Of a stretch of 34,731 bases of DNA, positions 1 through 34,731 are shown piece by piece (position 1 is the stretch's first letter; the number at the start of each line of letters is the position of its first letter). Under the pieces are notes generated by a model, which was given only the letters and a program-made list of their open reading frames with translations, did no database searches and had not been told where the DNA came from. A program made the translations under genes and the position numbers. The stretch is taken from NCBI GenBank assembly GCA_032358255.1, contig JAULBX010027717.1, positions 1-34,731 on the forward strand. The letters are read 5' to 3'. This DNA is from Heterotrichella gracilis. Lineage: Eukaryota > Sar > Xanthophyceae > Tribonematales > Xanthonemataceae.

Positions 1-56
1 AACCTAGCGAGCGTAGCGAAGCAATTGTTTAGTTCGATACGTCAAGGCGTGTTTGC

Positions 57-230
57 AGCGGCTATTTAACATAATGTTTATTATATATCAAAATACAAAC
101 TGTCAAAAGCCTTTGCCAGCCTGGATTTCGCCATATAATAACAATTATGTACGGCAGATCTGCCTTAAATAGCCACACATTGTCACGGGAGCAAAAAAGC
201 TCCGTTGACAATCTCCAACGGCAGACCGCC
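57..230. repeat. Repeat-rich, foldable intergenic segment
   Basis: No convincing gene is seen here. The stretch is packed with inverted repeats. GGCTATTTAA at 60-69 and its perfect complement TTAAATAGCC at 165-174 bracket about 95 bases. A perfect 12-base palindrome GGCAGATCTGCC lies at 153-164. A strong hairpin is formed by 179-192 and 199-212 around an A6 loop, with one bulged base. The element sits just downstream of the minus-strand gene at 274-825 and could be a remnant of a non-autonomous mobile element or recombination site; its left part may continue beyond the window. The short open frames through it have no recognisable features and look fortuitous. Confidence 0.5.
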
Positions 231-273
231 CGCTTGAGTTTATCGAACAAGACAATCCTTTCCTTCGGAAAGA

Positions 274-825
274 CTAAGGAAGTTTACGAATCAATTGATA
301 AGCAACAATCGAAATTAGAAAAAGAAACATCCAAGAAATTACTTGGGTTTTATCAGATAGGAAATCTAGAAAGTCAAGAATTAGAGTCCCAAAAGTCCCA
401 ATTGCAGCTAGAGCAGTTAATGCAAATATCTGTCTTCGGTTTCTTTCTGCCTGAATAGATATTCTATTCTTAGAAACATATCTTTCAGTATAGCCGCCTT
501 CAACTAAAATTAAAACCCTTCCTTCAAAAGTTATATTGTAGTAAATTACATCTTCATAAACATCTGCTGATGTTACAAAACTTCCGCCACTTGCATCTAT
601 ATAACCATCGGAAATCTTAATTCGTCCCGCTTCACTTGTAATAAATTCATCTTTTTTTAATTTATTTAAAATATAAATTACTTCATGCTCGCTAATTCTT
701 AGTCCTTTTTCATTTAATTGATTTCTTATTCCTTCGGCTGATCTAGGAAACGGAATAATTGGAGCTAAACATTCTAATATCGTGTCTAGTTGTTTATACG
801 GAGGCATTTTATCTAAATCTTCCAT
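274..825 (-). CDS. Hypothetical membrane protein with winged-helix-like N-terminus
   Basis: I do not recognise a named family. The N-terminal 70 or so residues read like a small winged-helix fold: a helix, then an RNQLNEKGLRIS helix-turn-helix-like stretch, then LNKLKKDEFITSE and a short hairpin with ISDGYI. The C-terminus has two hydrophobic segments (around FALTALAAIGTFGTLILDF and ISWMFLFLISIVAYQLI) separated by a short loop with a lysine, so the protein is probably anchored in the inner membrane. An ATG at 825 is preferred because a promoter-like pair lies just upstream and would give a leader of about 20 nt. A GTG at 840 in the same frame is possible and would add five residues. Function unknown; a membrane-tethered sensor or regulator would be a guess. 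Confidence 0.6.
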   Translation of the reverse strand: MEDLDKMPPYKQLDTILECLAPIIPFPRSAEGIRNQLNEKGLRISEHEVIYILNKLKKDEFITSEAGRIKISDGYIDASGGSFVTSADVYEDVIYYNITFEGRVLILVEGGYTERYVSKNRISIQAERNRRQIFALTALAAIGTFGTLILDFLDFLSDKTQVISWMFLFLISIVAYQLIRKLP

Positions 826-850
826 CCCACTAACATACACAATCCATTGG

Positions 851-880
851 TAAAGTTAAAATTCTGACACTTCAGTTCAA
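851..880 (-). promoter_or_regulatory. Bacteroidota-type promoter for the 274-825 gene
   Basis: On the minus strand TTG (878-880) is followed after 19 bases by TAACTTTA (851-858), a good match to the -33/-7 pattern TTG...TAnnTTTG used by the Bacteroidota primary sigma factor. Transcription would start near 845, just ahead of the GTG at 840 and about 20 nt before the ATG at 825. Confidence 0.5.
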
Positions 881-925
881 TAGTTTCTGGATAAACTTCC
901 CCACCCACCACCATTAATAATTAGG

Positions 926-1046
926 CTGCTGAGCCTGTCGAAGCATTAGGGCGCATCCCGTGCCTGCCCTGAGCCTGTCGAAGGGGGTCGGGCTATTACT
1001 TCAATCCTTGCGAAGGGCAAGGGATTTCCGTTCTATCCCTTACGCC
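926..1046. repeat. Dispersed Bacteroidota-type intergenic repeat
   Basis: Two direct copies of GAGCCTGTCGAAG lie at about 928-940 and 970-982. They sit around a GC-richer segment with AGGGCGCATCCCG at the left, GGTCGGGCTATT in the middle and CTATCCCTTACGCCT at the right, and with weakly complementary ends. From memory, elements of this layout (AGGGCG...GGTCGGGCTA...TATCCCT-ACGCC) recur between genes in many Bacteroidota genomes; no search was possible here. The composition is clearly richer in G and C than its flanks, as expected for an inserted element. It fills most of the 841-1159 gene-free stretch; the rest holds two promoters. Confidence 0.6.
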
Positions 1047-1061
1047 TGTGTGAAACTAAAA

Positions 1062-1113
1062 TTTGACATTGTCATTTATTTTGCTAATTTTGACCCATCT
1101 GGTCGGTCAAAAT
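1062..1113 (+). promoter_or_regulatory. Promoter with overlapping palindromic operator
   Basis: TTTG (1062-1065) and TAATTTTG (1085-1092) are separated by 19 bases, an exact match to the Bacteroidota -33/-7 pattern. A perfect 9-bp inverted repeat, ATTTTGACC (1087-1095) and GGTCAAAAT (1105-1113) with a 9-base spacer, begins inside the -7 element and covers the expected start point near 1098. That placement is typical of a repressor-binding site. The regulator is not identified; autoregulation by a product of the following two-gene operon is an inference. In RNA the same repeat could form a 5' hairpin. Confidence 0.65.
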
Positions 1114-1159
1114 TAAAAATGAATTTTTTAGTCATAATTTTTAGTTAAATTTGTTTGAA

Positions 1160-1915
1160 ATGTTTACGTGTAAACTTAAAATAGATAGCAAGAATCAAAA
1201 GCTTTCACTTAAGAACGGGCCTCCTCTAAAAGACCTAGGAGAGCTATTTTTAAAACTTTCAAAGTGTATAGAAACAGACAATATTAAATTTCTTTTAGTC
1301 GACGTTACTGAAGGTTCTTATGTGCCAGAGATTGCAACCGAGGTCGAAGAAGGCGTGACAAGGTTTAATAATGTTCACAATAGGATTGCTAATGAATATA
1401 TTGAAGATCTAGATTCAGATGAACAAGAATACGCTGCCGCATTAAATAAGCTTTTATTTAAGAAGGGAATTTATATTACAGCCGTGAACGACAAGGATGA
1501 TACGACCATAGAAATTCAATCCTTAAAAAAAAGTACTGCAAGGTTTTTTAATTCGATTACAACCATTAATGGCAGGATAGTTTCGATTGTTGGAGAAAAC
1601 GAATCAAAGCCGTATATCACTGTGGAAACTTCACAAAACCAAGACTATAAGATTTTTTTAACCAAAGATCAAGAGAAAAATTTAGGGGCCTTGTCCCTTT
1701 ACAAAAACGCCACTGTGCGCTGGAGGGTGAGAATTAAAACCGATAGTTTTAATAAAATTTCTGAAACGGCCACATTGTTTGACTTTGAAGTTCCGCGAAA
1801 TCGTAGTTTTTTAGAGGCTATTACTGACACACAGAAGCAATTTAGTGATGTATTTAAACACATCTCTGATTCCGCAAAACTTTTAGGTGCAATTAGAAAC
1901 GAGAACACTCTATAG
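1160..1915 (+). CDS. Hypothetical protein, first gene of PIN-domain operon
   Basis: A 251-aa soluble protein with no family I can name. The ATG at 1160 is preferred to the upstream TTG at 1151. The N-terminal third is mixed alpha/beta (LKDLGELFLKLSKCIETDN helix, then KFLLVDVTEGSYVPEI). An acidic segment around EDLDSDEQEY follows. The central part, TINGRIVSIVGENESKPYITVE onwards to TVRWRVRIKTDSF, alternates strands and glycines in a way that suggests a small beta-barrel, but this is only a reading of the pattern. No signal peptide or membrane segment is seen. It lies 8 bases upstream of a PIN-domain gene and is surely cotranscribed, so it may be a partner, inhibitor or substrate adaptor of that protein. 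It does not resemble the usual short DNA-binding antitoxins. Confidence 0.75.
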   Translation: MFTCKLKIDSKNQKLSLKNGPPLKDLGELFLKLSKCIETDNIKFLLVDVTEGSYVPEIATEVEEGVTRFNNVHNRIANEYIEDLDSDEQEYAAALNKLLFKKGIYITAVNDKDDTTIEIQSLKKSTARFFNSITTINGRIVSIVGENESKPYITVETSQNQDYKIFLTKDQEKNLGALSLYKNATVRWRVRIKTDSFNKISETATLFDFEVPRNRSFLEAITDTQKQFSDVFKHISDSAKLLGAIRNENTL

Positions 1916-1923
1916 GCAAAATT

Positions 1924-2526
1924 ATGCAGAAAAAACCCTTAAAGGATTGTGAGTTTATTTTTATCGACTCGGGAGTTTTTATTGATTTACTCAGAACCGA
2001 CTTTACAGGCGCAAGTGCAGAAACAAAATCTCGATCAGAAATTACTCAAAAGTTTTTTAGATCCCTATTTGACCCCGCTGTACTTGGTGGCAAAAAGAGA
2101 GTGTTTCAGATATCTGCAATAAGTATCGCTGAAATTTTCCATATAGACAATCAAGAAAACACACTGAAGGCGATTGTCTCGTTATTGGATACACAAGAAA
2201 TCGAAATATTTGCCTTTGATAATTCGGTTGCTATTTATCACAATAAAGAGTTTCACGATAAATTAAGCAATAAGGAGATTGAAAAACTAAAGCAATCACT
2301 CGGATATCCTACTAGCCAGTATACCAGCATAAAGGAGCGCATACGAAGGGACTTTATGATAGCGGCAACTGCTAAAATGTATAAAAGCGATTTGGTACTT
2401 ACCACCGATAGTGGGTTTTGTGAACTTTGCACCGGATTAGGAATTGCTTCACATCAATTCACAGAACTAGACGTTAAGTATCTTATGAGCGGTGACAAGA
2501 AGATTATTTACGATATTTTACCATAA
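1924..2526 (+). CDS. PIN-domain protein, putative ribonuclease
   Basis: The 200-aa protein has the PIN-domain layout: an N-terminal strand FIFIDSGVFIDLL with the first acidic residue (D15), AISIAEIF with E70, RRDFMIAATAKMY with D143, and LVLTTDSGF with D162. The four acidic residues that bind metal in PIN nucleases are therefore all present. PIN domains include VapC-type toxins that cut tRNA or rRNA, and also housekeeping nucleases. At 200 aa this is longer than a typical VapC (about 130-140 aa), the extra length lying between residues 25-60 and 100-135. It is the second gene of an operon whose promoter carries a palindrome, as in toxin-antitoxin units, but the upstream partner is atypically large. 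A tRNA-like RNA gene converges on it and shares its terminator. RNase activity and target are inferred, not shown. Confidence 0.8.
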   Translation: MQKKPLKDCEFIFIDSGVFIDLLRTDFTGASAETKSRSEITQKFFRSLFDPAVLGGKKRVFQISAISIAEIFHIDNQENTLKAIVSLLDTQEIEIFAFDNSVAIYHNKEFHDKLSNKEIEKLKQSLGYPTSQYTSIKERIRRDFMIAATAKMYKSDLVLTTDSGFCELCTGLGIASHQFTELDVKYLMSGDKKIIYDILP

Positions 2527-2555
2527 AAAAAGGGAGACATTTTGTCTCCCTTTTT
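2525..2555. terminator. Bidirectional intrinsic terminator
   Basis: GGGAGACA (2532-2539) and TGTCTCCC (2543-2550) form a perfect 8-bp stem with a TTT loop. There are five T's after it on the plus strand and seven T's on the minus strand (2525-2531 as A's), so it can end both the PIN operon and the convergent tRNA-like RNA. The A and T runs also lengthen the stem. Confidence 0.85.
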
Positions 2556-2671
2556 AGTTTCAGTCCTCCGATGCGGCCATTACACCAATTCCCCATGTTA
2601 GACGGCTAATTTTGTGGAGAATACGGGAATCGAACCCGTGCCTAAGGATTATCTTAAATATCCCCGTCTAA
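2556..2671 (-). ncRNA. Circularly permuted tRNA/tmRNA-like RNA gene
   Basis: Reading the minus strand, a T arm (stem ACGGG/CCCGT, loop TTCGATT, 2639-2623) runs straight into acceptor strand ATTCTCC (2622-2616) and A73 (2615). After a 21-nt linker (2615-2595) comes GGGGAAT (2594-2588), the complement of that acceptor strand, with one G-U at pair 3-70. Next come a D-arm-like stretch with GGTG/CATC and a GG in the loop, then GAGGA-CTGAAA (2568-2558). GAGGA pairs with TCCTT (2648-2644), which lies before the T arm. The rejoined anticodon loop would read CTGAAA+A, anticodon GAA, with U33 and A37 in place. The gene has its own promoter just upstream and a terminator just downstream. The order 3' half, linker, 5' half is that of permuted tRNAs and two-piece tmRNA, yet there is no GGATTCGAC-like tmRNA motif and no tag frame. 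CCA is not encoded. Only one base separates acceptor and D stem in this pairing, which is slightly unusual. Confidence 0.7.
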
Positions 2672-2674
2672 TAT

Positions 2675-2705
2675 TAAAGTTACGAAATAAAAACCCTATA
2701 GTCAA
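2675..2705 (-). promoter_or_regulatory. Promoter of the permuted tRNA-like RNA
   Basis: On the minus strand TTG (2703-2705) is followed after 20 bases by TAACTTTA (2675-2682). The expected start is near 2669-2671, exactly where TTAGACGG, the first strand of the 8-bp flanking helix of the RNA, begins. Start and terminator therefore delimit a transcript of about 120-145 nt. Confidence 0.6.
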
Positions 2706-2886
2706 GTTTAAATCACTTTTTTTACAAATTATTTAATCAAACACACTTATCCCCGCCCTGAAGGACGCTTTATTTGGAATAGTTAGTCCTTTCTTCAAAC
2801 CCAACCCCACGATACCCACAACCGAAACTATTGAACATACTACGGGATTATCTTTTTTTCCCCAAAAAAAACTTTAACTTTATCTC

Positions 2887-2988
2887 ATGAATCCACTCCT
2901 TAACAAGATCAAACTGGGCAGTCTCATCCTTATGGGCCTTTCATTCATTGTGAGCCTGCTTGAATTGGCTTCAAACATTTCTCTTTAA
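2887..2988 (+). CDS. Possible 33-aa membrane peptide
   Basis: The frame begins with ATG at 2887 and encodes MNPLLNKIKLGSLILMGLSF followed by a further hydrophobic stretch and a short polar tail. It has one likely membrane helix with two lysines before it. A -7-like TAACTTTA (2875-2882) lies directly in front, so a transcript would start almost at the ATG (leaderless); a -33 element is not evident. It is the only candidate between the tRNA-like RNA and the 3088 gene. Its reality rests on composition and promoter spacing alone. Confidence 0.3.
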   Translation: MNPLLNKIKLGSLILMGLSFIVSLLELASNISL

Positions 2989-3052
2989 TCTTAAAAACCT
3001 CCCGTTTTCGTCTAAATTACATCCTTAGCCACCGCTTTTTTAATCAAATGAC

Positions 3053-3083
3053 TTGATTTCGGCTCTTTCATTTCGTATATTTG
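3053..3083 (+). promoter_or_regulatory. Promoter for the 58-aa protein gene
   Basis: TTG (3053-3055), 20 bases, then TATATTTG (3076-3083), an exact match to TAnnTTTG. The start point would fall within a few bases of the ATG at 3088, implying a leaderless or nearly leaderless message. Confidence 0.6.
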
Positions 3084-3087
3084 ATTT

Positions 3088-3264
3088 ATGGAAAAGCCAA
3101 AACACATCCCTATTATCGATCACAGTAAGCCTAAAAAGACCCCCACCAACTTTGTGCGTCAAACATCGGCTCCCTCCCCTGATAAAAAGTCTAAGGGACC
3201 TGTAGCCACGGCTAAAAAAACGTCTATCTGGAACAAAAAACAAGACGAATCCTGGGAATACTAA
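3088..3264 (+). CDS. Small basic Lys/Pro-rich protein, 58 aa
   Basis: The frame starts MEKPKHIPIIDHSKPKKTP, is rich in lysine, proline, serine and threonine through the middle, and ends with a tryptophan-containing acidic tail (SIWNKKQDESWEY). It is probably disordered with a short folded or binding C-terminal motif. An exact consensus promoter sits in front of it, which argues for a real gene. No family recognised. The antisense open frame across the same DNA lacks such support. Confidence 0.5.
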   Translation: MEKPKHIPIIDHSKPKKTPTNFVRQTSAPSPDKKSKGPVATAKKTSIWNKKQDESWEY

Positions 3265-3327
3265 GTTAATTTCAAAATCAAACTTTAATCTATCTTATTT
3301 ATTGCGGACTCTATTCGCCAGCCTTTT

Positions 3328-3600
3328 ATGAACGAACAACTCCTTCAACTTCAATCTTCGGTTTCGGCCATTATTTACAACCCTTTTGTTAATCTTAAAG
3401 ACCAAATAAAACAAGCTAAGTCGCTCATTGCCAAACAAGCAGAGTTTAGCGCTGAACTCAGCCGACTCAATGATAGTCTCGAAGAACTCGAGGTATTAGA
3501 AGACTTGCCACACGGTAATCTGGAACGTATTAAAGGCTTTAACAAGATCAAAACCAGAACCCTTAAACTCATCAAAGAACTACTTAGCAAAACCGCCTAA
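3328..3600 (+). CDS. Small coiled-coil hypothetical protein
   Basis: A 90-aa, almost wholly helical protein. Residues 25-60 (LKDQIKQAKSLIAKQAEFSAELSRLNDSLEELE) show heptad spacing of leucine, isoleucine and alanine typical of a coiled coil, and the C-terminus is basic (NKIKTRTLKLIKELLSKTA). No signal peptide or membrane segment. The next gene begins one base after its stop, so the two are cotranscribed and perhaps translationally coupled. Function unknown. Confidence 0.65.
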   Translation: MNEQLLQLQSSVSAIIYNPFVNLKDQIKQAKSLIAKQAEFSAELSRLNDSLEELEVLEDLPHGNLERIKGFNKIKTRTLKLIKELLSKTA

Positions 3601-3601
3601 G

Positions 3602-3808
3602 ATGGAATTTCCGGAAAGAGATAATTCGAATTATAAATGGAAGATGTTCTATTTTAATCCACTCGACAAGCGTTTGATCGTGCCAAAACCAAACCCCAAT
3701 TTTGGAGTGACCTTTAATTTTGCACATAAAAAAGCCTATCTTTTCTTTCTGCCTGTCTTGCTTATCCCGGCTTTTATCCTTCTTTTAAAGTTTATTTTAG
3801 AAAAGTAA
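3602..3808 (+). CDS. DUF5808-like small membrane protein
   Basis: A 68-aa protein. The N-terminal half, KMFYFNPLDKRLIVPKPNP then GVTFNFAH, matches the DUF5808 pattern as I remember it (YxNPxDxRxxVPKxxGxGxTxNFAxxxA). A single hydrophobic helix (AYLFFLPVLLIPAFILLLKF) follows. In that family the motif is a short soluble domain attached to membrane segments, of unknown role. It sits one base behind the coiled-coil protein gene. The motif match is good but was made by eye. Confidence 0.7.
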   Translation: MEFPERDNSNYKWKMFYFNPLDKRLIVPKPNPNFGVTFNFAHKKAYLFFLPVLLIPAFILLLKFILEK

Positions 3809-3851
3809 GATAATATACCCCTTCACTCAAAAGAGGTTTTACGCTATTTTT

Positions 3852-3882
3852 TTTGTAAAAATTAATAAATTACATATATTTA
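3852..3882 (+). promoter_or_regulatory. Promoter for the 3905 gene
   Basis: TTTG (3852-3855), 19 bases, TATATTTA (3875-3882); the expected start is about 3888, leaving a leader of about 17 nt before the ATG at 3905. Confidence 0.55.
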
Positions 3883-3904
3883 CATACATCCTAAATTGAG
3901 AAAT

Positions 3905-4153
3905 ATGATCCGATTCGACCTTAAACTGCTGCCGGAAGAAGGCGCAAATCCTGAAGAGTCAAAATTAATTTCTACTTCCAATGCGCTTGCCAAACACGCT
4001 TGCGATCATTTGAAAAAATTGATCGGAAAAAGAAAATGCCGTAAACACCCGAGCAGTCCTAATAAATTACGCATTTTTGCGGTTCTCGGAAAAGATCCGC
4101 GTGCTGAGTTAGTGGCCTATTGCTGTCCTGATTTTGTAAAACGGATCAAATAA
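3905..4153 (+). CDS. Cys/His-rich small protein, possible zinc site
   Basis: An 82-aa protein starting at the ATG rather than the upstream TTG at 3896. It has a spaced set of possible metal ligands: H-A-C-D-H near residue 33, C and H in RKCRKHP, and a CC pair in YCCPDF near the C-terminus. The rest reads as a compact alpha/beta protein (LRIFAVLGKDP, AELVAYC). I know of similar small conserved proteins in Bacteroidota but cannot give a function. It has its own promoter and ends 18 bases from the convergent VF530-like gene. Confidence 0.6.
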   Translation: MIRFDLKLLPEEGANPEESKLISTSNALAKHACDHLKKLIGKRKCRKHPSSPNKLRIFAVLGKDPRAELVAYCCPDFVKRIK

Positions 4154-4171
4154 TTTTCAGCAACACAGCAT

Positions 4172-4393
4172 TTATTTCTGAATTGTTTTAAGATACAATT
4201 CCTCCACTTTTTTTCGTGCCCAAGGTGTTTTACGCAAAAAGGTCAGACTTGATTTGATGCTTGGATCCTGATTAAAACACTTGATGTCGATCTTAATTCC
4301 CAAATGTTCCCAACCGTAATAATTCACCAGATGTTCTACAATCATCTGCAATGTCTTTCCGTGCAAGGGATCTTTTGATTCACTATTTTGCAT
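4172..4393 (-). CDS. VF530 (DUF2132) family protein
   Basis: The 73-aa sequence carries the diagnostic stretch DPLHGKTLQMIVEHLVNYYGW, then IKCF, DPSIKSSLTFLRKTPWARKKVE. This is nearly the full consensus of the VF530/DUF2132 family of small helical proteins proposed to bind DNA. Length fits the family. It starts 11 bases inside the end of the RNase HI gene and so is probably translated by coupling. A biological role is not established for the family. Confidence 0.9.
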   Translation of the reverse strand: MQNSESKDPLHGKTLQMIVEHLVNYYGWEHLGIKIDIKCFNQDPSIKSSLTFLRKTPWARKKVEELYLKTIQK

Positions 4394-4850
4394 GTTGTAC
4401 TATTTTTCGAAGTGCGTTTCTTACCAGTAGATCGACCTCTCTGTTAATTAGATCACCGTCTTTTTTATGTGCTTTTACCTTGGTATAGCTGATGTCATAG
4501 TTTGTGGAATAATTTAAGAGAAGTGTGACCAGATCCTTGTTTCTAATATCAGAGCCTTTTTTGGTGGTAAAATCTTTTTTTTCTAAGCGCTCTTTTCGTG
4601 ATTGTAAATTAACGGCGTACTGACTATCAGTAAACACACAGATCTCTTCCTGATGCAAATTTGCTTTCACTAAATAGTCAATGGATTTTAGGATGGCTAA
4701 TAACTCCATTCTGTTATGTGAGGTTTCATGTTCACTGCCTTCTAAAATTATTTTTTTGGAATCAATGAACAAGATGGCCGCCCAGGTACCTATCTTCAGC
4801 TGTGTATGACAACTTCCGTCGGTGTAAATTTGTATTATTTGACGATCCAA
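4383..4850 (-). CDS. rnhA: Ribonuclease HI
   Basis: The 155-aa protein is of standard RNase HI length and removes the RNA strand of RNA-DNA hybrids. Active-site residues are visible: D10 in IYTDGSC, E49 in HNRMELLA, D75 in VFTDSQYAV, and D140 in NREVD, with a histidine in VKAHKKDGD corresponding to the flexible catalytic loop. The frame appears to start at TTG (4850), giving MDRQIIQIYTDGSC, which aligns well with family starts; no ATG lies upstream in frame before the divergent gene. A TAnnTTTG-type box (minus strand, 4883-4890) gives a short leader. It is the first gene of a pair with the VF530-like gene. Confidence 0.9.
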   Translation of the reverse strand: MDRQIIQIYTDGSCHTQLKIGTWAAILFIDSKKIILEGSEHETSHNRMELLAILKSIDYLVKANLHQEEICVFTDSQYAVNLQSRKERLEKKDFTTKKGSDIRNKDLVTLLLNYSTNYDISYTKVKAHKKDGDLINREVDLLVRNALRKIVQHAK

Positions 4851-4882
4851 AATTAATTTGTAAAAACTTATGGCTATTTTTA

Positions 4883-4890
4883 CAAATTTA
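4883..4890 (-). promoter_or_regulatory. -7 box for rnhA operon
   Basis: TAAATTTG on the minus strand matches TAnnTTTG and would start transcription near 4876, about 26 nt before the TTG start. No TTG is seen at the expected -33 distance, so support is partial. The region is shared with the divergent response regulator gene. Confidence 0.35.
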
Positions 4891-4915
4891 CGCTTTATTC
4901 TATTTCTTTTGTGAA

Positions 4916-5617
4916 ATGTCCCCTACTCCGCTCATATTGGTTGTTGAAGATGAAGAAAACCTGGCCAATACGCTGGTGTTAAATTTAGGAATGGAAGCCT
5001 ATAAAGTTATCTTAGCCCGCAGCGGAAACGAAGCCCTTTCTTTATTTCATAAACATCATAAATCGATCAACCTGCTTTTGCTCGATGTGATGCTCCCTGA
5101 TATCAATGGTTTTGACCTGTGTAAACAATTAAAAGAAACAGAACCTGATCTGCCTGTTTTGTTTTTAACGGCTAAATCGCAGATCAATGATAAGATCACC
5201 GGACTTAAACTTGGTGCAGATGATTATATGACAAAACCCTTCGACTTGGAGGAATTACTTTTGCGCATCAGCAATATTTTAAAGCGTCATAAAAAAACAA
5301 ACACTTCCCTTTTTCAATTCAATAATTGTGAAATTAATTTTCAAACCTTTGAGATCTGTGATCTGAGAGGTCAAAGAACCACCTTATCCAAACGCGAAAT
5401 TGGACTTCTTTCTTTGCTGACTGAACATGCCAATCACGTTATTTCAAGAGATGAGATCATTGAAAAACTGTGGGATGTGAATGAAAATGCCTCCTCTCGT
5501 ACCATTGACAATTACATTCTTAATTTCAGAAAATACTTCGAACACAATCCAAAAGAGCCTCAGTTCTTTCATTCCATTAGAGGTGTGGGATACAAATTTG
5601 TGCTTACCAATAAATAA
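4916..5617 (+). CDS. OmpR/PhoB-family response regulator, orphan
   Basis: A 233-aa two-domain regulator. The receiver domain (1-120) has the acidic pair E11/D12, phospho-acceptor D57 in LLLLDVMLP, T85 and K107 in MTKPF. The winged-helix DNA-binding domain (about 130-230) contains LSKREIGLLSLL, the recognition region SSRTIDNYILNFRKYFE and the wing IRGVGYKF. The open frame extends further upstream, but the ATG at 4916 gives the normal start (ILVVEDEE). No histidine kinase lies nearby, so its sensor must be encoded elsewhere. It is followed after 7 bases by a helicase-like gene and then a mannosyltransferase gene, apparently one operon. Confidence 0.9.
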   Translation: MSPTPLILVVEDEENLANTLVLNLGMEAYKVILARSGNEALSLFHKHHKSINLLLLDVMLPDINGFDLCKQLKETEPDLPVLFLTAKSQINDKITGLKLGADDYMTKPFDLEELLLRISNILKRHKKTNTSLFQFNNCEINFQTFEICDLRGQRTTLSKREIGLLSLLTEHANHVISRDEIIEKLWDVNENASSRTIDNYILNFRKYFEHNPKEPQFFHSIRGVGYKFVLTNK

Positions 5618-5624
5618 AAGAATT

Positions 5625-6236
5625 ATGTTTAAAGAAAAATTAATTAAAAAACTCGTTCAGGCCCTTGAAGAATATAAGTTTGCAGAACCAACTCCTTTTC
5701 AAGCCAAAGCACTTTCTACCATAAATTCAGGGGTGGATGTGATTGGCATTGCTCCTGAAGGTTCGGGAAAAAGCACCTTGATCACCATTGCCGCTATTCA
5801 AAAACTGCAACGACCCATTGAAGATGCTCCCAAAGTGCTCATCATTGTTGGTAACAAAGAAAAGGGTTTGATCATGGAAGAACAGTTTGATCTGTTTGGA
5901 AGAGAAACCGGATTGCGCGTGAATACCGCTTATGAAGAAGGGGATATTGACGAACAAAGTATCGATATTTATGATGGCACCGATATATTGATTGGCACCG
6001 CTAAACGGGTGCTGGATATTTATTTTACGCGAAGTTTAAATATTAAAATGATCAAATTGTTTGTGATTGACGATCCTGAAATGATCATTAAAAATTCGTG
6101 GCAAGGTCAGATCGATCGACTGGCCTTGAGTTTACCTAAATGTCAACACCTCGTCTTTACAACCGAAATGACAGAAAAAATTGAAAAACTGATCTCCAAA
6201 TTTATCATCGCTCCTAAAGTCATTGAACTAAATTAA
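5625..6236 (+). CDS. Single-domain DEAD-box-like protein, degenerate motifs
   Basis: The 203-aa protein corresponds to the first RecA domain only of a DEAD-box RNA helicase. Q-motif-like residues are F19 to Q26 (FAEPTPFQ), and the Walker A is APEGSGKST (43-51). A GTAKR segment stands where TPGR is usual, motif II is VIDDPE (147-152) instead of DEAD, and motif III is TTE instead of SAT. The second RecA domain, essential for unwinding, is missing, and the gene stops cleanly with the next gene 14 bases on. It may bind ATP or RNA but is unlikely to be a helicase. The frame is open upstream, but the ATG at 5625 matches family starts. Confidence 0.8.
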   Translation: MFKEKLIKKLVQALEEYKFAEPTPFQAKALSTINSGVDVIGIAPEGSGKSTLITIAAIQKLQRPIEDAPKVLIIVGNKEKGLIMEEQFDLFGRETGLRVNTAYEEGDIDEQSIDIYDGTDILIGTAKRVLDIYFTRSLNIKMIKLFVIDDPEMIIKNSWQGQIDRLALSLPKCQHLVFTTEMTEKIEKLISKFIIAPKVIELN

Positions 6237-6250
6237 GACCACATTCAACC

Positions 6251-7708
6251 ATGGTTTTAAGCCACTATTCAAAAAAGCAGTTTGTATTACTCGGAGTTTT
6301 ATTCCATGTATTAGCGGCTGTTTTTAGTTATGGTGCGCATCATCCTGACGAGTTATTTCAGGTGTTTGAATTTGCCGGCTACAAATTGGGTTTAAATCAG
6401 GCATCAGAACTTCCCTGGGAATTTAATGCCCGCATGCGCTCCGGCATTCAACCTCTTGTAGTATATGGTCTCACTAAACTGTGCTATCTGATTCAAGTGC
6501 AGAATCCTTTCCTTATTGCCCTTTTCTTGCGGATCCTTGTTTCTGCCTTTTCATTTTACGCTGTTTATTTACTCCTCCAATTTTTTGAAAACGAAATCTC
6601 TGACTCCGGTTTAAAGATCAATCTTTGGTTTCTGGGAACCTTGCTCTGGTGTCTGCCCTACTTTCACGCACGCTTTTCCTCCGAAAACCTATCTGCCAGC
6701 TTATTTATTTTTGGGTTTTTACTCTGCCTTAAACAAGTGAACAAACCCTCGTATTCCGCTATGTCTTTGATAATGGCCGGTTTTTTAATGGTCCTGGCTT
6801 TTTTATGTCGCTTTCAGATCAGCTTTATGATCATTGGTTTCTTGGCCTGGTTAGTCCTCATTAAAAAAATGCCACTGCTGCAATTGGCTTTTATTTCTGT
6901 TGGTGCTTTATTGGCTCTTGGCTGCGGTTTGCTGCTTGATTTTTGGTTGTATGGTGAATGGACCTTGAGTTGGTGGAATTATTTAGATCTGAATGTCTTT
7001 AAACACGCGGCAGCGCAGTTTGGTGAACAGCCGTTTTATTTTTATGTGACAGAAACCATCCTGCAACTACTTTTCCCTTTTAGTCTCTTAGCCCTGTTTT
7101 TGTGTGTTGTTTTTTGGATCCAATTCAAGACACATGTCCTTACCTGGATCAGCCTTCCATTTATTTTTCTTCATTTTTTTGTGGGACATAAAGAGCTGCG
7201 GTTCTTATTTCCAATGCTTGATTTTCTCCCGCTGATGTGGTTACTAGCCATCTCCTATCTTCAGTTAAATTCACCAAGATTGTTGGCATTTTTGAAACAG
7301 AAACTAGTCATTGGTCTTTTTTTAGTCATGAATTTAATTGCCTTAATGGCTTTTACCTTGATGCCTGCCGATAACGTCAGTCAGGTACTTAAAACGTTTT
7401 ATGAGCTCAGTGATAATCAGAAAGCCTTGATCATTTATCAGGACAATAATCCTTATAACAACTCCGGGTCCTTGCACTACTTTAAGAATCCAAATATGAC
7501 AAGTATTAAAGAAGATCAGCTGAATGATTCCTTGTTGAGTCAAAACAATGTCTACTATTTCTCTGAAAATTTTCGGGTGAGTGAACGCATTAAAATTAAG
7601 CAGACAAATTTTAGAAAGGTGTATTCTAAATTTCCCTGGTGGTTTGTCTATTTTAATTACAATAACTGGTTAGACAGGGCCGGTTTTTACATCTATAAAA
7701 AAGAATAA
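6251..7708 (+). CDS. GT22-family (Alg9/PIG-B-like) mannosyltransferase
   Basis: A 485-aa multispanning membrane protein. The N-terminal luminal-type loop carries HPDE (31-34) followed by QVFEFAGYKLG, and then ELPWEFNARMRSGIQP. These are hallmarks of the GT22 family, which transfers mannose or another sugar from a polyprenyl-phosphate donor. About ten hydrophobic helices follow, with the conserved GHKELRFLFPMLDFLPL near residue 318. The C-terminal 90 residues are soluble. Length and architecture fit the family. In bacteria the acceptor is unknown; glycolipid or surface glycan assembly is plausible. Last gene of the operon with the response regulator. Confidence 0.8.
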   Translation: MVLSHYSKKQFVLLGVLFHVLAAVFSYGAHHPDELFQVFEFAGYKLGLNQASELPWEFNARMRSGIQPLVVYGLTKLCYLIQVQNPFLIALFLRILVSAFSFYAVYLLLQFFENEISDSGLKINLWFLGTLLWCLPYFHARFSSENLSASLFIFGFLLCLKQVNKPSYSAMSLIMAGFLMVLAFLCRFQISFMIIGFLAWLVLIKKMPLLQLAFISVGALLALGCGLLLDFWLYGEWTLSWWNYLDLNVFKHAAAQFGEQPFYFYVTETILQLLFPFSLLALFLCVVFWIQFKTHVLTWISLPFIFLHFFVGHKELRFLFPMLDFLPLMWLLAISYLQLNSPRLLAFLKQKLVIGLFLVMNLIALMAFTLMPADNVSQVLKTFYELSDNQKALIIYQDNNPYNNSGSLHYFKNPNMTSIKEDQLNDSLLSQNNVYYFSENFRVSERIKIKQTNFRKVYSKFPWWFVYFNYNNWLDRAGFYIYKKE

Positions 7709-7779
7709 AAGAGGCAAAAAAGCCTTAAACAAACTACTTAATATACTTATATTTATTGCCCTAAGTTGGATACATAAAC

Positions 7780-9828
7780 ATGAACATACTAAAAAATTAT
7801 GCCTGCGGACAATGGGTGGCAGGATCGGAAAACGGACAGGAATTAGTCAATGCCATCACCGGTGAAGTGATAGCACAGACAAGCAGTAAGGGATTGGATT
7901 TTGCAAAGATGTGCGATTATGCGCGCAGTGTGGGCGGGCCTAAATTGCGAAAGTTAACCTTTCAGGAACGTGGATTGATGCTGAAAGCCCTGGCAAGTCA
8001 TTTATTGAGTAAAAAAGAAGAATTTTATAAGATCAGCTGGGCTACCGGAGCTACCCGCGTGGATAGTTGGGTAGACATTGAAGGAGGTATTGGTAATTTA
8101 TTTACCTATGCTTCTTTGCGCCGTCAATTCCCGAATGAAACCTACTGTTACGATGGTGAAGCGGCCCGATTATCAAAAAACAACACCTTTATTGGTCATC
8201 ACATTTGTGTGCCTAAGGAAGGTGTTGCCATTCATATCAATGCCTTTAATTTTCCGGTTTGGGGAATGCTTGAAAAGGTAGCAGTGAATTGGTTGGCAGG
8301 AGTACCTGCCATCGTAAAGCCGGCAACCGTTACCTCCTTTTTAACGGAGGCTGTAGTGAAAGAGATCATTGCCAGTAAGATCCTTCCGGAAGGCGCTTTG
8401 CAGTTGATTTGCGGAAGTGCCAACGGCATTCTCGATCATGTGATGAATCAGGATGTGGTGACCTTTACCGGATCGGCTTCAACAGGAAAGATGTTAAAAG
8501 CACATCCCCGTTTGCTTCAGGAATCAGTGCCCTTTAATATGGAAGCCGATTCACTGAACTGCTGTGTGCTGGGACCGGACGTGACCACCGCCATGCCCGA
8601 ATTCGATATTTTTATTAAAGAGATCGTTCGTGAAATAACAACTAAAGCCGGTCAAAAATGTACGGCGGTGCGACGCATCATCGTTCCCGAAAAAATGGTG
8701 GAAGATGTTCAGATCGCTTTGGGTAAACGTTTATCTCAAACCATCATTGGTGATCCTAATGTGGAAGGCGTGCGCATGGGTTCTTTGGCGGGTCAGACAC
8801 AACTGTTAGAAGTGAAAGAAAAAGTGGAGTTATTATCGCGTTCACAAAAGATCATTTTTGGTGACTTTGAAAAATTTGAAGTAAAAGGCGCCGATAAAAA
8901 CAAAGGTTCTTTTATGCCGCCCATTATTTTTCTGAACGAAAAACCATTTACAAATATCGATTGCCACAGTGTAGAAGCCTTTGGTCCGGTGAGCACACTC
9001 ATGCCGTATAAAACCATTGATGAGGCTATTGAACTCAGTAAAATGGGTAAAGGAAGTCTGGTAAGCAGTATCATCACTGCTGATGATCGCATTGCCCGCA
9101 TGTATACGATTGGCGCAGCTTGTATGCACGGTCGTATTTTAGTATTGAACGCTGAATGTGCGAAAGAAAGCACCGGTCATGGTTCGCCTATGCCGATGCT
9201 GGTGCATGGTGGTCCGGGCAGAGCCGGCGGAGGTGAAGAAATGGGCGGTAAACGCGGGGTGTTTCATTACATGCAACGCACAGCCATTCAGGGAACACCA
9301 AGCACCATTTCAGCCATTCTGAATCAATATCAGCAAGGCGCCAAACAAATTGAAAAAGACATTCACCCATTTCGTCAGTATTTTGAAGATCTCGAAATTG
9401 GAGAAACCCTGATCACCGCGAAACATACGGTGATTGAAGCCGATGTGGTGAATTTTGCCAATGTGAGCGGCGACCATTTTTATGCACATACCGATGTGAC
9501 CAGTTTAGATGGAACCATCTTTACAGGCCGTGTAGCGCATGGTTATTATATTTTAAGCAAAGCCGCCGGTTTATTTGTGAATGCAAAAAAAGGTCCGGTA
9601 TTATTAAATTATGGTATTGATGAATGCCGTTTTACAAAACCGGTTTACATGGGAAGCACCATTGGGGGTCGTTTGACCTGCAAAGAGAAAATTGTGCAGG
9701 AAAAGAAAAATGCCGACGATATTGCTAAGGGCATTGTGAAGTGGCTGGTGGACGTTTATGATGAAACCGGCGACACGGTAGCATTGGCAACGATTCTCAC
9801 CATGGTTAAATTAAAAAACCAGGATTAG
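7780..9828 (+). CDS. paaZ: PaaZ bifunctional oxepin-CoA hydrolase/aldehyde dehydrogenase
   Basis: The 682-aa protein is a fusion of an NADP-dependent aldehyde dehydrogenase (about 1-520) and a MaoC-type hydratase (about 535-680). This is the PaaZ layout, which opens oxepin-CoA and oxidises the resulting semialdehyde in phenylacetate breakdown. The dehydrogenase shows nucleophile C294 in AGQKCTAVRR, general base E255 in NMEADSLN, and the glycine-rich TFTGSASTGK. The hydratase shows FEDLEIGETL and the catalytic GDHFYAHTD. Length matches known PaaZ. No other paa genes are in the window; fumarylacetoacetase for tyrosine breakdown lies 20 kb away. A TATATTTA box at 7748-7755 may be the -7 element. 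Confidence 0.93.
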   Translation: MNILKNYACGQWVAGSENGQELVNAITGEVIAQTSSKGLDFAKMCDYARSVGGPKLRKLTFQERGLMLKALASHLLSKKEEFYKISWATGATRVDSWVDIEGGIGNLFTYASLRRQFPNETYCYDGEAARLSKNNTFIGHHICVPKEGVAIHINAFNFPVWGMLEKVAVNWLAGVPAIVKPATVTSFLTEAVVKEIIASKILPEGALQLICGSANGILDHVMNQDVVTFTGSASTGKMLKAHPRLLQESVPFNMEADSLNCCVLGPDVTTAMPEFDIFIKEIVREITTKAGQKCTAVRRIIVPEKMVEDVQIALGKRLSQTIIGDPNVEGVRMGSLAGQTQLLEVKEKVELLSRSQKIIFGDFEKFEVKGADKNKGSFMPPIIFLNEKPFTNIDCHSVEAFGPVSTLMPYKTIDEAIELSKMGKGSLVSSIITADDRIARMYTIGAACMHGRILVLNAECAKESTGHGSPMPMLVHGGPGRAGGGEEMGGKRGVFHYMQRTAIQGTPSTISAILNQYQQGAKQIEKDIHPFRQYFEDLEIGETLITAKHTVIEADVVNFANVSGDHFYAHTDVTSLDGTIFTGRVAHGYYILSKAAGLFVNAKKGPVLLNYGIDECRFTKPVYMGSTIGGRLTCKEKIVQEKKNADDIAKGIVKWLVDVYDETGDTVALATILTMVKLKNQD

Positions 9829-9887
9829 AACAATTTGGTACCAAAAAGGGCTTGATAAATATCACCTCACTTATTCTTAAAACTTAT

Positions 9888-9895
9888 TATATTTG
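9888..9895 (+). promoter_or_regulatory. -7 box upstream of the RidA gene
   Basis: TATATTTG matches TAnnTTTG exactly and lies 20 bases before the ATG at 9916. No TTG at the usual -33 distance is visible. Confidence 0.4.
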
Positions 9896-9915
9896 TTTCA
9901 CTAACCAAACACACA

Positions 9916-10296
9916 ATGAAAAAAATCATCAATACTCCAAGTGCCCCTGCTCCTATTGGGCCATATAATCAGGCAGTGATCGTTGGAAATCAAATGTATA
10001 TCAGTGGTACCTTGGCGATGGACCTGCAAAGTAAACAGTTAGTTAAAACCACCATCAAAGAAGAAACCAAAATGGTAATGGACTATTTGGGTGCCATTTT
10101 AGAAGCAGGTGGTTGTTCTTTTGACAATGTGGTTAAAAGCACCATTTTTTTGAACGATATGAATAACTTTGTTCATGTGAATGAAGTATATGCATCTTAT
10201 TTTAAGGGCGATTTTCCCGCCAGAGCAACCATTCAGGCTGCCCGTTTGCCTAAAGATGCAAATGTGGAGATCAGTATGGAAGCAATTGTCTTCTAA
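9916..10296 (+). CDS. ridA: RidA family enamine/imine deaminase
   Basis: The 126-aa protein is of exact family length. RidA hydrolyses reactive 2-aminoacrylate and related imines that leak from PLP enzymes. Conserved features: PIGPYNQAV near the N-terminus, MYISGTLAMD, FLNDMNNFVHVNEVYASYF, the substrate-binding arginine in PARATIQAARLP, and EISMEAIVF at the C-terminus. The last segment has an extra serine-methionine where VEIEAIA is usual. It forms a cytosolic trimer in known members. It is transcribed alone. Confidence 0.93.
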   Translation: MKKIINTPSAPAPIGPYNQAVIVGNQMYISGTLAMDLQSKQLVKTTIKEETKMVMDYLGAILEAGGCSFDNVVKSTIFLNDMNNFVHVNEVYASYFKGDFPARATIQAARLPKDANVEISMEAIVF

Positions 10297-10349
10297 TGTT
10301 CCTAATTTGTTAAAAATTAATTAAATTTTTAACATATTTTGTTGAATTA

Positions 10350-10380
10350 TTTGGTTTTTTGTATTTAAACGGTACCTTTA
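10350..10380 (+). promoter_or_regulatory. Promoter of the RRM protein gene
   Basis: TTTG (10350-10353), 19 bases, TACCTTTA (10373-10380). The expected start is near 10386, with a leader of about 23 nt. Confidence 0.6.
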
Positions 10381-10408
10381 CTATACACACAACCAAAAAA
10401 AGACAACT

Positions 10409-10678
10409 ATGAACATTTTTATTAGCAACATTAGTTTCAAAGTAAGAGAGCAATCTCTTCAAGAACTATTCTCTCAGTTTGGTGAGGTTAGCAATGTCAG
10501 AATCATTAAAGACAAAGAAACAAGACGTAGCAAAGGATACGGTTTTGTTGAAATGCCTAATGATAATGAGGCCAACGCTGCCATCAATGCACTCAATGGT
10601 ACAGAGCATTACGAACGCAACATAGTTGTTGCTGAGGCCAAGGGTAAAAAAGAACCTGTGCAAGAATCATCTCAATAA
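10409..10678 (+). CDS. RRM-domain RNA-binding protein
   Basis: The 89-aa protein is one RNA-recognition motif with a short basic tail. RNP2 is IFISNI (3-8) and RNP1 is KGYGFVEM (about 45-52), both carrying aromatic residues for base stacking; RIIKDKETRRSKG is the usual loop. Such single-RRM proteins are common in Bacteroidota, Cyanobacteria and some others, often cold- or stress-induced and present in several copies. It has a strong promoter and a strong terminator and is therefore a monocistronic, probably well-expressed gene. Confidence 0.93.
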   Translation: MNIFISNISFKVREQSLQELFSQFGEVSNVRIIKDKETRRSKGYGFVEMPNDNEANAAINALNGTEHYERNIVVAEAKGKKEPVQESSQ

Positions 10679-10695
10679 TTCATACTTCTACCAAA

Positions 10696-10722
10696 CCCGA
10701 AACATTGTTTCGGGTTTTTTTT
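10696..10722 (+). terminator. Intrinsic terminator after the RRM gene
   Basis: CCCGAAAC (10696-10703) and GTTTCGGG (10707-10714) form a perfect 8-bp stem with a 3-base loop followed by eight T's. Confidence 0.9.
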
Positions 10723-10814
10723 GTGACTATTCTTGATATTTAGTCAATATCTTTCCTTTCTCAAATCTTAGTTCTTATTATCTTTGCAGGATTTTAAACC
10801 AGAAAAATTCCTCC

Positions 10815-13628
10815 ATGCCTAAAGATAACTCCATAAAGTCCGTTTTAATTATCGGCTCCGGTCCTATTGTGATTGGTCAAGCCTGTGAATTTGATTACTC
10901 AGGATCTCAATCCGCCAAAAGTTTACGTGAAGAAGGCATTGAGGTAACCCTTATCAATTCTAATCCGGCAACCATCATGACGGATAAAGTAACGGCTGAT
11001 AATATTTATTTGTTACCGCTGGAAGTAAAATCCATCATTAAAATTCTCGAAGAACAAAAGATAGATGCCGTTCTGCCTACTATGGGCGGACAAACGGCCT
11101 TAAATCTGGCTTTGAAATGTGAGGACATGGGTATTTGGGAAAAATACAATGTGAAGATGATCGGGGTGGATATTGAAGCGATCAAGGTAACAGAAGACCG
11201 TGATCTTTTCCGTATTCGCATGAATGAAATTGATGTGGCCATGGCTCCCAGCAAGATCGCCAAATCCTTTTTAGAAGGAAAAAGCATTGCTCAGGAATTT
11301 GGTTTCCCTTTGGTGATCCGTCCTTCTTTTACCCTTGGCGGTAGCGGAGGATCAGTGGTTTATGAAAAGGAAAATTTTGATGCCTTGTTAAACAGAGGTC
11401 TTCAAACCTCCCCTATTCATGAGGTGTTAATTGATAAAGCCGTATTAGGCTGGAAAGAATATGAATTAGAATTATTACGTGACAAAAATGATAACGTTGC
11501 CATTATCTGTTCCATAGAGAATTTTGATCCTATGGGTGTTCACACCGGCGATAGTATTACAGTGGCGCCGGCCATGACCTTGAGTGACAGCACCTATCAA
11601 AAGATGCGTACCATGGCCATTAAAATGATGCGCAGCATTGGAAATTTTGCGGGTGGCTGTAATGTGCAGTTTGCAGTGAGTAACGATGAAAAAGAAGAGA
11701 TCATTGCTATTGAGATCAACCCAAGGGTTTCTCGTTCTTCAGCCTTAGCCAGTAAAGCCACCGGTTATCCCATTGCCCGTATTGCCAGTAAATTGGCTAT
11801 TGGTTACCACTTAGATGAATTGATCAATCAGATCACCAAGTCAACTTCTGCTTATTTTGAACCTACTTTGGATTATGTGATCGTTAAAATTCCGCGTTGG
11901 AATTTCGATAAATTTAAAGGCTGTAACCGCGAATTGGGTTTTCAAATGAAGTCAGTTGGCGAAGTGATGGCCATTGGCAGAAGTTTTCAGGAAGCCCTTC
12001 AAAAGGCTTGTCAGAGTTTAGAAATTAAGCGGAATGGTTTAGGTGCAGATGGAAAAGAAATTACCGATCAGGCTGAATTGCTCAGAGCACTTGAACGTCC
12101 GAGTTGGAACCGTTTGTTCATGATCTATGATGCCATGAAAATGGGCATCTCCATTAAGACCATTCAGAAGCTCACCCGCATTGATATGTGGTTCCTCCAG
12201 CAAATAGAGGAAATGATCGCCCTGGAAGATGAAATTGAAAAATTTGATCTGAAATCACTTTCTAAAGATCTTTTATACGAAGCCAAACAAAAAGGCTATG
12301 CCGACCGTCAGATCGCACACCTATTGCGTTGTAAGGAAAGTGAAGTATATAACAAACGAAATGATCTGGGTATTAAGCGCGTCTATAAATTGGTAGATAC
12401 CTGTGCCGCTGAGTTCGAAGCAAAAACACCTTATTACTACTCTACCTTTGAAGATGAGAACGAAAGCGTTCGCAGCGATAAAAAGAAAGTGGTGATCCTT
12501 GGAAGCGGTCCAAACCGCATTGGACAAGGAATTGAATTTGATTACAGTTGTGTGCATGGGGTATTGGCGGCCAAAGAAATGGGATATGAAACCATTATGA
12601 TCAACTGCAATCCCGAAACCGTTAGTACCGATTTTAGCACCGCCGATAAATTATATTTTGAACCGGTGTTCTGGGAGCATATTTACGACATCATCCTTCA
12701 TGAAAAACCGGAAGGGGTTATTGTACAATTAGGCGGACAAACAGCACTTAAATTGGCTGAAAAGCTAGATAGATATGGGATCAAGATCATTGGCACCGAT
12801 TTTAAATCGTTAGATCTGGCCGAAGACCGTGGAAGTTTTTCTACTCTTTTAAAAGATAATAACATCCCCTACCCTGAGTTTGGTGTGATTGAAGATGCGG
12901 AAGAAGCCATCACCTTATCTAAACGTTTAGGCTTTCCTTTGTTAGTTCGTCCAAGTTATGTGTTGGGTGGTCAAAGTATGAAGATCGTGATCAACGAACA
13001 GGAATTAGAACAACATGTGGTGAAATTATTGAATGATCTTCCGGATAATAAAGTATTGCTCGATCACTTCTTACAAGGTGCTATTGAAGCGGAGGCCGAT
13101 GCGATCTGCGATGGGAAAGATGTTTACATCATTGGCATCATGGAACACATAGAGCCTGCCGGTATTCACAGCGGCGACTCGTATGCGGTTTTACCAACCT
13201 TCGATTTAAGCGAAGATGTGTTAGATCAGATCAAAAGACATACCAAAACGATTGCCCTTGCTTTAAATACAGTTGGATTATTGAACATTCAATTTGCGGT
13301 GAAAGATGGAAAAGTGTATATCATTGAAGCCAATCCAAGAGCTTCGCGCACGGTGCCATTTATTGCCAAGGCTTACGACGAGCCTTATGTGAATTATGCC
13401 ACCAAGGTAATGTTAGGCGCTAAATTGACGGATTTTAAATTCTCTCCTAAAAAAATTGGCTACGCCATTAAAATTCCGGTATTCAGTTATGAAAAATTCC
13501 CTGAGATCCAGAAAGAATTAGGACCGGAAATGAAAAGTACCGGTGAAGCTATTTATTTTATTGATGACCTGCACGATGAATTTTTCCTCAATGTGTATAG
13601 CGAACGTAATCTTTATTTAAGTAAATAA
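10815..13628 (+). CDS. carB: Carbamoyl-phosphate synthase large subunit
   Basis: CarB makes carbamoyl phosphate from bicarbonate, ATP and ammonia channelled from CarA, feeding pyrimidine and arginine synthesis. Both homologous halves are clear: SVLIIGSGPIVIGQACEFDY at the N-terminus and VVILGSGPNRIGQGIEFDY near residue 557. Each has its ATP-grasp domain (PLVIRPSFTLGGSGG; PLLVRPSYVLGGQSM) and its metal-binding glutamate-asparagine site (IEINPRVSRSSALASK; IEANPRASRTVPF). At 937 aa it is shorter than E. coli CarB (1073). It ends soon after the second synthetase domain, so the C-terminal MGS-like domain that binds UMP and ornithine is missing. Short forms of this kind are usual in Bacteroidota as far as I recall. 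A TATCTTTG box lies at 10779-10786. CarA is not in the window. Confidence 0.96.
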   Translation: MPKDNSIKSVLIIGSGPIVIGQACEFDYSGSQSAKSLREEGIEVTLINSNPATIMTDKVTADNIYLLPLEVKSIIKILEEQKIDAVLPTMGGQTALNLALKCEDMGIWEKYNVKMIGVDIEAIKVTEDRDLFRIRMNEIDVAMAPSKIAKSFLEGKSIAQEFGFPLVIRPSFTLGGSGGSVVYEKENFDALLNRGLQTSPIHEVLIDKAVLGWKEYELELLRDKNDNVAIICSIENFDPMGVHTGDSITVAPAMTLSDSTYQKMRTMAIKMMRSIGNFAGGCNVQFAVSNDEKEEIIAIEINPRVSRSSALASKATGYPIARIASKLAIGYHLDELINQITKSTSAYFEPTLDYVIVKIPRWNFDKFKGCNRELGFQMKSVGEVMAIGRSFQEALQKACQSLEIKRNGLGADGKEITDQAELLRALERPSWNRLFMIYDAMKMGISIKTIQKLTRIDMWFLQQIEEMIALEDEIEKFDLKSLSKDLLYEAKQKGYADRQIAHLLRCKESEVYNKRNDLGIKRVYKLVDTCAAEFEAKTPYYYSTFEDENESVRSDKKKVVILGSGPNRIGQGIEFDYSCVHGVLAAKEMGYETIMINCNPETVSTDFSTADKLYFEPVFWEHIYDIILHEKPEGVIVQLGGQTALKLAEKLDRYGIKIIGTDFKSLDLAEDRGSFSTLLKDNNIPYPEFGVIEDAEEAITLSKRLGFPLLVRPSYVLGGQSMKIVINEQELEQHVVKLLNDLPDNKVLLDHFLQGAIEAEADAICDGKDVYIIGIMEHIEPAGIHSGDSYAVLPTFDLSEDVLDQIKRHTKTIALALNTVGLLNIQFAVKDGKVYIIEANPRASRTVPFIAKAYDEPYVNYATKVMLGAKLTDFKFSPKKIGYAIKIPVFSYEKFPEIQKELGPEMKSTGEAIYFIDDLHDEFFLNVYSERNLYLSK

Positions 13629-13632
13629 ACCA

Positions 13633-13992
13633 ATGAAAAAATTCCATGTATTGATAGGCCTAACGGCATTAACTGTATTTACTTATTGTAAAAGTACCAA
13701 AAGTGCATCAGAAGCTAAGGTTACAACGCCGGTACTAAATGAAAAACAATTAGCCGTGGTGCAAACACGCTGGCCAAATACAGCCGTTGAGGACGTTAAA
13801 CAAGGACAGATCATTTTCACTACCAAATGCACACAATGCCATGCCAATCAGGTGATCACAGACCTCAGTGAAAAAAAATGGTTGCATGAAATTGATGACA
13901 TGTCGCCAAAGGCAAATCTTAGTGCTGACGAAAAACTGAAATTGACTAAATTTATTTTGTCATACAGAGAGGCGAATACAGCATCGAAATAG
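13633..13992 (+). CDS. Small c-type cytochrome, possible lipoprotein
   Basis: A 119-aa exported protein. A hydrophobic signal (FHVLIGLTALTVFTYC) ends in a cysteine at 19 that may be a lipoprotein attachment site, though YC is a weak lipobox. A single haem-binding motif CTQCH (66-70) follows GQIIFTTK, and methionine 90 in DDMSPKANLSADEK is placed as the distal haem ligand. It would be a periplasmic or membrane-anchored electron carrier of class I type. The gene begins 4 bases after carB stops, so the two are probably cotranscribed, though no functional link is evident. Confidence 0.85.
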   Translation: MKKFHVLIGLTALTVFTYCKSTKSASEAKVTTPVLNEKQLAVVQTRWPNTAVEDVKQGQIIFTTKCTQCHANQVITDLSEKKWLHEIDDMSPKANLSADEKLKLTKFILSYREANTASK

Positions 13993-14064
13993 TTATTTGC
14001 TAAACGTTTCTACTTTTCTCTGTTATTAATGATATGCGTCGAATAGCGCTTGTTTTTTATCACC

Positions 14065-15872
14065 CTACTCTATCCTAACTTTTCCTTTAGCAATTACTTT
14101 TTTGTTTTCTGTAATCGAATAATAATAAATTCCGGGAGATAGATCTTTTGTCTGTATCAGGTTCTTATCATTGTTCACTTTTTGTTTGTGAACTTCCTGT
14201 CCTGCTATATTAACTAATATAAACTCTGCAGAAATGAGCGATCTTTTAACATTAAGTTCAAACTCCCCATGGTTTGGATTTGGGAAAATAATTATTCCTT
14301 CTGGGCTGTGATTGATAGATGAGATTCCGGTGCAGTCACTGACCGATTGTGTGATAACAGAGGTAAAGGTACAACCATTATTATCTGTTCCGGTCACACT
14401 ATAGGTAGTAGTCACGGTTGGTGTTACAAAAATGATCGGATTTGTTTGCCCGGTGGTCCATGTGCAATTAGTAACACCTAAAACTTTTAAAATAGCTGTA
14501 TTTCCGCTGCATAATAAGGAGTCAGAACTGTTCAGAGTAATGGTATTTTGAAAAAGACTAATATTCATTGTCTTTATGATTGGGGAACAAAAAACACCCT
14601 GACCCAAACTAAGTGTATAAGTCCCACTGGTACTGCCCGAAATGATTGAATTGGTGGAAGTAAATCCTGCTGGTCCGGACCATAATACCGGACCAATTCC
14701 AGAAGGTGCACTCACGGTAAATTGTGTTTCACAAGAACTATAATTAATCAAGGAATCTGATAATGAATACGTACTATCGTTGATCATTAGCTTGAGAGGT
14801 GCACACTGGGCATCAAAGTAAGCATATCCGATATGACCACCCGCATTACAATCCGATACGATCACTTCCATCGTAATTGTTTGGCCCAGATAAGGCGAAA
14901 GATCGATGCTATTAAGATTCCAGGGATTGTATATATTACCATAATTCACATTTGGAGTAAAAGTTGTACCGGTTAAAACATTATAATAGGTGTATGGCAC
15001 CGTATTGGTGCATTGTGTAGTTGGTGCTGAGAACGAATAATTCGGACAAGCAAATGTGGAGTTTAAGGAATTTTTTAAATTTATCTGGATAGCTCCTGCA
15101 TCACAGCAAGAATGGCCGGGAGCAAATACTGTGATAAATGCAAATTGAAAAAAGGAGTTTTGGGCTGTTACATAAAAAGATTTACTTAATCTCGCCATGG
15201 AATAATCACCGAACAAAGTATTATTTAATCGAAGAACTTTGTTTCCAAATAAACCGCCGGGTATTTGTGGGTTAACGGCAGTAGCTCCTGAAACTGTACC
15301 TGTGCCAAACACTGAAAAGATAGGATATTGAACACCAATTATAGGATCAACAAATCCACCGGGTGCGCTACAATCCACTATTTCAGACTTCTGAGGAGGC
15401 ATTGGACAACAACCTTCAAGGTTACAGGAAGATGGATTTAATAGACCTCCCGGATAATAACTCAACAAAGTGGATGTACTGCTAGCAGGTAACATTCCAT
15501 TATAACCCTCGTCTATTGTCCATCCTGTTACTAATGAGGTAGGTGTTATAGGTCCTGAAGTGGATATTTCAAAATCTTCATTCACACAATTAGCCGCAGC
15601 TAAAGGTCATTCGAATTCAAGGCATAGGTATTTAAATTAGTTACAGATGCTCGACGTATGCCATATTTGTTATCAATGAATTCTCTTTGAAGGCGAATTA
15701 ATTTTACTTTTAATTCAGCACCTAAAAAATCTTCTGAAATAGCCTGCTGTATGGCTGCCTTTTCATCGAAACCCTGAAGAGAGTCTGATGAAAAAAGATT
15801 TGGAACATAGGTTGCCTGAGAAAAAACAACTGTACTTAAACTTAATAAGATATATAAAAGAGTAGATTTCAT
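14065..15872 (-). pseudogene. Frameshifted type-A-sorted (T9SS) secreted protein
   Basis: Two adjacent frames make one gene. The first 90 codons (15872-15600) encode a signal peptide and a region with FDEKAA, LGAELKVKLIRLQREFIDNKYGI; the frame then hits TAG. The second frame (to 14065) resumes with CVNEDFE. The intact paralogue at 16048-19854 has the same order without a break (SELKIKMYRLKREYIDNKYG, then ACVNEDFE). A single missing base near 15595-15605 explains the break; it may be a true mutation or a sequencing error. The rest holds a Cys-rich region (NLEGCCPMPP), a repeat-like part, and at the C-terminus a type A secretion tail (IFPNPNHGEFELNV to the end), which directs export by the type IX system and anchoring at the cell surface. 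Confidence 0.75.
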
Positions 15873-15993
15873 TTTTAGAGATGGGTTTATTTAGATGTCT
15901 AACAAATCTAATAAATTTTCAATTCAAAATGGCCTTCTTTAATCATTAAAACCCACGCCTCACTAAGCCAAAACCTAGCGTAAGCAAATAAGC

Positions 15994-16028
15994 AAAAAAA
16001 AACCGACTCCTTTTAAGAGTCGGTTTTA
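15994..16028 (-). terminator. Terminator after the 1268-aa adhesin gene
   Basis: ACCGACTC (16002-16009) and GAGTCGGT (16017-16024) form a perfect 8-bp stem with a 7-base loop, lengthened by A/T runs. Reading the minus strand, eight T's follow the stem. Confidence 0.85.
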
Positions 16029-16047
16029 ATTTTTTTAGAATTAGCGA

Positions 16048-19000
16048 TTAGCGTAACAAGCTGATTTGACCTTTGTACTCATAATCTTTACCATCTTTTC
16101 CGGTGGCTTTGATCACATAGTAATAAGTTCCTTCAGCAGCTTCTTTGCCGGCCATATTTTTACCATCCCACTCAATATTACCAACATTGCTGGTTAACTC
16201 GTAAACTTTATGACCCCAACGATCAATGATCACTGCTGAAATTTCAGTTAAGTTAGAAGCTTTTACAAAATAAAGGTCATTCACGCCGTCACCATTTGGT
16301 GTAAACACGTTTGGAATAACTATGCTAGATGGAACATCGACCTTAATGATCTGAGTTTTTGACTCACTGCAACTTCCTTTTACAGCATATAATGTTACCG
16401 TGTAAGTACCCGGTTGATTATAAACAGTACTCAAATTTTGAACTGAGACTGTAGTTACTGAGCTTGTGCTATTACCAAAATTCCAATTTGAAGTAATATT
16501 CACTTTTCCTGTAAGGCTATCAGCCGATGAAGAAAGATTGGTAAAGTTAACGATTAATGGAGCATATCCGCTAGCAGGTTCAGTTGTAAAATTAGCGGTT
16601 AATGTACCATTGATCACTTCAATTTCGGTTAGATTAGCACATCCGCTATTAAGGTTAGTAACCAAAACAGAATATAAACCAACATCCGATACAAGTATTG
16701 ATTTTTGTGTGTTCGATCCAATAACTGCACCCGGAGGCGTTGTCCATTCATAGCTTAAGTTGGTACTTGGTACAGATTCTGCCACTAATGTTGCCACTGT
16801 ATTGTTACCACAATCCAGTATAACTTTTTTAATAGTTGCATCTAAATTCGGATAAATGATGTTATCAATGATAGTCGTCACTGTTTGAGAAGTACAACCA
16901 TTATTCAGGTCTTTCGCTGTCAAGGTATACTCACCAATAGTGCTGGCTAAATAAGTAGATGAATTAGATTGTGGTTCCTGAGGTGAAGGACCTTCCCATA
17001 AGAATCCAATTACCGGGTTACCGGTTGGGTAACCTGTAGTAGTTGGAATTCTGGTAGAACTTAAATTGGTTAAGGTGATCGTTCCTGTTTTACAACTAAT
17101 GGCATTGGTACCACCATTGCTGATACCGGCTTTAGGTGTATAAATGTTTTGGTTCATCGTTACTACCGAGTAATTAGTACAAGTACTGCTGTTATCGGTT
17201 ACTTCAACGGTATAAGCAGCAATTAAGGACGCGTTTGGTGAACTAAAGTTAGCTGAAACACGCACGGTATCACTTTGTAAGCTTCCAGGATTGCCTGGAA
17301 ACAACCAGGTATAAGATACGTTATCTGTTGTACTTTGTCCGGTTAACGTAACCTCAGGGACATTACAATCTAATACCTGTCTTGGCACTAAAGCACTTAC
17401 ATTCGGTGCAAAGGTATTCGACAGAACAGAAATTGGTGTTCTGGTTTCACAGAAACTCACATTGTCCTTTGTAATTACGGTCCAGGTACCCGGTACCACT
17501 ACAGAATAAGTAGAAGTACCACTTAAGATACCCGGAGGTGTAATCGTTGAAGTTGGAGGCCCTATTAAGGAATAACTCACAGCACCACCGGTTGGTACTT
17601 GTAAACTATTGGTAGCACTACCGTTGATGATCTGAATCACAGCGGTACTCTTAGTGTTACAACCCAAGGTGAAATTTTGCGGACTCACCACCTGATAGGT
17701 AGGGAAACCTTGATTAGAACTCACCGAAAAAGTTTTAGTTGTTTGACAGCCATTAATGTTGTTAATCACAACAAAGGTATGCTCACCTACTCCACCCGGT
17801 GTGTATGTTGCCGTATTAGATGTGGCAATATAGGTACCTCCTGTTGGACTGAAGAAGTATTGAGTCACATTTACAGAAGGAGTTGTGGAAGTTGTAATAT
17901 CTGTAAAAGTAGTTGAGGAACTACAAATAACAGACTGAATGGTTGGACTGATAGAAGAAAGCGGTAAAACCGTGTTTACTCCAATAGCAATAGTTTGTGT
18001 GATACCGCACATCGTTACCGGGTCAACAGCTTGTACTGTATAGTTACCAGGAATGGTCACGGTTACATCATTTGCTGTATTGGTTGTACTGGCACTTGCC
18101 CAGAAGTAATTTAAAGTACCGCCATTATAATTGTAGTTAGAGTTAGCTACGAGATTAACACTCGGGTATTCACAGGTAATACTATTTGAGTTAGTTACAT
18201 TCGTCACCGTAAATGTTGGATAAGGTGGAGATGGATTAACTGCCGCGGTGGCGGTTACCAAACAACCCAAAGGATCACTTGCCGTTACCGTTACCACAAA
18301 GGTGTTGGTGGTATTAGCGGCAATAGTATAATTTCCGGTTGTGCTGGAAGTATTTAATGAAAACGGTGCCGGAGACCAGATCAAACTGGATGGATTTAAA
18401 GCTGATCCTGAAGGAGTCACAGAAATAGCTGCCACTAAAGCGCCACAAGTAGCTTGCACTGCAGAGGCTGCTAATAAAGGTGCAGGGGTAATGGTACTAT
18501 TCACTATACGTTGAATCGGGGCACATGATCCGGCAGGAGACATATATAATGTGTACTGAGCGGACACATTGGTAATGATACACTGATTGCTATAAGAAGG
18601 TATGGAGTTATTAGCAGTTAAACCAGGTCCAGCCCATGAGTATGGCCCGAGTCCGTTGGCAGCACAAATGGTTGCCCCCGCAGCTCCGCAGGTAGGTACC
18701 GTTACATTTGTTCCGGCATCATAGGCGTTACCATTTCCATAAACCGTCATTGGTCCGCATTGGGCATCAAAATAAATGCAACCGAAGTGACCACCGGCAT
18801 TACAGTCAGATACGATAATGTCGATGGTGATGTTTTGACCAATATAGGCTGAAAGATCCATTGAATTTACATTCCAAGGGTGGTAGATGTTACCATAGTT
18901 CACACTTGGACTATAAGTTGTTCCTGATCCTACGTTATAATAAGTATAAGGTACTGTTCCGGTACAAGCTGAACTTGGAGCAGAAACGGAGAAACTTGGA

Positions 19001-19854
19001 CAAGGAATTACTGTGTTAGCAGTAGCATTGCTTAAGCGGATTTGAAATCCACCGGCATCACAACAAGAGTGGCCCGGAGCAAATACTGAAATGAAGGCAA
19101 ATTGAAACAAGGCGTTTTGAGCGGTAACAGCAAATGTTTTGGATAACTTCTCCATGCTGTAATCACCGGTTAACTCATCATTTAAACGTAATACTTTGGT
19201 ACCAAATAAACCACCTTGAATTTGAGGATTAGCTGCATTAGCACCGGAAACAGTACCGGTTCCAAACACAGAAAAAATCGGATATTGAGATCCAATATAA
19301 GTATCAATGTATCCACCCGGAGCACTGCAATCAATGATAGCAGAATTATTTGGAGGCATTGGGCAGCATCCTAATAAATTACACGAAGTAGCACCGCTTA
19401 AACCGTTAGGAAAATAAGTAGTTAATGAAGCAGGACTAGTTGAACTTACATAACCGTTATATCCTCCATTTACTGTCCAACCGGTAACTTGATTAGCAGT
19501 AGTAATGGCACCTGCCGTTGCTGCTTCAAAATCTTCGTTTACACAAGCCGGAACAGCTGCCGGACGGTTAGCATTTAAATAGTTATTGGTATTATACGCC
19601 GGTTTTTGACGCACAATGCCGTACTTATTATCAATGTACTCTCTTTTTAAGCGATACATTTTGATCTTTAACTCCGAACCAAGAAAGTTCTCATTGATGG
19701 CAGAAGCACGTGCCGCCGTCTCATCAAATCCTGCTAAGGAGTCTGGACTGAATTGTGTGTAATAAATTGGGTCGATCTGAAATTGCGCCAGAGATGGATT
19801 TAGAAAAGCCATCAGAGCTAAGACGATCAAGCTGAGTGTGTGTTTTATTTTCAT
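16048..19854 (-). CDS. Giant T9SS type-B-sorted adhesin-like protein
   Basis: A 1268-aa secreted protein. Signal peptide at 1-23 (ending LNPSLAQ). Residues 30-380 are a close relative of the broken neighbour downstream (FDETAARASAINENFLGSEL; CNLLGCCPMPP; SDCNAGGHFG). Residues about 460-1050 are a chain of Ig/PKD-like beta domains rich in Ser, Thr, Asn and Gly. A PKD-like domain (FTTEPASGYAPLIVNFTNLSS to the YNQPGTYTVTLYAVKGSC region) precedes the C-terminal 85 residues, VIPNVFTPNGDGVNDLYF with IIDRWGHKVYE, the gliding-motility-associated type B sorting domain. It should be exported by the type IX system and act at the surface in adhesion or gliding. Its central part is nearly repeated in the two paralogues upstream. 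Confidence 0.88.
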   Translation of the reverse strand: MKIKHTLSLIVLALMAFLNPSLAQFQIDPIYYTQFSPDSLAGFDETAARASAINENFLGSELKIKMYRLKREYIDNKYGIVRQKPAYNTNNYLNANRPAAVPACVNEDFEAATAGAITTANQVTGWTVNGGYNGYVSSTSPASLTTYFPNGLSGATSCNLLGCCPMPPNNSAIIDCSAPGGYIDTYIGSQYPIFSVFGTGTVSGANAANPQIQGGLFGTKVLRLNDELTGDYSMEKLSKTFAVTAQNALFQFAFISVFAPGHSCCDAGGFQIRLSNATANTVIPCPSFSVSAPSSACTGTVPYTYYNVGSGTTYSPSVNYGNIYHPWNVNSMDLSAYIGQNITIDIIVSDCNAGGHFGCIYFDAQCGPMTVYGNGNAYDAGTNVTVPTCGAAGATICAANGLGPYSWAGPGLTANNSIPSYSNQCIITNVSAQYTLYMSPAGSCAPIQRIVNSTITPAPLLAASAVQATCGALVAAISVTPSGSALNPSSLIWSPAPFSLNTSSTTGNYTIAANTTNTFVVTVTASDPLGCLVTATAAVNPSPPYPTFTVTNVTNSNSITCEYPSVNLVANSNYNYNGGTLNYFWASASTTNTANDVTVTIPGNYTVQAVDPVTMCGITQTIAIGVNTVLPLSSISPTIQSVICSSSTTFTDITTSTTPSVNVTQYFFSPTGGTYIATSNTATYTPGGVGEHTFVVINNINGCQTTKTFSVSSNQGFPTYQVVSPQNFTLGCNTKSTAVIQIINGSATNSLQVPTGGAVSYSLIGPPTSTITPPGILSGTSTYSVVVPGTWTVITKDNVSFCETRTPISVLSNTFAPNVSALVPRQVLDCNVPEVTLTGQSTTDNVSYTWLFPGNPGSLQSDTVRVSANFSSPNASLIAAYTVEVTDNSSTCTNYSVVTMNQNIYTPKAGISNGGTNAISCKTGTITLTNLSSTRIPTTTGYPTGNPVIGFLWEGPSPQEPQSNSSTYLASTIGEYTLTAKDLNNGCTSQTVTTIIDNIIYPNLDATIKKVILDCGNNTVATLVAESVPSTNLSYEWTTPPGAVIGSNTQKSILVSDVGLYSVLVTNLNSGCANLTEIEVINGTLTANFTTEPASGYAPLIVNFTNLSSSADSLTGKVNITSNWNFGNSTSSVTTVSVQNLSTVYNQPGTYTVTLYAVKGSCSESKTQIIKVDVPSSIVIPNVFTPNGDGVNDLYFVKASNLTEISAVIIDRWGHKVYELTSNVGNIEWDGKNMAGKEAAEGTYYYVIKATGKDGKDYEYKGQISLLR

Positions 19855-19966
19855 TGTTATGTGTTTTACTGTTTAATTTAAATTATATGCAATTAACGTA
19901 CCAAAATTTGTTAAATCGAAAGAAACTCTGTTTTTTTAGACTCTATACCGACAAATTTATACAATT

Positions 19967-22900
19967 TTACCTAAATAAACTAATGGTACCACTTTTGTCG
20001 AAGGTTTTTCCGTCTGCTCCCGTGGCTTTTAATTTGTAAAAATAAGATCCATCCGCTACTTCTTTTCCGGATTGATTGGTTCCATCCCAAGAAATATTGC
20101 CTTTAGAATTACTCAGACTATATACTTCATGTCCCCATCTGTCAATAATAACGATACTGATATCACTTAAACTGCTGGCTTTAATAAAAAAGACATCGTT
20201 CACATTATCACCATTTGGCGTAAAAACGTTTGGTATGATCAATTCGGATGGTGTTTCCACATATATTTTCATGGAAATAGTGTCTCTACAAGTTCCTTTG
20301 ATGGCATACAAGACTATTTCATAGGTTCCGGCTTGATTATAAACGGAGTTTACCAAAGTGGTATGAGAGGTAGTAGTACTGCTGGTGCCATTGGCAAAAT
20401 TCCAATACGACGAAATACCTAATTTACCATTGATGGTATCGCTGGAGGCAGATGTGTTGGTAAATTCAATATTCAATGGGGCAAATCCTTTTTCCTTATC
20501 CACTGCAAAAGATGCATTTAATTTTCCATTAACCACAGTCACAATTCCACTGGAGGCACAACCATTGACCGTATTCGTGGTCAATATTTTATAATCCCCT
20601 ATCAGGTTGGTGGTTAGAGTTGCTGTATTTTCTCCTGAAATGGTTGCTCCCGGAACTGCTATCCAGGTGTAAGCAAAGGCCGAAGTTTGGTTTGAAAATT
20701 CAGGGGTGATGGTTCTGCTGGTTGAACCACAATCTAAGGTAAAGATTGGTGCAATACTTGATTTATTGAGTATTGGATACACCCTGTTGTCGCCAATAGT
20801 GGTGGTAGTTTTAGAAGTACAGCCATTGTTTAAATCCTTGGCGGTTAAGGTATACTCACCTACCGTGGCTGCTAAATAGGTTGAACTCACTTGTCCTTGC
20901 TCTTGCGGTGATGGTCCATCCCACAAATACCCTACCACCGGTGCTCCAAATGGAAAAATACTGGTTGGAGGAATTCCGGTTGAACTGGAGTTGGTGAGCA
21001 TGATGGTGGCAGTCTTACAAGTTAATGAGGAAGTGCCGCCATTGGTGATCACTGCTTTTGGAGGGTAAATGTTTTGACTGATCGGGATGATAGAAAAACT
21101 TTTACAGGTACTGCTGTTATCGGTAATAGTAAGTGTGTAACTGGCTACGACTGAGTTATTGGGTGTAGCTGAATTTACAGACACTGAAATGGTATCTCCG
21201 CTGATATTACCCGGCGTGCCCGGAAATCCCCATGAATAATTCACGTTAGGGGTTTCACTTTGTCCTTGTAAGGTAATACGCGGAACATAACAATCCAGAA
21301 TTGTTCTGGGAACAATGGCACTGATGTTTGGCGCAAAGGTATTAGATAAAATAGAGATCGGGGTTCGTGTTTCACAAAAACTGACATTGTCTTTTGTGAT
21401 GACTGTCCACGTGCCGGGAACGGTAACCGTATAAACACTGTTTCCACTCAAACTGCCGCTTGGCACAACACTGGAAGTACTTGGTCCAATTAAGGTATAG
21501 GTAACAGCTCCGCCGGTTGGTATCTGTAAACTATTGGTTGCACTGGCGTTAATAATGGAAACAACTGCAAAACTTTTTGAATTACAACCTAAGGTATAGT
21601 TTTGTGGACTAACAACACCAAAGGTAGGAAAACCTTGATTTGAGCTTATTGTAAATGTTTTACAGGTGCTGCAACCATTATCATCGTTAATAGCACAATA
21701 CGTATATACGCCTACTCCACCCGGTAAATAAGAAAAATTAGAGGCAGTGGTGATGTAGGTACCTCCCTGAGGCGATAATACCTGTTGGGTAATATTTACG
21801 GTTGGATTGGCCTGAGCCGTAACAACACTTATGGAAGTTAAGGTACAGGTGATATTTTGTAATGTAGGACTAATAACGGATGTTGGTGCGGTAATATTAA
21901 TTCCTAAAGTAAACGTCTTAGTGGAAGTACAACCTGAGCTTGCATTTACGGCAATGATGGTCCAGTTACCAACTGAGGTATTGGTTAATTCAGCAACAGT
22001 GCCTGTTATTGGCGCTCCCATTCCATTAGTCCAGGTATAATTACTGGCAGCGTCCAGTGAGTTAATAACCACTGTTGGTTGGGCACAGGTAATAGTGTGT
22101 GTTAAATTGGAGGGACTTAAGGTAATGATAGCGGGATCAGGGATGGGATCTATTGAAAAACTGGTTGTTGTAGAACATCCTCCTGCGGCAGTAATGGTTG
22201 CAGTGTAATTACCGGGTAAAATACCTCCGGTAGCAATTGTTTGAGTGGGTGAATTAATTCCATTTGGTATACTTGCCCAGGTGACCGTGTAACCGGGGAC
22301 GGGACTAGTTGGAAAAAAGCTCAAGCCAAGATTAAAGGCGTTAACCGTACTTGTACAGGTCGTATTAGTAATGGTTGGAACAGATAAGGGCTGTGTAAAC
22401 ACACTAACCGTGGAAGCCGCCGTTTGAGTGACCGCTACGCTTGAATTATTTATCCCTATTACGTAAACGGTATAGGTGGTTGTGACCGTTGGTGTGACGA
22501 CAAAAGAACCGGTAGAATTGGTTAAATTTCCTGGATTTAAAGAATAAGTAGGATTGGTTAAACTACCTGAGTTGATAGCTACTACCGAACCGCTGCTACC
22601 GGCACAGATTTTGGAATTACTGGAAAGCAAAGAACAATTAGTGCTTCCGGTGCCTGCATATTGTGTAAAAATAATGTCTTGTTGAATGTTTGCAAAGTTG
22701 GTGATAAGCACCAAATAATATTCTCCGGCGACGCCTGTGGGTATATTCAAGGTTTCGGTGAAACTACCGGAATAACTACAATCAATGGTATTGGCAGCCG
22801 TTAAACTATTACAAATACCGGCTAAACTTGGGAATGGTCCCCAGCAAATAAAATCCACGTCTTGTCCCGGCCCCGGAGGCGTTACAATTTGACCTTGAAT

Positions 22901-23134
22901 CAGAATGTCCAGATTTCCGGAAGTACTGATCTGTAAATAATACCAGGCAGGATTTGGTGTAGAAAATAAACAACCATAATTGGGGCCGACTTGTGCTGCC
23001 GTCACACTTGTTGTGGCGGGAAAAGTAACTCCCGAAACACCGCTGGCACAAAAAGGGAGTGCTGTTTCGCAGGTAGTTTGAGATTGTACACTAAGTATGC
23101 TTAACATACTTAAAAGGAATACTATTTTTTTCAT
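19967..23134 (-). CDS. Giant T9SS type-B-sorted adhesin-like protein
   Basis: A 1055-aa secreted protein with a signal peptide (MKKIVFLLSMLSILSVQSQ). The N-terminal domain (20-165, CETALPFCASGVSG to IIFTQYAGTG) resembles the N-terminal jelly-roll-like module found at the front of many Bacteroidota adhesins. It is followed by several Ig-like domains, a PKD-like domain (APLNIEFTNTSAS) and the type B sorting domain (IPNVFTPNGDNVNDVFF, IDRWGHEVYSL). Residues from about 425 onward follow the 1268- and 1089-aa paralogues segment by segment, with TWTVITKDNVSFCETRTPIS present in all three. The gap to the upstream adhesin gene is 62 bases without a clear promoter, so an operon is likely. Confidence 0.88.
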   Translation of the reverse strand: MKKIVFLLSMLSILSVQSQTTCETALPFCASGVSGVTFPATTSVTAAQVGPNYGCLFSTPNPAWYYLQISTSGNLDILIQGQIVTPPGPGQDVDFICWGPFPSLAGICNSLTAANTIDCSYSGSFTETLNIPTGVAGEYYLVLITNFANIQQDIIFTQYAGTGSTNCSLLSSNSKICAGSSGSVVAINSGSLTNPTYSLNPGNLTNSTGSFVVTPTVTTTYTVYVIGINNSSVAVTQTAASTVSVFTQPLSVPTITNTTCTSTVNAFNLGLSFFPTSPVPGYTVTWASIPNGINSPTQTIATGGILPGNYTATITAAGGCSTTTSFSIDPIPDPAIITLSPSNLTHTITCAQPTVVINSLDAASNYTWTNGMGAPITGTVAELTNTSVGNWTIIAVNASSGCTSTKTFTLGINITAPTSVISPTLQNITCTLTSISVVTAQANPTVNITQQVLSPQGGTYITTASNFSYLPGGVGVYTYCAINDDNGCSTCKTFTISSNQGFPTFGVVSPQNYTLGCNSKSFAVVSIINASATNSLQIPTGGAVTYTLIGPSTSSVVPSGSLSGNSVYTVTVPGTWTVITKDNVSFCETRTPISILSNTFAPNISAIVPRTILDCYVPRITLQGQSETPNVNYSWGFPGTPGNISGDTISVSVNSATPNNSVVASYTLTITDNSSTCKSFSIIPISQNIYPPKAVITNGGTSSLTCKTATIMLTNSSSTGIPPTSIFPFGAPVVGYLWDGPSPQEQGQVSSTYLAATVGEYTLTAKDLNNGCTSKTTTTIGDNRVYPILNKSSIAPIFTLDCGSTSRTITPEFSNQTSAFAYTWIAVPGATISGENTATLTTNLIGDYKILTTNTVNGCASSGIVTVVNGKLNASFAVDKEKGFAPLNIEFTNTSASSDTINGKLGISSYWNFANGTSSTTTSHTTLVNSVYNQAGTYEIVLYAIKGTCRDTISMKIYVETPSELIIPNVFTPNGDNVNDVFFIKASSLSDISIVIIDRWGHEVYSLSNSKGNISWDGTNQSGKEVADGSYFYKLKATGADGKTFDKSGTISLFR

Positions 23135-23196
23135 AATGCTTGACTTACATTTGTTGCAACAAAGACCTTACCGTTTATTGTTAAAATTAAAATGAC

Positions 23197-26100
23197 TTAT
23201 CTTAATAAACTGATGGTGCCTTTTTGTTCAAATTCTTTTCGGTCGGTACCTTTGCCAATAAACACATAATAATACACGCCTTCCGCTGCATCTTTACCTG
23301 AAGGTGTTTTACCATCCCAGGATATATTTCCACTCGTGCTTTCTACCTGATACACCAAATTACCCCAGCGATCCACAATTTTAAAACTAATGCTTTCCAA
23401 ATTACTGGCCTTAATAAAAAATTCATCATTGGCATTGTCCCCATTTGGAGTGAATACATTTGGAATAATGACTTGTGAAGGAATATCAACGATAACGGTT
23501 TTCACCATGGTGTCAATACAACTTCCTTTTACGGCATACAAAGTGATTTGATAAGAGCCGGAAGCATTATACACAATGCTCGGAGAAAGATTGTTTGGAC
23601 CGGTGACAATGCTGGAGTCGTTTCCGAACTTCCAATACGATTTAATTCCACTGGCAGCCGCGGTTAAATTTGGATCACTTGATCGGGAATTGTTATAAAC
23701 CGTAACCGTTAGAGGGGCAAAACCTTTTGCCGGTTGAAGATCAAAGTCAGCTGTTAAACTGCCATTCACAACACTTAATTCGCCAATAGAGGCGCAACCA
23801 TTCTGATTATTTGTTACCAATACCCTATAGTTACCAATTTGATTAACTGAAAGGGTCGCTTGATCTTTGGCTGAAGTTTGTACACCTGGAGGAGCTGTCC
23901 AGCTGTAAGAATAACCTGTAGTAGTTCCACTTATAGTTGGATAAATTTCAGTTTCATCGCTACCACAATCTAAGGTGAAAGCCGGTGGAGCAATTGGTTT
24001 GTTGACGATAGGATACACTTTATTATCACTTATAACCGTAGTGGTTTTAGTAATACATCCGTTATTAAGGTCTTTTGCGTAAAGGGTATAAGTACCAACT
24101 GTTGCTGCAAGGTAAGTGGTACTTAATTGTTGCGGCTCTTGCGGACTCGGACCTTCCCACAAATACCCAATTACCGGTTGTTGAAATGGATAACCGGTGG
24201 AAGGAGGAATGGTGGTTGAACTTTGATTGGTTAAGGTGATGGTTAATACTTTGCAGGATAAAGCAGATACGCCTCCGTTAGTAACTGCTGCTTTTGGTGG
24301 ATAAATGTTTTGATTCATGGTGATCACCGAGAAACTCTGACAAGTACTGTTATTATCGGTTATGGCTAAAGTATAGTTGGCAATTAAGGAAGTAGTTGGG
24401 CTAGCAGAATTTATACTGACCGAAATGGTGTCGCCATTTATATTTCCGGGAGTACCTGGAAAACTCCAAACATAACTAACATTTGGAGTATTACTTTGTC
24501 CGAGAAGTGTTGTTCTTTGTACATTACAATCTAATACCTGACGAGGCACAAGGGCTGAGATATTAGGACTGAAGGTATTTGAAAGAATGGAGATCGGTGT
24601 TCTGGTTTCACAAAAACTCACATTGTCTTTCGTAATAACCGTCCAAGAGCCGGGAGTAGAAACCGTGTAATTGCTGACACTACTTAAAGTGCCGCCCGGT
24701 GTAATGCTGGATGTTGGTGGACCAATGAGTGTATAGGAAACTGCACCGCCGGTTGGAATCTGCAAACTGTTGGTGGCACTGGCATTGATGATGGAGACCA
24801 CCGCTGTACTTTTTGAGTTACAACCTAAAGTAAAACTTTGCGGGCTAACGACCTGAAAGGTTGGGAAACCTTGGTTTGAAGAAACCGAAAAGGTTTTTGA
24901 AGATCTGCAACCATTATCATCATTCACAATGTAATGTGTAAACTCCCCTACTCCGCCGGGTGAGTAAACAAAAGAATAAGAATTGGAGGAAAGCGTACCT
25001 CCTGTTGGTGCCACTATCAAATGAGTGACGTTAACCGTTGGATTAGCAATGGCCGTTACGTTGGTCACAGAAGTGAGATTGCAGGTAATATTCTGAAGTG
25101 TCGGACTTAATGTTGAAACCGGCGTGAAGGTGTTTTGAAAAATAGCAAAAGTTTGAGTAGAAGCACAATTTGAAACAGGATTCACGGCAATGATAGACCA
25201 GTTACCTACTAAGGTGGACGTAAAGATGACCGACTGTCCGGTAAAGGTGGCATTAAATGATGACCAGGTATAATTGTAGGCAGGGTTTAAGGCTGTGAGT
25301 GTGACGTCTGAAATACATGTGATCGTATGGCTGTTGCCACTTGGATTTAGCACAATGATTGCAGGATCGGGTGCTGCATTGATGGTGATATTTGTACTGG
25401 TGCTGCAACCATCGGCAGTGGTAATGGTAGCGCTATAAAAACCGGCACCAATATTACCTGAATACGTGGTTTGTGTTGGACTCAAGACTCCGTTAGGGAT
25501 TGGAGACCAGGTGACTGAATATTGAGGAGCAGGTCCCGCGCCGGTAAAACCTAAATTTAAATTAAAGGCGCTGTTTGAATTGGTGCAAGTGCTTTGTGTA
25601 GTAGTAGGTGCTGTAAATGGCTGCGAATTCACAGTAACAGTAGATACCGCGGTGATGGTTTGTACTGAATTTTGACTGTTTGTTCCGGTAATAAAGGTTG
25701 TATAGGTAGATGTAATGGTTGGAGAAACAACAAAGCTTCCCGTGGTATTGCTGGCGCCGCCCGGTTGCATTGAAAAAACAGGGTTAGCCAAAGCAGCAAA
25801 ATTAACAGGCACTATGGTTGCACTGGAACCTGAACAGATCGCATAATTTGGATTACAATTCGGATTACATGAAAGACTGGCGGTTCCTAAACTTTGAAAA
25901 CTCACCAAGGTGTTCACCCCACTGTAATTGGAAATACAAATAATAAATTGTTGGCAGGCGTTTACGGCCAGAGGTGGTTCAAAGTCTGCCGCATTTCCAC
26001 TAAAAGTAGCAATGGTACTTGGCGAACCTATTCCTGTTCCACCGCTGCAGGTACCATTCCAATTACAACGAATGGGTGCTAAGGTGTTATTAAAAATATC

Positions 26101-26466
26101 CTGACAGGTGCTTGGAGAGTAAGGCCACATGATCCAATCGTAACAACCAACTTGCGGATGTTGACTATTTGAGGCGCCAAACACAAACTCCAACCAGCCT
26201 GCATTACCAATGGTAATGAGCAACCATTGCGGGTTAAGTTCACCCGACTTTAAACAACCGCTGTTTGGAGGAAAGGGATTGTTAATAGGATTAGCAATGG
26301 TGTGCGTGGTGCTAAAATCAATGATGCTTCCGGGTCCACTATTCGCATTAAAGGTGAAACTTGGTGTGGTACAAAGCGGAATGGCATTGATGCAATTGTC
26401 ATTAATTTGTGCCTGAAAGTTTCGGACACTTAGACTTAGTATTAAAAAAAGGACTATTTTTTTCAT
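23197..26466 (-). CDS. Giant T9SS type-B-sorted adhesin-like protein
   Basis: A 1089-aa secreted protein. Signal peptide at 1-19; a distinct N-terminal module (20-200) with DNCINAIPLCTTPSF and YDWIMWPYSPSTCQD, a different variant of the same class of front domain as the 1055-aa paralogue. Ig-like repeats, a PKD-like domain (APLTVTVYNNSRSS) and the type B sorting domain (IPNVFTPNGDNANDEFF, KIVDRWGNLVYQ) follow. Its ATG overlaps the TGA of the small exported protein upstream (ATGA), so translation is coupled. Probable outer-surface adhesin or gliding-related protein; the ligand is unknown. Confidence 0.88.
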   Translation of the reverse strand: MKKIVLFLILSLSVRNFQAQINDNCINAIPLCTTPSFTFNANSGPGSIIDFSTTHTIANPINNPFPPNSGCLKSGELNPQWLLITIGNAGWLEFVFGASNSQHPQVGCYDWIMWPYSPSTCQDIFNNTLAPIRCNWNGTCSGGTGIGSPSTIATFSGNAADFEPPLAVNACQQFIICISNYSGVNTLVSFQSLGTASLSCNPNCNPNYAICSGSSATIVPVNFAALANPVFSMQPGGASNTTGSFVVSPTITSTYTTFITGTNSQNSVQTITAVSTVTVNSQPFTAPTTTQSTCTNSNSAFNLNLGFTGAGPAPQYSVTWSPIPNGVLSPTQTTYSGNIGAGFYSATITTADGCSTSTNITINAAPDPAIIVLNPSGNSHTITCISDVTLTALNPAYNYTWSSFNATFTGQSVIFTSTLVGNWSIIAVNPVSNCASTQTFAIFQNTFTPVSTLSPTLQNITCNLTSVTNVTAIANPTVNVTHLIVAPTGGTLSSNSYSFVYSPGGVGEFTHYIVNDDNGCRSSKTFSVSSNQGFPTFQVVSPQSFTLGCNSKSTAVVSIINASATNSLQIPTGGAVSYTLIGPPTSSITPGGTLSSVSNYTVSTPGSWTVITKDNVSFCETRTPISILSNTFSPNISALVPRQVLDCNVQRTTLLGQSNTPNVSYVWSFPGTPGNINGDTISVSINSASPTTSLIANYTLAITDNNSTCQSFSVITMNQNIYPPKAAVTNGGVSALSCKVLTITLTNQSSTTIPPSTGYPFQQPVIGYLWEGPSPQEPQQLSTTYLAATVGTYTLYAKDLNNGCITKTTTVISDNKVYPIVNKPIAPPAFTLDCGSDETEIYPTISGTTTGYSYSWTAPPGVQTSAKDQATLSVNQIGNYRVLVTNNQNGCASIGELSVVNGSLTADFDLQPAKGFAPLTVTVYNNSRSSDPNLTAAASGIKSYWKFGNDSSIVTGPNNLSPSIVYNASGSYQITLYAVKGSCIDTMVKTVIVDIPSQVIIPNVFTPNGDNANDEFFIKASNLESISFKIVDRWGNLVYQVESTSGNISWDGKTPSGKDAAEGVYYYVFIGKGTDRKEFEQKGTISLLR

Positions 26467-26942
26467 TGAGCTATTCGGGTAATAAGTTTGTTAATTGAAG
26501 GAAAGATGTCGGCACTGTTAAGATTACGGAAGACTTCCATACCTGTATTGTCAAATAAAGCATTAAAGCTTGATCCCAGATCTACCCCATTCAGTTCCAT
26601 TAACTTTATAGGTGTGAGTTTTACTATGTTGTCTTTCTTCATGATCATGATCGCTTCACTCGATAAATTTTCTTTATTGATCGCAATAATGGCAATTCCT
26701 TTTGATCCACCTTTTAATTTAGCATTTTCATAAACAGTCATGCTTTTCTCAAAATTAATGGCTTGGCTCCTGCTCTCTGCATCATCTTTACTCCATACAA
26801 CAAAACCAACTAACTTATTGTTCAGATCGATTTCGGGATGTTTTTCGTGTATGAGTTGTTTAATTTTGGCAAAGACTTCGGTCTGTGCCGAATGGACGAA
26901 GGGCGTTAAAACCAAAAACGCAAGTAGGATAAAATTCTTCAT
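26463..26942 (-). CDS. Small exported hypothetical protein
   Basis: A 159-aa protein counted from the ATG at 26942, which opens a good signal peptide (MKNFILLAFLVLTPFVHSA, cut near SAQ). The open frame continues 22 codons upstream, but those residues are not signal-like. The mature part is a compact alpha/beta protein (KIKQLIHEKHPEIDLNNKLVGFVVWS; KGIAIIAINK; IMIMKKDNIVKLTPI) with no family I recognise; the strand pattern suggests a thioredoxin-like or similar fold, uncertainly. Its stop overlaps the start of the 1089-aa adhesin gene by four bases, so the two proteins are made together and may work together at the cell envelope. Confidence 0.65.
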   Translation of the reverse strand: MKNFILLAFLVLTPFVHSAQTEVFAKIKQLIHEKHPEIDLNNKLVGFVVWSKDDAESRSQAINFEKSMTVYENAKLKGGSKGIAIIAINKENLSSEAIMIMKKDNIVKLTPIKLMELNGVDLGSSFNALFDNTGMEVFRNLNSADIFPSINKLITRIAQ

Positions 26943-27055
26943 TTGAAGGCTCGTATTTTTTTTATGCAATATAGTGAAGAAAAATGTTTTTTCAATAAAT
27001 GGCATCAAAAGAATATGATATTATTGTGAACTTTCGACAAAGCAATACTATTCCA

Positions 27056-27481
27056 TTACTGAGCTGTATACATGGAGTTTGGACTGGCGTTTTGTTTAAA
27101 AATGAGTTGATTATAAAGATTTAATTCATTTTGTTTAAGAATTAATTCTATTTCATTGATGTGCATGCCCGTATTTAGTTTGCTAAAGTCACTTAAGTTA
27201 ATTCTAAATTCGGCTGCTAAAGCATCGAAGAAAGAGTTAGCGCGCATAACCGAGGCATTTATATTCTCAATATCCTTTGATAATAAGATCAAATGAGAGA
27301 CTTCCTCATGAATTAAATTTATTTTAGGTTTTAATGAGTCTCCTGAAATTACCTGAGAATTCAAAGTCTCCATTCTGTTGGCAATCTCTTTATCAAAATG
27401 AGTCAAAGCTTCATTTGTGTCTTTTGTGTTTTGGCATGCTCCCAAAATCAGTAAGATGACTAAAGTGTTTAGAAATTTCAT
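27056..27481 (-). CDS. Hypothetical lipoprotein
   Basis: A 141-aa protein. The N-terminus MKFLNTLVILLILGACQN carries a clear lipobox (ILGAC) with the acylated cysteine at 16. The mature part is helical, with charged heptads (NRMETLNSQVISG; LIHEEVSHLILLSKDIENIN; INEIELILKQNELNLYNQLIF), so a small helical bundle on the membrane is likely. No family recognised. It lies 113 bases upstream of the adhesin-coupled gene and in the same direction. Confidence 0.65.
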   Translation of the reverse strand: MKFLNTLVILLILGACQNTKDTNEALTHFDKEIANRMETLNSQVISGDSLKPKINLIHEEVSHLILLSKDIENINASVMRANSFFDALAAEFRINLSDFSKLNTGMHINEIELILKQNELNLYNQLIFKQNASPNSMYTAQ

Positions 27482-27510
27482 TGGATCAAGGTACTAAATT
27501 GTCCCCTGAA

Positions 27511-28071
27511 TTAAAAATGAAAAGATGGATTTAACAATGAAAATACCTGATTGTAGAGCAGTTCGGACTGATCTTCGAGCGATCGTTCTAGTTCTGTATT
27601 TCTAAGGAATCCGTTTCTTGCTAACAAGGTTAATGAAGCCACGTTTTCTTTATTTGTAAAAGCATCTATTCTCTTTACTTTCATCACATTAAAGCCATAG
27701 TCTTTAACTGCCTGAAGGGCTTCCTGCATGATGCCTTGTTTAAAATGATCAGTCAATAAACTATAGCCTAACTCAGCGGTATTGTTTTTTACATTAATGT
27801 TCCATAGACAAATATTTCCTATTAGTTGATTACTGCCAGAACGCGTGATACCCCACTGAATCGCACTATTGTTTAGCTGGTTATTCGTTATTTTTTCAAT
27901 AAAATCATAGGCCTCCTTTATTGATTTCGCCGCTTGACGGTGAATGTATTTATTGATCAGCGGATCTGAACGCAAAATAAAAACAGCTTCAGCATCTTCA
28001 TTGGTGATTTGACGTAAAAGCAAGCGAGAAGTTGTTAAAATTGGAAAAGGATTAAAATTGAGCTCTAACAT
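27511..28071 (-). CDS. GNAT-family N-acetyltransferase, RimJ/RimL type
   Basis: A 186-aa protein with the RimJ/RimL layout: TTSRLLLRQITNEDAEAVFILRSDP at the N-terminus, WGITRSGSNQLIGNICLWNI in the middle, ELGYSLLTDHFKQGIMQEAL forming the acetyl-CoA pyrophosphate loop (QGIMQEA in the position of QxxGxG/A), and KRIDAFTNKENVASLTLLARNGF near the end. It transfers acetyl groups to an amino terminus or small amine; the substrate cannot be told. It is divergent from the pseudouridine synthase gene. Confidence 0.88.
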   Translation of the reverse strand: MLELNFNPFPILTTSRLLLRQITNEDAEAVFILRSDPLINKYIHRQAAKSIKEAYDFIEKITNNQLNNSAIQWGITRSGSNQLIGNICLWNINVKNNTAELGYSLLTDHFKQGIMQEALQAVKDYGFNVMKVKRIDAFTNKENVASLTLLARNGFLRNTELERSLEDQSELLYNQVFSLLNPSFHF

Positions 28072-28191
28072 TCAGTTTAAATTTCGCTGATCAAATTTAA
28101 ACACTAAGTATCTTTAAACAATTAATTTATAGGTTTTATTTTCTTTGCCACATATGTTGTAAAAGAGATGTATTTTTGCGCCGGCATTCAA

Positions 28192-28779
28192 ATGGATAGG
28201 TATTTTATTATATACAAACCTTATAAAATGATCTCACAATTTGTGAGTCCTTACGAACATGCTTTATTGGGTGATCTTAAGTTTGATTTTCCACCGGGCA
28301 CTAATGCAGTTGGGAGGTTAGATGATGATAGTGAAGGTTTACTTATATTAACAACAGATAAAACGCTGACCAGAAGACTCTTGCATCCGGATAAAAAACA
28401 CAGACGAAATTATATTGTTCAGGTGGAACGTGTTGTTGAAAATGAGGCGCTCGAAAAATTGAGTGCTGGATTGGATATTCTCATCAAAAAGAAAGGCACC
28501 TATCGTACTCTTCCTTGTGAAGTCAGAAAAATTGAAAAACCGGCTAATTTACCCCTTCGAGCTCATTCTTTTAAAGAGTTTTTGCCTCATTCCTGGTTAG
28601 AATTTGTGTTAATGGAAGGGAAAAACAGACAGATCCGTAAAATGTGTTCGGCAGTTAGACATGATTGTAAACGATTGATCCGCACTAAAATCGAGGATCT
28701 TCACCTGGGAGATATGCAACCCGGGGAAGTGAAAGAAATGGAACAGGAAGAGTTGTTTGCTTTGTTGAAGTTGAACTAA
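28192..28779 (+). CDS. RluE/RsuA-family pseudouridine synthase
   Basis: The 195-aa protein begins at the ATG at 28192 (MDRYFIIYKPYKMISQF), the usual family start; an in-frame ATG at 28168 overlaps a promoter-like TATTTTTG and is less likely. The catalytic motif GRLDDDSEGLLILT contains the essential aspartate (D44). KHRRNYIVQVE, and LMEGKNRQIRKMCSAVRHDCKRLIRTKI complete the family signature. There is no S4 domain in front, as in RluE, which modifies U2457 of 23S rRNA in E. coli. The target here is inferred from that similarity. Confidence 0.88.
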   Translation: MDRYFIIYKPYKMISQFVSPYEHALLGDLKFDFPPGTNAVGRLDDDSEGLLILTTDKTLTRRLLHPDKKHRRNYIVQVERVVENEALEKLSAGLDILIKKKGTYRTLPCEVRKIEKPANLPLRAHSFKEFLPHSWLEFVLMEGKNRQIRKMCSAVRHDCKRLIRTKIEDLHLGDMQPGEVKEMEQEELFALLKLN

Positions 28780-28797
28780 GGTACAGGAAGACACTTT

Positions 28798-28917
28798 CCC
28801 GAAAGCTTTCGGGAGTAAGAATTTCACTAGGCAATTTAATGCAGATAAGACACTAATTCCACGAATTCCATGAAGCAACTCTTGTTTTGATTTAGGTAAG
28901 ACACTAATTTCACGAAT
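28798..28917. repeat. Palindrome and imperfect direct repeats
   Basis: A perfect 16-base palindrome CCCGAAAGCTTTCGGG is at 28798-28813 without a T run on either side, so it is not a canonical terminator. Two imperfect direct repeats of TAAGACACTAATTYCACGAAT lie at 28846-28866 and 28897-28917, 51 bases apart. A segment at about 28980-28996 (CCGCGTCATCTGCGTT) is of a type I have seen dispersed between genes in Bacteroidota. No gene is supported between 28780 and 29006. Confidence 0.5.
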
Positions 28918-29006
28918 CGTGAAAGTTGCCAAAATAGGTGCTTAGGAATAATTTAAACTAACAGCGCAAATCATACTAATCCGCGTCATCTGCGTTCCAT
29001 TGAAAT

Positions 29007-30263
29007 TTAATTCGCCGGCAATACCTTAGCTACACATTCTCCAAAGCCCACACGCACACCTTCTTTTTCACAGTGACCTTTGATGATGATGGTATCATGA
29101 TCGTTCACGAATTTACGTTCTGTGCCATCTTTTAAAGTGATCGGCTTGGTTCCACGCCAGGTGAGTTCCATCATACTTCCGTATTCTTTTGGGTCAGGAC
29201 CACTAATAGTGCCACTTCCCATCATGTCACCAACATTCAGGTTACAACCATTCACGGTGTGATGCGCTAATTGTTGTTCCATGGTCCAATACATGTATTT
29301 ATAATTCGAGGTACAGATCTGATTTTCTTCCCCATTTTCAGGTTTTAAATAAACCTCCAGTTTAATATCCAGATTTTTTTCACCGGTATATTCCAGGTAA
29401 GGTAATACTTTAGGATTTTGCACATATCCTTTTGTTCTGAAAGGCTCCAGAGCTTCGAGCGTAACTATCCATGGAGAAACAGTACTGGCGAAATTTTTAG
29501 AAAGAAAAGGTCCAAGTGGCACATACTCCCAGGTTTGAATATCGCGGGCACTCCAATCATTAAACAATACCATTCCAAAAATATAATCATCGGCTTTCGC
29601 AGTTGATACACTTTCGCCCAGTTGGGTTGCTTTCCCAATAATGAAGGCCGTTTCTAATTCAATGTCTAATAATTTACATGGACCAAAAACAGGAACTTCT
29701 GCATCAGCCGGTTTTTGTTGACCTTTTGGACGGTGAAAAGAATGTCCACTTACACAAATACTGCTGGCGCGACCATGGTAACCAACCGGAATATGTTTCC
29801 AGTTTGGCATCAAGGCGTTTTTAGGATCGCGGATCATCGCTCCAATATTTGTAGCGTGATCGATGCTGCTGTAAAAATCAGTGTAATCCCCTACTCTTAC
29901 AGGCATTAACATTTTTACAGCACTTTGTTTTTTAAGTGCTTTTTGAAAAAGTGTTGCATCTGCTTTTAATACGGATTTTTCATCGCTTAATAAGGTAATG
30001 AGCTTGTTTCGAACCTCAGTGGTAGTAGATTTACCTAAGCCTATAAAATCATTGAGCACGGCTTGTTCTAACACTTCTTTTTCTACAGGTATTAAGCCTG
30101 CATTGGCCAGTTCATACAGATCAACAATGTAGTTTCCAATGGCAGTACATGCCCGGTGTTTTATATTGGAATCTGAATAAACACCAAATGGAATATTATG
30201 TATGGTGAAATCACAATCGCTTGCTACCTCTATCCAACTTTTTAAATTTTTGTTCAACATCAT
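29007..30263 (-). CDS. fahA: Fumarylacetoacetase
   Basis: The 418-aa enzyme hydrolyses fumarylacetoacetate to fumarate and acetoacetate, the last step of tyrosine and homogentisate breakdown. Length is almost that of animal FAH. Features: an N-terminal SH3-like domain (to about 120); DYTDFYSSIDHATNIG with the catalytic and metal-binding residues; VGYHGRASSICVSG; the metal-binding glutamates in LDIELETAFIIGK; LFNDWSARDIQTWEYVPLGPF; and MGSGTISGPDPKEYGSMMELTW. It starts at the first of two ATGs, sharing bases with the stop of the upstream gene (TAATG), so translation is coupled. No hpd or hmgA gene is present in the window. Confidence 0.95.
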   Translation of the reverse strand: MMLNKNLKSWIEVASDCDFTIHNIPFGVYSDSNIKHRACTAIGNYIVDLYELANAGLIPVEKEVLEQAVLNDFIGLGKSTTTEVRNKLITLLSDEKSVLKADATLFQKALKKQSAVKMLMPVRVGDYTDFYSSIDHATNIGAMIRDPKNALMPNWKHIPVGYHGRASSICVSGHSFHRPKGQQKPADAEVPVFGPCKLLDIELETAFIIGKATQLGESVSTAKADDYIFGMVLFNDWSARDIQTWEYVPLGPFLSKNFASTVSPWIVTLEALEPFRTKGYVQNPKVLPYLEYTGEKNLDIKLEVYLKPENGEENQICTSNYKYMYWTMEQQLAHHTVNGCNLNVGDMMGSGTISGPDPKEYGSMMELTWRGTKPITLKDGTERKFVNDHDTIIIKGHCEKEGVRVGFGECVAKVLPAN

Positions 30264-30769
30264 TATGAAATTCTAGATTTAATATTATCGATCAGGTCGG
30301 CCAACAGATCGGGATTTGCAGAATCTGCCGCTTGTGCCATTTCGAGCGCTTTCGTTAAAATCTCTTCCGATTGAAGTCCTTCTGAACTTTCAACGACTGA
30401 TAAAGCTTCGAGCGCTAATTGAAAATGGTCGTGGGTACTTAGTTTTACAAAATCTAAAAAATAATCTGAAAAATCTAAACCGCATTCCCAACAAGCTGCC
30501 GCTAAGAGTGTTTTTTCGCTCACTTTTTCAGCGGCGTAAATGGCATCTACCAGCATTTTCTGAGCATTAGCCTCTTTTAATTTTGAAAAAATGGCTTCGC
30601 TTTCCTGACGGCTGATGCCGGGTTCTAATAAGGCTTCTAAAAGATCAGCGGTTGAGTTTTCTTTTTTTGTTAAGCCTTCACGTCCTATAATTAGTGTGCT
30701 GTATTCTTCTTCATTAAAGAGTTTTTTAGGATCGAATGCTTCTTCGTCTAATAGTTCTTCTGCGCCCAT
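30263..30769 (-). CDS. Acidic helical hypothetical protein
   Basis: A 168-aa, strongly acidic, all-helical protein. Pairs of helices such as TADLLEALLEPGISRQESEAIFSKL and QKMLVDAIYAAEKVSEKTLLAAACWE suggest a HEAT- or TPR-like solenoid without a catalytic motif. No signal peptide or membrane segment. It lies between a MoxR ATPase gene (8-base gap) and fahA (overlap). Its link is more probably with the MoxR ATPase, as an adaptor, than with fumarylacetoacetase; that is an inference from position. Confidence 0.7.
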   Translation of the reverse strand: MGAEELLDEEAFDPKKLFNEEEYSTLIIGREGLTKKENSTADLLEALLEPGISRQESEAIFSKLKEANAQKMLVDAIYAAEKVSEKTLLAAACWECGLDFSDYFLDFVKLSTHDHFQLALEALSVVESSEGLQSEEILTKALEMAQAADSANPDLLADLIDNIKSRIS

Positions 30770-30777
30770 GTTCTGTA

Positions 30778-31740
30778 TTACATTAATTGTTTAATAATTT
30801 CTTCTACGGTAATGCCTTCGGCCTCTGCTTTATAATTCAACACTAAACGATGTCTGAGAATAGGAATGGCAATGGCTTTTACGTCTTCAATATCGGGACT
30901 AAATTTACCGTGTATGGCAGCATGACATTTGGCACCAACTATTAAGTACTGTGATGCACGCGGACCGGCACCCCATTGTAAATATTTTTTAGCCACATCG
31001 GTGGTGTGATCACCTTTAAAGCGTGTTTTATGAACCAGTTTAACGGCATATTCGATCACATTATCTGCTACCGGAATTTTTCTTACCAGTTCCTGATAAA
31101 AATTGATATCGTTGGCGTTCAAGATCTTATTTAATTGTGCTTTTTTATCGGAAGTGGTTAATTTAACTACCTGCATTTCTTCTTCAAAACTAGGATAGTC
31201 TAACCAAACATTAAACATAAAACGGTCTAATTGCGCTTCCGGTAAGGGATAGGTTCCTTCTTGTTCAATTGGGTTTTGAGTGGCCAAAACAAAAAACGGA
31301 TTATCTAAACTGTACTTTTTTCCGGCTGCCGTTATTTGTCTTTCCTGCATGGCCTCTAATAAAGCCGCTTGTGTTTTTGGTGGAGTACGGTTGATCTCAT
31401 CAGCCAAAATGATATTAGAAAACAAAGGACCTTTAATGAATTGAAAGTGTCGGTGTTCATCTAACACTTCACTTCCAATAATATCGCTTGGCATTAAATC
31501 GGGTGTAAACTGAATACGGTTAAACGTTAAACCAAGAGCATCGGCAATGGTGTTCACTAACAATGTTTTTGCAAGTCCCGGCACACCAACCAACAAACAA
31601 TGTCCTCTGCTAAACACAGAAATGAGAACATTTTGAATCGTTTCATCCTGCCCTACAATGACTTTTGCGATCTCAGTTTTGAGTTCCCGGTAATGTTTTA
31701 CAAAACCTTCAACAGCTTCGGTATCATTTTTATAATTCAT
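30778..31740 (-). CDS. MoxR-family AAA+ ATPase
   Basis: The 320-aa protein has the MoxR layout. Walker A is GVPGLAKT (52-59), Walker B is IILADEINRTPPKTQAALLEAMQE (D114, E115), sensor 1 is VLATQNPIEQEGTYPLPEAQLDRF, and the helical lid with sensor 2 is at GAGPRASQYLIVGAK. MoxR ATPases act as chaperone-like factors that mature enzyme or surface complexes, usually with VWA-domain partners. No VWA gene is visible here, but the gene cluster continues upstream past the window edge. First of a three-gene run with the acidic protein and fahA. Confidence 0.93.
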   Translation of the reverse strand: MNYKNDTEAVEGFVKHYRELKTEIAKVIVGQDETIQNVLISVFSRGHCLLVGVPGLAKTLLVNTIADALGLTFNRIQFTPDLMPSDIIGSEVLDEHRHFQFIKGPLFSNIILADEINRTPPKTQAALLEAMQERQITAAGKKYSLDNPFFVLATQNPIEQEGTYPLPEAQLDRFMFNVWLDYPSFEEEMQVVKLTTSDKKAQLNKILNANDINFYQELVRKIPVADNVIEYAVKLVHKTRFKGDHTTDVAKKYLQWGAGPRASQYLIVGAKCHAAIHGKFSPDIEDVKAIAIPILRHRLVLNYKAEAEGITVEEIIKQLM

Positions 31741-31771
31741 AGACTATAAAGGTACATAATTATTGAAAATC

Positions 31772-34731
31772 TTAATTAGAATATGAGTTGGAAATAACCT
31801 GTGCCCTATTTCTAAAACTCAGTGAAAAATAATACAGTAACTCATTCATGTTTTCTTGTTCTGTAAGGCTTTTATCAATAAAATAACGATCATAAACCAA
31901 TTCAATTTTTGAGGTAATGTTATCGGAAGAATTGTTAATAAATGCTATACTCCAGGTTTCGTCTTCTGCTTTTGACTTGGCATTTTTATAAATGTACAAT
32001 TTACCTTTTTGGTATTTATTGGAAGCAAGCATTTCTTTCAAAAAGACCATAGAATCTCTTTTAATATTTTCTTTTTGATAATTGTAATAGTCGTTTAGTT
32101 GCAGTTGACTTTGAATGAGAGATTCAATCAGACTTTTTTGACTGAGATAGGATCTGTCAAATTTATCAAGCAATTTTTCTTTTTCAAGTTCACTGTAAAA
32201 GTAAGTACGGGTGTATTTATTTTTACAGAAATAGCTGATCATGGTATCTTGCAGGATCACCTGTTGTTTTAACATACAAATGGTGAGAGGCATGGCAATA
32301 TTTTGTGCTTTTAGTTTAGAGACCTTTGAAATGAACTGTTTTGTTTTTTCATCCGTTTTGTAATATGGAGCAAGGATCCAAACATAATTAATAAGTACCG
32401 GTCTGTTTAAGGCATCTTCATTTTTATAATAATTCGATCTGTTTGTTATGTTGTTATTTGAAAGACCAAGTAAATTGCTTTGAATGTTTTCGGCATTTTC
32501 TTGTGAGGATTTATCAAGATGGCTAAAATCAGTGGCGTTAGCGCCGGCACTTTTAGAATTTTGTGGGGTGTAACGTTTTAAACTCAGGATGGCATCTGAT
32601 AAAATATTGTCTTTTTGTGTGGCATAAAGTGAAGGACTGATGATGTTTCGATGCACCAGTTCAGCGAGAAGGGTATACACTGCTTCACGGTATTCTTCGT
32701 ATTTGGTAAGTGCCAGCATGCCCGGAAAAAAACGTTTACAAAGTTCTAAGGAGTCGTGAAGAACTATAAATACATCACTTACTGTATTAGCTGCTCCAAC
32801 CAAGGGTGTTTCTTTCAAGATCAGGTTGTAGAACTCATTAAACGCGTTTTGTGTTTTTAAATAGGCTAAGCCTTTTAATAAACAAAGTTGAAGATAAAAA
32901 CTGTCGGTGTATTGCGTATATAGGTTTTTGTATGGAGCAATGATTTTTTCTGTTTCGAGGGTGCCACCATTCACGAACATTTGCGCACGGCTATCTTCAT
33001 TAATTTTAGAAAGATTTTCCTTAGAAATAAATTTTACAAAACTATCAGCAAACTCTACCTGAAATCCAATAGAAATGAGAGAAACATTGGCTCGCTGACG
33101 CACCAAAGTATCGGAGCTACTTAAATCGATCAATAATTGATCGAATTTATTTTCAAAAATATTTTTACCAATCACTGTATCCAGCGGTTGAAACGATTCA
33201 AAAAAACCTTTGGTCCAACCTTGCATGCCAATCAAGGTATCATATGGTGCAATGATCTCCTGCATTAAACCGTGGTTGATCATCAATTTAAGGGACATAG
33301 CTCTTCGAGTTGCAGTATCTCTAATGGAGCAGCTATATGTAAAATTGGTCCCCTCTATTTTAGAGTTCGTATTTCTCAAAAATAAACTGCCGCTGCTGAG
33401 AAGATTCTTTTCAATCTTTTTTACCAGTGTTTTAGGATTTCGATAATCGTAATCATTGTATTTTTCCATCGTGATGGAAACATATTCATTGGTTGATGGT
33501 GAATAATAATATTTGTTGTTAGATCTAAAGTCGAAATCGGCTTTTTCTGTCTTTTTTGGCGGTCGACTTGCTTCATATGCCTTTGCATAACTTTCATTAA
33601 AGTGACTTAAAGCATTGTCGCTCACTTCATCTTTCACTTTAAAATAAAAATCTTTATCGGTAATTTCTTTTATTGGATTGGTATAAAAAAAGTCAGTCAG
33701 CGTAAAAGACTTAAAATAATCTGAATTTAACGGTGTTTCTTTCTCAGATAACTTAAAGACCGAATAATAGTGAACCCCTTTTATAAACACTTTTCCTTGA
33801 AAGTGGTTGCCGTTTGTATTCTTGGCGCTTATGTTAATGCAAGGAAATCCTTGTTCTTGAGTTAAAGTGGTTTTGATCTCTTTTTCAAATTTGAGGTTTA
33901 ATAAAATGTGTTTACTGAATTGATTTAATTCAAAAGTATCTTCTTCCAGCGAATTAAAATCGTTGTAAACGGCATGCTGCAGTCCATAAAACTCTTTTTT
34001 TGAAGCATCATAGGCATACAGATCTTCTAATAGTCCAATCGTTGAAATGTTTGAGTACCTGGAATAAGAATATCCTGCCGGGATCTTCACTTCAAAGCCT
34101 TTATTTGGTGGTGAAAAAGAAAGCATTTTTTCGCCCTTATTCACAAACTGAATGGAATTAAAAAACAGTTTCGCCTCCGTTCCGCTGGCATAATCGTGTT
34201 TACCTCCCAATTTAAAAATGATGAGTTCGAGCGGACTAAAATAGATCTGAAAATGTTGATCGTTTCCATTACGGGTACGACTGATCAATTCAATTCCTTT
34301 TATGCCTGTGTTGCTGACGATTTCTTTTTTAGAAAGAATTTTTCCCGGAATATTTTCGAAGAGCAAACTGTCTACCCGTTTTTGCAGGTCGGCGGGACTC
34401 ACATTAAACAAGGTACCCAGGTGTTTTAAGCGCACAATGGTGTAAAAACTTCCGTTCACCATATCGGCATGAATGGAATAACGCAGGTTACCAATGTTTA
34501 TTATGGGATAAAGTTTTCCGGGAGTGCTGCAGTAAAAAACGGAATCCTTGCTGTATTGGGTGGAGAATGTCACCGGTTTTACGCGCTTATCGAGCTCATC
34601 CTTTAAGGCACTGCTTTTTTTAGAAACTTTTGGATACACCGGTTCAACCACATATCCTCTCGCTCTTAATAATTCAATGACCCCTTTCTCACCCGGCAAA
34701 TGGGCGGCTCCCACTCCACTGAATATGGACT
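31772..34731 (-). CDS. TraB/GumN-family protein, large, N-terminus beyond window
   Basis: The frame runs off the window end, so at least 986 residues are visible and the true start is outside. The first visible residues, SIFSGVGAAHLPGEKGVIEL then RARGYVVEPV, are the conserved C-terminal end of the TraB/GumN domain (GxxHLpG...GlxxlLrarGyxVepv). What follows is a long part of about 940 residues rich in mixed alpha/beta and later helical repeats, without a motif I know; residues about 540-850 look like a helical repeat array. TraB/GumN proteins are metalloprotease-like and of poorly known role. The extension is unusual compared with the roughly 300-aa simple family members. It ends 31 bases upstream of the MoxR gene. 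Confidence 0.8.
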   Translation of the reverse strand, partial: SIFSGVGAAHLPGEKGVIELLRARGYVVEPVYPKVSKKSSALKDELDKRVKPVTFSTQYSKDSVFYCSTPGKLYPIINIGNLRYSIHADMVNGSFYTIVRLKHLGTLFNVSPADLQKRVDSLLFENIPGKILSKKEIVSNTGIKGIELISRTRNGNDQHFQIYFSPLELIIFKLGGKHDYASGTEAKLFFNSIQFVNKGEKMLSFSPPNKGFEVKIPAGYSYSRYSNISTIGLLEDLYAYDASKKEFYGLQHAVYNDFNSLEEDTFELNQFSKHILLNLKFEKEIKTTLTQEQGFPCINISAKNTNGNHFQGKVFIKGVHYYSVFKLSEKETPLNSDYFKSFTLTDFFYTNPIKEITDKDFYFKVKDEVSDNALSHFNESYAKAYEASRPPKKTEKADFDFRSNNKYYYSPSTNEYVSITMEKYNDYDYRNPKTLVKKIEKNLLSSGSLFLRNTNSKIEGTNFTYSCSIRDTATRRAMSLKLMINHGLMQEIIAPYDTLIGMQGWTKGFFESFQPLDTVIGKNIFENKFDQLLIDLSSSDTLVRQRANVSLISIGFQVEFADSFVKFISKENLSKINEDSRAQMFVNGGTLETEKIIAPYKNLYTQYTDSFYLQLCLLKGLAYLKTQNAFNEFYNLILKETPLVGAANTVSDVFIVLHDSLELCKRFFPGMLALTKYEEYREAVYTLLAELVHRNIISPSLYATQKDNILSDAILSLKRYTPQNSKSAGANATDFSHLDKSSQENAENIQSNLLGLSNNNITNRSNYYKNEDALNRPVLINYVWILAPYYKTDEKTKQFISKVSKLKAQNIAMPLTICMLKQQVILQDTMISYFCKNKYTRTYFYSELEKEKLLDKFDRSYLSQKSLIESLIQSQLQLNDYYNYQKENIKRDSMVFLKEMLASNKYQKGKLYIYKNAKSKAEDETWSIAFINNSSDNITSKIELVYDRYFIDKSLTEQENMNELLYYFSLSFRNRAQVISNSYSN

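Follow-up and report, generated by a model that had tools for sequence, protein, structure and literature searches.

A circularly permuted tRNA-like unit with a homologue in a second genome probably encodes a tRNA-mimicking small RNA

Genomic setting

The window, by which we mean the whole stretch of 34,731 nucleotides that was analysed, lies on a contig of a mixed 68.5-Mb assembly. On its minus strand, at 2525-2705, stands a compact unit that consists of a promoter match, a short leader, the 3' half of a tRNA, a 20-nt linker, the 5' half and a terminator hairpin (Table 1). The unit is convergent with a PIN-like gene (1924-2526), whose product scores 23.2 bits for the PIN domain, narrowly short of the 23.6 that Pfam requires. 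This gene is the second of a two-gene operon (1151-2526), the first gene of which encodes a 254-aa protein of no assigned kind. Elsewhere the assembly holds two Bacteroidota-like copies of CarB (contigs C520 and C552, 92% identical) together with exon-like CarB pieces on another contig, and the 90%-identity relatives of a PaaZ-like protein are Bacteroidetes MAGs, one of them labelled Chitinophaga pinensis. A tRNA-Phe on contig C674 of this mixed assembly equals that of a relative over 74/74 bases. No empty site could be read on C552 because this contig is not syntenic upstream.

The PIN-like neighbour was considered as a toxin paired with the RNA, and this idea was dropped because no link was seen across loci L240 and L241 and the 87 family and 395 class genomes. 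The PIN-like gene had no match in the 87 family genomes, in a search that ran without a positive control and is weak for that reason, and had one distant match (27% identity) in the 395 class genomes, at L240, where the two-member model described below (R3) finds nothing. None of the four scanned proteins of L241, the locus that holds the homologue of the unit, has a PIN domain.

Some odd tRNA-like sequences were encountered on the way. An RNase H gene near the unit is homologous to an RNase H gene of the relative locus L026, in which a tRNA-like gene with an apparent hairpin insert in the anticodon loop lies at 1549-1640, about 2.8 kb from the RNase H gene. At L102 (1455-1525) a tRNA-like gene with an oversized anticodon loop, called tRNA-Leu(taa) by ARAGORN and scoring 40 bits with the Rfam tRNA model, stands several hundred bases downstream of what by eye appears to be a reverse transcriptase frame. 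A host relative carries a dense tRNA array (L165; G003 C1 287500-295500) with 18 RF00005 matches between 288007 and 294943, some of them low-scoring, and this array is possibly a mobile element.

Organization of the permuted unit

The preliminary description had placed the 3' half of a tRNA before its 5' half, and this order is borne out on the minus strand at 2558-2657. Pairing in all four arms was likewise confirmed: 21/21 pairs form, four of them G.U, with seven in the acceptor stem (one G.U, 3-70), five in the T stem, four in the D stem (two G.U) and five in the anticodon stem (one G.U). The linker described earlier is present, and its length is corrected from 21 to 20 nt after A73, since the earlier figure includes A73. 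The unit departs from a normal tRNA at position 21, which is C and not A, at 26, where one nucleotide is added, and in its variable loop of 4 nt. All seven acceptor pairs are those of tRNA-Ala(GGC) in two relatives (L104 and L107). The 12-mer TTAAGATAATCC, which straddles the start of the tRNA part, has no copy in 2.8 million strand-bases of loci L005-L084, and the 9-mer GGACTGAAA at the other end is the 5' side of a tRNA-Phe anticodon loop. An 8-bp perfect helix between leader and linker (TTAGACGG/CCGTCTAA, 2664-2671 with 2598-2605) was also considered as part of the structure; it is treated as chance because the homologue forms at most three pairs there, and the structural reading was dropped.

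Table 1. Features of the permuted unit, in coordinates of the window
Feature	Position	Strand	Remark
Bacteroidota-type promoter match: TTG (2703-2705), 20 nt, TAACTTTA (2675-2682)	2675-2705	-	
Conserved 12-mer TTAAGATAATCC	2646-2657	-	last 3 nt open the anticodon-stem 3' strand; identical in L236
Anticodon stem, 3' strand TCCTT	2644-2648	-	pairs with 2564-2568; one compensatory pair in L236
Variable region AGGC	2640-2643	-	
T arm (ACGGG TTCGATT CCCGT)	2623-2639	-	same as tRNA-Glu T arm in relatives
Acceptor 3' strand ATTCTCC	2616-2622	-	pairs with 2588-2594; U70 faces G3; three compensatory pairs in L236
Discriminator A73	2615	-	
Linker, 20 nt	2595-2614	-	closes acceptor hairpin; 18 nt in L236
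Acceptor 5' strand GGGGAAT	2588-2594	-	
D arm (GTGT AATGGCC GCAT)	2571-2585	-	GG in loop
Anticodon stem, 5' strand GAGGA	2564-2568	-	
CTGAAA	2558-2563	-	3' of the anticodon-stem 5' strand
Conserved 9-mer GGACTGAAA	2558-2566	-	identical in L236 and in tRNA-Phe of relative L149
Terminator hairpin with T tract	2525-2555	-	common to the convergent gene

That a promoter and a terminator delimit the unit, as described earlier, also held. The upstream site TTG-20-TAACTTTA fits what we take to be the Bacteroidota -33/-7 promoter form, a pattern with a background of 0.017 per 100 nt in L005-L084; a sigma-70 scan gave 2 sites against 1.0 expected, which is background. Downstream, a 13-bp terminator hairpin followed by a U tract is visible in the fold, and the terminator scan itself listed none.

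Tests for chance and tRNA identity

A geometric finder of permuted tRNAs returned one match in the window, with a score of 21/21; as a control, order-3 Markov sequence amounting to 20 million strand-bases gave 16 matches, none above 19. A laxer version, run on both strands of 199 fetched loci (1.73 Mb), gave 11 matches besides the window copy, of which seven lay away from ordinary tRNAs, all at 18 or less, and four fell on ordinary tRNAs and reached up to 20. Junctions between tandem copies of one ordinary tRNA also reach 21; no ordinary tRNA flanks the window unit. To make a general permuted-tRNA covariance model, 27 ordinary tRNAs from fetched Bacteroidota loci were permuted in silico, the window being left out; this model scores the unit at 35.9 bits (E 6e-10). 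Since this model scores tandem tRNA arrays high as well, the permuted picture alone is no proof of a permuted gene.

ARAGORN calls no tRNA in the window as it stands. With the halves swapped back, the check suggested in the preliminary description, 30 ways of rejoining gave 10 calls of tRNA-Phe(GAA), three of an ambiguous tRNA and 17 times no call; the join at 37/38, which yields a 7-nt loop, is among those read as tRNA-Phe(GAA). Another check suggested there, the permuted tmRNA model (RF04321), gave a weak partial match of 24.3 bits, below its cut-off of 47. Further Rfam matches of the unit are likewise below cut-off (sraA, 31.8 against 56 bits; tmRNA, 18.8 against 47), the YrlA family RF02553 has no match in 2400-2800 at E up to 10, and no Rfam family reaches its cut-off on the window unit or on its homologue. 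The precursor of the window RNA is predicted to favour folds other than the permuted one (-43.1 versus -34.8 kcal/mol, about 8 apart). In both members the pieces left by simulated cutting cofold to a shape like a cloverleaf. The longest stretch of consecutive pairs that tail and leader can form is four in each member.

A homologue in a second genome

The genomes of the same class, presumably Bacteroidia, were searched for a T arm that follows a Bacteroidota promoter at a distance of 20-45 nt, which leaves too little space for a normal tRNA. This pattern occurred at eight places in 7/395 genomes, and a reversed control pattern gave one match. One of the eight places, L236, shows the sequence TTG-21-TATATTTG, a leader, TTAAGATAATCC, a 3' half, a linker, a 5' half ending in GGACTGAAA and a terminator. 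Its promoter pattern (TTG, 21 nt, TATATTTG) stands at the matching place; its terminator hairpin is at the same place with a different sequence, and in both members the terminator begins a few nucleotides past the anticodon-loop residues. The other seven places have no match to the two-member model R3, and an ordinary tRNA-Glu lies close to one of these places (L235).

In a pair alignment of the window unit with L236, 16 of the 17 counted pairs are kept in both and five are changed on both sides, compared with zero or one double change when the partners are slid and with 13/500 shuffles that reach five. The double-changed acceptor pairs are 4-69, 5-68 and 6-67, and G1-C72, G2-C71, G3:U70 and A73 are kept in both members. 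The D arm of L236 (GTTA ATAGGTT TAAC, offset by one nucleotide, by eye and fold) differs on both sides at two of its four pairs, 12-23 and 13-22 (by eye), which stand outside the count of 17. L236 has defects: its T stem is bulged and pair 7-66 is mismatched. It is the homologue with the permuted layout and compensatory stem changes that the preliminary description had asked for.

RNAalifold, unaided, recovers the anticodon helix, the T helix and most of the acceptor helix, with 7/19 pairs double-changed; the D stem is absent from its prediction, which includes two further pairs that do not belong to the cloverleaf. The unconstrained fold of L236 comes close to the permuted cloverleaf, with outer helix (only 5 bp at minimum energy), acceptor, D arm and a 3-bp T stem (five pairs with a bulge in the centroid). 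Its z score, terminator included, is -3.5, none of 200 shuffles being as good, and the pair probabilities of the permuted fold are 0.60-0.96.

The general permuted model finds L236 at 41.1 bits. With the window-only model L236 does not stand out from tRNA loci by score, since it reaches 39.0 bits and a tandem tRNA-Phe pair 42.4 bits, and its local alignment to the window scores 49 versus 51 for ordinary tRNA-Ala loci. What sets it apart from them is the identical 12-mer, eight nucleotides of which lie outside the tRNA part, and the end-to-end alignment, the two cores scoring 83 globally versus a maximum of 45 in 2000 shuffles. It is further set apart by having no flanking tRNAs and by the promoter and terminator in place. 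ARAGORN calls no tRNA on L236, and 1450-1750 of this locus has no RF02553 match at E up to 10 and no listed RF04321 match.

The genes next to the two members differ. In L241, the locus that holds L236, the homologue lies between a type ISP restriction-modification gene (3-4604) and a ComM-like (Mg chelatase) gene (5155-5913) that is truncated at the N-terminal side. This suggests that a genomic island ends here.

Searches for further members

Two covariance models were used, R2 built on the window alone and R3 built on the window and L236; the genome searches ran with speed filters and took few candidates per genome. At E<=0.01, R2 matched 13 places in 11 of the 87 family genomes, namely 11 ordinary tRNA genes, one tmRNA (L190) and L198, where ARAGORN makes no call and the matched sequence is the same as in the tRNA-Ala locus L191. 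At E<=3e-4 it matched 29 places in 24 of the 395 class genomes, namely 27 ordinary tRNA genes, many of them tandem pairs, one tmRNA and L219. Apart from the YrlA-like L219, R2 thus returned no other isolated unit in the 87 and 395 genomes; it also missed L236, although the genome of L236 was among the 395 searched, so its sensitivity is poor. In the 80 loci L005-L084, R3 matched nothing at E<=1, and in 73 further chosen sources its eight matches at E<=0.01 were the two members, five ordinary tRNA or tmRNA loci and L219.

A BLAST search with the unit (211 bases) at E<=1 gave matches in each of 12 relative genomes, all short (43 bases or less) and none the unit, and in its own assembly at E<=0.001 it found only the window itself. 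The permuted tmRNA family has three weak matches below cut-off in the same assembly (26 of 3281 candidates scored). An arm pattern had no match in GTDB genome contigs, and a pattern of T arm, CTCCA and GGGG occurred at 15 places in 12/87 family genomes, which we read as ordinary tRNA ends with spacer or terminator. A phage or plasmid origin was considered and set aside. Three unit-pattern searches of viral contigs gave nothing, another pattern gave three loci, all with ordinary tRNA arrays, a further one gave 15 loci without a permuted unit, and a pattern with at least 120 stretches gave 80 loci among the matches listed, none with an R3 match; the window unit and L236, when compared with phages and plasmids by BLAST, had short matches only. 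The known members are two, the window unit and L236.

Comparison with known permuted RNAs

To our knowledge, bacteria are without the splicing endonuclease of permuted tRNA genes. Such genes of red and green algae, a nucleomorph and Thermofilum resemble the unit in their swapped halves and in the cloverleaf that forms once these are joined; they differ in carrying splice motifs and in being ligated into decoding tRNAs (PMC3978253), whereas in the window unit no bulge-helix-bulge was recognised. The table of a 2014 review, as excerpted, places permuted tRNA in Archaea, algae and a nucleomorph and lists none for Bacteria (PMC4033280).

The preliminary description correctly named permuted tmRNA as a bacterial permuted RNA and overlooked the permuted tRNA-like fold of YrlA. 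The bacterial Y RNA is described as circularly permuted relative to tRNA, with PDB 6CU1 given for the YrlA structure (PMC11472068, in part), so a permuted tRNA-like architecture is already known in bacteria. According to passages of PMC8394870, YrlA has a large basal stem that binds and tethers Rsr/Ro60, and a tRNA-like domain; it also binds PNPase and is modified by DusA and TruB. In the unit, as in YrlA (RF02553), an outer helix encloses a T arm, an acceptor-like hairpin and a D arm, and the permuted order of these arms is the same. In contrast to YrlA, the outer helix of the unit has only 5 bp in place of the long basal stem, and the window unit and L236 have a conserved flank of their own (UUAAGAUAA/CUGAAA) and G3:U70, without a match to RF02553. 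No TROVE domain was found at E<=0.001 in 19 of the 38 listed window ORFs or in four of the 10 listed L241 ORFs.

L219 is a tRNA-like RNA that adjoins a Ro60/TROVE gene and was found in the survey with the window-only model. It agrees with YrlA in order and structure at 38 bits, below the gathering score of 69, reaches 63.1 bits with the general permuted model and has the same arm order as the window unit. On the minus strand of L219 (1-1640) the Ro60/TROVE gene and the YrlA-type RNA are followed by several short stretches that repeat GTTACTTCG with T-arm-like pieces (by eye), which looks from the sequence like a putative array of divergent Y RNAs.

In tmRNA, G3:U70 and A73 make up the alanine identity. 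Permuted two-piece tmRNA (RF04321) shares these with the unit, as well as the gene order of 3' half, linker and 5' half; unlike it, the unit has no tag sequence or pseudoknots and possesses a proper D arm and an anticodon-stem-like helix. Two-piece tmRNA arises from permuted genes, and a jakobid mitochondrial tmRNA lacks the tag region (passages of PMC3985003). In the titles, abstract beginnings and passages of the open-licence literature that were available, we found no description of the present RNA.

Interpretation and alternatives

L236 shares with the window unit the place of the promoter, the 12-mer, the 9-mer, the terminator, compensatory pairs and a near-cloverleaf fold, and the unit is for that reason regarded as a conserved small RNA and not as a tRNA scrap. 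It is probably a real RNA that imitates a tRNA, and probably not a tRNA that works in translation. The account that we favour, with moderate confidence, is a small RNA that stands alone, measures about 150 nt, has a circularly permuted tRNA-like fold and serves as a tRNA mimic. Directly observed are the arms, the fact that a second genome of the class conserves them through compensatory changes, and the matching positions of promoter and terminator; that the small RNA is transcribed and acts as a mimic, much as the tRNA-like module of YrlA does, is what we infer from them. The T arm, the acceptor hairpin with its loop of about 20 nt and the D arm would be held together by the anticodon-stem helix. 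Enzymes that bind tRNA would see the tRNA-like top, and a partner protein might read the strongly conserved UUAAGAUAA/CUGAAA next to the anticodon stem. The acceptor loop may be opened by RNase P and tRNase Z, so that a two-piece RNA is left; ligation to a decoding tRNA most likely does not take place.

The identity of the acceptor stem gives rise to a different account, which we consider unlikely, in which the RNA resembles a tmRNA without a message: RNase P and tRNase Z would cut out the linker, CCA would be added, and AlaRS would charge the nicked RNA through G3:U70 and A73, the alanine being given outside decoding or in ribosome rescue. G3:U70 is an alanine identity element, and 18/22 tRNAs with this pair, among 203 parsed tRNAs (some of them viral), are called tRNA-Ala. 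The top three acceptor pairs and A73 are kept while the three pairs below are double-changed, the cut pieces cofold like a cloverleaf in both members, and two-piece and tag-less tmRNAs are on record, all in keeping with this account. However, two sequences are too few to speak of selection on one G.U pair, the RF04321 match is below cut-off, a tag or pseudoknots would not fit, and at least three other loci of the class (L017, L190 and L225) have an ordinary tmRNA. We think it quite doubtful that the unit stands for a new bacterial RNA family in some Bacteroidota, an alanine-charged permuted two-piece RNA without usable anticodon or message in non-decoding alanyl-tRNA use or ribosome rescue. 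The same G3:U70 pair, pointing to alanine, speaks against a precursor of translation tRNA-Phe that would undergo cutting at 37/38 and ligation in the way known from red algae. In its favour, the joined halves are tRNA-Phe(GAA) to ARAGORN, and CUGAAA and the A-UCC loop residues, identical in both members, match the tRNA-Phe of a relative; yet the mixed assembly has a canonical tRNA-Phe, no bulge-helix-bulge was recognised, the longest tail-leader run is four, and the 2014 table, as excerpted, is without a bacterial permuted tRNA. Such a precursor is very improbable. Of the earlier claim, the permuted tRNA-like unit stands; a decoding tRNA is not supported, given that no processing or ligation signal was recognised, that the mixed assembly has its canonical tRNA-Phe, and that the two members are strongly conserved outside the tRNA part as well (TTAAGATA).

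The unit could also be what is left of a tandem pair of copies of one tRNA after the outer half of each was lost, which we hold to be improbable. Junctions of identical tandem tRNAs give exactly such a picture, tandem duplication with loss of the outer parts is the published origin model of permuted genes (PMC3978253, in part), and the arms match ordinary tRNAs of relatives. These arm matches indicate no particular parentage, because ordinary tRNAs of different isotypes share the arms equally well (acceptor 9, anticodon 22 and T arm 47 of 203). Against a relic stands L236, the same isolated unit with compensatory changes and eight identical nucleotides upstream of the tRNA part; double-changed pairs would not be expected to be kept in a relic. 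As the origin of the gene, tandem duplication would stay likely even if the gene is expressed. The same arm order would suit a true YrlA Y RNA bound by Ro60/Rsr protein, a reading that is as improbable as the tRNA-Phe precursor, since RF02553 has no match, the long basal stem is missing and no TROVE domain appears in the scanned ORFs of the two loci (19/38 in the window and 4/10 in L241).

Implications

As a tRNA-mimicking small RNA, the unit would be another kind of bacterial tRNA imitator with swapped halves, apart from Y RNA and tmRNA. Such mimics may escape notice since they are passed over by tRNA finders: ARAGORN called neither member, and on neither did an Rfam family score above its cut-off. 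Should the RNA carry alanine, it would be a tRNA-like carrier of an amino acid with a role other than decoding, of which few examples are known. The unit gives a direct test of how RNase P and AlaRS deal with permuted substrates in nature.
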